This document shows, piece after piece, positions 1 through 43,146 of a stretch of 43,146 nucleotides of DNA (position 1 is the first letter of the stretch; each line of letters opens with the position of its first letter). The stretch covers positions 1-43,146 of the forward strand of contig JAEEOM010000193.1 in NCBI GenBank assembly GCA_016284265.1. The letters run 5' to 3'. The DNA comes from Bacteroidales bacterium. Its GTDB lineage: Bacteria > Bacteroidota > Bacteroidia > Bacteroidales > UBA932. The position numbers and the translations under genes are program-made. The notes beneath the pieces are model-generated. The model had not been told where the DNA came from. It searched no databases and saw only the letters and a list, made by a program, of their open reading frames with translations.

Positions 1-163
1 TCTCTGAAACAACAGTGGTTTTGGTCATCGGCCTCTCGGTCGAGGCCGTGAGGGTCATGTTGCTGACCCGGATGTCGATTCCGAGTACGGAGTCAATCGG
101 GTCGGTGCAGGAGACGAGAAGGAGCGCGGCGGCCAGCAGGCCGAAGCAGATATGTCTTTTCAT
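1..163 (-). CDS. Fimbrillin-like lipoprotein, N-terminal part only
   Basis: The gene starts at an ATG at 163 and runs off the left edge of the window, so only about 54 residues are visible. They open with MKRHICFGLLAAALLLVSC: a basic start, a hydrophobic core and a lipobox (LVSC), so a lipoprotein processed by signal peptidase II is expected. After the Cys comes a stretch with TLTASTERPMTKT, a Thr-rich patch with a TKT motif of the kind that often opens Bacteroidales fimbrillin-family proteins. The upstream gene at 169-1086 ends 5 bp before this start, so the two are probably one operon and related in function. The family call rests on the short N-terminus and the neighbour and is tentative. 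The lipoprotein call is solid. Confidence 0.7.
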   Translation of the reverse strand, partial: MKRHICFGLLAAALLLVSCTDPIDSVLGIDIRVSNMTLTASTERPMTKTTVVSE

Positions 164-168
164 GATGA

Positions 169-1086
169 TTACCAGATTTCGTGACCGATTCCTTCATTGT
201 TGCCCGGCTCAAGGCTGGAGAGTTCGGGAATGACTTTCAGGGGATTCATCCAGTCGAGTTTGTTGCGGGTAACGGTAAAGCTCCGGGTCGTGGATTTGGT
301 GTACGTCCAGCCCTTGTCGTCCGTGACCGTGATGGTAAAACCTTGTGAGAAAGTCACGGGCGGAATCACAAACCAGAAATCCGTGTATTCCTCGGCAGTC
401 GTGCCGAGTTTTACCGCCGGTTCGCAGACGATGGAGACAGCATCCGTTGCCGTGGCGTCCATCGTTACCGTCGGGGTGCTGCCCAGCGGGATCGAAATCG
501 ATGCCTTGCCGGCAATCCGGTCGCCATTGTTCCCCTGCACCGTGATCCGGCTCACGGAAACATTGTCGCCATACAGACGGAGCGACAGGTAGCCGCCCAC
601 ATTTTTGAATGCCAGGAAATTCCCGTCCGAAATCGCCACCATCGTGTTGGCCCCGATGCCGAACGAATGGGTTTTGTAAGCTTGCTCGGCCGGAAGTGTC
701 ATCGTCAGGACGCCGCTGGTGCTGAGCGCGGTCTCTGCGCGGTAGGGATAGACAGCATATACATAATCGACATCGGCGCCGGAGTCCTCCTCCCCGATGG
801 GTTCGAAACCGCCCGCCGTGTCTCCGTCATCGCCATCGAAAGCGAACTGCCAGTTATACGTATTATTGTTGAAAATGGAAATCCGGTCGTCTGCATTCCA
901 AAGGACCTTCATGTTCTCGTCAGCATAAACTTTCGCGTCCGGTATGCCACATGATTCGAGAGAGGATTGGAATATCACTTTGGGGACATCAGGGCCCGTG
1001 ACTGGGGCGTCATTGAACTGCCGCTCGATTTCTGCTGTACAGGAAACCAGCAGGAGCAGCAACGTCGCAATAGAAAGGGATCTCAT
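169..1086 (-). CDS. Fimbrillin-family-like surface lipoprotein
   Basis: This encodes about 305 residues. The start at 1086 (MRSLSIATLLLLLVSC) is chosen because it gives a short lipoprotein signal with lipobox LVSC. A longer reading from 1140 would put extra residues before the signal and would begin upstream of the promoter. The mature part looks like a fimbrillin-type adhesin or pilus subunit: a degenerate DAKVYADENMKVLW-WNADDRISIF segment, a YAVYPY motif near residue 108, repeated beta-strand-like blocks, and a C-terminal VTRNKLDWMNPLKV block. Proteins of this family are exported as lipoproteins and form short surface fibres or exopolysaccharide-independent adhesins. It has its own promoter (TTTG-N20-TATCTTTG) and leads into the second lipoprotein gene 5 bp downstream. 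The family assignment is from motif feel and not from a profile search. Confidence 0.65.
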   Translation of the reverse strand: MRSLSIATLLLLLVSCTAEIERQFNDAPVTGPDVPKVIFQSSLESCGIPDAKVYADENMKVLWNADDRISIFNNNTYNWQFAFDGDDGDTAGGFEPIGEEDSGADVDYVYAVYPYRAETALSTSGVLTMTLPAEQAYKTHSFGIGANTMVAISDGNFLAFKNVGGYLSLRLYGDNVSVSRITVQGNNGDRIAGKASISIPLGSTPTVTMDATATDAVSIVCEPAVKLGTTAEEYTDFWFVIPPVTFSQGFTITVTDDKGWTYTKSTTRSFTVTRNKLDWMNPLKVIPELSSLEPGNNEGIGHEIW

Positions 1087-1109
1087 AGAGCGGAAAAGTG
1101 TACTTCTTA

Positions 1110-1141
1110 CAAAGATATGAAAAAGAATCAACAGACACAAA
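1110..1141 (-). promoter_or_regulatory. Bacteroidota sigma-ABfr-type promoter for the fimbrillin-like operon
   Basis: On the minus strand TTTG (1141-1138), a 20-nt spacer and TATCTTTG (1117-1110) match the Bacteroidota -33/-7 consensus TTTG-N19-21-TAnnTTTG. The start codon lies 23 nt downstream of the -7 box. The -33 element sits in the tail of the terminator that follows lptB, so the two units are packed end to start. Confidence 0.8.
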
Positions 1142-1143
1142 TA

Positions 1144-1173
1144 AAGCCGCCCAGGGATACGGGCGGCTTTTTT
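1144..1173 (-). terminator. Intrinsic terminator after lptB
   Basis: A 9-bp perfect stem (AAGCCGCCC at 1144-1152 with GGGCGGCTT at 1161-1169) and an 8-nt loop. Read on the minus strand it is followed by a T-rich tail (TTTATTTGT), which suits termination of the dnaX-lptB transcript that ends at 1222. On the plus strand it is followed by six T, so it may work both ways. Confidence 0.8.
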
Positions 1174-1190
1174 GGCGCGTAACTTTCAGT

Positions 1191-1216
1191 GTCATACCCG
1201 GCATGAGCGGGCATCT
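1191..1216 (+). repeat. REP-like palindromic element, copy A
   Basis: The element reads GTCATACCCGGC, then a 5-6 nt centre, then CGGGCATCT, forming a small inverted repeat (CCCG/CGGG). It lies just past the lptB stop codon. A near-identical element is found in reverse orientation inside dnaX at 2439-2465, so this looks like one member of a dispersed repetitive extragenic palindrome family. Confidence 0.6.
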
Positions 1217-1221
1217 GTGCC

Positions 1222-1974
1222 TCAGTCTTCGATCCGCTCATGTAATACGGCCTTGCGGAGTTCAAAGTTTTGACCGAGATATTTCTTGCGGACTTCGGGG
1301 TTGTTGGCCAGTTGCTCAGCCGTACCGCTTTCGAGGATGGAGCCTTCGTAAAGGAGATAGGCACGGTCGGTGATGGCCAGGGTCTCATGGACGTTGTGGT
1401 CGGTAATGATGATGCCGATGTTCATCGTCTTGAGTTTGGCGATGATGTGCTGGATATCTTCGACGGCGATCGGATCGACGCCTGCGAAGGGCTCGTCGAG
1501 CAGGATGAACTTCGGATTGATAGCCAGCGCACGGGCGATCTCGCAACGGCGCCGTTCACCGCCGGAGAGCTGGATGCCCTGACTCTTGCGGACCTTCTGG
1601 AGGCCGAATTCATCGATCAGCGTCTCGAGCCGCTGCAACCGGTATTCCTTGTCGAAACCGGCCATTTCCATCACCGAGAGGATGTTGTTTTCGACGCTCA
1701 TGCTCCGGAAAACGGAGGCTTCCTGGGCAAGATAGCCGATTCCCTTCTGGGCGCGTTTGTACATCGGGAGTTCGGTGATCTCCTCTTCACCTAGGAAGAT
1801 GCGGCCATCGTTGGGCTTGATGAGGCCGGTGATCATATAGAAACTCGTGGTCTTGCCGGCGCCGTTGGGCCCGAGCAGGCCGACGATTTCTCCCTGCTCC
1901 ACTTCAATGGAGACACCCTTGACGACGGTGCGCTTGCCGTATTTCTTGACCAGATTTGTACAGAACAGTTTCAT
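1222..1974 (-). CDS. lptB: LPS export ABC transporter ATP-binding protein LptB
   Basis: This 250-residue cytoplasmic ATPase drives LptB2FGC, which lifts lipopolysaccharide from the inner membrane. Visible motifs are Walker [10 protein letters not shown] (residues 35-43), the signature [15 protein letters not shown], Walker [15 protein letters not shown] and the H-loop [10 protein letters not shown]. The DEPFAGVDP and the HNV(H/R)ETL switch are typical of LptB rather than of generic importers. An in-frame reading extends upstream to 2184 through dnaX, but family alignment places the start at MKLFCTNL (1974). That ATG lies 2 bp after the dnaX stop, so the two genes are probably translationally coupled. 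An intrinsic terminator follows at 1144-1173. Confidence 0.96.
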
Positions 1975-1976
1975 CG

Positions 1977-3725
1977 CTAGCTGATTTCCAATCCAAAATC
2001 TTTTTGCAACCCATTGAATTCGGGCGAATTCTCCTGCAAATATTTTGCCTTGTCTGAAGGCATGTAGATGACACGGCCCTTGTCTTCGGCCGGTTTTACA
2101 TCGACGACCAGCCGAAGGGTGGGATCGCCGAGCGTACGCTGCAGGAAGGCTTCCATCCGGGCGCGGCAGTTGCGGTCGATCCACTCCTGCTGGGCCAGAT
2201 TTCCCACATAGAAATGGATCTCCTTGCCGATGAGGACCGGCGTTGCCAGGGAGATGGCGGAAGAGAGGCGGGGCATCCGGCTTTCGCTGTCGGCCAAGGC
2301 GAACCAGGCAGCAGAGAGAGCGGCTTCGTCGGGTCCGGCGTTTTCGGCCACAGGGGCTGCCGCCGGCTGGGCGGTTGGTGCAGGTTCGGCTTTGGCCTCC
2401 GCCATCATGGCTTTGAGGGATGGCCCGGTAGGCTTGCGAGATGCCCGGTCGGGGCCGGGCATGACGCCGGGGCGTTCCACCGGCTTGGCCTCCGTCGGCT
2501 GCAGCTCCGCAGCTTTGGTATTCGTTTGGCTTGCAGGAGAATGCTCGCTACGCCGAATACCACCCGCCGCTACGCCTTGCGCGCCATTGGTGGCGGCCAC
2601 GCTCTGTGCGCCATCGGTAGCGGTTGCGAACTTCGCCGTCAGATTGCAGAGTTTCATCAGGGCGAATTCGATGAGGAGGCGGGGGTTGCCGCTCTGTTTG
2701 TAGGCGGTCTCACAACCGGAGGTGATGCCGAGTGCCTCGAAAAGGAAGCCCAGGGAGCATTTCCGTGCATAATCCAGATAACGCTGGGCGACGGACGGGG
2801 CCAGTTCCAGCAGTGTCCGGGAAGCTTCGTTCTTGCAGACGAGCAGGTCGCGGAAATGGGTGCTCAGCCCACCGATGAAGCTTTGGGCGTTGAAGCCTTT
2901 CGACAGGATCTCGTCGAAGGTCAGCATCGCCCGGGCATAGTCTCCTCCCAGGAAATCATCGGTCAGGTTGAAATAATATTCGTAGTCGAGCACGTTGAGA
3001 TTCTGGATCACCTGCTCGTAGGTCACTTCTTTCCCGCAGAAGGCGACGGTCTGGTCAAACAAGGTCAGGGCATCGCGCATGGCGCCATCGGCTTTCTGGG
3101 CGATGATGTGCATGGCGTCTTCACTCATCGTCACCCCTTCCTTGGCGGCGATGGCCTTCATGTTGCGGACCATGTCGTCGACGCTGATGCGATTGAAATC
3201 ATAGGTCTGGCAACGGGAGAGGATGGTCGGAAGGATCTTGTGCTTCTCGGTGGTGGCCAGGATGAAAATCGCATGGGCAGGCGGCTCTTCGAGCGTCTTG
3301 AGGAACGCATTGAAGGCCTGCTGCGAGAGCATGTGCACCTCGTCGATGATATAGACGCTGTAGCGTCCGACCTGCGGCGGAATCCGCACTTTGTCGGTCA
3401 GGGCGCGGATATCGTCCACCGAGTTGTTGGAGGCGGCGTCGAGCTCGTGGATGCTGTAGGAACGTCCTTCCGCAAAGGAGCGGCACGATTCACACGCACC
3501 GCACGGTTCCAGGTCCGGTCCGGGGTTGCTGCAGTTGATGGTCTTGGCGAAGATGCGGGCGGCGCTGGTCTTGCCTACGCCCCGCGGGCCGCAGAACAGA
3601 TAGGCGTGCGCCAACTGTCCCCGCAGGATCGAGTTCTTGAGCGTCCGGGCGATGTTCTCCTGGCCCAGCAGCGTCTCGAAGCTGTTGGGACGATATTTCC
3701 GGGCAGATACGATGAATTGTTCCAT
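1977..3725 (-). CDS. dnaX: DNA polymerase III subunits gamma/tau
   Basis: This 582-residue clamp-loader ATPase organises the replisome and loads the beta clamp. The AAA+ domain is clear: KYRP start motif, Walker [10 protein letters not shown] (46-54), zinc-site cysteines C65, C75, C78 and C81, and Walker [11 protein letters not shown] followed by the arginine-finger region SRCQTYDF. Domain III runs to about residue 360. A low-complexity linker (about 370-470, rich in Ala, Pro and Glu) leads to a C-terminal domain. The linker contains a short tandem duplication (GAQSVAA and GAQGVAA, from repeats at 2581-2596 and 2608-2623) and a REP-like palindrome at 2439-2465. No A-AAA-AAG slippery site is visible, so frameshift production of gamma is not supported. 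It shares a transcript with lptB. Confidence 0.97.
2439..2465 (-). repeat. REP-like palindromic element, copy B, inside dnaX
   Basis: Read on the minus strand this is GTCATGCCCGGC, a short centre, then CCGGGCATCT. The arms ATGCCCGG and CCGGGCAT (2441-2448 and 2455-2462) are perfectly complementary. It matches copy A at 1191-1216 except for the loop and one base. It encodes part of the dnaX linker (around residues 421-430, VMPGPDRAS), where an insertion would be tolerated. Confidence 0.6.
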
Positions 3726-3731
3726 AGCCTA

Positions 3732-3739
3732 CAAATGTA
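3732..3739 (-). promoter_or_regulatory. -7 box for dnaX
   Basis: TACATTTG on the minus strand fits TAnnTTTG and ends only 6 nt before the dnaX ATG, so the transcript would have almost no leader. No clear TTTG -33 element is seen. Confidence 0.6.
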
Positions 3740-3752
3740 CGAATAATTTATC

Positions 3753-3760
3753 TATTTTTG
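3753..3760 (+). promoter_or_regulatory. -7 box for the M16 peptidase
   Basis: TATTTTTG fits TAnnTTTG and ends 4 nt before the ATG at 3765. If initiation is at the usual distance the mRNA is leaderless or has a leader of one or two nucleotides. It is divergent from the dnaX box 13 bp away. Confidence 0.55.
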
Positions 3761-3764
3761 CCGC

Positions 3765-5006
3765 ATGATTTTTACGAAGACGTTTGAAAGCGGCCTTCAG
3801 TTCGCCTTCCGGCGCACCCGGTCGCAAGTGGCCTATTCCGCGCTCGCCATCCAGTCAGGCACGCGCAATGAACCCGAAGCCCTCAGCGGCATCGCCCACA
3901 TGACGGAGCATATGCTCTTCAAAGGGACGCTGAAACGTACGCCGCAGCAGATCAGCAACCGCCTCGAGATGCTGGGCGGCGAGTTGAATGCATATACCGC
4001 CAAAGAAGAGACTGTCCTCTATTCCACGGTCCTGAAAGAAGATACGGCCAAGGCTGTGGACCTGCTCTTCGAACTGGCCTTTACCTCCACCTTTCCACAG
4101 AAGGAACTTGACAAGGAACGCTGCGTAGTGATCGACGAGATCAATATGTACAAGGATTCTCCTTCGGAATGCATTTTTGAGGAGTTCGAGCGATTGCTTT
4201 TCGGACCCAGTCCGCTCGCCCGTTCCATTCTAGGCACGACGAAGAGCCTCAAGAAGATTGATTCGGAGGCACTGCGAGACTATGTTGGGCAGGGCTTCCG
4301 ACCGGAGAACATGTGTATCGCCATCGTGGGCAACCTGACGCCGCAGCGGGCTGAGAAGATCGCCCGGCAGGCTGCTGCCAAATACATCCCTGCCGACTAC
4401 GTACCTGCCGCCCGGCCGGCGCGCCCTGCTGTTCCGGCCGAACTTCCGGTACCGCCTCGCTTCGAAAAGGAAGTGGCCAAGAAGAACCACCAGATCAACT
4501 GCATCATCGGCACCACCGCCTATTCTTATTATGACGAACGGCGGATGGAGATGGTCCTGCTGGCCAACCTGCTCGGCGGACCTGGCGCCAACTCCCGGCT
4601 CAACCAGCAGCTGCGCGAGAAAAACGCCCTGGTCTATGCCATCGACGCTTCCTTCACCCAATTTGCCGACAATGGTTCCCTGATGATCTATTTCGGCTGC
4701 GAAAAACCCAACCTCGACCGCTGCATTTCCCTGGTGCACGGCGAACTGGCGGCCCTGCGTGACAAACCGCTCAGCGAGCGGGCGCTCCGTGCTGCGAAGA
4801 AGCAGTTGCTCGGCCAGTTGGCCGTAGCCTCCGACAATGGCGAGTCGCAGGCTTTGTCGATGGCCAAGAGCATGCTTGTATTCGGCGACATCCTCTCCGA
4901 TGAAGAGGTACGTCGCCGCATCGATGCCATCACGGCAGAAAGCCTCCAGCGCGTCGCCGCCTCCGTGCTGGCAGAAGAACGTCTGTCAACCCTTATCTTC
5001 AAATAG
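3765..5006 (+). CDS. M16 family zinc metallopeptidase (pitrilysin/processing-peptidase type)
   Basis: This 413-residue peptidase has the inverted zinc motif HxxEH (HMTEH, H45, E48, H49) with the third metal ligand expected in VVIDEINMYKDSP near residue 125. The N-terminal half is the catalytic M16 domain. The C-terminal half (from about 200) is the inactive M16_C partner domain with GGPGANSRLNQQLREKNALVY, the R-Y type substrate-anchoring region. At about 410 residues it is the short bacterial form that usually acts as a dimer. There is no signal peptide, so it is likely cytoplasmic. It stands alone between divergent dnaX and a convergent gene. The physiological substrate is unknown. Confidence 0.93.
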   Translation: MIFTKTFESGLQFAFRRTRSQVAYSALAIQSGTRNEPEALSGIAHMTEHMLFKGTLKRTPQQISNRLEMLGGELNAYTAKEETVLYSTVLKEDTAKAVDLLFELAFTSTFPQKELDKERCVVIDEINMYKDSPSECIFEEFERLLFGPSPLARSILGTTKSLKKIDSEALRDYVGQGFRPENMCIAIVGNLTPQRAEKIARQAAAKYIPADYVPAARPARPAVPAELPVPPRFEKEVAKKNHQINCIIGTTAYSYYDERRMEMVLLANLLGGPGANSRLNQQLREKNALVYAIDASFTQFADNGSLMIYFGCEKPNLDRCISLVHGELAALRDKPLSERALRAAKKQLLGQLAVASDNGESQALSMAKSMLVFGDILSDEEVRRRIDAITAESLQRVAASVLAEERLSTLIFK

Positions 5007-5063
5007 CAGGAAGGGCAGGCTTGCGCGCCACGGGTTTGGCGGAGAAAACGGACGAAATGCTGG

Positions 5064-5864
5064 TCAGTCGTCCAGGTCGGAGGCTTTTCCTTTGTACTCC
5101 GGGGAACGTTTTTCGAGGAAGGAGCGGATGCCCTCCAGATAGTCGGCACCTTTGTAGACGCGCGTCCGGTAAACGTTGATGCGCTCGAAAGTCTCCGAGG
5201 GAATCAGGTTGGCGGCCTTGCTCAAGGCGCGGAACTGGCGTTTGATGGCGCTGATCGACAGGATGCTGTTGCGCCGCAAGGGCGCAAGGAACTGTTCTTC
5301 CAGCACCTGGTCGAGAGTCTCGGCCGTGGCCACCCGGTTGATGAGGCCGACGTTCAAGGCGTCCTGTGCCGTGATGGGCGTGGCCAGGAAGAACATCTCG
5401 CGGGCTTTGTTGATGCCCAGCTGGTTGATGAAGTGCATGATGCCCGAGGCATTGTAAGGGATGCCGATCTTGGCCGGGGTGATGGCGAAGGTGGCCGTGT
5501 CGCTGCTGACAATCATGTCGCACGAGAGGCAGAGGTCGCAGGCGCCGCCCCAAACGGTTCCGTCAACGCGCGCAATGACCGGGATGGCCACGTCCTGGAC
5601 ACTTCGGAGCAAGCGTTCCATCGGTACGTTCCAGGCCAGCGGGTCTTCTCCGGTCTGCGGCAGTTCCCGGATGTCGTGTCCAGCGCTCCAGACTCCTTTG
5701 TTGCACTGGGCCTTGAGGACGATGCCCACGCATTCCTGGTCGTAGGCAGCCTGGATGGCATCAGTCAATTCCTGGCACATCTCCTCGCTCAGGCAGTTGA
5801 AATGTGCCCCGTTCTGCATTTCGATGAAGCAGATACGGTCTTGGACAATTGTGTTTACAAGCAT
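5064..5864 (-). CDS. scpB: Methylmalonyl-CoA decarboxylase (crotonase superfamily)
   Basis: The product (266 residues) resembles E. coli ScpB/YgfG along its whole length, not just as a generic enoyl-CoA hydratase. Diagnostic blocks are SAGHDIRELP, VDGTVWGGA, TPAKIGIPYNASGI, ATPITAQDALNVGLINRV and a C-terminal FLEKRSPEYKG. H63, G107 and Y137 line up with the His, Gly and Tyr known to shape the E. coli active site. It would decarboxylate (R)-methylmalonyl-CoA to propionyl-CoA, fitting the succinate-to-propionate route common in Bacteroidales. The start at 5864 is preferred over 5909 because alignment begins there and the longer form would overlap the upstream gene. It is the last gene of the engB-prs-nadE operon, 10 bp after the previous stop. 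Confidence 0.85.
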   Translation of the reverse strand: MLVNTIVQDRICFIEMQNGAHFNCLSEEMCQELTDAIQAAYDQECVGIVLKAQCNKGVWSAGHDIRELPQTGEDPLAWNVPMERLLRSVQDVAIPVIARVDGTVWGGACDLCLSCDMIVSSDTATFAITPAKIGIPYNASGIMHFINQLGINKAREMFFLATPITAQDALNVGLINRVATAETLDQVLEEQFLAPLRRNSILSISAIKRQFRALSKAANLIPSETFERINVYRTRVYKGADYLEGIRSFLEKRSPEYKGKASDLDD

Positions 5865-5874
5865 GGTGCGAAGA

Positions 5875-6144
5875 TTAATGGTCTGTTTCGAAGAAGGCGC
5901 ATCCGTCACAGCCGCTCTCAGGGCAGACGTCGGGACGCCTGCCCTCGGCAGCAGCTTTCTGGTTGCGTTTGCGCCACATCCGCAATTCTTCCTCTTTGGC
6001 GCACACGATGCCCTGGCGGCGGAGCTCCTTGTTGTGGGAAATCTCTCCGTCGGGGAACTTGCCGTCCTTTTTGACCAGGATGGTCACGGACATGCCGATG
6101 ACAGCAAGCGCCAGCAGGGCAAGAGCGAGCAGGAAGACGGCCAT
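5875..6144 (-). CDS. Small single-TM, Cys-rich protein (possibly NqrM-like)
   Basis: This 89-residue protein has an N-terminal transmembrane helix (residues 2-24), then KKDGKFPDGEISHNKELRRQGIVC, a charged Lys/Arg/Glu segment and a C-terminal Cys cluster. The four cysteines are C48, C74, C79 and C82 (C-x4-C-x2-C at the end). The layout of an N-terminal helix ending in KK plus four downstream Cys recalls NqrM, the iron-delivery factor for Na+-NQR assembly, but the spacing differs and I do not claim homology. Similar short proteins occur widely in Bacteroidota. It lies 12 bp after nadE and 10 bp before the decarboxylase, so it is co-transcribed. A metal or Fe-S binding role is inference from the cysteines. 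Confidence 0.75.
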   Translation of the reverse strand: MAVFLLALALLALAVIGMSVTILVKKDGKFPDGEISHNKELRRQGIVCAKEEELRMWRKRNQKAAAEGRRPDVCPESGCDGCAFFETDH

Positions 6145-6156
6145 GGCGAAGCTGTG

Positions 6157-7002
6157 TCAGATTTGCTTGAATTCCGGTACGATCGGGTGGTCACCTACGG
6201 TCAGCACGGGTGGAATCTGCATCACCTTGAAGGCAGCGCCTTTCTTGAGGCGGACGACACGTTCCACCAGTGCAGCGTCGGCACCGCGTGCGATGACTTC
6301 TTCGGGCTTGAGTTCTTCTTCACACAAAGCATGCAGCACGGGGTCCAGCAGTTCGTATTCCGGGAGGGAGTCGCTGTCCTTCTGGTTCGGCCGCAGCTCT
6401 GCGGAAGGTGCCTTGGTCAGGATTGCTTCAGGGATGATTTCCCGCTCATACAGGGTGTTCTCGTAACGCGAAAGCTCATAGACCTGCACTTTGTAGAGAT
6501 CGGCGATCACCATGATGGCGCCGCAGAGGTCTCCGTACAAAGTGCCGTATCCGGTGAAGAGTTCACTTTTGTTCGAAGTGTTGAGCAGCAGGGCGTCGAA
6601 ACGGTTCGACCAGGCCATCAGAATCATGCCCCGGATACGGGCCTGGATGTTCTCCTGGGCCACACTCCATTTCCCCAGTTCGAAGAAACGGATCATCTCG
6701 ATCATCGCACGTTTGTAGATTTTCTCAATGGGGACGATGTCATAGCTGATGCCCAGGTTGTTGGCCAGTTCGATCGAGTCGGTCACCGAGCTGAGGGAGG
6801 AAAACTGCGAGGGCATCAGGATGCCATGGACGTTTTCGGCGCCCAGCGCATCGACGGCCAAGGCGGCCACGATGGCCGAGTCAATGCCGCCGGAGAGGCC
6901 CAGAACCGCCCGCTTCTTGCCGGCGGAGGTGAAGTAGTTCCGGATTTTTCCGACGAGCAGGGCGTGGATCTCGGCAATTTCGCGGGTGGGTTCGAGGATC
7001 AT
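6157..7002 (-). CDS. nadE: NAD+ synthetase
   Basis: The 281-residue enzyme amidates nicotinic acid adenine dinucleotide to NAD+ with ATP. The PP-loop LGLSGGIDSAIVAAL is at residues 31-45. LLNTSNKSELFTGYGTLYGDLCG is the conserved substrate and ammonium-transfer region, and the C-terminal RPNQKDSDSLPEYELLD matches the family. There is no N-terminal carbon-nitrogen hydrolase domain, so this is the short, ammonia-dependent type. The start at 7002 (MILEPTREIAEIH) is 2 bp after the prs stop. An in-frame extension to 7260 is spurious. Placing nadE directly after prs couples PRPP and NAD supply, since PRPP is a precursor of NAD. Confidence 0.95.
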   Translation of the reverse strand: MILEPTREIAEIHALLVGKIRNYFTSAGKKRAVLGLSGGIDSAIVAALAVDALGAENVHGILMPSQFSSLSSVTDSIELANNLGISYDIVPIEKIYKRAMIEMIRFFELGKWSVAQENIQARIRGMILMAWSNRFDALLLNTSNKSELFTGYGTLYGDLCGAIMVIADLYKVQVYELSRYENTLYEREIIPEAILTKAPSAELRPNQKDSDSLPEYELLDPVLHALCEEELKPEEVIARGADAALVERVVRLKKGAAFKVMQIPPVLTVGDHPIVPEFKQI

Positions 7003-7004
7003 GG

Positions 7005-7955
7005 TTAGCTGCGGATAAAGAGGTCGCTGACCGGTTCGTTGTGGTAGATGTGGTCGATCACGTCGGCGAAGAGTCCGGTCATCGACAGGACGGTGAACTT
7101 CGTGTTGTCCTTCTCCGGCTTGAGGGGAACGGTGTCGGCGACGATGAATTCCTGGATGGGGGAGGCGTTGATCCGGTCGTAGGCAGGACCCGAAAGGATG
7201 GGGTGGGTGCAGACGGCACGGACGCTGAGGGCGCCGCGTTCCATCAGCACGTCGGCGCACTTGGTAATGGTCCCGGCGGTGTCCACCATGTCATCGACGA
7301 TGACGACGTTGCGGCCTTCGATTTCACCGATAGCGGTCATGCTGCCGATGACGTTGGCTTTCGTGCGGTCTTTGTGGCAGATAATCAGCGGGGCGTTGAG
7401 GTGACGGGCATAGACGTTGGCCTTTTTCGCGCCGCCCATGTCGGGCGAAGCGATGGAAAGGTTGCTGAGATTCATGGCCTGAATATACGGGATGAAGATC
7501 GAACTGGCCCAGAGGTGGTCGACGGGAATGTCGAAGAAACCCTGGATCTGGGCGGCGTGGAGTTCGCATGTCATCACGCGGTCGCAGCCGGCCGCCGTGA
7601 GCATATTGGCCACGAGCTTGGAAGCGATGGAGACGCGGGGACGGTCTTTGCGGTCCTGGCGGGCCCAGCCGAAATAGGGGATCACGGCGATCACCTTGTA
7701 GGCGGAAGCCCGGCGGGCGGCGTCAATCATCAGCAGAAGTTCGAAGAGGTTGTCGGCCGGCGGATTGGTGCTTTGGACAATGAACACCGTGGCACCGCGG
7801 ACGCTCTCGGTGAACTGCGGTTGGAATTCCCCGTCGCTGAAGACGGTGAGTTCGGAATCGCCGAGTTTCGTGTTCAGTTTCTGCGCAATCTGCTCTGCGA
7901 AGGTGCGGGAACCGTTGCAGGCGAAAAGCTTGAGTTTGTGATCGTATTCTTGCAT
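7005..7955 (-). CDS. prs: Ribose-phosphate pyrophosphokinase
   Basis: This 316-residue cytoplasmic enzyme makes PRPP from ribose 5-phosphate and ATP for nucleotide, His, Trp and NAD synthesis. Hallmarks are FSDGEFQPQFTESVRG, the flexible-loop and ATP region PYFGWARQDRKDRPR, and the PRPP-binding loop VVIVDDMVDTAGT. Length is normal for class I enzymes. It sits 22 bp after engB and 2 bp before nadE. No separate promoter is visible, so it is probably read from the engB promoter. Confidence 0.97.
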   Translation of the reverse strand: MQEYDHKLKLFACNGSRTFAEQIAQKLNTKLGDSELTVFSDGEFQPQFTESVRGATVFIVQSTNPPADNLFELLLMIDAARRASAYKVIAVIPYFGWARQDRKDRPRVSIASKLVANMLTAAGCDRVMTCELHAAQIQGFFDIPVDHLWASSIFIPYIQAMNLSNLSIASPDMGGAKKANVYARHLNAPLIICHKDRTKANVIGSMTAIGEIEGRNVVIVDDMVDTAGTITKCADVLMERGALSVRAVCTHPILSGPAYDRINASPIQEFIVADTVPLKPEKDNTKFTVLSMTGLFADVIDHIYHNEPVSDLFIRS

Positions 7956-7977
7956 GGAAGTCGGGAAATAGTTGTAG

Positions 7978-8574
7978 TTATAGTTGTTTAAGGATAGTTT
8001 CGATGTAGTTCAGGATCTCTTCGCGGCCCTGGCCCGTCTCGGCGGAGGTGCAGAAGGTGGGCGGGAGCTCCTCCCAGTTCTCGCGGAGCACTTCTTCGTT
8101 GCGGGCGACCTGCGCCTTGAGGGCGTTCGGGCCCAGTTTGTCGCACTTGGTGTAAGTCAGGGCGAAGGGGACGCCTTCGTTTCCCAGTTCAGTGATGAAG
8201 TCCCGGTCGATGGCCTGCAGGTCGTGGCGGGCGTCGAGCAACACAAAGAGCAGCACGAGATCTTCGCTGTGGAGGATATAGTCGCTGATGATGTCCTGGA
8301 GTTTCTCGCGGCCTTTCTTGCCCATCCGGGCGTAGCCGTAGCCGGGCAGGTCGACCAGATACCAGGCGTCGTTGATCAGGAAATGGTTGACAAGCTGCGT
8401 CTTGCCAGGTGTCGCGGAGGTATGGGCCAGGCCTTTCTGGTTGCAGAGGCGGTTGATGAGCGACGATTTACCGACGTTGCTCCTCCCGATGAAGGCGAAT
8501 TCCGGATGACGGGTTTTCGGCTTCTGGTCCGTGCGCTGGCTGCTTCCGGCAAAGAGGGCCTGCTTGATGATCAT
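7978..8574 (-). CDS. engB: Ribosome biogenesis GTPase YihA/YsxC
   Basis: A 198-residue TRAFAC-class GTPase needed for assembly of the large ribosomal subunit. G1 is FIGRSNVGKSSLINRL, the switch I Thr region is LAHTSATPGKTQLVNHF, G3 is LVDLPGYGYARMGK, and G4 is TYTKCDKL. The start at 8574 (MIIKQALFAGSS) fits the family. A longer form from 8598 would begin at the -7 box itself. It leads the operon engB-prs-nadE and is divergent from xseA. Confidence 0.95.
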   Translation of the reverse strand: MIIKQALFAGSSQRTDQKPKTRHPEFAFIGRSNVGKSSLINRLCNQKGLAHTSATPGKTQLVNHFLINDAWYLVDLPGYGYARMGKKGREKLQDIISDYILHSEDLVLLFVLLDARHDLQAIDRDFITELGNEGVPFALTYTKCDKLGPNALKAQVARNEEVLRENWEELPPTFCTSAETGQGREEILNYIETILKQL

Positions 8575-8595
8575 GGTCGCAGAGAGATTACCGTA

Positions 8596-8603
8596 CAAAA
8601 GTA
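8596..8603 (-). promoter_or_regulatory. -7 box for the engB operon
   Basis: TACTTTTG on the minus strand fits TAnnTTTG and lies 21 nt upstream of the engB ATG. No good TTTG element is seen 19-21 nt upstream. Confidence 0.55.
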
Positions 8604-8670
8604 CGAAAAAAATCGAGGATTATCGGCTCATTGTGTATTAAATGAATTCTTCGTTCACAAATATTTTCCG

Positions 8671-8678
8671 TATATTTG
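8671..8678 (+). promoter_or_regulatory. -7 box for xseA
   Basis: TATATTTG is a full match to TAnnTTTG and lies 18 nt upstream of the ATG at 8697, in the AT-rich divergent region with engB. Confidence 0.7.
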
Positions 8679-8696
8679 TAAAAGGGATTTGTGAAT

Positions 8697-9929
8697 ATGG
8701 AGAGAAATACCATCGGCCTGCTGGCCTTGCAAGAACAGGTCAGGCAGGCCCTTGAAGATACTTTTTATGAAACCGTCTGGCTGCAGGCGGAGATCAGCGA
8801 ACTGAAACAGAATCCGTCGGGTCACTGCTATCTGACCTTGGTGGAGAAAGACCCGCGGTCGAATGCACTGCTGGCCAAGGCTCCTGCTATCGTCTGGGCT
8901 TCCACCTGGCGGATGGTCAAGCCTTATTTCGAGTCACAGACCGGCCGGGCGCTGGCCCCGGGCCTCTCGGTGCTGATCCGGGTGCAGGTGAACTATTCGG
9001 CGCTTTACGGCTTGTCGCTGATTGTTTACGACATCGATCCCTCTTTTACGGTGGGCGAATTGGAGCTGGCCCGCCAGCGGACGATCGTCCGGCTGCAGGA
9101 GGAGGGGATGTTCGGGATGAACGCTGCCCTTCCGCTCCCTGTTCTGCCCCGCCGCCTGGCCGTCATCTCCAGCGCGACAGCCGCCGGCTACCGGGACTTT
9201 CAACGGCATCTCTCCGAAAATGAATACGGGTTCCAGTTCCGGACGACACTTTTTCCGGCCGTGATGCAGGGGGCCGACGCGCCGGCGAGCATCATCACGG
9301 CGCTCGACGCCGTGGCGGCGGAAGCGGAGGCTTACGATGCCGTGATGATCCTGCGGGGCGGCGGCGGTGCGATGGACCTCGTCTGTTTCGACGACTACGA
9401 ACTGGCCGTCAATGTGGCGCAGTTCCCGCTGCCGGTCCTGACGGCCATCGGTCACGACCATGACTTTCATGTGATAGACATGGTGGCACACACCCACGTC
9501 AAGACTCCGACCGCGCTGGCCGACTGGTTGATCGAGCGCTTCGCGGGGGAAGACTGGCAGGTGGACCTGCTTCTGCAGAGGCTGCATCTGGCTGTCCGTG
9601 CTAAGGCTGAAGCGCAGCGCGGTGTACTCGAATCCATGCGGTTACGGATCTCGAACGCCGTGGCGGTACGTCATGGCGATGCCTTGCACGCCCTCGATCT
9701 GCTGCAGCAGCGCCTTGATGCCGTCAATCCGCAGCGTGCCCTCGACCGCGGTTTCCTGATCGCCCTCAAGAACGGCCGTCGTGCCGCCTCCGCTTCCGTC
9801 TTCGCTCCCGGAGACCGCCTTACCCTCCTTTTCCGGGACGGGACCGTCGAAGCGGAAGTACAAACAATGTATGCTGCTCCTTCTCCTTCTGGGAGGATGT
9901 CAGAGCCGTCTGGAATAGGATCTGAGTGA
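8697..9929 (+). CDS. xseA: Exodeoxyribonuclease VII large subunit
   Basis: About 410 residues. XseA is the catalytic subunit of exonuclease VII, which degrades single-stranded DNA from both ends in repair. The N-terminal OB-fold contains WLQAEISELKQNPSGHCYLTL. The central nuclease region has RRLAVISSATAAGYRDFQRHL, MILRGGGGAMDLVCFDDYELA and PVLTAIGHDHDFHVIDMVAHTHVKTPTALAD in separate blocks. The last two are the conserved catalytic motifs, with the GH-D and the KTPTA signature. The C-terminus has Ala-rich coiled-coil segments and the terminal RALDRGF block. An ATG at 8697 is preferred. A GTG 6 nt upstream is in frame and cannot be excluded. Its small subunit follows 53 bp downstream. Confidence 0.95.
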   Translation: MERNTIGLLALQEQVRQALEDTFYETVWLQAEISELKQNPSGHCYLTLVEKDPRSNALLAKAPAIVWASTWRMVKPYFESQTGRALAPGLSVLIRVQVNYSALYGLSLIVYDIDPSFTVGELELARQRTIVRLQEEGMFGMNAALPLPVLPRRLAVISSATAAGYRDFQRHLSENEYGFQFRTTLFPAVMQGADAPASIITALDAVAAEAEAYDAVMILRGGGGAMDLVCFDDYELAVNVAQFPLPVLTAIGHDHDFHVIDMVAHTHVKTPTALADWLIERFAGEDWQVDLLLQRLHLAVRAKAEAQRGVLESMRLRISNAVAVRHGDALHALDLLQQRLDAVNPQRALDRGFLIALKNGRRAASASVFAPGDRLTLLFRDGTVEAEVQTMYAAPSPSGRMSEPSGIGSE

Positions 9930-9969
9930 CGGCATGGTACAGGGGCTTGTAAATCATCTTCTTTTTTTA

Positions 9970-9977
9970 TATCTTTG
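9970..9977 (+). promoter_or_regulatory. -7 box for xseB-glgB
   Basis: TATCTTTG is a full match and ends 5 nt before the xseB ATG. A TTG at 9947-9949 is about 20 nt upstream and could be the -33 element. It suggests that xseB and glgB can be expressed apart from xseA with a near-leaderless mRNA. Confidence 0.65.
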
Positions 9978-9982
9978 ATTCG

Positions 9983-10174
9983 ATGAAAGAGCAACGGAAA
10001 TACGAAGAAGTTTTCGCTGAGTTGGAGGCGCTGGTCAAGGGAATCGAAGATCCCGAGCGGGATCTTTCGGCGATCGGTGCCGACGTCAAGAAGGCAATGG
10101 ACCTGATTGCCTGGTGCCGCGACTATATCCGCGGCAGCGAAGAAGCCATGGAAAGACTGATGAAAACAGAATAA
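9983..10174 (+). CDS. xseB: Exodeoxyribonuclease VII small subunit
   Basis: A 63-residue, mostly helical protein with the family pattern KYEEVFAELEALVKGIED near the N-terminus, followed by a charged helix. XseB subunits wrap the XseA C-terminal helices in the exonuclease VII complex. Length is slightly short of the usual 70-80 residues. The stop is 2 bp before the branching-enzyme start, so translation of the two is probably coupled even though their functions differ. Confidence 0.88.
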   Translation: MKEQRKYEEVFAELEALVKGIEDPERDLSAIGADVKKAMDLIAWCRDYIRGSEEAMERLMKTE

Positions 10175-10176
10175 CG

Positions 10177-12150
10177 ATGAAAATCTGGAAGAAAGACCCG
10201 TGGCTGGAGCCGTATGGGAAGATTGTGGAACGGCGCAACCAGCAGATCGTCATCCGCAGGCAGGAGATTGCCGGATATGGAAAACCTTTGAAGGATGCCA
10301 TCAACGGCGCCATGTATTATTGTCTGCACCGCGAGGGCGACGCCTGGGTGTTCCGCGAGTGGGCGCCCAATGCCACGAAGATTTACTTGCTGGGCGACTT
10401 CAACGGCTGGCGTCGGAGCGAAGAATGGGCGCTCAAGCCGCTCGGCGGCGGGAACTGGGAGTTGCGGGTTCCGGCAGAACGGATCGCTCACGGCGACCTT
10501 TACAAATGGTATATCGAATGGCCCGGCGGCGGGGGAGAACGGATTCCTGCCTATGCGACCCGCTGCGTGCAGGATCCCGAAACCAAGGTGTTCTGCGCCC
10601 AGGTCTGGGCGCCGGAAAAGCCGTACCGTTGGCGGAAGAAGCGTGGCCCGAAGGTAGCCAACCCGCTCATCTACGAAGTGCATATCGGAATGAGCGGCGA
10701 AGAGCCGAAGGTAGCCTCGTTCACGGAGTTTCGTGAGCATGTGCTGCCACGTGTCATTGAGACGGGATACAACACGCTGCAGATCATGGCTTTGCAAGAG
10801 CATCCCTATTACGGGAGCTTCGGCTACCAGGTGTCGAACTTCTTCGCTTTGAGCAGCCGGTTCGGCACACCGGAGGAATTCAAGGCGCTGGTCGATGCGG
10901 CGCACCAGGCAGGCATCGCCGTGATCATGGACGTGGTGCACAGCCATGCCGTCAAAAATGAACTGGAAGGCCTCAGCCGGCTTGACGGCTCCTATACGAC
11001 CTATTTCCACGAAGGTTCGCGCGGCGAACATCCTGCATGGGGCTCACGCTGTTTCGATTATGGCAAGGGGCAGACACTGCACTTCCTGCTTTCGAATTTG
11101 AAGTACTGGATGGAAGAATACTGCCTCGACGGCTTCCGTTTCGACGGGGTGACAAGTATGCTCTACTATGACCACGGTCTGGAACGCGACTTCAGCGGTT
11201 ATCCCTGCTACTTCGACGGCGGGCAGGACGAAGATGCCATCACTTATCTGGGCCTGGCTAACATTCTGGTCCACGAGATGAACCGTAACGCCTTCACGAT
11301 TGCCGAGGATATGTCGGGCATGCCTGGCCTGGCCGCTCCGCTGCGCGACGGCGGCATCGGGTTCGACTATCGAATGAGCATGGGCGTGGCCGACCACTGG
11401 ATCAAATGGATCAAGGAGCGTGACGACTGGCACTGGAGCATGGGTGAGATCTGGTACGAACTCTCGGGCAAACGGGCGGATGAAAGGACCATCAGTTACG
11501 CTGAGTGTCATGACCAGGCGCTGGTGGGCGACAAGACCATCATCTTCCGCCTGATCGACAAGGAGATGTACTATTCGATGGAGCGCAAGGCACAGAACCT
11601 GGTCGTAGACCGTGGCATTGCCCTGCACAAGTTGATCCGACTGGTCACGCTCGCCACCGCGGGCGATGGTTATCTGACCTTCATGGGCAATGAGTTCGGA
11701 CATCCGGAATGGATCGACTTCCCGCGGGAGGGCAACGACTGGTCGTTCTTCTATGCCAGAAGGCAGTGGTCGCTGGTCGATAACCCCGACCTGCGCTACC
11801 GCGGTCTGTGGGAGTTCGAGAAGGCTATGCTCGCACTGGCCCGCGGGAACGCCTTGCTGGCAGAGCCGCCGGTGTGCCTGCGCTGCGATGAGGAAAAGAA
11901 GATTCTCATCCTGCGGCGAGCCGGGCTGGTTTTCGTCTTCAACTTCAATCCGGAGCAGTCGTTCGACCATTATGGTTTCGAATTGGAAGGCGGCAGTTAC
12001 GAGGTGCTGCTAGACAGCGACGCAGCTCGCTTCGGCGGCTTCGCCCGCAACGATGAAACCGTCACGCATCTGACTGTGACCGAGGGGACTTCCGAAAATC
12101 TCTATCTCTATCTTCCGAGCCGCACCGTGCAGGTGCTCCGTAAGAAATAA
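10177..12150 (+). CDS. glgB: 1,4-alpha-glucan (glycogen) branching enzyme, GH13_8-like
   Basis: This 657-residue enzyme makes alpha-1,6 branches in glycogen. An N-terminal CBM48-type domain (about 20-130, VFREWAPNATKIYLLGDFNGW) precedes the GH13 barrel. Catalytic residues are visible: nucleophile D323 in DGFRFDGVTSM, acid/base E377 in TIAEDMSGMPG and D446 in ECHDQALVGDK. Blocks such as WGSRCFDYGKG and FLLSNLKYWMEEY resemble the eukaryotic-type subfamily GH13_8 more than the E. coli type. The last 100 residues are the all-beta C-terminal domain. The start at 10177 lies 2 bp after xseB. An in-frame extension to 10114 is antisense noise. It heads the glycogen block that continues to 20890. Confidence 0.95.
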   Translation: MKIWKKDPWLEPYGKIVERRNQQIVIRRQEIAGYGKPLKDAINGAMYYCLHREGDAWVFREWAPNATKIYLLGDFNGWRRSEEWALKPLGGGNWELRVPAERIAHGDLYKWYIEWPGGGGERIPAYATRCVQDPETKVFCAQVWAPEKPYRWRKKRGPKVANPLIYEVHIGMSGEEPKVASFTEFREHVLPRVIETGYNTLQIMALQEHPYYGSFGYQVSNFFALSSRFGTPEEFKALVDAAHQAGIAVIMDVVHSHAVKNELEGLSRLDGSYTTYFHEGSRGEHPAWGSRCFDYGKGQTLHFLLSNLKYWMEEYCLDGFRFDGVTSMLYYDHGLERDFSGYPCYFDGGQDEDAITYLGLANILVHEMNRNAFTIAEDMSGMPGLAAPLRDGGIGFDYRMSMGVADHWIKWIKERDDWHWSMGEIWYELSGKRADERTISYAECHDQALVGDKTIIFRLIDKEMYYSMERKAQNLVVDRGIALHKLIRLVTLATAGDGYLTFMGNEFGHPEWIDFPREGNDWSFFYARRQWSLVDNPDLRYRGLWEFEKAMLALARGNALLAEPPVCLRCDEEKKILILRRAGLVFVFNFNPEQSFDHYGFELEGGSYEVLLDSDAARFGGFARNDETVTHLTVTEGTSENLYLYLPSRTVQVLRKK

Positions 12151-12173
12151 TTCGTATATATTATATTTTTCCC

Positions 12174-12181
12174 TACCTTTG
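12174..12181 (+). promoter_or_regulatory. -7 box for the debranching-enzyme operon
   Basis: TACCTTTG is a full match, 24 nt before the ATG at 12206. It would allow the four-gene operon 12206-20890 (and ribF) to be transcribed separately from glgB. Confidence 0.65.
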
Positions 12182-12205
12182 CGAGATTAAAGTTTCGAAC
12201 GTAAA

Positions 12206-14143
12206 ATGGCTTATTTGCAATTCAACAAGGCAGAGCTCGTGAACCTCGAGTATTCCCTCAAGCGGGAGCTGCTGGCGACCAACCGGACGGGCGGGTACTG
12301 CAACACCACGATCGTGGGCTGCAACACCCGCAAGTATCATGGTCTGTTCGCTGTTCCGGTCGAACGCTTCGGCGGTCACCGCTATATGCTCCTTTCGTCG
12401 CTCGACGAGACTCTGTTCCAGCACGGGATGCCCTTCAACCTCGGTATCCACTGTTACGGTGATGTCTATGAACCCCGTGGTCACAAGTACATCGTCGACT
12501 TCGAAATGAATCCCTTCCCGGTGATTACTTATCAGGTGGGCGGCATGCTCTTCAAGAAGGAGATTCTCTTCGTGGTCGGCAGTGACCAGCTCCTGATCCG
12601 CTACACCTTGCTTGACGCCCATTCCCACACGGTGCTGCGGCTCAAGCCTTATCTGGCATTCCGGAGCATTCATGCCCTGACCACGGCAAACGGCGACGCC
12701 AATACCCACTATCAGACCATTGACGGTGGCGTATCGTTCTGCCTGTACCGCGATTTCCCGACGCTGCACCTGCAGTTGTCCAAGCCTTGCGAATATGTCC
12801 ATACGCCCGACTGGTATCGCAATACTGTCTATAAGGAAGAGTATCGCCGCGGCTTCGACTGCATGGAAGACCTCCTGGTGCCGGGCTTCTTTGAAATGCC
12901 GATGGAAAAAGGGGAGAGCATCATCTTCTCAGCTTCCACCGAAGCCGTTTCCCCGAAGAATCTCAAGGCCCAGTTTACCCGCGAAGTCAAACGCAGGATG
13001 CCGCGTGACAATTACGACGAGTGCCTCAAGGCGGCCGCCGAGCAACTCTTCGCGGTCAAGGGCCCGTTCACCCGGATCTGTACGGGATTCTCGTGGCATG
13101 AGATGGGCGGCTTGCGCGAGACTTGCCTGGCCCTGCCCGGCCTGACGCTCTGCCACCGGGGTGACGCGAAGCTTTTTGAGAAAATTCTCTCCGATCTCAT
13201 TACCGAAAACCGCGAAGCGCTCCTCAAGGGATGCGACCAGGTCGAATCGCCGCTCCGCCTCTTCGAGGCTGTTCAGCAACTTGCCGCCTTTACGGGCGAT
13301 GCGGCCGGTGCCTGGAAGAAGTACGGCAAGTTCCTCAAGCAGGTGCTGGAAAGCTACCTCTCCGGTCGTCCCGAAGTACAATTGCACGACAACGGCCTGC
13401 TGTGGGCCTCAAAACCCGGCGTGGCATTGAGCTGGATGAATGCCTACATCGGCGGCCGCCCTGTAACGGAACGCCGGGGCTATCAGGTGGAGACCAACTG
13501 CTTTTGGTATAATGCCGTGTGTTATACCCTCGACATGGAAACCTGCTTCGGGAAGCCCAGTGCCCTGACGGCCCGGCTCTCCGTGGTGAAAGAGGCCATT
13601 GAGAACGTCTTCTACGACCTCTTCTGGGTGGAGGCCCGCCACCATCTGGCAGACTATGTGGACGAGCACGGCCAGAATGTCTTTACCCGTCCCAACCAGT
13701 TGTATGCCTGCTCACTGGCCTACAGCCCCGTTTCGGAGTCCGTCCAGGCCGAGATCCTGCATGCCGTGACGCGCGAGCTTGTGACTACGCGCGGCATCCG
13801 CACCCTTTCGCCGAAGAACCCGCTCTACCGTTCGCGGTACGACGGCAACCAGATCGAGCGTGACACGGCCACCCACAACGGATGTACCCGTCCCTGGCTG
13901 CTTGGCCCTTATGTAGCTGCCAGTTTCAAACTCTTCGGCCCTTCGTTCGTCCGGAAAGCCCAGGAACTGATCGACGGCTTCCAGGAAGACATGAACATCC
14001 ACGGCATTGCCGCGGTAGCCGAAATCTACGACGGAGACCCGCCATACATGCCGCACGGAGCCATCAATTCCGCACTGAGTGTGTCGGAGATTCTCCGGGT
14101 GAAATATATGATTGAACAAAATAAGGATAAGGAGGAGTTGTGA
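12206..14143 (+). CDS. Glycogen debranching enzyme, amylo-alpha-1,6-glucosidase type (GH133)
   Basis: The 645-residue protein has the bacterial/archaeal GDE architecture. An N-terminal beta-rich domain (about 1-260) opens with LLATNRTGGYCNTTIVGCNTRKYHG in adjacent blocks, and an (alpha/alpha)6 glucosidase domain (about 300-640) contains WMNAYIGGRPVTERRGYQVE and VETNCFWYNAVCY-like segments and the C-terminal RPWLLGPYVAASFKL. It hydrolyses alpha-1,6 branch stubs of glycogen. No signal peptide is present, so it is cytoplasmic. The gene order GDE, GT4, GH57 is a recurring Bacteroidales arrangement. Its TGA overlaps the next ATG by one base (TGATG), so the glycosyltransferase is translationally coupled. 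Confidence 0.92.
   Translation: MAYLQFNKAELVNLEYSLKRELLATNRTGGYCNTTIVGCNTRKYHGLFAVPVERFGGHRYMLLSSLDETLFQHGMPFNLGIHCYGDVYEPRGHKYIVDFEMNPFPVITYQVGGMLFKKEILFVVGSDQLLIRYTLLDAHSHTVLRLKPYLAFRSIHALTTANGDANTHYQTIDGGVSFCLYRDFPTLHLQLSKPCEYVHTPDWYRNTVYKEEYRRGFDCMEDLLVPGFFEMPMEKGESIIFSASTEAVSPKNLKAQFTREVKRRMPRDNYDECLKAAAEQLFAVKGPFTRICTGFSWHEMGGLRETCLALPGLTLCHRGDAKLFEKILSDLITENREALLKGCDQVESPLRLFEAVQQLAAFTGDAAGAWKKYGKFLKQVLESYLSGRPEVQLHDNGLLWASKPGVALSWMNAYIGGRPVTERRGYQVETNCFWYNAVCYTLDMETCFGKPSALTARLSVVKEAIENVFYDLFWVEARHHLADYVDEHGQNVFTRPNQLYACSLAYSPVSESVQAEILHAVTRELVTTRGIRTLSPKNPLYRSRYDGNQIERDTATHNGCTRPWLLGPYVAASFKLFGPSFVRKAQELIDGFQEDMNIHGIAAVAEIYDGDPPYMPHGAINSALSVSEILRVKYMIEQNKDKEEL
14129..14136 (+). promoter_or_regulatory. 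Shine-Dalgarno sequence for the GT4 gene
   Basis: AAGGAGGA lies 6 nt before the ATG at 14143. A consensus Shine-Dalgarno is uncommon in Bacteroidota and here supports the ATG at 14143 over the in-frame GTG at 14140. Confidence 0.6.
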
Positions 14144-15432
14144 TGAGAGTCCTGATGTTCGGCTGGGAGTTCCCGCCCCATATCGCAGGCGGTCTGGGTA
14201 CGGCCTGCTACGGCATGACCAAGGGTCTGGCGCACGCCGGCGTGGAAGTGCTCTTCGTGATGCCTTCCGCCAGTGGCGACGAAGACCAGAGTTCCGTGCG
14301 CATCATTAATGCGAGCGACGTGGCGGTGTATGACAACTGCCACAATATCGATGAATTCCTGAGCAAGGTGCAGTTCCTCCGTGTGGGATCCAACCTGCAT
14401 CCTTACATCGACCCGACCGACTTCACGGAACTGGTCGAAGAAGAGCAGCTCAACCAGCGCGAGGAATTCAAGTTCTGGTTCCGCCAGAAATACAAATTCT
14501 CCGGCAAGTACGGGAAGAACCTCATGGAAGAGGTGTCCCGTTACGCGATGGTTGCCGGGGCGATTGCGGCAGAACAGCAGTTCGACGTGATCCACGCCCA
14601 CGACTGGCTGACCTACTACGCTGGTATTGCTGCCAAGCGCGTGTCGGGCAAGCCGCTGGTGATCCATGTCCATGCGACTTCGTTCGACCGAGGCAGCGCC
14701 GACAACATCGACACCCGCGTGTTCGAGATCGAGCGCCGAGGCATGCTTGAGGCCGACAAGGTCATCACGGTGAGCGACCTGACCCGCAACATCGTGATCA
14801 ACAAATACGGCATCGACCCGTCGAAGGTCGTGACGGTCCACAATGCCGTCGACTTCTCGGGACGTGAGCGGATCGACGTGGAACGCGGCGTGAAGGAGAA
14901 AGTGATCACTTTCCTCGGCCGCATCACGTTCCAGAAAGGCCCCGAATACTTCATCGAGGCGGCTGCCAAGGTCCTCAAGGTCTGTCCGGAAACGCGCTTC
15001 GTGATGGCTGGCAGCGGTGACATGATGAACCGCTGCATCCGTTACGTGGCCAAGCTGGGCATCGCCGACCGGTTCTATTTCACCGGCTTCCTGCGCGGCG
15101 ACGACGTGCAGAAGATGTTCGCCCTGTCCGATGTCTATGTGATGCCTTCGGTTTCCGAACCGTTCGGCATCTCGCCGCTCGAGGCGATGAAAACCGACGT
15201 GCCGACCATCATCTCGAAGCAGTCGGGCGTTGCCGAGGTGTTGAAATACGCCATCAAGGTGGACTTCTGGGACGTAAACGCCCTGGCAGACGCCATGTAC
15301 GGACTCCTCAACTATCCGGCTCTCTCCAATCTGGCCGCGGAGAAGGGACGCGAGGAGGTCGACAATTTGAAGTGGGACAGCGCCGCCATCAAGGTGAAGC
15401 GGGTCTATGAATCGGCCATCGAAGGAAAATAA
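14143..15432 (+). CDS. Family 4 glycosyltransferase of the glycogen operon
   Basis: This 429-residue GT-B enzyme starts MRVLMFGWEFPPHIAGGLGTACYGMTKGL in consecutive blocks, the donor and acceptor loop of the starch/glycogen synthase-like branch of GT4. The linker has VIHAHDWLTYYAG. The C-terminal Rossmann half has VITFLGRITFQKGPEYFIEAA and the E-x7-E motif in PSVSEPFGISPLEAMKT, where both glutamates are present. It lies between the debranching enzyme and GH57 and so most likely extends or primes an alpha-glucan, but the acceptor and donor are not known from sequence. It is not the main glycogen synthase, which is the GT3 domain further down the operon. Confidence 0.9.
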   Translation: MRVLMFGWEFPPHIAGGLGTACYGMTKGLAHAGVEVLFVMPSASGDEDQSSVRIINASDVAVYDNCHNIDEFLSKVQFLRVGSNLHPYIDPTDFTELVEEEQLNQREEFKFWFRQKYKFSGKYGKNLMEEVSRYAMVAGAIAAEQQFDVIHAHDWLTYYAGIAAKRVSGKPLVIHVHATSFDRGSADNIDTRVFEIERRGMLEADKVITVSDLTRNIVINKYGIDPSKVVTVHNAVDFSGRERIDVERGVKEKVITFLGRITFQKGPEYFIEAAAKVLKVCPETRFVMAGSGDMMNRCIRYVAKLGIADRFYFTGFLRGDDVQKMFALSDVYVMPSVSEPFGISPLEAMKTDVPTIISKQSGVAEVLKYAIKVDFWDVNALADAMYGLLNYPALSNLAAEKGREEVDNLKWDSAAIKVKRVYESAIEGK

Positions 15433-15445
15433 TAAAAGGTACACC

Positions 15446-16651
15446 ATGAATAAGTCAGTTTGTTTTTACTTTCAGGTCCATCAGCCCGACCGTCTGCGGC
15501 AGTTCCGCTTTTTCGACATCGGCAACGACTTTCACTATCTCGATGATTTTGCCAACCGGACCATCGTGCGCCGTGTTGCCGAACGATGCTATCTGCCGGC
15601 CAACCGGCTCCTGCACGACCTGATCCTCCGTCATAACGGGGCTTTCAAGGTGGCCTTCTCCATTTCGGGCGTCGCCATCGAGCAGTTCGAGCGCTACGCA
15701 CCGGAAGTGATCGACAGCTTCAAGGCGCTCGCCGCCACGGGCTGCGTGGAGTTCCTCGCCGAGACCTATTCCCATTCGCTGGCCTCGCTCTCGTCGACGG
15801 CCGAGTTCAAGCGTCAGGTCAAGCAGCATGCCGACCTGATGAAACGGACCTTCGGTGTGAAGCCCACGGTGTTCCGCAACACGGAACTCGTCTATTCCGA
15901 TGCCATCGGCGCCGCCGTGGCTGATATGGGCTACAACGTGATGCTGACCGAAGGCGCGAAGCACATTCTGGGCTGGAAGAGCCCGAACTTCGTCTATGTC
16001 AATGCCATTAACCCGCGGCTCAAGCTGCTGTTGCGCAATTTCAACCTGAGTGATGACATCGCTTTCCGCTTCTCTGACAAAGGTTGGAACGGCTGGCCGC
16101 TGACGGCCGACAAGTTCGCCGACTGGGCGGTTTCCGCACTCGAGAAAGACGATGTGCTCAATCTCTTCATGGACTACGAGACTTTTGGCGAGCACCAGCG
16201 CAGCGCATCGGGAATCTTCGATTTCCTGAATGCCATGCCGGCCGCCATCCTCTCGCGCAGCCTGGATTTCTGCACACCTTCCGAGGCGGCTCAAAAGAAC
16301 CAGCCGGTGGCACCGCTGCATGTGCCGTTCCCGATTTCGTGGGCGGACGAGGAGCGCGATACCAGCGCCTGGCTTGGCAACGAGCTGCAGGAAGAGGCTT
16401 TCAACAAGCTCTATTCTCTGGAAGCTGACGTTTACAAGACCAAGGACGAGAACCTGATCAGCGTCTATCGCAAGCTGCAGGAGAGCGACCATTTCTACTA
16501 CATGTGCACGAAGTTCTTCTCCGACGGCAGCGTCCACAGTTACTTCAATCCTTACGATACACCTTACGAAGCCTTCATCAATTACATGAATGTCCTGGCA
16601 GACTTTGAATTGCGCGTCAAGGACAGACTGAAAGCCAAGAAAAGCAAATAA
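15446..16651 (+). CDS. GH57 alpha-amylase family protein
   Basis: This cytoplasmic 401-residue protein starts at 15446 (MNKSVCFYFQVHQPDR). HQP in the first strand, the nucleophile E147 in FRNTELVY and the acid/base D243 in FMDYETFGEHQ identify family GH57. The remainder is the alpha-helical C-terminal region. Members cleave or transfer alpha-1,4-glucans by retention. In Bacteroidales this gene sits next to GT4 and GDE and is presumed to work on glycogen or maltodextrins. It begins 13 bp after the GT4 stop and ends 6 bp before the next gene, so they are co-transcribed. The exact activity (amylase versus 4-alpha-glucanotransferase) is not resolvable by eye. Confidence 0.92.
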   Translation: MNKSVCFYFQVHQPDRLRQFRFFDIGNDFHYLDDFANRTIVRRVAERCYLPANRLLHDLILRHNGAFKVAFSISGVAIEQFERYAPEVIDSFKALAATGCVEFLAETYSHSLASLSSTAEFKRQVKQHADLMKRTFGVKPTVFRNTELVYSDAIGAAVADMGYNVMLTEGAKHILGWKSPNFVYVNAINPRLKLLLRNFNLSDDIAFRFSDKGWNGWPLTADKFADWAVSALEKDDVLNLFMDYETFGEHQRSASGIFDFLNAMPAAILSRSLDFCTPSEAAQKNQPVAPLHVPFPISWADEERDTSAWLGNELQEEAFNKLYSLEADVYKTKDENLISVYRKLQESDHFYYMCTKFFSDGSVHSYFNPYDTPYEAFINYMNVLADFELRVKDRLKAKKSK

Positions 16652-16657
16652 AGCAAG

Positions 16658-19600
16658 ATGCAAGATCATTACACGATGCCCGACTACCTGTTCGAGACAA
16701 GTTGGGAAGTATGCAACAAGGTAGGCGGGATCCATACCGTTATTGCCACCAAGGCCCTCTATCTGGGGACCTCTTTCAAGAAAAACCATCATATTCATAT
16801 CGGGCCCGACGTGTGGCGTGACGTGGACCAGAACCCGGAATTCACTGAGGATCCCGGGCTCTTCCGTTCGTGGCGTGCCGCGGCTGCCAAGGAAGGCCTC
16901 CGCATCCGTGTCGGTCACTGGAACGTGGCCGGCAATCCAGTGGCGATCCTGGTCGATTTCACGACCTTTATCGGACACAAGGATGATATTCTGACCGAGT
17001 TCTGGAAGCGTTATGGCGTGGATTCCATCAGCGGCGGCTGGGATTATGTGGAGTCTGCACTTTTCGGTTATGCGGCCGGCAAAGTCATCGAGAGTTTCGT
17101 GCGCTACAACGTGAAACCGCACGACAAGGTGGTCGCCCAGTTCCATGAGTGGATGACTGGTGCAGGTCTGCTCTATCTCAAGATGTCGAACCTGCCCATC
17201 GGTACCATCTTTACCACGCACGCCACGGTCATCGGCCGTTGCGTGGCAGGCAAGAACATACCGCTTTACGACGGCCTCGCCACGCTTGACGCCGACCGGC
17301 TTTCCCACGAATATGGCGTGGTGGCCCGGCATTCGCTGGAAAAGGCGGCTGCCGTCGCTTCCGACGTCTTCACGACCGTGAGCGAAATTACGGCTTTGGA
17401 ATGCAAGCAGTTCCTGGGCCGTGCCTGCGACGTGATCACGCCCAACGGCTTCGAGAACAGCTTCACCCCCGACGCAGAGCACTATGACGCCTGTCGGGCT
17501 GCCGCCCGGAAGAAACTGCTGGAAGTGGCTTCCGCCATGGCTGGGGAAACCTTTGCCGACGACAGTCTGCTGGTGTCCATCGGCGGCCGTTATGAATACA
17601 GCAACAAGGGTATCGACGTCTTCCTCGATGCGCTGGCCAAACTGGATGCCGAAGGCTACGCAGGCCGACGCATCCTGGCCTTTGTGATGGTGCCTTCCGG
17701 CAACAATGGCCCGGACAAGGAATTGTTGGCCAAACTGGCCGGCAATGGCAGCCACTATACGACGCAGACCAGTCATTACCTGATGGATGACTATGATATC
17801 GTGACGCGGCGTTTCCGTGAGCTCCACTTGAACAACAGCGTGGGTGCGCGGCTCGATGTCTTCTTCTTGCCGACCTATCTCACCGGGTACGACGGCATTT
17901 TCAACATGAGCTACTACGATCTGCTGATCGGCATGGACCTCACTGTCTTCCCGTCGTACTATGAACCGTGGGGCTATACGCCGCTCGAATCGCTCGCTTT
18001 CAGCGTCCCGACCACGACGACCTCGCTGGCCGGCTTCGGTCTATGGGTGCGCGAGCACTGCCAGGAGCCGCATCCCGGCATCCAGGTGATCGAGCGCAAC
18101 GACTCCAACTACCGGGAGGTGGTGGATGCCGTGGCGGGCCGGATCGTCGAAGCGGCCGGTCTCGATGAAGCCCAGGCTTCCGCCTGGCGCGAGAATGCCA
18201 AGAAGGTCTCTGAAATCGCCCTGTGGAGCAACAATATTGTCTATTACAAGGAAGCCTATACCGGGGCTATCGCCAAAGTGCAGGCGGCCCGCAAGGACTT
18301 TACCGATATTCCCGACGACCATCTGCAGCCGTTCGCCAAGTATGCGGCCGGCCAACCTTCGTGGTCAAGCGTCTTCATCGGACGCGAACTGCCCGAGCGC
18401 CTCAAACACCTGGACGCTCTGGCCAAGAATCTCTGGTGGTGCTGGAACCAGCCGGCCATCGAACTGTTCCGGAGCATCGATCCTGACCTGTGGAAGAAGA
18501 CCGGCGGCAATCCGTTGCTGCTTCTCGACAAGATCCCGCTCAAACTGTACCGCAAACTGGAGAAAGATCCGATGTTCCTGGCACGGCTTGATGCTGTCTA
18601 TGCTGAATTCGAGGCTTATATGGCGGAGAAGGATTCGCGTCCGGGTGCCCGCGTGGCCTATTTCTGCATGGAGTATGGTATCGATACCTCGCTGAAGATC
18701 TATTCGGGCGGTCTCGGCATCCTGGCCGGTGACTACTTGAAAGAGGCTTCGGACATGAAGGTCAACATGACGGCCATCGGTCTGCTCTACCGGCACGGCT
18801 ACTTCACGCAGCGCCTGTCGGCCTACGGCGACCAGATTGCCGACTACGAGCCACAGGATTTCACGAAGATTCCTGCTTCGCCCGCCCGTGACAAGGACGG
18901 CAACTGGTTGAAGGTGAGTGTGGCGTTTCCGGGTCGTAACCTGAATGCCCGCATCTGGAAAGTGGAGGTGGGCCGCACCGACCTTTTCCTTCTTGACACG
19001 GACTACGAAGACAACCTGCCCGAAGACCGCCAGGTCACGCACCAGCTCTACGGCGGCGACTGGGAGAACCGGCTCAAGCAGGAACTCCTTCTCGGCGTGG
19101 GTGGCATCCGTGCTCTCCGCGCCTTGGGCATCCAGGCCGATGTCTATCACTGCAATGAAGGCCATGCTGCCTTCTGCGGTTTCGAACGGCTCCGCGAGTA
19201 CATCCAGAACGACAACCTCTCTTATCCTGAGGCCCTGGAAGTTGTGCGCGCTTCGTCGCTCTTCACGACCCATACGCCGGTTCCGGCCGGGCACGATGCT
19301 TTCACGGAAGACTTGCTCCGCATCTACATCTCCCACTATCCGGAACGGATGAAGATTGACTGGCCCACCTTCATGAGCCTGGGCAAGATCCATGTCGAGA
19401 ATCCGAACGAGAAGTTCTCCATGAGTTTCCTGGCCGCGAATCTGTCGCAGGAGATCAACGGTGTGAGTTGGCTCCACGGTCGCGTGAGCCAGAAGATCTT
19501 TGCCCCGATGTGGCCGGGTTATCTCCCGGAGGAACTCAATGTGAGCTCTGTCACCAACGGCGTCCACTATCCCACTTGGACTGCCCCCGAATGGAAAGAG

Positions 19601-20890
19601 ATCCACGAAAAGGTGTTCGGCGAAGAATTCAAGACGCACCACTACGACAAGCGCTGCTTCGAAGGCATTTACGAAGTGTCCGACGAGAAGATCTGGCGTA
19701 CCCGTCAGACGCTGCGCAAACGCTTGATCGATAAGGTTAAGGAAGTGATGGCCGATACTTCGCTGACCAGTCATTATTCGCCTCACGAGATCGTGAAGAT
19801 CCGCAAGACGCTGCGCGACGACGTACTGACTATCGGCTTCGCGCGCCGCTTTGCGACGTACAAGCGTGCCACGCTGCTGTTCAGCAACCTTGATCGTCTC
19901 AACGACATCGTCAACAACCCGCAGCATCCGGTGCAGTTCCTCTTCGCCGGCAAGGCGCATCCGGCCGACCGGGCCGGTCAGGACCTGATCAAGCGGATCA
20001 TCGACATCTCCAAGATGCCGCAGTTTATCGGCAAGATTGTCTTCGTCCCGAACTATGACATCACGATTGCCAAACTGCTTGTGCAAGGTGTGGACGTGTG
20101 GATGAACAACCCCACGCGGCCACAGGAAGCTTCCGGCACCAGCGGCGAGAAGGCCGTGATGAACGGTGTCATGCACTTCTCGGTACTCGACGGCTGGTGG
20201 GTGGAAGGCTACAAGCCGGGCGCCGGCTGGGCCCTCAAGATGGAGCGTACCTACGACAACCAGTCGTTCCAGGACGACCTCGATTCCTCGACGATCTACA
20301 ACATCATCGAGACCGAGATCGTGCCGACTTTCTACGACAAGGATACCTATGGCATCTCGAAGAAGTGGGTGGAGACCATCAAGAACACGGTGGCGCAGGT
20401 GGCCTGCAACTTCACGACGAACCGGATGCTCTCGGACTACTGCAACAAGTATTACGAGCCGATGAAGGAGCGCTCCGCGCGTCTGTTGGCCGACGACTTC
20501 AGCCTGGCACGCGACATCGCTTTCTGGAAGAAGCGCGTGCGCCGGGAATGGAGCCACATCGAAATCCTTTCGTTCGTCAAGCCCGACAACGTGAAAGCGT
20601 CGATGATCCTGGGACAGGAATATACCTCCGAACTGGTGGCATCGATCGGGGACCTCGATCCGGAAGATCTCGGCGCTGAGATCATCCTGACCGAGCAGAA
20701 TGCCAAGGGCGAGCATCACATCGTGGCCCTTTACGATTTCAAGTTGGTTTCCTTCGAGGACGGCGTTGCTACCTGGCGGGCGAACATCGTGCCTGAATTC
20801 TCCGGTACCTACGAATCGGCTGGCCGGCTCTATGCCCGGAATCCGAACATGCCGCACCGTCAGGACCTGGAACTGGTGAAATGGCTGTAG
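16658..20890 (+). CDS. Fusion of GT3 glycogen synthase and GT35 alpha-glucan phosphorylase
   Basis: One uninterrupted frame of 1410 residues joins two enzymes. Residues 1 to about 545 are a eukaryotic-type (GT3) glycogen synthase: LFETSWEVCNKVGGIHTVI, FTTHATVIGR, and the catalytic pair E436/E444 in YEPWGYTPLESL. A linker of about 25 residues follows. From about 572 comes a DUF3417-type start (LKHLDALAKNLWWCWNQP), then a maltodextrin-phosphorylase domain of the TIGR02094 type: FCMEYGIDTSLKIYSGGLG, VYHCNEGHAAF, and EASGTSGEKAVMNGV with the PLP lysine at K1165. The synthase builds and the phosphorylase degrades alpha-1,4-glucan, so the fusion ties opposite reactions together. It is the fourth gene of the operon. 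The ribF start overlaps its last 10 bp. Confidence 0.93.
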   Translation: MQDHYTMPDYLFETSWEVCNKVGGIHTVIATKALYLGTSFKKNHHIHIGPDVWRDVDQNPEFTEDPGLFRSWRAAAAKEGLRIRVGHWNVAGNPVAILVDFTTFIGHKDDILTEFWKRYGVDSISGGWDYVESALFGYAAGKVIESFVRYNVKPHDKVVAQFHEWMTGAGLLYLKMSNLPIGTIFTTHATVIGRCVAGKNIPLYDGLATLDADRLSHEYGVVARHSLEKAAAVASDVFTTVSEITALECKQFLGRACDVITPNGFENSFTPDAEHYDACRAAARKKLLEVASAMAGETFADDSLLVSIGGRYEYSNKGIDVFLDALAKLDAEGYAGRRILAFVMVPSGNNGPDKELLAKLAGNGSHYTTQTSHYLMDDYDIVTRRFRELHLNNSVGARLDVFFLPTYLTGYDGIFNMSYYDLLIGMDLTVFPSYYEPWGYTPLESLAFSVPTTTTSLAGFGLWVREHCQEPHPGIQVIERNDSNYREVVDAVAGRIVEAAGLDEAQASAWRENAKKVSEIALWSNNIVYYKEAYTGAIAKVQAARKDFTDIPDDHLQPFAKYAAGQPSWSSVFIGRELPERLKHLDALAKNLWWCWNQPAIELFRSIDPDLWKKTGGNPLLLLDKIPLKLYRKLEKDPMFLARLDAVYAEFEAYMAEKDSRPGARVAYFCMEYGIDTSLKIYSGGLGILAGDYLKEASDMKVNMTAIGLLYRHGYFTQRLSAYGDQIADYEPQDFTKIPASPARDKDGNWLKVSVAFPGRNLNARIWKVEVGRTDLFLLDTDYEDNLPEDRQVTHQLYGGDWENRLKQELLLGVGGIRALRALGIQADVYHCNEGHAAFCGFERLREYIQNDNLSYPEALEVVRASSLFTTHTPVPAGHDAFTEDLLRIYISHYPERMKIDWPTFMSLGKIHVENPNEKFSMSFLAANLSQEINGVSWLHGRVSQKIFAPMWPGYLPEELNVSSVTNGVHYPTWTAPEWKEIHEKVFGEEFKTHHYDKRCFEGIYEVSDEKIWRTRQTLRKRLIDKVKEVMADTSLTSHYSPHEIVKIRKTLRDDVLTIGFARRFATYKRATLLFSNLDRLNDIVNNPQHPVQFLFAGKAHPADRAGQDLIKRIIDISKMPQFIGKIVFVPNYDITIAKLLVQGVDVWMNNPTRPQEASGTSGEKAVMNGVMHFSVLDGWWVEGYKPGAGWALKMERTYDNQSFQDDLDSSTIYNIIETEIVPTFYDKDTYGISKKWVETIKNTVAQVACNFTTNRMLSDYCNKYYEPMKERSARLLADDFSLARDIAFWKKRVRREWSHIEILSFVKPDNVKASMILGQEYTSELVASIGDLDPEDLGAEIILTEQNAKGEHHIVALYDFKLVSFEDGVATWRANIVPEFSGTYESAGRLYARNPNMPHRQDLELVKWL

Positions 20891-21771
20891 CGGCGACTGG
20901 CTTCTTCGATGGCGTGCATCTGGGACACAAACAGGTGATCGACCAGATGTGCGCCATCGCCCGTCAGCGGGGTGAGGCTTCGATCATCGTGACTTTCTGG
21001 CCGCATCCGCGCAGCGTCCTGCAGCAAGATGCCGACCGGCTGCGGCTGCTGACGTCCCTGCAGGAAAAGCGTGACCGCTGCCTGTCCTATGGTGTGGACC
21101 GGTTCGAGGTCCTGCCGTTTACCCGTGCATTCAGCAGGCTATCTGCCGAGCAGTTCATCCGCGAATACCTGGTGGAACAGTTGGGTGTCACCACCCTGAT
21201 TCTGGGACATGACCATCGTCTCGGCCACGACCGCTTCGATTCTCCGCAGCAGATGATGGAGACTGTGGCCCGTTGCGGTGTAGAGCCGGTGCGGGTAGAA
21301 GCTTTCACCAACGGAGCATGTGCGGTCAGCTCTACGCAGGTCCGCAGTGCCCTGCTGGCTGGTGACGTGACGGTTGCGGAGCGGATGCTGGGCTACAAGT
21401 ATGGTCTTTACGGGGTGGTGGTGGCCGGCAACCGGATCGGCAGGACCCTGGGCTTTCCGACTGCCAACATGCAACTGTATGAACCGCTCAAACTTGTGCC
21501 CGGCAATGGCGTCTATGCGGTGTGGGTCGATGTGCTCGGCCGCCGCTGCAAGGGCGTCTGCAACATCGGGACACGCCCGACCGTCGCTCTGGGCGGTGCC
21601 CGCACCATCGAAACGCACATCCTGGATTTCGACGAGGATATTTACGGACTGGACTTGCGCATCGAGTTTTGCGCGCGTCTGCGCGATGAACGGCGGTTCG
21701 ATTCGATCGACCAGTTGAAAGTGCAGCTGGCCCTGGACCGGCAAAAGGCCGGCGAGATACTTGTTGCATAA
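20881..21771 (+). CDS. ribF: Bifunctional riboflavin kinase/FAD synthetase
   Basis: The 296-residue protein converts riboflavin to FMN and FAD. The N-terminal nucleotidyltransferase starts directly with GFFDGVHLGHKQVIDQM (the HxGH motif) and has TFWPHPRSVL and the SSTQVRSALLAGDV signature. The C-terminal kinase domain has GRTLGFPTANMQL and the G-V-CNIGTRPT segment. The ATG at 20881 overlaps the phosphorylase stop by 10 bp in another frame, and few residues precede the GFFDG motif, so no earlier start fits well. Phosphorylase uses PLP and not flavin, so the link to glycogen is transcriptional rather than obviously functional. Confidence 0.95.
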   Translation: MAVAATGFFDGVHLGHKQVIDQMCAIARQRGEASIIVTFWPHPRSVLQQDADRLRLLTSLQEKRDRCLSYGVDRFEVLPFTRAFSRLSAEQFIREYLVEQLGVTTLILGHDHRLGHDRFDSPQQMMETVARCGVEPVRVEAFTNGACAVSSTQVRSALLAGDVTVAERMLGYKYGLYGVVVAGNRIGRTLGFPTANMQLYEPLKLVPGNGVYAVWVDVLGRRCKGVCNIGTRPTVALGGARTIETHILDFDEDIYGLDLRIEFCARLRDERRFDSIDQLKVQLALDRQKAGEILVA

Positions 21772-21783
21772 AGAAATAATACT

Positions 21784-21791
21784 TATCTTTG
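21784..21791 (+). promoter_or_regulatory. Upstream greA promoter (P1) -7 box
   Basis: TATCTTTG is a full match, 13 nt after the ribF stop. A transcript starting a few nt downstream would run at once into the hairpin at 21813-21845. Confidence 0.6.
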
Positions 21792-21812
21792 CAGAAATAT
21801 TGGACATGGAAA

Positions 21813-21845
21813 GGGTCCCACGACCGGTGGGATTCTTTTCTTTTT
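21813..21845 (+). terminator. Intrinsic terminator/attenuator in the greA leader
   Basis: GGGTCCCAC (21813-21821), loop GACCG, GTGGGATTC (21827-21835) form a 9-bp stem with two G-U pairs, followed by TTTTCTTTTT. It lies between P1 and the greA start. It could end the ribF transcript, or attenuate greA. A 13-codon ORF (21806-21847, beginning MERVPR and ending GFFSF) runs through it and could be a leader peptide or chance. Confidence 0.7.
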
Positions 21846-21852
21846 AACTTTG
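21845..21852 (+). promoter_or_regulatory. Proximal greA promoter (P2) -7 box
   Basis: TAACTTTG fits TAnnTTTG, follows the terminator's T-tract directly and ends 5 nt before the greA ATG at 21858. A transcript from here escapes the hairpin and would be almost leaderless. No -33 TTTG is seen. Confidence 0.5.
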
Positions 21853-21857
21853 ATAAA

Positions 21858-22328
21858 ATGGGAGAAGCACATTATGTCACACAGGAAGGCCTCGACAAAT
21901 TGCGGGAAGAACTCGCCGCGATGATTGCCGAGCGTCCTGTCATTTCAAGAGCCATTGCGGAAGCCCGCGACAAAGGCGACTTGTCAGAAAACGCGGAATA
22001 CGATGCGGCGCGCGAAGCGCAGGGTATGCTCGAACTCAAGATCAGCAAGATGCAGGATCTGATCGCCAATGCCAAGGTGATCGATGAGTCGAAGATCAAT
22101 ACCGAAACGGTCCAGATGCTGACCAAGGTCAAGCTGAAGAATCTGGGAACCGGTGCCATCGTTTCCTATACGTTCGTGGGCGAGAGCGAAACCAATATCC
22201 GGGAAGGCAAACTGGCTATGACCACGCCGATCGGCAAAGCCCTGATGGGCCACAGGAAGGGCGAGGTCGTTCCGGTCACCGTTCCGTCGGGTGTCATCAA
22301 GTTTGAAATCCTGGAAATCTCGATCTAG
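21858..22328 (+). CDS. greA: Transcription elongation factor GreA
   Basis: The 156-residue factor enters the secondary channel of RNA polymerase and stimulates cleavage of backtracked RNA. The N-terminal coiled coil carries VTQEGLDKLREEL and the tip acidic pair in ARDKGDLSENAEYDAAREAQ (D and E of GDLSENAEY). The C-terminal FKBP-like domain has IVSYTFVGESETN and TPIGKALMGHRKGE. The start at 21858 agrees with the family. A longer in-frame reading from 21789 passes through the terminator and is not credible. It is followed after 2 bp by a HIT protein. Confidence 0.96.
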   Translation: MGEAHYVTQEGLDKLREELAAMIAERPVISRAIAEARDKGDLSENAEYDAAREAQGMLELKISKMQDLIANAKVIDESKINTETVQMLTKVKLKNLGTGAIVSYTFVGESETNIREGKLAMTTPIGKALMGHRKGEVVPVTVPSGVIKFEILEISI

Positions 22329-22330
22329 CC

Positions 22331-22738
22331 ATGGCCTCGATATTCAGTCGCATTGTTGCCGGTGAGATTCCCTCCTGGAAGGTGGCGGAAGACGACCGCT
22401 ACTACGCCTTCCTCGACATCAACCCGCTGGCCGAAGGCCATACCCTCGTGATTCCCAAGCAGGAAGTCGATTACATCTTCGATCTCGACGAAGAGACCTA
22501 TACCGGACTCTGGCAGTTCGCCGCCAGCGTGGCGAAGGCCGTCCAGGAAGTCATCCCTTGCAAGCGCGTAGGTGTGGCTGTCCTGGGTATGGAGGTCCCG
22601 CATACGCACATCCATCTGGTTCCGCTCCAGACGGAAGGAGACCTCGATTTCCGCAAGGAGAAGAAGCATCTCTCCCCGGAGCGTTTTGCCGAAATCGCCC
22701 GGGCGATTGCAGTCGCGTTCAACCAGCAAACCGTTTGA
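22331..22738 (+). CDS. HIT family nucleotide-binding hydrolase
   Basis: 135 residues with the start SIFSRIVAGEIPSWKV, the substrate loop YAFLDINPLAEGHTLVIPK and the histidine triad HTHIHLVPL. HIT proteins hydrolyse or transfer nucleoside phosphoramidates and dinucleotides. The closest bacterial type is the HinT-like branch. It starts 2 bp after greA and stops 4 bp before the next gene, so the three are one transcript. The natural substrate is not predictable here. Confidence 0.93.
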   Translation: MASIFSRIVAGEIPSWKVAEDDRYYAFLDINPLAEGHTLVIPKQEVDYIFDLDEETYTGLWQFAASVAKAVQEVIPCKRVGVAVLGMEVPHTHIHLVPLQTEGDLDFRKEKKHLSPERFAEIARAIAVAFNQQTV

Positions 22739-22742
22739 GACG

Positions 22743-23879
22743 ATGAAAAAGTATATCCTCTGGGCTGTCGCCCTGCTGCTTCTTGCCGCCTGCCAGACGG
22801 CCCCGGTCGCCCGGATCGTAGCCACCGTTGAAGGCGCCGGCGACAAAGCTGTCGTCCTGCAGAAGTTCAATTACAACCGTCTCCAGACGGTCGATACCAT
22901 CCGGACCGATCACGACGGCCATTTCAACTACAAAGTGCGGCTGACCGGAAATGCGCCGTATATCTATTACCTGTCGCTGGAAGAAAAACCGGTGGCTTCG
23001 CTGGTCCTGCTTCCTTCCGATCAAGTAACCCTCACGGTACCTGCCGAAGGCCCGTTCACGGTAGAAGGATCCGAGGAGTCGGTGCTTTATCAGGAAGTCA
23101 ATTCCGCCTTCTCCACGGCGTCCGTGCAGATGAACAACCTGGCCGCCTCCTTGTCGGACGACAGCTCCGAGGCTGAAATCCAGGCGGTCAACCGCGCCAT
23201 GAGCAAGTTGTATGTCGATTACAAACGGCAGGCTATCAAGCACATCGTGAGCCATCCCCGCTCCATCACTTCGGCCATCACGCTGTTCCGTCGCTTCAGC
23301 GACAACCTGCCCGTGTTCGGTCAGGAGAGCGATGTGGTGTTCTACAGGACGGTGCTCGATTCGCTTTCTCAGGCATATCCCAAGACGGAATATCTCAAGG
23401 CCATCCGCGAGGAACTTGCGGCCCGCGACCATAACCTGGCGTTCGCCTCGCGTTTCGGTGAAGCGGAAATCATCAGCTTCCCCGACCTGATCATGCCGGA
23501 CGTGCAAGGGCAGGACCGTACCCTCTCAGAGCAGAAAGGGCAGGTAATCATCCTCTCTTTCTGGAGTGTGGGCCAAGATGAGCACAAAGTGTTCAACGTG
23601 GACCTGGCCGAGCTCTATGCCAAGTATCATGCCCAGGGGCTGGAGGTCTATCAGGTCAGCCTGGATGTCGACAAGGCCAGTTGGGCTTCGGTGGTGCGGA
23701 GCCAGAATCTTCCCTGGATCAGCGTGAATGACGGGTTCGGCGCCCAGTCTCCGGCTGTCCTTGCCTACAACGTGGATCACGTTCCCACGATGTTCATCAT
23801 CGACCGGGCCGGTGACATCGCTGCCCGCGACATTTTCGACCGCGACGCGCTGGAACAGCAGATCAAGAAGTTGTTATAG
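22743..23879 (+). CDS. Thioredoxin-fold lipoprotein (TlpA/AhpC-TSA-like) lacking the CxxC
   Basis: This 378-residue protein starts MKKYILWAVALLLLAACQT, a lipobox (LAAC). Residues 20-115 resemble the DUF4369 beta domain found ahead of many Bacteroidota thiol-disulfide proteins (VVLQKFNYNRLQTVDTIRTD). The C-terminal 130 residues have the thioredoxin fold with FPDLIMPDVQGQDRTLSEQKGQVIILSFW in adjacent parts and the cis-Pro loop HVPTMFIID. Where TlpA has WCPPC, this protein has FWSVGQDEHKVF and no Cys, so no thiol redox activity is expected. The only Cys is the lipidated one. It may be a chaperone or scaffold. It overlaps the convergent tsaB by 6 bp. Confidence 0.85.
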   Translation: MKKYILWAVALLLLAACQTAPVARIVATVEGAGDKAVVLQKFNYNRLQTVDTIRTDHDGHFNYKVRLTGNAPYIYYLSLEEKPVASLVLLPSDQVTLTVPAEGPFTVEGSEESVLYQEVNSAFSTASVQMNNLAASLSDDSSEAEIQAVNRAMSKLYVDYKRQAIKHIVSHPRSITSAITLFRRFSDNLPVFGQESDVVFYRTVLDSLSQAYPKTEYLKAIREELAARDHNLAFASRFGEAEIISFPDLIMPDVQGQDRTLSEQKGQVIILSFWSVGQDEHKVFNVDLAELYAKYHAQGLEVYQVSLDVDKASWASVVRSQNLPWISVNDGFGAQSPAVLAYNVDHVPTMFIIDRAGDIAARDIFDRDALEQQIKKLL

Positions 23880-24551
23880 AATGGATTTCCGGCTGATGCC
23901 GGCGACAAAATCTTTCAGATAAAAGGGTTCAAAGTACGCTACGTCTTTGAACTCTTTTTTTTGCAGGGCCATGAGCGCCGGCTGCACCATGGCGGTGGCC
24001 AACGGATAGCACGCCTGGAAAGTGGCGTTGGGGTGCGGGCAGATGGTTCGGAACTTCTCAACGCCCGTGCCGATGAACAGGACGGTTCCCGCTTCCAGTT
24101 CCTGATGGAAACTGTCGGCGTCCAGGATGATGGCCCGGGTTTCGTCCAGTTTGTTGCCGTCACGGTCAAACGGGGCGGCATAGACCTCCATCCGACGGGC
24201 ATCGATCATGGCGACGATCCGGTCGAAACCGCCATGGGCCTGGCAGGCGAGAATCCGCAGGGTATCAATGCCGAGCAACGGCTTCCCTGCGCCGAAACAG
24301 AAGCCTTTTGCCGTTGAAACGCCGACGCGCAGGCCGGTATAGGATCCCGGTCCTTCACTGACGGCAATGGCATCAAGGTCGGTGGCAGTCAAGCCGCCTT
24401 CCTGCAGAACCTCCTGGATATAAGGTGCCAGCTGGGCGGCGTGTTGCCGGGGCGTTTCATTGATTCTTGCGGCTACGATCTGCGTTCCGTCGGAGAGCGC
24501 TACCGAGCAGCACTCCGTGCTGGTCTCGATCATCAGGATCTTTTCACTCAT
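23874..24551 (-). CDS. tsaB: tRNA t6A synthesis protein TsaB
   Basis: 225 residues, an ASKHA-fold pseudo-enzyme that partners TsaD and TsaE to make N6-threonylcarbamoyladenosine on ANN-decoding tRNAs. MIETSTECCSVALSDG at the N-terminus and VSEGPGSYTGLRVGVSTAKG are the family hallmarks. The 3' end overlaps the convergent lipoprotein gene by 6 bp. A plus-strand terminator lies inside its final 90 bp. It starts 6 bp after hlyD, which makes it the last gene of the peptide-exporter operon, an odd place for an essential tRNA-modification gene. Confidence 0.93.
   Translation of the reverse strand: MSEKILMIETSTECCSVALSDGTQIVAARINETPRQHAAQLAPYIQEVLQEGGLTATDLDAIAVSEGPGSYTGLRVGVSTAKGFCFGAGKPLLGIDTLRILACQAHGGFDRIVAMIDARRMEVYAAPFDRDGNKLDETRAIILDADSFHQELEAGTVLFIGTGVEKFRTICPHPNATFQACYPLATAMVQPALMALQKKEFKDVAYFEPFYLKDFVAGISRKSIL
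23925..23962 (+). terminator. Intrinsic terminator of the greA operon, inside tsaB
   Basis: GGGTTCAAAG (23925-23934), a 10-nt loop and CTTTGAACTC (23945-23954) form a 10-bp stem with one G-U pair, followed by eight T. It is positioned to end the greA-HIT-lipoprotein transcript about 45-80 nt past its stop. The same bases encode the last part of TsaB on the other strand. Confidence 0.8.
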
Positions 24552-24557
24552 TGTGTT

Positions 24558-25724
24558 TCACTTTTTGCCGGATACTTTCAGCCGCTGTCCTTCCGTGAGC
24601 TCCTTGGCGATGATATCAGACGGTCCCGTGACCACCTGGTCTTCTTCGGAAAGCCCGGTACGGATTTCAATCCGGTCCATCTGCTGGATGCCTGTCGTAA
24701 CCCTTCTCGCTTGTGCGGTGTTCTTGGGGCCGACTGTCCAGACGAAGGTTTCCTTGCTGCGGTTGAAGATACTCTCAACAGGCAGTGTCAGGCAGTCCCT
24801 GCTCTCATCCGTGCGTATGGAGACGGCGGCGGACATGCCGGGGAGAAACTTCACCGAATCGGACAGCAACTCGATCCGGACTGCAAAGTTAGTAACTTGA
24901 TTGAACCGCTCGTCCAGATTTTTGGCCGAATTTGCGATTTGTGTCACCCAACCCCGGAAATATCGCCCCGGATAGGCATCGACTTCCACCCGGACGCTGT
25001 CGCCGGGCTCGATCCGGACAATGTCTCCTTCGCCTACTTCAACGCTGACTTCCATCCGGCTGAAGTCTGCGATACGGAGCAGTTCGGTCCCGGCCATCTG
25101 GCTGGTCCCGACCACTCGTTCTCCTTTTTCCACCCCAATCCGGGAGACGGTTCCCTGGATCGGGGCATAGAGCGTGGTTTTGAGCAGGTTTTCCTTGGCT
25201 TCCTTCAGTTGGGCCTCGCCGCTGCGGATGGCGTATTCTGCAGCGCGCAGACCGCTTTCCGCCACTTCCAGCGCTGTCTTGGAGGCTTGGAATTCCGCCG
25301 CCGAGACGGCGTTCAGTTCAAAAAGCTGCCGGTTCCTGTCATGGTTGAGGCGAGCCTGGCGGACCTCTGCGCGCTGCCGGGCACACTCGGCCCGGAGACT
25401 GCCTAACGAAGCACCTGCCTGCTCGACTTGTGAAAGGTAGAGGTCCTGACGGATTTTGAGGAGAAGGTCACCGGCTTCGACGGAATCTCCCTCCCGGACG
25501 AAGAGTTCCACGACTTCGCCGGAAACATCCGGCGTGATGCGTACTTCCACGACGGGGCGGATGGTGCCGGAGGCGGGAATCATTTCTATCAGGTCGCGGC
25601 GGTCCGGCCGTTCCACGGTGACTTCGGTCCGCTGGCTGCGCCCCGGCCGGAGCAGCAGGAGAAGCAACATTGCGGTCACGGTCAGCACGATCTTTCCTTT
25701 CCGGGTTTTGACAAAGGCTTTCAT
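24558..25724 (-). CDS. HlyD/RND-type membrane fusion protein
   Basis: 388 residues. A single N-terminal membrane anchor (about 10-24, KIVLTVTAMLLLLLL), a barrel-sandwich hybrid (about 45-85 and 185-215, with SGEVVELFVREGDSV and APIQGTVSRIGVEKGERV), a long coiled-coil hairpin between them (about 90-180, many Arg/Glu/Ala heptads) and beta-barrel domains up to LTEGQRLKVSG. It bridges an inner-membrane pump to an outer-membrane channel. The start at 25724 overlaps the tolC stop by 4 bp (ATGA). Its position after PCAT, peptides and tolC makes it the adaptor of the peptide exporter. No MacB-like permease is next to it, though a role with another pump cannot be excluded. Confidence 0.9.
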   Translation of the reverse strand: MKAFVKTRKGKIVLTVTAMLLLLLLRPGRSQRTEVTVERPDRRDLIEMIPASGTIRPVVEVRITPDVSGEVVELFVREGDSVEAGDLLLKIRQDLYLSQVEQAGASLGSLRAECARQRAEVRQARLNHDRNRQLFELNAVSAAEFQASKTALEVAESGLRAAEYAIRSGEAQLKEAKENLLKTTLYAPIQGTVSRIGVEKGERVVGTSQMAGTELLRIADFSRMEVSVEVGEGDIVRIEPGDSVRVEVDAYPGRYFRGWVTQIANSAKNLDERFNQVTNFAVRIELLSDSVKFLPGMSAAVSIRTDESRDCLTLPVESIFNRSKETFVWTVGPKNTAQARRVTTGIQQMDRIEIRTGLSEEDQVVTGPSDIIAKELTEGQRLKVSGKK

Positions 25725-27022
25725 GGACGGTATTGTTCCAGCAATTTGAGTTGGAAGAGGTATTGCCATTTTGCTTGCAGGAAATCGGAAACGGCTTGCG
25801 TGTGGTGGTTCCGTGCGATGAGGTAGTCGAGGACAGAGGCAGCGCCCAGGTTATATTTGGCTTCCGTGACGGACAGCAGTTCCTGCATGGCCTGGAGGGT
25901 TTCTTGGGCCGACAGGTATTTCTGACATCCATTTTCGGCTTCGATCGTAGCGCTACGGATCTCTTCTTCAACCTGGATCCGGACCGTTTCTGCTTCGAGC
26001 CGGGACATCTCCAGTGCCAGACGGCTTTTACGGGCCTGCGAAACGCGCTGCATGGCGTCAAAGACCGGGATGGTCAGTTGGAATGAGAGCGACGGATTGC
26101 GGTTCTCGTCAAGTTGGGTAAAGAACGACCCTTCTGCAGCGCTGCTGTAGTAGGTGCCATAGCCGGCAGTGACGCTCAAGCTGGGCAGGAAGGCCCCTTT
26201 CGCGGCAGCGTGCAGGTGTTCTGCCTCAGCGATGTGTCTGCGTGTACACTGGATGCGGGGATCCTGCCAAAGCCAGTCTTCGACTTGGGTATGGGAAAGG
26301 TACGGTACGCTACGGGCCAGGGCGTCGTCGTCCCGGGAGTCATCGACTGTCAGCACTTCTTCCGGCGATAGATTCATCAGGCGCCCCAGGGTCAGCAGGG
26401 CGGTCCGCACCCGGCAGGCGGCTTCTATCTCGGCCGCCTTTTCGGAGGCCACCTGGGCGTCCATCTCATGGAGGGCACTTTTGGGCTGGCTGCCGGCAGC
26501 TACCAGCTGCGCAGTCCTTTCCTGCTGTGAAACGATGGTTGCGTAGCTTTCACATGTGCAGGCGTGTAGTTGCCGGGCGAGCATCAATTCCACCCAGGCA
26601 CGCGTGATATCTCGTGTCAGGGAGCGCGCCAGCGTCCCTGCGTCCAGCTGTGCCGCTTCAAGCGATTCCCGGGCGGCCAGCCGGGTGTTGTGTCGGGACA
26701 GGCCGTCGAACAGGGGCAGGGAGAGGTTGAGCGAAGCGCCGGTTGCCTGCGTCAACTTGTTGCGGATGATGACCAGTTCCTGCATATCGACACTGCGCCC
26801 CCAGTTTGCGCCTTGCGTCAGTTGGATGCCGACCAAGGGCAGGTGTGCGAACTGTTTTTGACGGAGATCGGCTTTCCGGGCAGCTATTTCGAACTCCTGC
26901 CGCCGGATACCGGTGTTGTGTACAAGTCCATACTGGATACAACGTTCGAGCGTCCATGTCTCCTGGGCACGGAGTGGAAAGACGATGCTTCCCAGCAAGA
27001 TCAGCAGGGAGATTGTTTTCAT
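25721..27022 (-). CDS. TolC family outer-membrane channel
   Basis: 433 residues with a Sec signal peptide (MKTISLLILLGSIVFPLRAQ). The mature part begins TWTLERCIQYGLVHN, the usual first helix of OEP proteins. Two repeats of long helices with interspersed strand segments (GASLNLSLPLFDG and SLSFQLTIPVFDA) are the duplicated beta-hairpins that build the outer-membrane barrel of the trimer. It lies between two small precursor-peptide genes and hlyD and is translationally coupled to hlyD. It would provide the exit duct for exported peptides. A hairpin at 27032-27053 precedes it and may lower its expression relative to the peptides. Confidence 0.93.
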   Translation of the reverse strand: MKTISLLILLGSIVFPLRAQETWTLERCIQYGLVHNTGIRRQEFEIAARKADLRQKQFAHLPLVGIQLTQGANWGRSVDMQELVIIRNKLTQATGASLNLSLPLFDGLSRHNTRLAARESLEAAQLDAGTLARSLTRDITRAWVELMLARQLHACTCESYATIVSQQERTAQLVAAGSQPKSALHEMDAQVASEKAAEIEAACRVRTALLTLGRLMNLSPEEVLTVDDSRDDDALARSVPYLSHTQVEDWLWQDPRIQCTRRHIAEAEHLHAAAKGAFLPSLSVTAGYGTYYSSAAEGSFFTQLDENRNPSLSFQLTIPVFDAMQRVSQARKSRLALEMSRLEAETVRIQVEEEIRSATIEAENGCQKYLSAQETLQAMQELLSVTEAKYNLGAASVLDYLIARNHHTQAVSDFLQAKWQYLFQLKLLEQYRP

Positions 27023-27031
27023 GGTTGCAAA

Positions 27032-27053
27032 GGGTCTCTCCGGAGAGAGACCC
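27032..27053 (-). terminator. Hairpin between peptide gene B and tolC, possible partial terminator
   Basis: GGGTCTCTC and GAGAGACCC form a perfect 9-bp stem with a 4-nt loop. On the minus strand only TTT follows before GCAACC and the tolC ATG, so termination would be weak. It could stabilise the 3' end of a short peptide mRNA or attenuate tolC-hlyD. Confidence 0.55.
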
Positions 27054-27065
27054 GATGGATTGGTT

Positions 27066-27227
27066 TCAGATAGAAGCGGTCGGCTTGTCTCTCTTCAGGA
27101 AGAAGAGTGCACCGAAGAAGCGTGCGATCACGCCCAGGATATATCCGATCGTGTAAAGGGCGTCTTGTGCTTTTTTGTCCACACCACCCCATACCAGGGC
27201 GGCCTCGTTGTTCATCAGTTCTCGCAT
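27066..27227 (-). CDS. Precursor peptide B with double-glycine leader, bacteriocin-like
   Basis: A 53-codon gene found by reading the gap between the exporter and tolC. The leader MRELMNNEAALVWGG (1-15) has Leu-12, Glu-8 and Val-4 before the GG, the classic pattern cut by C39 peptidases. The predicted core (16-53, 38 residues) is VDKKAQDALYTIGYILG followed by VIARFFGALFF and a basic tail LKRDKPTASI. It has no Cys. It contains GxxxG (G28-G32) and AxxxG (A35-G39) helix-packing motifs in a hydrophobic stretch long enough to span a membrane. A consensus Shine-Dalgarno (AGGAGG) precedes it. It lies 15 bp after peptide A and 43 bp before tolC. The antimicrobial role is inferred. A signalling peptide is the main alternative. 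Confidence 0.8.
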   Translation of the reverse strand: MRELMNNEAALVWGGVDKKAQDALYTIGYILGVIARFFGALFFLKRDKPTASI

Positions 27228-27234
27228 GTCTTGT

Positions 27235-27240
27235 CCTCCT
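27235..27240 (-). promoter_or_regulatory. Strong Shine-Dalgarno of peptide gene B
   Basis: AGGAGG (in AAGGAGG) lies 7 nt upstream of the ATG. Consensus ribosome binding sites are rare in Bacteroidota, so this decides the start and suggests high translation. Confidence 0.65.
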
Positions 27241-27242
27241 TC

Positions 27243-27437
27243 TTATTCTCTGTCTTTTCCGAGGAAGCCATCCTTGATTCCCCGCAGGAAATTGGGTAAG
27301 TAATCAACGATCGTGTCAATCAGGTTGCGGATCTTCTCGAAGATGTTGGCGAACACGCCGCTGCCTCCGCCCCGCATCTGGAGTTCGGAAGAATTCAGTT
27401 CTCTCAAACCCCGTCCATACATCATTGTTTCTTCCAT
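27243..27437 (-). CDS. Precursor peptide A with double-glycine leader, bacteriocin-like
   Basis: 64 residues from the ATG at 27437 (MEETMMYGRG); a start at 27425 is also possible. A longer frame to 27620 runs back into the exporter gene and is spurious. The leader ends LRELNSSELQMRGGG and aligns with peptide B (R-E-L-x3-E-x5-GG), so cleavage after G25 is favoured. The predicted 39-residue core (26-64) is SGVFANIFEKIRNLIDTIV, then DYLPNFLRGIKDGFLGKDRE. It is amphipathic, has no Cys and has GxxxG at G53-G57. A similar core length to peptide B suggests a two-peptide (class IIb-like) pair. It follows the PCAT exporter by 74 bp, and no modification enzyme is encoded nearby. Confidence 0.82.
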   Translation of the reverse strand: MEETMMYGRGLRELNSSELQMRGGGSGVFANIFEKIRNLIDTIVDYLPNFLRGIKDGFLGKDRE

Positions 27438-27492
27438 AGGTATGTTTGTTTTTCGTGGTTCCCGTCCTTGCAGGTGTCCGGGATTGACCTTG

Positions 27493-27506
27493 TCCGTGCG
27501 CACGGA
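27493..27506 (-). repeat. 14-bp perfect palindrome upstream of the peptide genes
   Basis: TCCGTGCGCACGGA is fully self-complementary and lies 5 bp after the PCAT stop and 55 bp before peptide A. With no loop it suits a dimeric DNA-binding protein more than an RNA hairpin. No regulator gene is next to it. Confidence 0.45.
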
Positions 27507-27511
27507 AACTT

Positions 27512-29572
27512 CTATAGATTGATGATTTTGTCGGCGATGGCCGCCTGGTCGGCATGATGCGTGATCATCATCACGGTTCCGCCTTCGTCCCGGAAGCGGA
27601 CAATCCGTCTGAGCAGACACTCCCGGGCAGATTCGTCAAGCGAGGCGGTTGCCTCGTCGAGGATGAGTACCGATGGCCGATGATAGAGGGCCCGGGCCAG
27701 CGCAATCCGCTGGCGTTGGCCGCCGGAGAGAAGGCTGCCCCGTTCTCCGACACGGGTCAGCAAACCCATCGGCAGTGTCCGTACCATCGTTCCCAGATCC
27801 AGTTCATCCAGCAACTGAGTGATGCGCGCGATGTCAGGCTTGGGATCCAGGCAGGCAATATTGTCGAGGATTGAGGCGTTCAGCAGTTGTGGCTCCTGCG
27901 GCACGATGGAGACAAAACGCCGCCAGGCATCCAGTGCGTAAAGTCGGATATCGTTCTTCCCGAGCCGGATGGTGCCTTGCTGGACGGAGTAGTCGCGCAT
28001 CAGCAGCGCTGCGAGCGAACTTTTTCCGCAGCCGCTCGGCCCCCGGACGGCTGTAATGCGTCCTGCATCCAGCGTGAGGCTGAAATCGCGGAGCAGTTCC
28101 GGGCTTCCGGGGTAGGAGAAAGTGATCCGGTCAAAGACCAGGTCGGCGCCGGCTTCGGGTTCAAAGGAGCCGATGCCCGTCTCTTCCGGGGGCAGGAGTG
28201 TGATATCGCTCAGCCTTTCGTAGGCGATCCGGGCTTCCGAAAAGGAGTTGCCGATGCCGACGAGGTCTTCGAGCGGCGCTGCGAACCAGGCGGTCAGGGA
28301 GTAGAACGACATAAGGGCGCCGATGGTCAGTGAACCCTTGAAGATGAAGAGAGAACCGACTGTCAGCAGCGTCAGCGTCAGCATCTTGGCGATTCCGTCG
28401 GCGGCGGAGGCGAAAAAGTCGGCCCAGCGTCCGCCCCGGAACAGCTGACGGGCCAGGAGCCTGTACTCCTTTTCGATATCGCGTAGCAGTCGGTCACCGC
28501 CGCCGAAGTAACGGATGTACCGGACGGCCGTGATGCCTTCCACCGTGCGTTCTTCGAACACGGCGGACTGTTCGATAATGTCCCGGTTTACCCTTTTGTT
28601 CACCCGGTCGGCGGCCAGATAAAGGATGAGATAGACTGGAATGAATGTCAGCATGAGCAGGGACAGCCGCCAGTGCGTGGTGAACATCAGGGTAAACGAG
28701 ACGGTAAGAATCAGGGAACTGGTCAGCAGCGTCGAGACGCCCTCGACCAGGAAATGACGTATTTTGGCGGCATCGCCGATGCGCGCGTTGAGTTCGCCGC
28801 TGCCCCGGCGGGTGAAAAACGCAGCGGGCAGCCGGAACAGATGCCTCAGATAGTTCAGGATCAGGTGGGTATCGAGCATGACGCTCAGGCGCAGGGAGTA
28901 GAGGATCCGGCCATATCCGACCAGCAATGTGCAGACCATGACCGAGAGCATCAGCAGGCCGGTCTTCAGCAGTTCGGCCCGGTCATTTTCCGGCAGGATA
29001 CCGTCGATGATGTGTTGCAGGAACAAGGCGGTGCACAGTCCGGCTACGATATAGATGACCGAACCGGCCAGCATGAGCCCGTAATCCCGGAGTGAGAGGA
29101 CACGCAGGCATTGGAAAAGGGAGCGCTGCCGGGGTGTCGGAGTTGCCTGGCGGATATCTGGTTCCGGAGTCATGGTCACCAGATAACCGGTCCAGGCTTT
29201 GCGCAAAGCTTCGGTCGGTATTTGTACTTGTTTGCCAAGACCCGGGTCCATGATGCGTGCCCGCTGCGGCGTGAGGGATTGCAGCACGACGAAATGGAGG
29301 TCTTCCTGGCGGTTGATCACGTGCAGGATGACTGGTTCCGACAGGCCGTAGAGGCTCTCCAGCCGCTTGTCGTCGGATTTGTAGCCCGCAGCACGGAATC
29401 CAAGCGTCCGGCAGGCGTCCAGGATTCCTTTGATGCTGGTGCCTGCCGGCGAGGTTCCGGACGCTTCCCGGATAACTGTCAGCGGGATATCCTGCCCATA
29501 ATGCCGGGCAATGGAAGCGATGCACGCCGCAGCGCAGTCCGATAAGTCGTGTTGTCGTATGGCTGTTTTCAT
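27512..29572 (-). CDS. Peptidase-containing ABC transporter (PCAT), C39 family
   Basis: 686 residues in three parts. Residues 1-140 are a C39 peptidase: Q7, catalytic C13 in RQHDLSDCAAAC, and the His/Asp pair in HFVVLQSL and RIMDPGLG. Residues 155-440 are a six-helix ABC exporter domain. Residues 460-686 are the ATPase: Walker A GPSGCGKSS (about 510), signature LLSGGQRQRIALARAL, Walker B VLILDEATASLD and H-loop MITHHADQ. PCATs cut leader peptides after Gly-Gly and export the core. Two such precursors lie immediately downstream, then tolC and hlyD. The gene starts at 29572, directly after a hairpin at 29589-29649. Confidence 0.96.
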   Translation of the reverse strand: MKTAIRQHDLSDCAAACIASIARHYGQDIPLTVIREASGTSPAGTSIKGILDACRTLGFRAAGYKSDDKRLESLYGLSEPVILHVINRQEDLHFVVLQSLTPQRARIMDPGLGKQVQIPTEALRKAWTGYLVTMTPEPDIRQATPTPRQRSLFQCLRVLSLRDYGLMLAGSVIYIVAGLCTALFLQHIIDGILPENDRAELLKTGLLMLSVMVCTLLVGYGRILYSLRLSVMLDTHLILNYLRHLFRLPAAFFTRRGSGELNARIGDAAKIRHFLVEGVSTLLTSSLILTVSFTLMFTTHWRLSLLMLTFIPVYLILYLAADRVNKRVNRDIIEQSAVFEERTVEGITAVRYIRYFGGGDRLLRDIEKEYRLLARQLFRGGRWADFFASAADGIAKMLTLTLLTVGSLFIFKGSLTIGALMSFYSLTAWFAAPLEDLVGIGNSFSEARIAYERLSDITLLPPEETGIGSFEPEAGADLVFDRITFSYPGSPELLRDFSLTLDAGRITAVRGPSGCGKSSLAALLMRDYSVQQGTIRLGKNDIRLYALDAWRRFVSIVPQEPQLLNASILDNIACLDPKPDIARITQLLDELDLGTMVRTLPMGLLTRVGERGSLLSGGQRQRIALARALYHRPSVLILDEATASLDESARECLLRRIVRFRDEGGTVMMITHHADQAAIADKIINL

Positions 29573-29588
29573 AATGCTTCTTTAAAAA

Positions 29589-29649
29589 GAGGGAGCTCTC
29601 CTGCACGTGTCTTCTCGCCCATCAAGACTTTTCTCTCGCTCGCTCCCCC
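29589..29649 (-). terminator. Long hairpin with T-tract ahead of the PCAT gene
   Basis: On the minus strand GGGGGAGC (29649-29642) can pair with GCTCCCTC (29596-29589), enclosing a 45-nt loop with an inner GTCTT/AAGAC stem, followed by TTTTTAAAG just before the PCAT ATG. It could be a terminator or attenuator. A 17-codon ORF (29622-29569, MGEKTRAGELPLFKEAL) lies inside and its stop overlaps the PCAT start (ATGA), which would allow translational coupling. Confidence 0.45.
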
Positions 29650-29653
29650 GAAT

Positions 29654-29806
29654 TTATAGGAAAAAAACGACCGACAGGACGGACAGGGAAAGGGTTGCCG
29701 TCAGCAGAAATGCATAGAGAAAGCCAGATAGAAGGGGAATGGGCAGAAGAAGATCCACTGCCACGTCCGTGTCGGTCAGCTGTCGTATCCGGGTGTCGTG
29801 TACCAT
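29654..29806 (-). CDS. Small hydrophobic protein, candidate immunity protein
   Basis: 50 residues, too short for a standard ORF cutoff. A polar start (MVHDTRIRQLTDTDVAVD) leads to 32 hydrophobic residues (LLLPIPLLSGFLYAFLL and TATLSLSVLSVVFFL) that could form one long or two short transmembrane helices. Codon use looks natural. A near-consensus -7 box (CAACTTTG) lies 24 nt upstream. It precedes the PCAT gene, and small membrane proteins often give immunity to class II bacteriocins, so that role is proposed only as a hypothesis. It has no double-Gly leader. It could also be a random hydrophobic frame in a 330-bp gap. Confidence 0.45.
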   Translation of the reverse strand: MVHDTRIRQLTDTDVAVDLLLPIPLLSGFLYAFLLTATLSLSVLSVVFFL

Positions 29807-29830
29807 CAGGTTGCGTTTTGTTTCCAAAAG

Positions 29831-29838
29831 CAAAGTTG
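29831..29838 (-). promoter_or_regulatory. Candidate -7 box for the peptide/export operon
   Basis: CAACTTTG on the minus strand differs from TAnnTTTG by one base and lies 24 nt before the small hydrophobic ORF. No TTTG is seen at -33, so it is a weak candidate. The operon may be read from cvpA instead. Confidence 0.35.
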
Positions 29839-29905
29839 GACACGAAAACTCGGATTCAGCCGACAGATAAGCAAAATCTGCAGGCGGCCCGCAAAAATGA
29901 AAAAG

Positions 29906-30406
29906 TTAAATTTGTCCCTGCTGGAAAAGCTCCTTGAAATGCGGGAAGACTTCTTTGGAAAGATCGAGCAGGGCAGGGTAGAAGCGGGATTCTTCCAGCT
30001 TCTCTTTCGGGATGAAATCCAGCAGGTTATTGGCCGAATCCACGAAATAGACCACCACTGAAAGTACCAAAGCGAAGATGCAGAAGGTCACGACGATACC
30101 GAGCAGTTTGTTGAGCCATCCCAACAGGGAAATCTTGATTATTTTTTCGAGCATTTTGCCCAACAGGTTCAAAAGCAACGCAACTGCGAAAAAAAACAGG
30201 ATAAAGGATATGGCTTTCGCCCAGAATTCGGGGATTTTTACGTGCTGGAGCACCCAGTCCGCGGCAGGCGTGGCGAATTTCAGGGACAGCATGATGCCGA
30301 AATAGATGACGGCAAAGGCGACCACCTGCTTGATCAGGCCGTTTTTGATGCCGAAGTAGAGGACCGGCAGAAAGCAGCAGACGATGACGATGTCGATAAC
30401 TCCCAT
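29906..30406 (-). CDS. cvpA: CvpA family membrane protein
   Basis: 166 residues with four hydrophobic helices (about 4-22, 25-45, 62-85 and 98-122), the N-terminal start IDIVIVCCFLPVLYFGIKNGLIKQV of the CvpA family in adjacent blocks, and a soluble tail. CvpA was named for colicin V production in E. coli but is widespread and linked to envelope stress and purine loci, so the name alone does not prove a bacteriocin role. It lies upstream of and in the same direction as the peptide exporter, separated by 99 bp, and is divergent from ileS with a good promoter. Confidence 0.9.
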   Translation of the reverse strand: MGVIDIVIVCCFLPVLYFGIKNGLIKQVVAFAVIYFGIMLSLKFATPAADWVLQHVKIPEFWAKAISFILFFFAVALLLNLLGKMLEKIIKISLLGWLNKLLGIVVTFCIFALVLSVVVYFVDSANNLLDFIPKEKLEESRFYPALLDLSKEVFPHFKELFQQGQI

Positions 30407-30428
30407 ATCAAAAAAGCGTTTGCATTCC

Positions 30429-30459
30429 CAAAATTAGTGAATTATCGTATCTTTGCAAA
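30429..30459 (-). promoter_or_regulatory. Promoter of cvpA
   Basis: On the minus strand TTTG (30459-30456), 19 nt and TAATTTTG (30436-30429) match the full consensus. The -33 element touches the ileS -7 box on the other strand, so the two promoters are nested. Confidence 0.75.
30448..30455 (+). promoter_or_regulatory. -7 box of ileS
   Basis: TATCTTTG is a full match, 33 nt before the ileS ATG. The nearest upstream TTTG (30419-30422) is 25 nt away, longer than usual. It lies inside the cvpA promoter spacer. Confidence 0.7.
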
Positions 30460-30488
30460 TTCAAATTGAACCCAAGTAAACGAACGAT

Positions 30489-33400
30489 ATGCGTTTTGCC
30501 GAATACAAGAAGCTGGACCTGGTGGCTGTCAACCAGGAAATCCGCGAAAAGTGGGAGAAGGAAGACACTTTCCGACAGGTCTTGAAGATGGGGGAAGGAG
30601 CCCCGGAATTCATCTTTTTCGAAGGTCCGCCGTCCGCCAACGGCATGCCGGGTATCCACCATGTGATGGCCCGCTCCATCAAGGACGCTGTCTGCCGTTT
30701 CAAGACGCAGACCGGATTCCATGTGGAGCGCAAAGCCGGTTGGGATACGCATGGTCTGCCGGTCGAGTTGGGTGTCGAGAAGAAACTCGGTATCACCAAG
30801 GCTGACATCGGCAGCAAGATCTCCGTAGCCGAATACAATGCCACCTGCCGTAAGGAGGTGATGAAATATACGAAGGAGTGGGCCTCGCTGACCGAACGGA
30901 TCGGTTATTGGGTGGATATGGACGATCCTTATATCACCTATGACAACCGTTATATCGAAACACTGTGGTACCTGCTGAAGAAGATCTACGACAAAGGGCT
31001 TCTCTACAAGGGATTCACCATTCAGCCCTATTCTCCGACCGACGGCACGGGCCTCAGCTCGCATGAGCTTAACCAGCCGGGCTGCTACAAGGATGTCTCG
31101 GACACGACTGCCACGGCGCAGTTCGAGGTCATCCGCGATGCGGTTTCGGAGAAACTCTTTGAGGACGGCTTGCCGCTCTATGCCCTGGCCTGGACCACGA
31201 CGCCCTGGACACTGCCTTCCAATACGGCGCTCTGTCTGGGTCCGAACATCGACTATGTCCGCGTACAATCGTTCAATCCTTATACGGGAGAACCGACCGT
31301 CTATCTGCTTGCAAAGGCACTTGTCGGTACCTGGTTCAGTGCCAAGGCTGCCGAACTGCCGTTGGAAAGCTATCAGAAAGGCGACAAACTGGTACCGTGG
31401 CGCCTGCTGGACGGGGTCTTCAAAGGGACTGAACTGGCTGGCATCCGCTACAAGCAGCTGATTCCGTGGTTCAAACCCGATGGCGATGCGTTCCGCTTCA
31501 TTCTGGGCGATTATGTGACGACCGAGGACGGTACGGGTATCGTGCACATTGCGCCGACCTTCGGCGCCGATGACAAGCGCGTGGCGGCCGCAGCTGGCAT
31601 CGTGGGAATCCTGCCCATCGACAAGGACGGCAATCCGCAGGCCCAGGTGGACCGTCAGGGCCGCTTCTGCCGGATTGAAGACCTCGATCCCGACTATGTA
31701 AAGACGCACGTTGACGCTTCTTATGCTGAATTTGCCGGACGCTATGTCAAGGCGGGCTACAAGCAATACTTTGAACATGTGGAAGAAGAGGGGACGCTTG
31801 ACATCGACTTGTGCGTGATGATGAAGGCCGACGGACGTGCCTTCAAAGTGCAGAAGCACGTGCACAGCTACCCGCACAGCTGGCGTACTGACCTGCCTGT
31901 TCTCTATTACCCGCTTGACTCCTGGTTCATCCGGGCTACGGCCGTGAAAGACGAGATGGTGGAACTGAACCAGCAGATTACCTGGAAGCCGGCTTCTACC
32001 GGAACCGGCCGCTTCGGCCAGTGGCTCGAGAACATCCAGGACTGGAACCTGAGCCGCAGCCGTTTCTGGGGGACTCCGCTGCCGATCTGGCGGACCGAAG
32101 ACGGCAAGGAGGAGAAGTGCATCGGCTCGGCCGCGGAACTCTACGCTGAGATTGAAAAAGCCGTCGCTGCCGGTATCATGCCGGTCAATCCGATGAAAGA
32201 AAAGGGCTTCGATCCGGCCGATCCGAGTCTTGAAAACTATAACCGCATAGACCTGCACCGACCGTATATGGACCAGGTCTTCCTGGTGTCGCCTTCCGGC
32301 CGCAAGATGGTGCGCGAGAGCGACTTGATCGACGTATGGTTCGACTCGGGCGCTATGCCGTATGCCCAGGAGGGCCTGCGGAACCTGGGAAGTCCCAGGT
32401 TTGGCGCCACCGCCGATTTCATCGCAGAAGGCGTCGACCAGACGCGCGGCTGGTTCTACACACTCCACGCCATCCACACGATGGTCAGCGGCACGCCGGC
32501 TTTCAAGCGCGTAATCTCCAACGGCCTCGTGCTCGACAAGGCAGGCAACAAGATGAGCAAACGCCTGGGCAACGCCGTGGACCCGTTCAAGGCCCTCGAT
32601 ACCTACGGCGCCGATGCGCTTCGCTGGTACATGCTTACCAACGCCGAACCGTGGGACAACCTCAAGTTCGATGAGGGAGGTGTGGAGGAAGTCCGCCGGA
32701 AGTTCTTCGGGACGCTCTACAATACCTATGCGTTCCTGGCCCTGTATGCCAACATCGACGGTTGGTCGCCGGAGGGTGCAGCCAGGCATGATGCCGACCG
32801 CCTTTCCCGGCTTGACCGGGGAGCTCTCCCCGAAATCGACCGATGGATCATTTCCCGTCTCAACTCGCTCATTCGCGACGTGCGGGCCGCTTACGAGGAT
32901 TATGACATCAAGACAGCCGGCCGCCTGATCGAGAGTTTTGTCTGCGACGACCTTTCCAACTGGTACGTCCATCTGAACCGGAAACGTTACTGGGCCGGTG
33001 AGATGACGGCCGACAAGCAGGCCGCTTACGAGACCCTTTATACGTCCCTGCATGACGTCGCCGTGCTGATGGCCCCGATCGCCCCGTTCTTCGCCGACCG
33101 CCTCTGGCTCGATCTGACGGCTCCCTGTGAATGTGGCGAAGGTCCTGCCTCTGTCCATTTTGTCCAGATGCCCTCCGCCGGCCTTTCCTGGATCGATCCG
33201 GATTTGGAGGAACGCATGAGCCTGGCTCAGACAGCCACTTCGATGGTGCTCGCCCTTCGCAAGAAAGTAGGCATCCCGGTGCGTCAGCCGCTGAAGAAAA
33301 TGCTGGTGCCGGTCATCTCCGAACAGGTCCGCTCCCGCCTCTCTGCTGTCAAGGACTTGATCCTGACTGAAGTGAATGTCAAGGAACTGGAATTCGTGGA

Positions 33401-33956
33401 GAATACCGAAGGGATCATGACCAAGAGGATCAAGCCGAACTTCAAGACGCTTGGCAAAGTGTACGGTCCGCGGATGAAAGAGATCGCCGCCGCCTTGACA
33501 GCGCTCAGCCAGTCCGTGATTTCCGAAATCCAGCGTGCCGAGACGGAAGGTGTGGCGTACACCCTTTCCCTGCCGGGTGGCGATGTGGTCCTCAATCCGG
33601 GCGACTGCCAGATCTCGTCAGAAGACATGCCGGGCTGGCTCGTGGCTTCGCAGGGCGCACTGACCGTCGCACTGGACGTGGAACTGACTCCCGAACTCCG
33701 TCAGGAAGGTCTGGCACGCGAATTGGTTAACCGCATCCAGAATCTCCGCAAGGCATCCGGCTTCGAAGTGACCGACCGCATCGAGGTGACCATCGCGTCG
33801 AATCAGGCCCTTCAGGAGGCGCTGGAGCGCTTTGGACCCTATGTTTGCGCCCAAACCCTGGCCCGGGAAATCCGTTTTGCAGAGCATCCGGAAGGAGCCG
33901 TTGACGTGGAGTGGGAAGAGGGGACACTTGCAATTGCTGTTGTGAGATTGAAATAA
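30489..33956 (+). CDS. ileS: Isoleucyl-tRNA synthetase, type 2
   Basis: 1155 residues. The HIGH-like motif is GPPSANGMPGIHH (46-58) and the KMSKS-like motif is KMSKR (688-692). The editing (CP1) domain lies between them (about 190-420, TTPWTLPSNTAL). The C-terminal part is the anticodon-binding domain with the extended tail seen in eukaryotic-like enzymes. PGIHH in place of HIGH, KMSKR and the length are features of type-2 IleRS (IleS2), a class known for intrinsic tolerance to mupirocin. It charges tRNA-Ile in the cytoplasm and leads a likely operon with the DksA-like gene and lspA. Confidence 0.96.
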   Translation: MRFAEYKKLDLVAVNQEIREKWEKEDTFRQVLKMGEGAPEFIFFEGPPSANGMPGIHHVMARSIKDAVCRFKTQTGFHVERKAGWDTHGLPVELGVEKKLGITKADIGSKISVAEYNATCRKEVMKYTKEWASLTERIGYWVDMDDPYITYDNRYIETLWYLLKKIYDKGLLYKGFTIQPYSPTDGTGLSSHELNQPGCYKDVSDTTATAQFEVIRDAVSEKLFEDGLPLYALAWTTTPWTLPSNTALCLGPNIDYVRVQSFNPYTGEPTVYLLAKALVGTWFSAKAAELPLESYQKGDKLVPWRLLDGVFKGTELAGIRYKQLIPWFKPDGDAFRFILGDYVTTEDGTGIVHIAPTFGADDKRVAAAAGIVGILPIDKDGNPQAQVDRQGRFCRIEDLDPDYVKTHVDASYAEFAGRYVKAGYKQYFEHVEEEGTLDIDLCVMMKADGRAFKVQKHVHSYPHSWRTDLPVLYYPLDSWFIRATAVKDEMVELNQQITWKPASTGTGRFGQWLENIQDWNLSRSRFWGTPLPIWRTEDGKEEKCIGSAAELYAEIEKAVAAGIMPVNPMKEKGFDPADPSLENYNRIDLHRPYMDQVFLVSPSGRKMVRESDLIDVWFDSGAMPYAQEGLRNLGSPRFGATADFIAEGVDQTRGWFYTLHAIHTMVSGTPAFKRVISNGLVLDKAGNKMSKRLGNAVDPFKALDTYGADALRWYMLTNAEPWDNLKFDEGGVEEVRRKFFGTLYNTYAFLALYANIDGWSPEGAARHDADRLSRLDRGALPEIDRWIISRLNSLIRDVRAAYEDYDIKTAGRLIESFVCDDLSNWYVHLNRKRYWAGEMTADKQAAYETLYTSLHDVAVLMAPIAPFFADRLWLDLTAPCECGEGPASVHFVQMPSAGLSWIDPDLEERMSLAQTATSMVLALRKKVGIPVRQPLKKMLVPVISEQVRSRLSAVKDLILTEVNVKELEFVENTEGIMTKRIKPNFKTLGKVYGPRMKEIAAALTALSQSVISEIQRAETEGVAYTLSLPGGDVVLNPGDCQISSEDMPGWLVASQGALTVALDVELTPELRQEGLARELVNRIQNLRKASGFEVTDRIEVTIASNQALQEALERFGPYVCAQTLAREIRFAEHPEGAVDVEWEEGTLAIAVVRLK

Positions 33957-33962
33957 ATCAGT

Positions 33963-33970
33963 TATATTTG
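33963..33970 (+). promoter_or_regulatory. -7 box for the DksA-like gene and lspA
   Basis: TATATTTG is a full match, 6 nt after the ileS stop and 24 nt before the ATG at 33995. It allows expression independent of ileS. Confidence 0.65.
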
Positions 33971-33994
33971 AATGTTAGATTAAACCTGATAGAT

Positions 33995-34390
33995 ATGGAA
34001 CAGAAGAAAGAAGAACCCGTAGAAAAGGTTCGTTACAGTGACGAGGAACTTCAAGAGTTCAAGGAACTGATCCTGCAGAAGCTCGAGAAGGCCCGGAAGG
34101 ACTACAACATGCTTCAGTCCCAGATCGACCATAGCAGCAGCAACGACACGGAAGATACCTCCCCGTCGTTCAAGGTACTCGAGGAAGGATCCGCCTCCCA
34201 GGCCAAGGAAGAGGCGAGCCAGTTGGCAGCGCGTCAGTATAAGTTCATCCAGAACCTGGAGGCTGCGCTTGTCCGTATCGAGAACAAGACCTATGGCGTC
34301 TGCCGGGTGACGGGAAAACTGATTCCGAAGGAGCGCTTGAGACTCGTTCCGCATGCGACGCTCAGTGTTGAGGCGAAGAACAGCAGATAA
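33995..34390 (+). CDS. TraR/DksA-like protein with a degenerate zinc site
   Basis: 131 residues, start MEQKKEEPVEKV at 33995 chosen by family length (an in-frame extension to 33911 overlaps ileS). An N-terminal charged coiled-coil (about 18-95) is followed by IENKTYGVCRVTGKLIPKER and LRLVPHATLSVEAK. DksA proteins bind zinc with four Cys. Here only one Cys (YGVC) is left and CxxC has become CRVTG, as is common in the Bacteroidota subfamily. It probably still binds the RNA polymerase secondary channel. Whether it responds to ppGpp is unknown. lspA follows after 3 bp. Confidence 0.9.
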   Translation: MEQKKEEPVEKVRYSDEELQEFKELILQKLEKARKDYNMLQSQIDHSSSNDTEDTSPSFKVLEEGSASQAKEEASQLAARQYKFIQNLEAALVRIENKTYGVCRVTGKLIPKERLRLVPHATLSVEAKNSR

Positions 34391-34393
34391 CCG

Positions 34394-34993
34394 ATGAAAG
34401 TCTCCAAGGGCACACGGATCACGATCCTTGTCGTTCTACTGCTGATCATTGACCAGGTTGTCAAAATCCTGGTCAAGATGAACATGACCCTGGGTCAAAG
34501 CATTCCTGTTTTCGGCAAGTGGTTCCAGATCCTCTTCATCGAGAACAACGGCATGGCTTTCGGCCTGCAGTTCGGGGAAGGGTGGGGCAAGCTGGCGCTC
34601 AGCCTCTGTCGGCTGGTGCTGATTGTCCTGATCATCATTTATGTGCGCAAGCTGCTGAAAAAGCCTGATACGCCGAATGGCGTACTGGTCGGCCTGGCTG
34701 CCATCCTCTGCGGTGCCATCGGCAACATGATCGATTCGATGTTTTATGGCCTGATTTTCGACTATGCGCCGTTCTTGTATGGCAAAGTGGTGGACATGCT
34801 CTATTTCCCGCTGATTGACACCACGCTCCCGGCGAATTTCCCGATTTGGGGCGGTCGGCACATCATTTTCTTCCGGCCGATCTTCAATATTGCCGACAGT
34901 TGCATTACTTGCGGTGCCATCTATCTGTTGATTTTTCAATGGAAGTTTTTCGCCCGGAGTGAAAGCGCAAAGGAGAAGATGCCGGCCAATTGA
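34394..34993 (+). CDS. lspA: Lipoprotein signal peptidase II
   Basis: 199 residues, four transmembrane helices. The aspartic-protease catalytic pair is D114 in GAIGNMIDSMFYG and D168 in FNIADSCITCG. NNGMAFGLQF is the conserved first-loop box. It cleaves lipoprotein precursors after lipidation at the lipobox Cys, so it would mature the lipoproteins seen in this window (for example those at 1-1086 and 22743). At 199 residues, with about 30 extra between the helices carrying the two Asp, it is the longer Bacteroidota form. Confidence 0.96.
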   Translation: MKVSKGTRITILVVLLLIIDQVVKILVKMNMTLGQSIPVFGKWFQILFIENNGMAFGLQFGEGWGKLALSLCRLVLIVLIIIYVRKLLKKPDTPNGVLVGLAAILCGAIGNMIDSMFYGLIFDYAPFLYGKVVDMLYFPLIDTTLPANFPIWGGRHIIFFRPIFNIADSCITCGAIYLLIFQWKFFARSESAKEKMPAN

Positions 34994-35002
34994 TTATTTT
35001 AT

Positions 35003-35010
35003 TACCTTTG
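35003..35010 (+). promoter_or_regulatory. -7 box for tRNA-Ser
   Basis: TACCTTTG is a full match and ends 8 nt before the first base of the tRNA, so the 5' leader would be only a few nt. Confidence 0.7.
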
Positions 35011-35018
35011 CAACCCCA

Positions 35019-35103
35019 GGAAGGTTGGCCGAGTGGTCTATGGCGGCAGTCTTGAAAACTGTTAGGCGGTAACGCCTCAGGGGTTCGAATCCCTTACCTT
35101 CCG
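35019..35103 (+). tRNA. tRNA-Ser (anticodon UGA)
   Basis: The cloverleaf folds completely. Acceptor GGAAGGT pairs with ACCTTCC and the discriminator is G103. The anticodon stem GCAGT/ACTGT holds loop CTTGAAA with anticodon TGA, reading UCA (and likely UCG by wobble). The variable arm (AGGCG-GTAA-CGCCT) is long, as in all serine tRNAs. T-loop is TTCGAAT. CCA is not encoded. The next bases start a 32-bp hairpin that includes the discriminator base. Confidence 0.97.
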
Positions 35104-35168
35104 CTAAAGTGGTAAAAGAAGAAGGCAAACGAGTCCACTCGCTTGCCTTCTTCTTTTACCACTTTAGC
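35103..35168 (+). repeat. Near-perfect 32-bp inverted repeat overlapping the tRNA 3' end
   Basis: Left arm 35103-35134 (GCTAAAGTGGTAAAAG and on) pairs with right arm 35137-35168, with one mismatch (A129 opposite C142) and a centre of 2 nt. The left arm begins at the tRNA discriminator. It could be a terminator or a 3' processing barrier, or the footprint of a small element. A frame reading MVKEEGKRVHS passes through it but has no sign of being a gene. Confidence 0.75.
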
Positions 35169-35189
35169 ATAGCCCCGCGCAGCGGGGCA

Positions 35190-35352
35190 GGGATGTCGCG
35201 TGCAGCGCGACAATCCCGGAAGGTAAGGCTTTGCCACTGGGATGTCGCGCTTAGCGCGACAATCCCGGAAGGTAAGGGACTTTGCACTGGGATGTCGCGC
35301 TTAGCGCGACAATCCCGGAAGGTAAGGCTTTGCCACTGGGATGTCGCGCTTA
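35190..35352 (+). repeat. Tandem 49-50 bp palindromic repeats ending at a stop codon
   Basis: Three full units start at 35190, 35239 and 35289, and a fourth is cut at 35338-35352. Each holds GGGATGTCGCGC, a 3-nt centre and GCGCGACAATCCC, a 12-bp stem with one bulge, then GGAAGGTAAGG(C/G). The truncated unit ends at the TAA of the receptor gene (35350-35352). Reading the other strand, unit 2 holds 14 nt identical to the 3' end of tRNA-Ser (TCCCTTACCTTCCG), the other units 12 nt. No variable spacers are present, so this is not CRISPR. The rest of the gap, around 35170-35189, is a short CCCCGC/GCGGGG hairpin. Confidence 0.85.
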
Positions 35353-37755
35353 CATACGAGCCTTTTCGTCGGCGCCGGCGCCGGTACCGCGATATTTGCT
35401 TTGGGAGGCGTTGAACTGATAGCGGAGAGACAGCTTGACCCGCTGCGTATCCATCAGGTTGGTCTGAACGATGGTATGACTGCCGAAATCAGAGTTTACG
35501 TCGTAGTGTGCAGTCCCGGTCAGGTCGCTGCCTTCCAGACGAAGAACCAGGGAACCGTCTTTCAGGAGCGTTTTCTGGATGGCCGCCGTCAGGTCGAAAT
35601 ACACATTCCGCATGTACATGTTCTGCGTATAGCCCCGGGTCTGCAGCAACCCGCCCAGTTCGAACTGCCAGCCGCCCTTGACGGTAAAGGTATTGAGCAG
35701 CTGTCCGAAAAAGATCGGTTTGCCATTGAACTGCGTGACCCGGAAACCGGATGTTTCGCGAGGATCGGGTGCGTGGATGGTCAGCCACTGCGGAATGACA
35801 CCCAACGTATAGTTCATCGTCCATTTTCCGACAGTGGGCGTGAGGTTTACGAATGCCGTCATCTGCCGGAACGGCGTCTCGATGTTGCGGGGCTTGACCA
35901 GTACGACACCTTCATCGCCATAAGGAGACGACCAGGTCATGATGGCATCGTTCGTGCGCGAATAGTTAACCATGAAGGTCACGAACTTCCAGACGGCCGT
36001 CACGCTGAAATTGTGTGAAAGCTCCGGCTGAAGCTGGGCGTTGCCGCTCTGCCAGATGTAGCGGCTGTTGTACCGGATGGCTCCCGACAGGTTGGCATAG
36101 TTGGGCCGTCGTGTCTTGGCACTGTAGTTAAGCATCAATTGCACAGGGCCGAAAGCGTTCGCATAGGAGAAGGTCGGGAACCAGTTGCCGTAGGAACGGT
36201 TCAGGTCGGCAGAATGGTTTTGCGCATCTTCATACGTGTAATTGACGTGTTCATACCGTACCCCGGTGCTGAACTGGCCCGCCTGGGGGAGATAGAATGC
36301 GTACGAGGCGAAGCCGGCGTAGTTGTCTTCCGTCACTTTGGCCGAAGAGGCCGGGATGGCGATGCCGGAAATGGTATATTCGTCGCTGCGGCGCGTGAAC
36401 GTCTCTTCTGTACCCACTTGCAGTTGGCCCCTCCAGACGGGGTAGGAGAGAACGGCCTTGGCGGCGTACATCCGGGCATCGTTCCGGCTGTCGCTCTCGA
36501 TCCTGGCATCGTGGGTCATGGAGCTGGACTCCTGCGACAGGGAGGACGAGGAGAAATCCGTGCCGTAATAGTCGAGGTTCACGTCGATACCGAGTTTCTC
36601 GCCGACAAGTCCGTTGTAATAGACATTGGCTCCCAGGTTATAGGGCCTATGGTCACCCAGGACATCATCGGAAGTCGTCGTCAGCTTATCGACCAGCGTA
36701 CCGTTCTCGAAGACATTGTCGTTCACGACCGTATGCACGTCGTAGGCCAGATTCGTCCCCCATTCGACCTTGCCGCCCAGGAAGTGGTTGTCGGCCATCT
36801 GCCAGTTGACTCCGGCATTGCCGTACAGGCTCTGTCCAAAGTATTCATTCAGGAGATCTCCTTTGTTTTCGAACAGCCACTCCTCACCGGCAGCCGTCTT
36901 TCCGAAGGTGGCCTTCTCGATGTTACTGATCTGGCGGGAAGAATTGTGCTGGTAGTTGATACCGGCAAAAAGATCGACGCCGCCCGTACGGTAATTGATG
37001 TTCACGGCACCGAAGGGATCATTGCCAGGCATCCAGCGAAGCGATTGGGCATCAGAAGCGTTGAGATTGAAACCGAAACCGTCGCCCTGCCGGCGGACGG
37101 TTTTGATGCGCACCACGGCCCGCACGGTGGCGTCATACTGCGCGCCGGGATTCGTAATGACCTCGATGTTCTGGATTTCATTGCTCTGCAGGCGCTCGAG
37201 TTCCGAGGCGTCCGTCACCTTCCTGCCGTTTATATATACGAGCGGAGCCCCTTTGCCGATGACTTCCAGGCCGTTCTGTCCCTTGATGAGACCGGGCGTC
37301 TTGGCAAGTACGTCGTTGGCTGAACCCACGTGCTCCAATACGGAACCGTGGACGTTGGTCTGCAGACCTTCTCCTGTCAGTTTGGTTTTGGGCATTACGG
37401 CCTGGACCATGGCACCTTCCAGCAACTGTGCATCTTCTTCGAGACGGATTGCCGGAAGCTCCAGCCCTTGCGCCGTAAGCTGTACCGGGCAGCGCGCATC
37501 CTTGTAACCGATCAGCGATACGCCAAGTACGTATTCGCCAGGCACAGCCTTCAGTGTAAACTGACCCGCTTCATCCGAGGAAGAACCGGTAACGATCGTC
37601 CCGTCCGCTCCAGTCAGATAGACCGTCGCAAATTCCAACGGGGCACCAGCAGCATCCGTGACCGAGCCTTTGATCATCCCCTCAGTCTGTCGGGCTGCGA
37701 AGAGGGGAGTGAGGCTGAGAAGACATCCTAAAACAATATAAACCAGTCGTTTCAT
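35350..37755 (-). CDS. Outer-membrane beta-barrel receptor (OMP_b-brl_3 / TonB-receptor-like)
   Basis: 801 residues with a Sec signal peptide (MKRLVYIVLGCLLSLTPLFA). Residues 24-105 are a carboxypeptidase-regulatory-like domain (IKGSVTDAAGAPLEFATVYL, GEYVLGVSLIGY). A plug-like domain follows (LEHVGSANDVLAKTPGLI, VYINGRKVTDASELERLQS and IEVITNPGAQYDA). From about 230 there are many antiparallel strands, closed by LSLRYQFN and a tail KYRGTGAGADEKARM common in the family. No SusD partner or sugar enzyme is adjacent, so the substrate is unknown. Iron, a peptide or another small ligand is possible. It is divergent from a YncE-like propeller. Its stop codon lies in the repeat array. Confidence 0.9.
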   Translation of the reverse strand: MKRLVYIVLGCLLSLTPLFAARQTEGMIKGSVTDAAGAPLEFATVYLTGADGTIVTGSSSDEAGQFTLKAVPGEYVLGVSLIGYKDARCPVQLTAQGLELPAIRLEEDAQLLEGAMVQAVMPKTKLTGEGLQTNVHGSVLEHVGSANDVLAKTPGLIKGQNGLEVIGKGAPLVYINGRKVTDASELERLQSNEIQNIEVITNPGAQYDATVRAVVRIKTVRRQGDGFGFNLNASDAQSLRWMPGNDPFGAVNINYRTGGVDLFAGINYQHNSSRQISNIEKATFGKTAAGEEWLFENKGDLLNEYFGQSLYGNAGVNWQMADNHFLGGKVEWGTNLAYDVHTVVNDNVFENGTLVDKLTTTSDDVLGDHRPYNLGANVYYNGLVGEKLGIDVNLDYYGTDFSSSSLSQESSSMTHDARIESDSRNDARMYAAKAVLSYPVWRGQLQVGTEETFTRRSDEYTISGIAIPASSAKVTEDNYAGFASYAFYLPQAGQFSTGVRYEHVNYTYEDAQNHSADLNRSYGNWFPTFSYANAFGPVQLMLNYSAKTRRPNYANLSGAIRYNSRYIWQSGNAQLQPELSHNFSVTAVWKFVTFMVNYSRTNDAIMTWSSPYGDEGVVLVKPRNIETPFRQMTAFVNLTPTVGKWTMNYTLGVIPQWLTIHAPDPRETSGFRVTQFNGKPIFFGQLLNTFTVKGGWQFELGGLLQTRGYTQNMYMRNVYFDLTAAIQKTLLKDGSLVLRLEGSDLTGTAHYDVNSDFGSHTIVQTNLMDTQRVKLSLRYQFNASQSKYRGTGAGADEKARM

Positions 37756-37788
37756 AATCAAGATAGAAAAAACGTTTAAAATTTTCTG

Positions 37789-37796
37789 CAAATATA
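37789..37796 (-). promoter_or_regulatory. Proximal -7 box of the receptor gene
   Basis: TATATTTG on the minus strand is a full match, 33 nt before the ATG at 37755, in a strongly AT-rich intergenic region. Confidence 0.6.
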
Positions 37797-37885
37797 TAAA
37801 TAATTATTGAAAAACAATAAAAAATTTTCGATACTTGTCGACGCTGGCAATGTCATCCGGGCATTCGGCAGCTGTTTTCACGACG

Positions 37886-37893
37886 CAAAGATA
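37886..37893 (-). promoter_or_regulatory. Distal -7 box of the receptor gene
   Basis: TATCTTTG on the minus strand, 130 nt before the ATG. A TTTG lies 25 nt upstream inside the operator-like palindrome, so a repressor bound there would block this promoter. Confidence 0.45.
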
Positions 37894-37905
37894 TAAATAT
37901 TTATA

Positions 37906-37926
37906 GTACCTTGTATCGCAAAGTAC
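37906..37926. promoter_or_regulatory. Operator-like inverted repeat
   Basis: GTACCTTG, five bases (TATCG) and CAAAGTAC form 8-bp arms with one mismatch. The form GTACTTTG-N5-CAAAGTAC resembles PadR-type operators, but no regulator is encoded here and the protein is unknown. It sits between divergent genes. Confidence 0.45.
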
Positions 37927-37982
37927 CATTTTTTTTAGAATATTATAATTTTAAAAGTAGCGAGGTAATCAGCAGAATATCG

Positions 37983-37990
37983 TATCTTTG
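37983..37990 (+). promoter_or_regulatory. -7 box for the propeller gene
   Basis: TATCTTTG is a full match, ending 8 nt before the ATG at 37999. Confidence 0.7.
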
Positions 37991-37998
37991 CGGCACTT

Positions 37999-39306
37999 AT
38001 GAAAATGAAGCAACTTCTTTTCTCCTTTCTGATACTCTGCGGCATGACACTGACGTCCCATGCCTTGGCAGACAATCCTCCCGTCGTACACCCCCAGACC
38101 GGAACGAAACTCGTCGCGGATTCCGTGACTGTGACCTTTACCACAAGGAAGCAGTACTTCCCCGGGGGAACTGTCGAAACACAGGACGAAGATGTCTTGT
38201 CTCCCAAGTCGGTGCACATTCATCCCGATGGCAGCAAGTATTATGTCAATTCCCTGGAGGGGATGCGTACTGTGGCATTTGATTTCGCCACAGGTCAGAA
38301 ATTGAAAGTCATCCATCACGCATTCGACAGCACGCACTTGAATCTCTGGGCCCCCGAAAGTGGACTGTTCCCGTTTTCCTATAATTATAAGGAGCCAGGT
38401 ACGTTCTCGGGCAAGCCGGTCGAGAGCACGTTTTCGCATGGAGGCCGCTATCTCTGGGTTCCGTATTATCGGCGCAGTTATGACATCAATGCCCAGGATC
38501 CTTCCGCGCTCGCCGTCATCGACACGCAGCGCGATACCATTGTCCGGGTTTTCGAGACGGGGCCGCTCCCGAAAATGATCGCCACGTCCCCCGACGGAAC
38601 GAGGATTGCCGTCACACACTGGGGTGACAATACGGTGGGGTTGATCGATATCTCAGGTGAAGACATAGCGCAGTGGCATTACCTGGCCTGCTACATCGTG
38701 GACTATCAACTCAAGTTGAACTATAGTCGCACCGTGCCGGTGAACCGCGACGCTGGCAGTGGCTATTGTCTGCGTGGCACGCTTTTCACGCCCGACGGCC
38801 GTTACCTGTTGGTCGGGTGCATGGGTTCCGGCGGCGGAATCGCTGTCATCGACCTGGTACAGGAGCGGTATCTGGGCCGGTTGCTGGGCATGATGCCCAA
38901 CCTGCGGCACATGATTCTCAGTGGAGACTATCTCTACTTGAGCATTAACAACAAGGGCTATGTGCAGCGTCTTCCGTTGCGTCAGATCTACGATGCCATC
39001 TCCTCGCTGCAACCGGATAAGAAGACGGCGCAGGTAAGCGGCTGGGAAAGTTGCAAAGTCCCTGCAGGAGCCCGTACCATCGTCGCTTCTCCGGATGGGC
39101 GCTTCATTTTCGCCGCCTGCAATTTCTCGAGTAAAATAGCCGTGGTCGATACCCGGACCATGAAACTCATCGGAACGCTCAGTGCTGATTCCTATCCCGT
39201 GGGTCTCGACATTTCTCAGGACGGACAATGGCTCTTTTCCACTTCTCAGGCACGTCCCTCCGGTGGTGGAAATGCCGTCGACATTTTCCACATCGACTAT
39301 CAATGA
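37999..39306 (+). CDS. YncE-like beta-propeller, exported
   Basis: 435 residues with a signal peptide (MKMKQLLFSFLILCGMTLTSHALA). The body is a run of propeller blades with recurring SPDG/HPDG turns (VHIHPDGSKYYVNSLEG, ATSPDGTRIAVTHWGD, FTPDGRYLLVGC, VASPDGRFIFAAC and ISQDGQWLF), consistent with a seven-bladed YVTN/YncE-type structure in the periplasm or on the surface. E. coli yncE is divergent from the TonB-dependent receptor gene yncD, the same layout as here. The 3' end overlaps the next gene by 4 bp (ATGA). The ligand is unknown. Confidence 0.85.
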   Translation: MKMKQLLFSFLILCGMTLTSHALADNPPVVHPQTGTKLVADSVTVTFTTRKQYFPGGTVETQDEDVLSPKSVHIHPDGSKYYVNSLEGMRTVAFDFATGQKLKVIHHAFDSTHLNLWAPESGLFPFSYNYKEPGTFSGKPVESTFSHGGRYLWVPYYRRSYDINAQDPSALAVIDTQRDTIVRVFETGPLPKMIATSPDGTRIAVTHWGDNTVGLIDISGEDIAQWHYLACYIVDYQLKLNYSRTVPVNRDAGSGYCLRGTLFTPDGRYLLVGCMGSGGGIAVIDLVQERYLGRLLGMMPNLRHMILSGDYLYLSINNKGYVQRLPLRQIYDAISSLQPDKKTAQVSGWESCKVPAGARTIVASPDGRFIFAACNFSSKIAVVDTRTMKLIGTLSADSYPVGLDISQDGQWLFSTSQARPSGGGNAVDIFHIDYQ

Positions 39307-40250
39307 TGAAACGGACGGTCCTCCTTCTCTTGTTGCTGCTCGCATTCTCCTCTCTGGCGAATGCCCAGCAACTTTATGCCTATCGCGATTCTGTACCGGA
39401 TGGGTATAACTTCCTGCTGTATCTGCCTCCCGGTATCGATACCTGTGGTGCACCGGTTCCGACCATTCTCTTCCTTCATGGCAAGAGCCTGTGCGGGACC
39501 GACCTGAACGACGTCATGCGCTATGGCACGATTGACGCCCTCAAACGGGGCCTTCAACTGAATGCCGTAGTCATCGCACCTCAGACTGAAGAAGTAGGCT
39601 GGATTGCCGAAAAGCTTGACCGGGTCACAGATTTCGTCACCCGGAAGTATCCCTGCGACAGCAACCGGTTCTACGTCATCGGCATGAGTATGGGAGGGTG
39701 GGGGACCCTGAAAATGGTACACAACTATCCAGACAAAATCGCGGCTGCATTAGCTATGTGCGGTGGTTACGCCGAGTCTTCCCTCTCCGGGCTGTCGGAA
39801 GTCCCACTTTGGATCATTCACGGGTTCCGCGACACAGTTACCGCAGTCTCGTATTCGGCTACGCTGGTCAAACAGCTCTACGACAGTGGGAAAGGATCCC
39901 GGTTGATTTACGATCAGCCGGCCTGCGGCCATGCCGAACTTGCGCGTGTATTTTATCTTCCGGAGGCCTACGACTGGCTGTTCAAGCACACGCTGCAAGA
40001 CCCGGGTCGTCCTGTCAATCTGGGCTATACTTTTACGGAAGAGAAAATGAACGCTGCTTACGGCCGGCTCGACCCGGCCAAAGCCATTGACTTGGTACCG
40101 ACGCGACCGCCTTTCGTCCGTGACCGCCAACCGGAGCCTGAACCGGAACCTGTCATTACCTCTTGGGACGAAATCCCCTCCATCCTGGAATGGGAGCGTC
40201 CGCTCCTGCTCCGTCTCCGGGAACAGTGGGAAAAGGAACGGACCCGGTAA
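39303..40250 (+). CDS. Secreted alpha/beta hydrolase
   Basis: 315 residues with a signal peptide (MMKRTVLLLLLLLAFSSLANAQ). The hydrolase core runs from TILFLHG. The triad can be read as S129 in GMSMGGWG, D176 in IIHGFRDT and H209 in ACGHAEL, which fits the feruloyl/acetyl esterase (dienelactone hydrolase-like) branch. The C-terminus is Pro/Glu-rich (residues 280-295). It starts at 39303, overlapping the propeller stop (or at 39306), and ends 3 bp from a convergent gene. Substrate unknown. Coupling to the propeller gene suggests a shared substrate route. Confidence 0.85.
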   Translation: MMKRTVLLLLLLLAFSSLANAQQLYAYRDSVPDGYNFLLYLPPGIDTCGAPVPTILFLHGKSLCGTDLNDVMRYGTIDALKRGLQLNAVVIAPQTEEVGWIAEKLDRVTDFVTRKYPCDSNRFYVIGMSMGGWGTLKMVHNYPDKIAAALAMCGGYAESSLSGLSEVPLWIIHGFRDTVTAVSYSATLVKQLYDSGKGSRLIYDQPACGHAELARVFYLPEAYDWLFKHTLQDPGRPVNLGYTFTEEKMNAAYGRLDPAKAIDLVPTRPPFVRDRQPEPEPEPVITSWDEIPSILEWERPLLLRLREQWEKERTR

Positions 40251-40253
40251 TGG

Positions 40254-40760
40254 CTAGATGACGCCTGGCGTCCAGTTCTTGAAGAAACGCACGACCTTGG
40301 CTTTGTCGTACCCCTTTCCTTCTTCCAGGAAGCTGGAATCCTGGATGTGCAGCACCTTGCCTTTCCCGTCCAACACAACGAATACCGGATAGCCGAACCG
40401 CCCCGGATTGCCGAGCCGCTTCATCATTTTTTCCGAGCGTTGTTTGCGGGCCGGATCGTTCTTGAAGGTATTGGGGGAATAATCGACGTGGATATAGACG
40501 AAGTTATCGCCGATCAGCTTGCTGATTTCGGCGTCCTTCGTGATGAAATCGGCGAACCGGAGGCACCAGGGGCACCAGTTGCCGCCCACCTGGCAGACCA
40601 CGAACTTGCCTTCAGCCTTGGCCTGTTTCAGCGCCTGGTCGATTTGTGTGTTCTGGTCGAGGGTCTCGTCGTACACTTTTTTCATTCCTTCCTGCGCTCC
40701 GGCCATCCAGGGCAGGAGTATCGCCAGCAGGGCGAGGGTCAACAGTTTTTTCATGATCAT
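40254..40760 (-). CDS. Thioredoxin-fold protein with CPWC, exported
   Basis: 168 residues from 40760 (MIMKKLLTLALLAILL; MKKLL at 40754 is also possible). The signal peptide ends near AGAQ. The thioredoxin motif GNWCPWCLRF is intact and the cis-Pro segment is FGYPVFVVLDGKG. It resembles the DsbD-gamma/thioredoxin-7 type of periplasmic reductants in Bacteroidota. It follows the GH3 gene by 4 bp and would share its transcript, and faces the hydrolase gene with 3 bp between stops. Confidence 0.88.
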   Translation of the reverse strand: MIMKKLLTLALLAILLPWMAGAQEGMKKVYDETLDQNTQIDQALKQAKAEGKFVVCQVGGNWCPWCLRFADFITKDAEISKLIGDNFVYIHVDYSPNTFKNDPARKQRSEKMMKRLGNPGRFGYPVFVVLDGKGKVLHIQDSSFLEEGKGYDKAKVVRFFKNWTPGVI

Positions 40761-40764
40761 GGTT

Positions 40765-42942
40765 TTATTTGAGCGTGATTCTTTTTTTCAAACGGATATC
40801 TTCGGAGGAGGCGCCAATGAGGATTCTTGCGCGCTTGCCGGGGTAGGTAAAGGCATGGCCATCGGTATTCCACAGTTTCAGGTCTTCGGCCGGAACGATC
40901 AGTTCTACATCTTTGGTTTCTCCCGCTTTGACGGCAATCCGGTCGAAGCCGCGCAAGCGGCGGGCTGCATCATCGCCCTGGAAGGAGGCGTAAAGCTGAA
41001 CGACTTCCTCTCCGTCGCGCGAGCCGGTATTCTTCAGGCGGAAGCGGAAGACATACTGGTCTCCGTCACGGGAAACCTTCAGCCGGGAGTATTTGAACGA
41101 GGTATAGCTTAGGCCGTGGCCGAAGGGGAATATAGGCTCTCCTTTGAAGTACATGTATGTGCGGCCATGGCGGATATCATAGTCCAACATGTTCGGTAGA
41201 TCGAGGATGTCGCGCACCCAGGTCTGGTTCGTGCGTCCGGCCGGATTGTAGTCACCAAACAGGACGTCGGCCAGCGCATTGCCCAGTTCCTGGCTGCACT
41301 GCGTCAGATGGACGATGGCCGGAACATGTTCTGCTGTCCAGTTGATCGCGAAAGGGAAACTGGAAATGAGGACAGCCACGGTGTTGGGATTGGCCTGCCA
41401 GACTACTTTAATGAGGTCTTCGGTTTCCAGTTGGAGGGATCGCCGGTCGAGGGCTTCGCGGCCGTCGCCTGCCACCGTGCCATAGGCCCAGGGAGACTGG
41501 ACTGTCTGACCATCCCAATCCGGACTTGTGTTGGGGTGATTGCCCACGCAGACGATGCATACGTCCGCCCAGCGAGCCAGCTCCTGTGCGGATCCGTCAG
41601 AGTCCCAGCGCTGGAATCGGACCTCTGCCTGATTGCTGTCCACGGCGGCCCGGATGCCGTCCAGCGGGCTGACGCGGTATGTGGGGAGGGCACCGTACCA
41701 GTCCTTGAGCACGGCTTCGGCCCGGTTGCCGAAAACGGCGATCCGGGTAACTTTTTCGCGGTCCAGCGGGAGGAGGCCTTTTTCGTTCTTGAGCAGGACG
41801 ATGGACTTCTGTGTCACCAGGCGGGCTTTGTCACGGGCTTCCTGGGTCTCCCAGGGGACGGTGTCTCCGTATTCTTCCGCATCATACGGGCAGGCGTCGT
41901 CGAGGAGCCCGAGTCTGAGCATGGTGCGCAGGTTGTTTTTCGTGCGTTCGTTCAGGATCTCCTCTGCGATGAAACCGGCTTCCCAAGCGGCTTTCACCTG
42001 CTCGAAGCGGGAGTCGATAAAACGCGTCAATCCGGCTTCCAGCGCCATCTTGATGGCTTCGTTGATATCCTGGGCGTAGCCGTGCATTTCGGGCATATGC
42101 AGGAAACGCAGGGCGCCGGCATCGTCGACGATCGTACCTTGCATACCCCATTCTTTCTGGAGGATCTCCCTGATGAAGGGATTGGCGATGCAAGGGATGC
42201 CGTTATAAGCGTTGTAGGCCGTCATCAGTGACATGGCGCCGGCCCGGGCACCTTTCCAAAAGCCGTAGCTATAGTAGTCGCGGAACAGTGCCTCGTCGAA
42301 GCGGGAGTCTGTCTTGAAGCGATTGTCTTCGTTGCTGTTGGCCAGGAAATGCTTCATCAGGGAGGCGCCGCGCCAGTACTTCGGATCGTCGCCCTGGATA
42401 CCCCGCACTTCCGCTGCCACCATCTCGCCGACCAGATAGGGATCCTCGCCGAAACTCTCCTCGGTGCGGCCCCAACGGGGGTCGCGGGCAAGGTCAGCGT
42501 TCGGGGCCCATAAAATCAGGCATTTCCAGGGCGCGTCGTGGGAATAGAAGCGCGCTTCGTGCGACATCACGTCACCGACCAGATGGGCCATCTCGCGGTC
42601 CCATGTTTCCCCGATGCCGTAGGCTTGCGGGAAGGCTGTGCTGTGCTGGTATCTTTGTTCGGGCCGGCCGACACGTTCTCCGCCGCCCCACAGTCCAGGC
42701 AGGTCGGTGGCTCCGCCCCGTACGATGCCATGGATGGCTTCTGTCGCCCCGGGATTGGCGATGCCGAGGCGGGGAACACCCATGCCGACCAGCGTGGCCA
42801 ACTTTTCGTCGACGGTCATCAGGGAAACGACGTTGTCCAGACGTTCTTCTTCGGGAAGAGCAGGGTTTTGGAAGGGATGGTCTTGCGCGCGAAGTGTCAG
42901 CGATGCGGCAAGGAGCAGCAGGATGAGCAAAACTCTTTTCAT
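40765..42942 (-). CDS. GH3 family glycosidase (beta-glucosidase/xylosidase type)
   Basis: 725 residues with a Sec signal (MKRVLLILLLLAASLTLRAQ). The N-terminal barrel has WAPNADLARDPRWGRTEESFGEDP in adjacent blocks, KHFLANSNEDNR and the nucleophile region GTIVDDAG (D273/D274). The middle alpha/beta sandwich has KSIVLLKNEKGLLPLD and AVFGNRA. The C-terminal FnIII-like domain begins near YTSFKYSRLKVS. GH3 enzymes release terminal beta-linked sugars. WGRTEESFGEDP is common in xylosidase/glucosidase members. A near-consensus box TATCTTCG at 42962-42969 lies upstream. It is the first gene of a two-gene unit with the thioredoxin-fold protein. Confidence 0.93.
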   Translation of the reverse strand: MKRVLLILLLLAASLTLRAQDHPFQNPALPEEERLDNVVSLMTVDEKLATLVGMGVPRLGIANPGATEAIHGIVRGGATDLPGLWGGGERVGRPEQRYQHSTAFPQAYGIGETWDREMAHLVGDVMSHEARFYSHDAPWKCLILWAPNADLARDPRWGRTEESFGEDPYLVGEMVAAEVRGIQGDDPKYWRGASLMKHFLANSNEDNRFKTDSRFDEALFRDYYSYGFWKGARAGAMSLMTAYNAYNGIPCIANPFIREILQKEWGMQGTIVDDAGALRFLHMPEMHGYAQDINEAIKMALEAGLTRFIDSRFEQVKAAWEAGFIAEEILNERTKNNLRTMLRLGLLDDACPYDAEEYGDTVPWETQEARDKARLVTQKSIVLLKNEKGLLPLDREKVTRIAVFGNRAEAVLKDWYGALPTYRVSPLDGIRAAVDSNQAEVRFQRWDSDGSAQELARWADVCIVCVGNHPNTSPDWDGQTVQSPWAYGTVAGDGREALDRRSLQLETEDLIKVVWQANPNTVAVLISSFPFAINWTAEHVPAIVHLTQCSQELGNALADVLFGDYNPAGRTNQTWVRDILDLPNMLDYDIRHGRTYMYFKGEPIFPFGHGLSYTSFKYSRLKVSRDGDQYVFRFRLKNTGSRDGEEVVQLYASFQGDDAARRLRGFDRIAVKAGETKDVELIVPAEDLKLWNTDGHAFTYPGKRARILIGASSEDIRLKKRITLK

Positions 42943-42990
42943 GATTCTCAGTCTCTTACCACGAAGATACGAAGTTTTTGCTAAAACCGC

Positions 42991-43021
42991 TTTGCGGATT
43001 CAAAAACCGAGGTTATATTTG
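42991..43021 (+). promoter_or_regulatory. Promoter of the AbrB-type gene
   Basis: TTTG (42991-42994), 19 nt, TATATTTG (43014-43021): a full match to the consensus, 26 nt before the ATG at 43048. Confidence 0.8.
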
Positions 43022-43047
43022 TGGGAATTTTCTAACTTTTCCTACAA

Positions 43048-43146
43048 ATGCAAGAAAAAGACGGCAAATACATCTTCGGTGTTGTGAAGGTGGGGGATAA
43101 GGGGCAGATCGTGATCCCGCGCGATGCCCGCAAAATTTACGGCATC
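43048..43146 (+). CDS. AbrB/SpoVT-type DNA-binding protein, N-terminal part only
   Basis: The window ends after 33 codons. They read MQEKDGKYIFGVVKVGDKGQ in the first 20 residues and then IVIPRDARKIYGI, which is the swapped-hairpin SpoVT-AbrB motif (VGDKGQIVIPRDAR). Such proteins are transcription regulators or antitoxins. An N-terminal extension of about 10 residues before the domain is typical of regulators with a second domain. The rest is outside the window. Confidence 0.82.
   Translation, partial: MQEKDGKYIFGVVKVGDKGQIVIPRDARKIYGI

What the first reader, a model, noticed from the sequence alone, without database searches (positions are those of the whole stretch)
27066..29572. Undescribed peptide secretion locus with two double-glycine precursors and a dedicated tripartite exporter
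Seen: a C39-peptidase ABC transporter with its catalytic Cys (C13), followed by two short ORFs (64 and 53 codons) whose leaders align (R-E-L-x3-E-x5-GG), then tolC and hlyD, all on one strand with short gaps. Known: PCATs cut after GG and export Cys-rich or Cys-free bacteriocins or signals, and Gram-negative systems add an adaptor and a TolC duct. Inferred: the window encodes a small secreted peptide system, probably antimicrobial. The second precursor is under 60 codons and is likely missed by gene callers.
Basis: partly seen in the sequence, partly recalled or inferred. Interest (0 to 1): 0.9.

Follow-up and report, generated by a model that had tools for sequence, protein, structure and literature searches.

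The report
Twin-peptide exporter with new RNA element
A family of uncultured, mostly gut-living Bacteroidales carries a stably inherited gene cluster that seems to make and export two small helical peptides as a pair, with a knotted RNA structure of no known family just before the first peptide gene; what the peptides do and what the RNA senses are open, testable questions.

Summary
In detail: a C39-peptidase ABC exporter (PCAT), two small leader-peptide genes (P1, 64 aa; P2, 53 aa), tolC and a periplasmic adaptor lie on one strand. Relatives show much more. PCAT-P1-P2-tolC-adaptor-tsaB recurs at the same chromosomal place in the genus and in ten further genera of the family. Both peptides were found in 33 of 34 genus loci (the other is cut by a contig end) and in 48 of 48 syntenic loci among 60 fetched from other genera. 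They are under purifying selection, and the locus follows flanking housekeeping genes (vertical inheritance). Both cores are predicted helical with a near-invariant GxxxG, as in two-peptide (class IIb) bacteriocins. Two parts were missed: a probable 50-aa single-TM gene before PCAT, and a hairpin plus H-type pseudoknot RNA ending about 21 nt before the P1 start codon. This RNA covaries strongly, has no Rfam match, and was found once per genome, beside this PCAT. Best reading: a core secreted two-peptide system with RNA-controlled P1 translation. 'Antimicrobial' is unproven: near-universality, conservation and weak charge speak against a typical bacteriocin; lack of a certain immunity gene is not decisive in Bacteroidales.

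The parts
27512..29572 (-). PCAT: ABC exporter with N-terminal C39 peptidase, 686 aa
   Evidence: Pfam PF03412, PF00664, PF00005; C13/H93/D109 and the NBD residues checked are identical in 82 of 82 aligned relatives
27460..27506 (-). structured RNA element: self-complementary hairpin (27493-27506) followed by an H-type pseudoknot; stem A 27487-27490 with 27472-27475, stem B 27479-27483 with 27460-27464
   Evidence: covariance model match 27456-27508, 53.5 bits; no Rfam match at E <= 5
27243..27437 (-). P1 precursor, 64 aa, leader ends GG at residues 23-24, core GSGVFANIFEKIRNLIDTIVDYLPNFLRGIKDGFLGKDRE
   Evidence: 33 of 34 genus loci, alignments A1 and A4, pN/pS
27386..27436 (-). possible start-codon helix inside P1: UGGAAGAA (27429-27436) with UUCUUCCG (27386-27393)
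   Evidence: invariant in the 22 rows of A5, Ser codons TCT and TCC in 45 of 45 loci, found by RNAalifold; but absent from the window's own minimum-energy fold
27066..27227 (-). P2 precursor, 53 aa, leader ends GG at residues 14-15, core VDKKAQDALYTIGYILGVIARFFGALFFLKRDKPTASI
   Evidence: 37 of 40 genus genomes, one copy each; alignments A2 and A3; helix 16-46 predicted
25721..27022 (-). TolC-family outer-membrane protein, 433 aa
   Evidence: Pfam OEP E 5.5e-43; downstream of P2 in the genus loci not cut by a contig end
24558..25769 (-). periplasmic adaptor, RND type, 403 aa
   Evidence: TIGR01730 above cut-off, HlyD_D23
29654..29806 (-). P0: probable small gene, 50 aa, C-terminal transmembrane segment; candidate immunity or accessory protein
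   Evidence: ORF of this type between cvpA and PCAT in 53 of 83 loci; ATG kept in the nine relatives aligned; pooled pN/pS 0.36, so weaker evidence than for P1 and P2
23874..24551 (-). tsaB (tRNA t6A synthesis), 6 nt downstream of the adaptor; conserved neighbour
   Evidence: TIGR03725 188.6 bits against 69.3; neighbour in relatives
29906..30406 (-). cvpA (Colicin_V family), upstream neighbour
   Evidence: PF02674; upstream in 32 of 34 genus loci

Best explanation
The locus is a core, vertically inherited secretion operon that makes and exports two small peptides as a pair. From established knowledge of the family: the C39 domain of a PCAT cuts precursors after GG and the ABC part exports the cores, here probably through the linked adaptor and TolC. 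Shown here: both precursors are conserved together, and their cores are predicted helical and each carry GxxxG. Inferred: the two cores meet through these motifs in a membrane, as in class IIb two-peptide bacteriocins, and act as one membrane-active unit (toxin, envelope factor or signal). Shown here by comparative analysis: a hairpin plus H-type pseudoknot ends a near-fixed distance (mode 21-22 nt) before the P1 start codon, and P1 lacks a Shine-Dalgarno-like sequence. Inferred: this RNA sets how much P1 is translated relative to the transporter upstream, perhaps in response to a ligand, a protein or a small RNA.
For: Synteny and presence. Vertical inheritance: PCAT-IleS distance correlation 0.73 and PCAT-TsaB 0.85, 0 of 2000 permutations as high in each (67 loci). 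Purifying selection. GxxxG in 79 of 81 P1 cores (18.6 expected by shuffling) and 72 of 81 P2 cores (14.9 expected); [GA]xxxG in 81 of 81 P2 cores (34.8 expected). Helices: P1 26-59 at moderate confidence, P2 16-46 with mean pLDDT above 90 over residues 21-40. RNA: covariation score 0.312 against 0.159 shuffled (0 of 500) and at most 0.122 slid, on an unfitted alignment of 22 loci; 0.580 against 0.194 (0 of 500) and at most 0.122 slid, on a model-fitted alignment of 66 loci. Stem A, which the model did not contain, has 4 or more Watson-Crick pairs in 65 of 66 loci, against 6.3 (maximum 12) with the 5' side shuffled and 33.9 (maximum 46) with partners swapped among loci. The model matches 71 of 199 family genomes, one match each, beside the PCAT (one search read), and 1 of 295 genomes of the order, the window's own. 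SD-like 4-mer upstream: P1 0 of 81, P2 62 of 81.
Against: There are no expression, cleavage or activity data. The 81 loci are related, so the excess of GxxxG over shuffles overstates independence. The P1 model is of moderate confidence (mean pLDDT 63.7). Cores have little net charge (median 0 for P1, +2 for P2), unlike many membrane-active bacteriocins (recalled). In three loci (L135, L136, L138) no tolC or adaptor lies in the locus although PCAT, P1 and P2 stay. For the window taken alone, 2 of 20 shuffles reach its pseudoknot score, and the nested fold has z -1.67. The RNA model misses some family loci that carry the locus (for example G073 and G068), so its absence elsewhere holds only at this sensitivity.
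Confidence: 0.6

Rival explanations
1. A two-peptide bacteriocin proper: the pair kills related Bacteroidales by permeabilising a membrane, with P0 or no protein at all as immunity.
For: Two adjacent GG precursors with GxxxG and a PCAT. P0 is a small membrane protein beside the PCAT in 53 of 83 loci. Bacteroidetocins show that Bacteroidales peptide toxins can lack immunity proteins (passages of PMC6671954), and Cdz shows a two-protein bacteriocin in a Gram-negative (passages of PMC5380434).
Against: Near-universal, single-copy and vertically inherited in the genus; conserved cores; P1 and P2 stay where P0 is missing (L042-L044 and the g39 loci); little net charge.
Confidence: 0.35
2. A conserved peptide signal or envelope factor: the peptides act on the producer or its kin, so that selection keeps the cores.
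For: Vertical inheritance, purifying selection on the cores, presence in 37 of 40 genus genomes with the three misses explained by assembly gaps, co-directional neighbour tsaB.
Against: No receptor or kinase gene was seen between cvpA and tsaB in the loci annotated; cores do diverge strongly between genera.
Confidence: 0.4
3. The conserved sequence before P1 is a DNA operator or a coding by-product, not an RNA structure.
For: The first hairpin is a perfect palindrome in many loci, which a dimeric DNA-binding protein could read. In some genera the element overlaps the PCAT 3' end.
Against: The two pseudoknot stems interleave and covary, which a DNA operator does not need. The element keeps its distance to the P1 start (16-29 nt) but not to the PCAT stop.
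Confidence: 0.08
4. The small ORFs are chance reading frames or degenerate remains.
For: Neither has a Pfam hit, and NCBIfam gives only one weak sub-cut-off match to P2; both are short.
Against: Conservation across 81 loci and pN/pS near 0.17-0.18 in the cores.
Confidence: 0.01

Closest known systems
Class IIb two-peptide bacteriocins (plantaricin EF type; recalled, GxxxG role also stated in passages of PMC5380434)
   Same: two adjacent small genes, GG leaders, PCAT, unmodified helical cores with GxxxG in both
   Different: Gram-negative hosts with tolC and adaptor; near-neutral cores; vertical and near-universal in a genus; no established immunity gene; pseudoknot RNA before P1
Bacteroidetocins (PMC6671954, passages)
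   Same: Bacteroidales, C39-PCAT, short GG leader, about 40-aa core
   Different: bacteroidetocins are single peptides with at least two Cys and are encoded with a thiol oxidoreductase and a 5-TM protein; here there are two peptides, cores with two or more Cys in 2 of 81 (P1) and 0 of 81 (P2), and a tolC-adaptor pair in the locus
Cdz system of Caulobacter (PMC5380434, passages)
   Same: two small secreted proteins with glycine-zipper motifs, type I secretion, Gram-negative
   Different: Cdz proteins are glycine-rich with extended GxxxGxxxG, have RTX-like N-terminal signals in that paper's words, and a 3-TM immunity protein; here there are GG leaders, one GxxxG per core and a C39 domain
Colicin V export (CvaAB-TolC; as described in passages of PMC10352776)
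   Same: PCAT + adaptor + TolC exporting a GG-leader peptide
   Different: colicin V is one larger peptide (size recalled) with TolC encoded elsewhere; here there are two peptides and tolC is linked
Pseudoknot riboswitches (preQ1, SAM-II, SAM-V; recalled and search listings only)
   Same: compact H-type pseudoknot upstream of a start codon
   Different: no Rfam match in the window or in four further loci apart from a tRNA and two weak unrelated hits; position is at the edge of, not over, the ribosome site; ligand unknown

Membership tests
C39-peptidase ABC exporter (PCAT) | C39 peptidase domain fused to ABC membrane and ATPase domains | tested here: met
   Pfam hits all above cut-off
C39-peptidase ABC exporter (PCAT) | catalytic Cys, His and Asp kept | tested here: met
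   82 of 82
C39-peptidase ABC exporter (PCAT) | GG-leader substrates encoded beside it | tested here: met
NCBIfam TIGR01193 (peptide cleavage/export ABC transporter) | score at or above the curated cut-off | tested here: not met
   352.2 against 523.85 bits, so it is not filed in this NCBI subfamily
Class IIb two-peptide bacteriocin | two adjacent precursor genes with GG leaders | tested here: met
   81 loci; a few loci have AG instead of GG
Class IIb two-peptide bacteriocin | GxxxG motif in both cores | tested here: met
   79 of 81 and 72 of 81
Class IIb two-peptide bacteriocin | cationic cores | tested here: not met
   median charge 0 (P1) and +2 (P2); window 0 and +3
Class IIb two-peptide bacteriocin | dedicated immunity gene | tested here: inconclusive
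   P0 is a candidate, present in 53 of 83 loci by a hydropathy criterion
Class IIb two-peptide bacteriocin | synergistic killing by the two peptides | not testable with these tools
   needs peptides and target strains
Bacteroidetocin | at least two Cys in the core | tested here: not met
   2 of 81 P1 and 0 of 81 P2 cores; none in the window's cores
Bacteroidetocin | thiol oxidoreductase and 5-TM gene in the locus | not tested
   no such gene lies between cvpA and tsaB in the window, but relatives were not scanned for these families
Cdz-like two-protein system | glycine-rich proteins with extended GxxxGxxxG | not tested
   the motif was not counted across loci; the window's two cores show none on reading
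Known Rfam RNA family | match to any of 4227 models | tested here: not met
   0 matches at E <= 5 in 27000-27650

The most novel reading that the evidence does not exclude
A whole Bacteroidales lineage keeps a secreted two-peptide system as a core trait, co-directional with tsaB and governed by a new class of cis-acting pseudoknot RNA (possibly a riboswitch, or a leader that senses a protein or the peptides) confined to this operon. The peptides would then be not an optional weapon but a constitutive envelope, signalling or kin-recognition function.
Probability: 0.5. Interest if true: 0.88.

Novelty: new variant of a known kind. Interest (0 to 1): 0.76.

Why it matters
Peptide bacteriocins are commonly patchy, fast-changing islands (recalled). 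Here a GG-leader pair is inherited vertically across many genera with conserved cores, which makes it a clean test of whether such peptides can be a core function of gut bacteria. The pseudoknot RNA is a separate gain: strongly covarying, without an Rfam match, tied to a single operon, and with an easily measured output (P1 translation).

Tried and rejected
Immunity gene: no certain one. P0 was considered; it is missing in L042-L044 and in the g39 loci, which keep P1 and P2, so it cannot be an essential immunity gene there unless it has moved; relocation was not searched.

Known-family hits for P1 and P2: Pfam gave none for the window's peptides, NCBIfam one weak match far below its cut-off (P2 to NF009292, E 0.017). 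Scans of all alignment members gave only scattered matches to one or two members of 28 (best: AMEP412 family, E 4.1e-4, one P1 member; HepT, E 0.0055, two P2 members; lichenicidin A2, E 0.052, two P2 members). PDB profile searches gave a TetR regulator at E 0.0016 for P1, spanning leader and core, and nothing below 0.3 for P2. I judged these chance.

Mobile origin: P2 against plasmids and P1 against phages gave no match; the P2 profile against viral contigs gave 26 pattern matches and no confirmed relative.

Frameshift or readthrough at the PCAT stop: rejected, because the distance from the stop to the pseudoknot varies widely while the distance to the P1 start does not. Some negative PCAT distances may reflect how my script extended the PCAT frame.

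Start-codon helix as the main switch: kept only as a possibility. All eight pairs are invariant, so there is no covariation. The window's own minimum-energy fold pairs UUCUUCC with a nearby GAGAGAA instead. By synonymous recoding the helix exceeds 95% of recodings in 28 of 33 genus loci and 11 of 13 g39 loci but in 2 of 35 others.

Rows dropped: six loci (L052, L142, L158, L160, L164, L191) were left out of the pseudoknot pair tally because the search chose another geometry there. In 13 of 81 loci at least one of 20 shuffles reached the observed pseudoknot score. In one search, four spurious small ORFs were discarded by hand. Twelve of 60 fetched family loci failed the synteny rule and were left out of the 81; one of them, L155, still has P1, P2 and the RNA. 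Stem A is poorly placed in the fitted alignment A7 (48% paired for three of its pairs), which is why it was tested without alignment.
Full report
OBSERVATION. The C39 residues C13, H93 and D109 are identical in 82 of 82 PCATs. The adaptor is of RND type by NCBIfam, and the leader motif differs by one residue between P1 and P2.

SYNTENY. A PCAT relative of 49-87% identity was found in 34 of 37 genomes of the genus in the first search, window included. Among the 34 genus loci, cvpA lies upstream in 32; tolC, adaptor and tsaB lie downstream in the 31 that are not cut by a contig end. The P2 profile matches 37 of 40 genus genomes, once each. Of the three misses, two show only a weak TsaD-like match for tsaB and in the third tsaB starts at base 4 of a contig, so the region is missing from those assemblies. 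In the wider family, 60 PCAT loci were fetched; 48 met the synteny rule, in ten further genera (g26, g28, g29, g30, g35, g36, g37, g39, g42, g45), and all 48 have two small leader ORFs between PCAT and the next gene. Exceptions: three g39 loci show no tolC or adaptor there (L135, L136, L138); three loci have the PCAT-to-tsaB block inverted relative to cvpA-ileS (L142, L163, L167). The organisms named by a scan of named genomes are all Bacteroidales or Bacteroidia MAGs, many from rumen, omasum or horse faeces, among them Candidatus Cacconaster (45 loci; lineage). I recall the family as GTDB UBA932; no call shows that name for it.

RANGE. The P2 profile A3 matched 1 of 393 genomes drawn across the order, the window's own, and 72 of 199 in the family, several of these weak and probably chance. 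P1 (A4) matched 82 of 199 in the family; P1 was not searched across the order. The PCAT at E <= 1e-70 is in 135 of 199 family genomes. A3 missed some family members that do carry P2 (for example G073 and G092, whose loci L153 and L171 have it), so absence outside the family holds only at this sensitivity. A more distant PCAT (L064, another family, 36%) has no P1 or P2 match.

INHERITANCE AND SELECTION. Pairwise distances of PCAT correlate with those of IleS (0.73) and TsaB (0.85) in 67 loci, more than IleS with TsaB (0.61); no permutation of 2000 was as high. This indicates vertical descent. Pooled over 17 pairs, pN/pS is 0.18 (P1 core), 0.165 (P2 core), 0.225 (PCAT), 0.256 (TolC), 0.178 (adaptor) and 0.187 (TsaB). 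The P1 leader stands out with few synonymous changes (pS 0.158 against 0.41-0.52 in the other classes).

PEPTIDES. In the genus, P2 keeps GG, D17, A20, Q21, G28, Y29 and G32, and P1 keeps GG, Y46, P48, G53 and G57. Across the family, GG, D17 and G32 of P2, and GG, Y46 and G53 of P1, stay invariant in the 28-row alignments. GxxxG occurs in 79 of 81 P1 cores and 72 of 81 P2 cores, against 18.6 and 14.9 expected from shuffled cores. AlphaFold gives one long helix in each core: P2 with high confidence over residues 21-40, P1 with moderate confidence. Two or more Cys occur in 2 of 81 P1 and 0 of 81 P2 cores. Median net charge is 0 and +2.

RNA ELEMENT. Between PCAT and P1 lies a self-complementary hairpin followed by two interleaved stems, an H-type pseudoknot. 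In 75 of 81 loci the expected geometry was found, ending 16-29 nt before the P1 start, mode 21-22. Per locus, 68 of 81 had no shuffle of 20 reaching the score; for the window, 2 of 20 did. Covariation on an unfitted alignment of 22 loci: 0.312 against 0.159 shuffled (0 of 500), at most 0.122 slid. On a model-fitted alignment of 66 loci: 0.580 against 0.194 and at most 0.122. Stem A, absent from the model, was tested without alignment: 4 or more Watson-Crick pairs in 65 of 66, against 6.3 and 33.9 in two controls. The model was built from 28 loci and matched 66 of 81 loci given, 28 of them its own. In genomes it matched 35 of 40 in the genus at E <= 1, the strong matches beside the PCAT, and 71 of 199 in the family at E <= 0.05, one each. 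I compared the 71 places by eye: all lie within about 130 nt of the PCAT match, except G187, where the PCAT match is truncated. In 295 genomes of the order only the window's own matched, with strict filters that also miss family members such as G073 and G068. Rfam has no match at E <= 5 in 27000-27650. In four other loci only a tRNA and two weak unrelated hits appear.

START-CODON HELIX. In 45 of 45 loci with the MEE..SSE leader the two Ser codons are TCT and TCC, which make up 8.0% and 29.6% of Ser codons in the same PCATs; the codon before ends in T in 44 of 45. This lets UUCUUCCG pair with UGGAAGAA over the start codon. RNAalifold finds this helix, and two g42 loci keep it with changed letters on both sides (L161, L162). 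Against it: no covariation in the aligned rows, a different fold in the window and no signal in most other genera. I treat it as possible.

THIRD SMALL GENE. P0 (29654-29806) lies between cvpA and PCAT. An ORF of 30-90 codons with a strongly hydrophobic stretch lies there in 53 of 83 loci: 31 of 34 in the genus and 22 of 49 elsewhere. Outside the genus this is a hydropathy criterion, not proven homology. Pooled pN/pS is 0.36.

MECHANISM. Export and cleavage after GG follow from the PCAT family. Pairing of the two helices through GxxxG is inferred from class IIb bacteriocins. RNA control of P1 is inferred from the fixed distance to the start codon, the lack of an SD-like 4-mer before P1 (0 of 81, against 62 of 81 for P2) and the exclusivity of the element.

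LITERATURE. Passages seen: bacteroidetocin producers inhibit themselves and have no obvious immunity gene (PMC6671954); Cdz is a two-protein glycine-zipper bacteriocin of Caulobacter with a 3-TM immunity protein (PMC5380434); RiPP mining in Bacteroidales finds PCATs with GG precursors (PMC10352776). Other papers were seen only as search listings. Nine text searches found no description of this system.

VERDICT. A real, conserved and, as far as searched, undescribed two-peptide export locus with a new structured RNA; function open.

Noticed in passing
L178, L179, L186, L187 (just downstream of PCAT): PCATs of other genera at other places are followed by a 97-113 aa ORF that reads like an HTH domain (by eye, not searched); three of the four have a GG near the C-terminus. 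It may be a regulator that is itself a leader-bearing substrate.
   Followed up: no
window 29906-30406: cvpA ('colicin V production') sits beside a colicin-V-type exporter in 32 of 34 genus loci. Block inversions in L142, L163 and L167 separate them, so the link may be incidental.
   Followed up: partly
window 23874-24551: tsaB follows the adaptor by 6 nt and stays behind the peptide genes even where tolC and the adaptor are missing (L135, L136, L138).
   Followed up: partly
window 22572-23879 (+ strand): TlpA-like gene (name from my reading, not searched) next to tsaB on the opposite strand; where a CxxC would be expected it reads FWSVGQDE, so it may lack thiol chemistry.
   Followed up: no
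window 29654-29806: P0 and its surroundings have few synonymous changes in the closest pairs (pS 0.03-0.27), so the region before PCAT may hold a further regulatory element.
   Followed up: no
window 35019-35103 (+ strand): tRNA gene, the only Rfam match in the window at gathering thresholds.
   Followed up: no
window 27493-27506: The first hairpin's loop is self-complementary in many loci (GCGC, CCGG, GTAC, TGCA), which would allow kissing-loop dimers or reading as a DNA palindrome.
   Followed up: no
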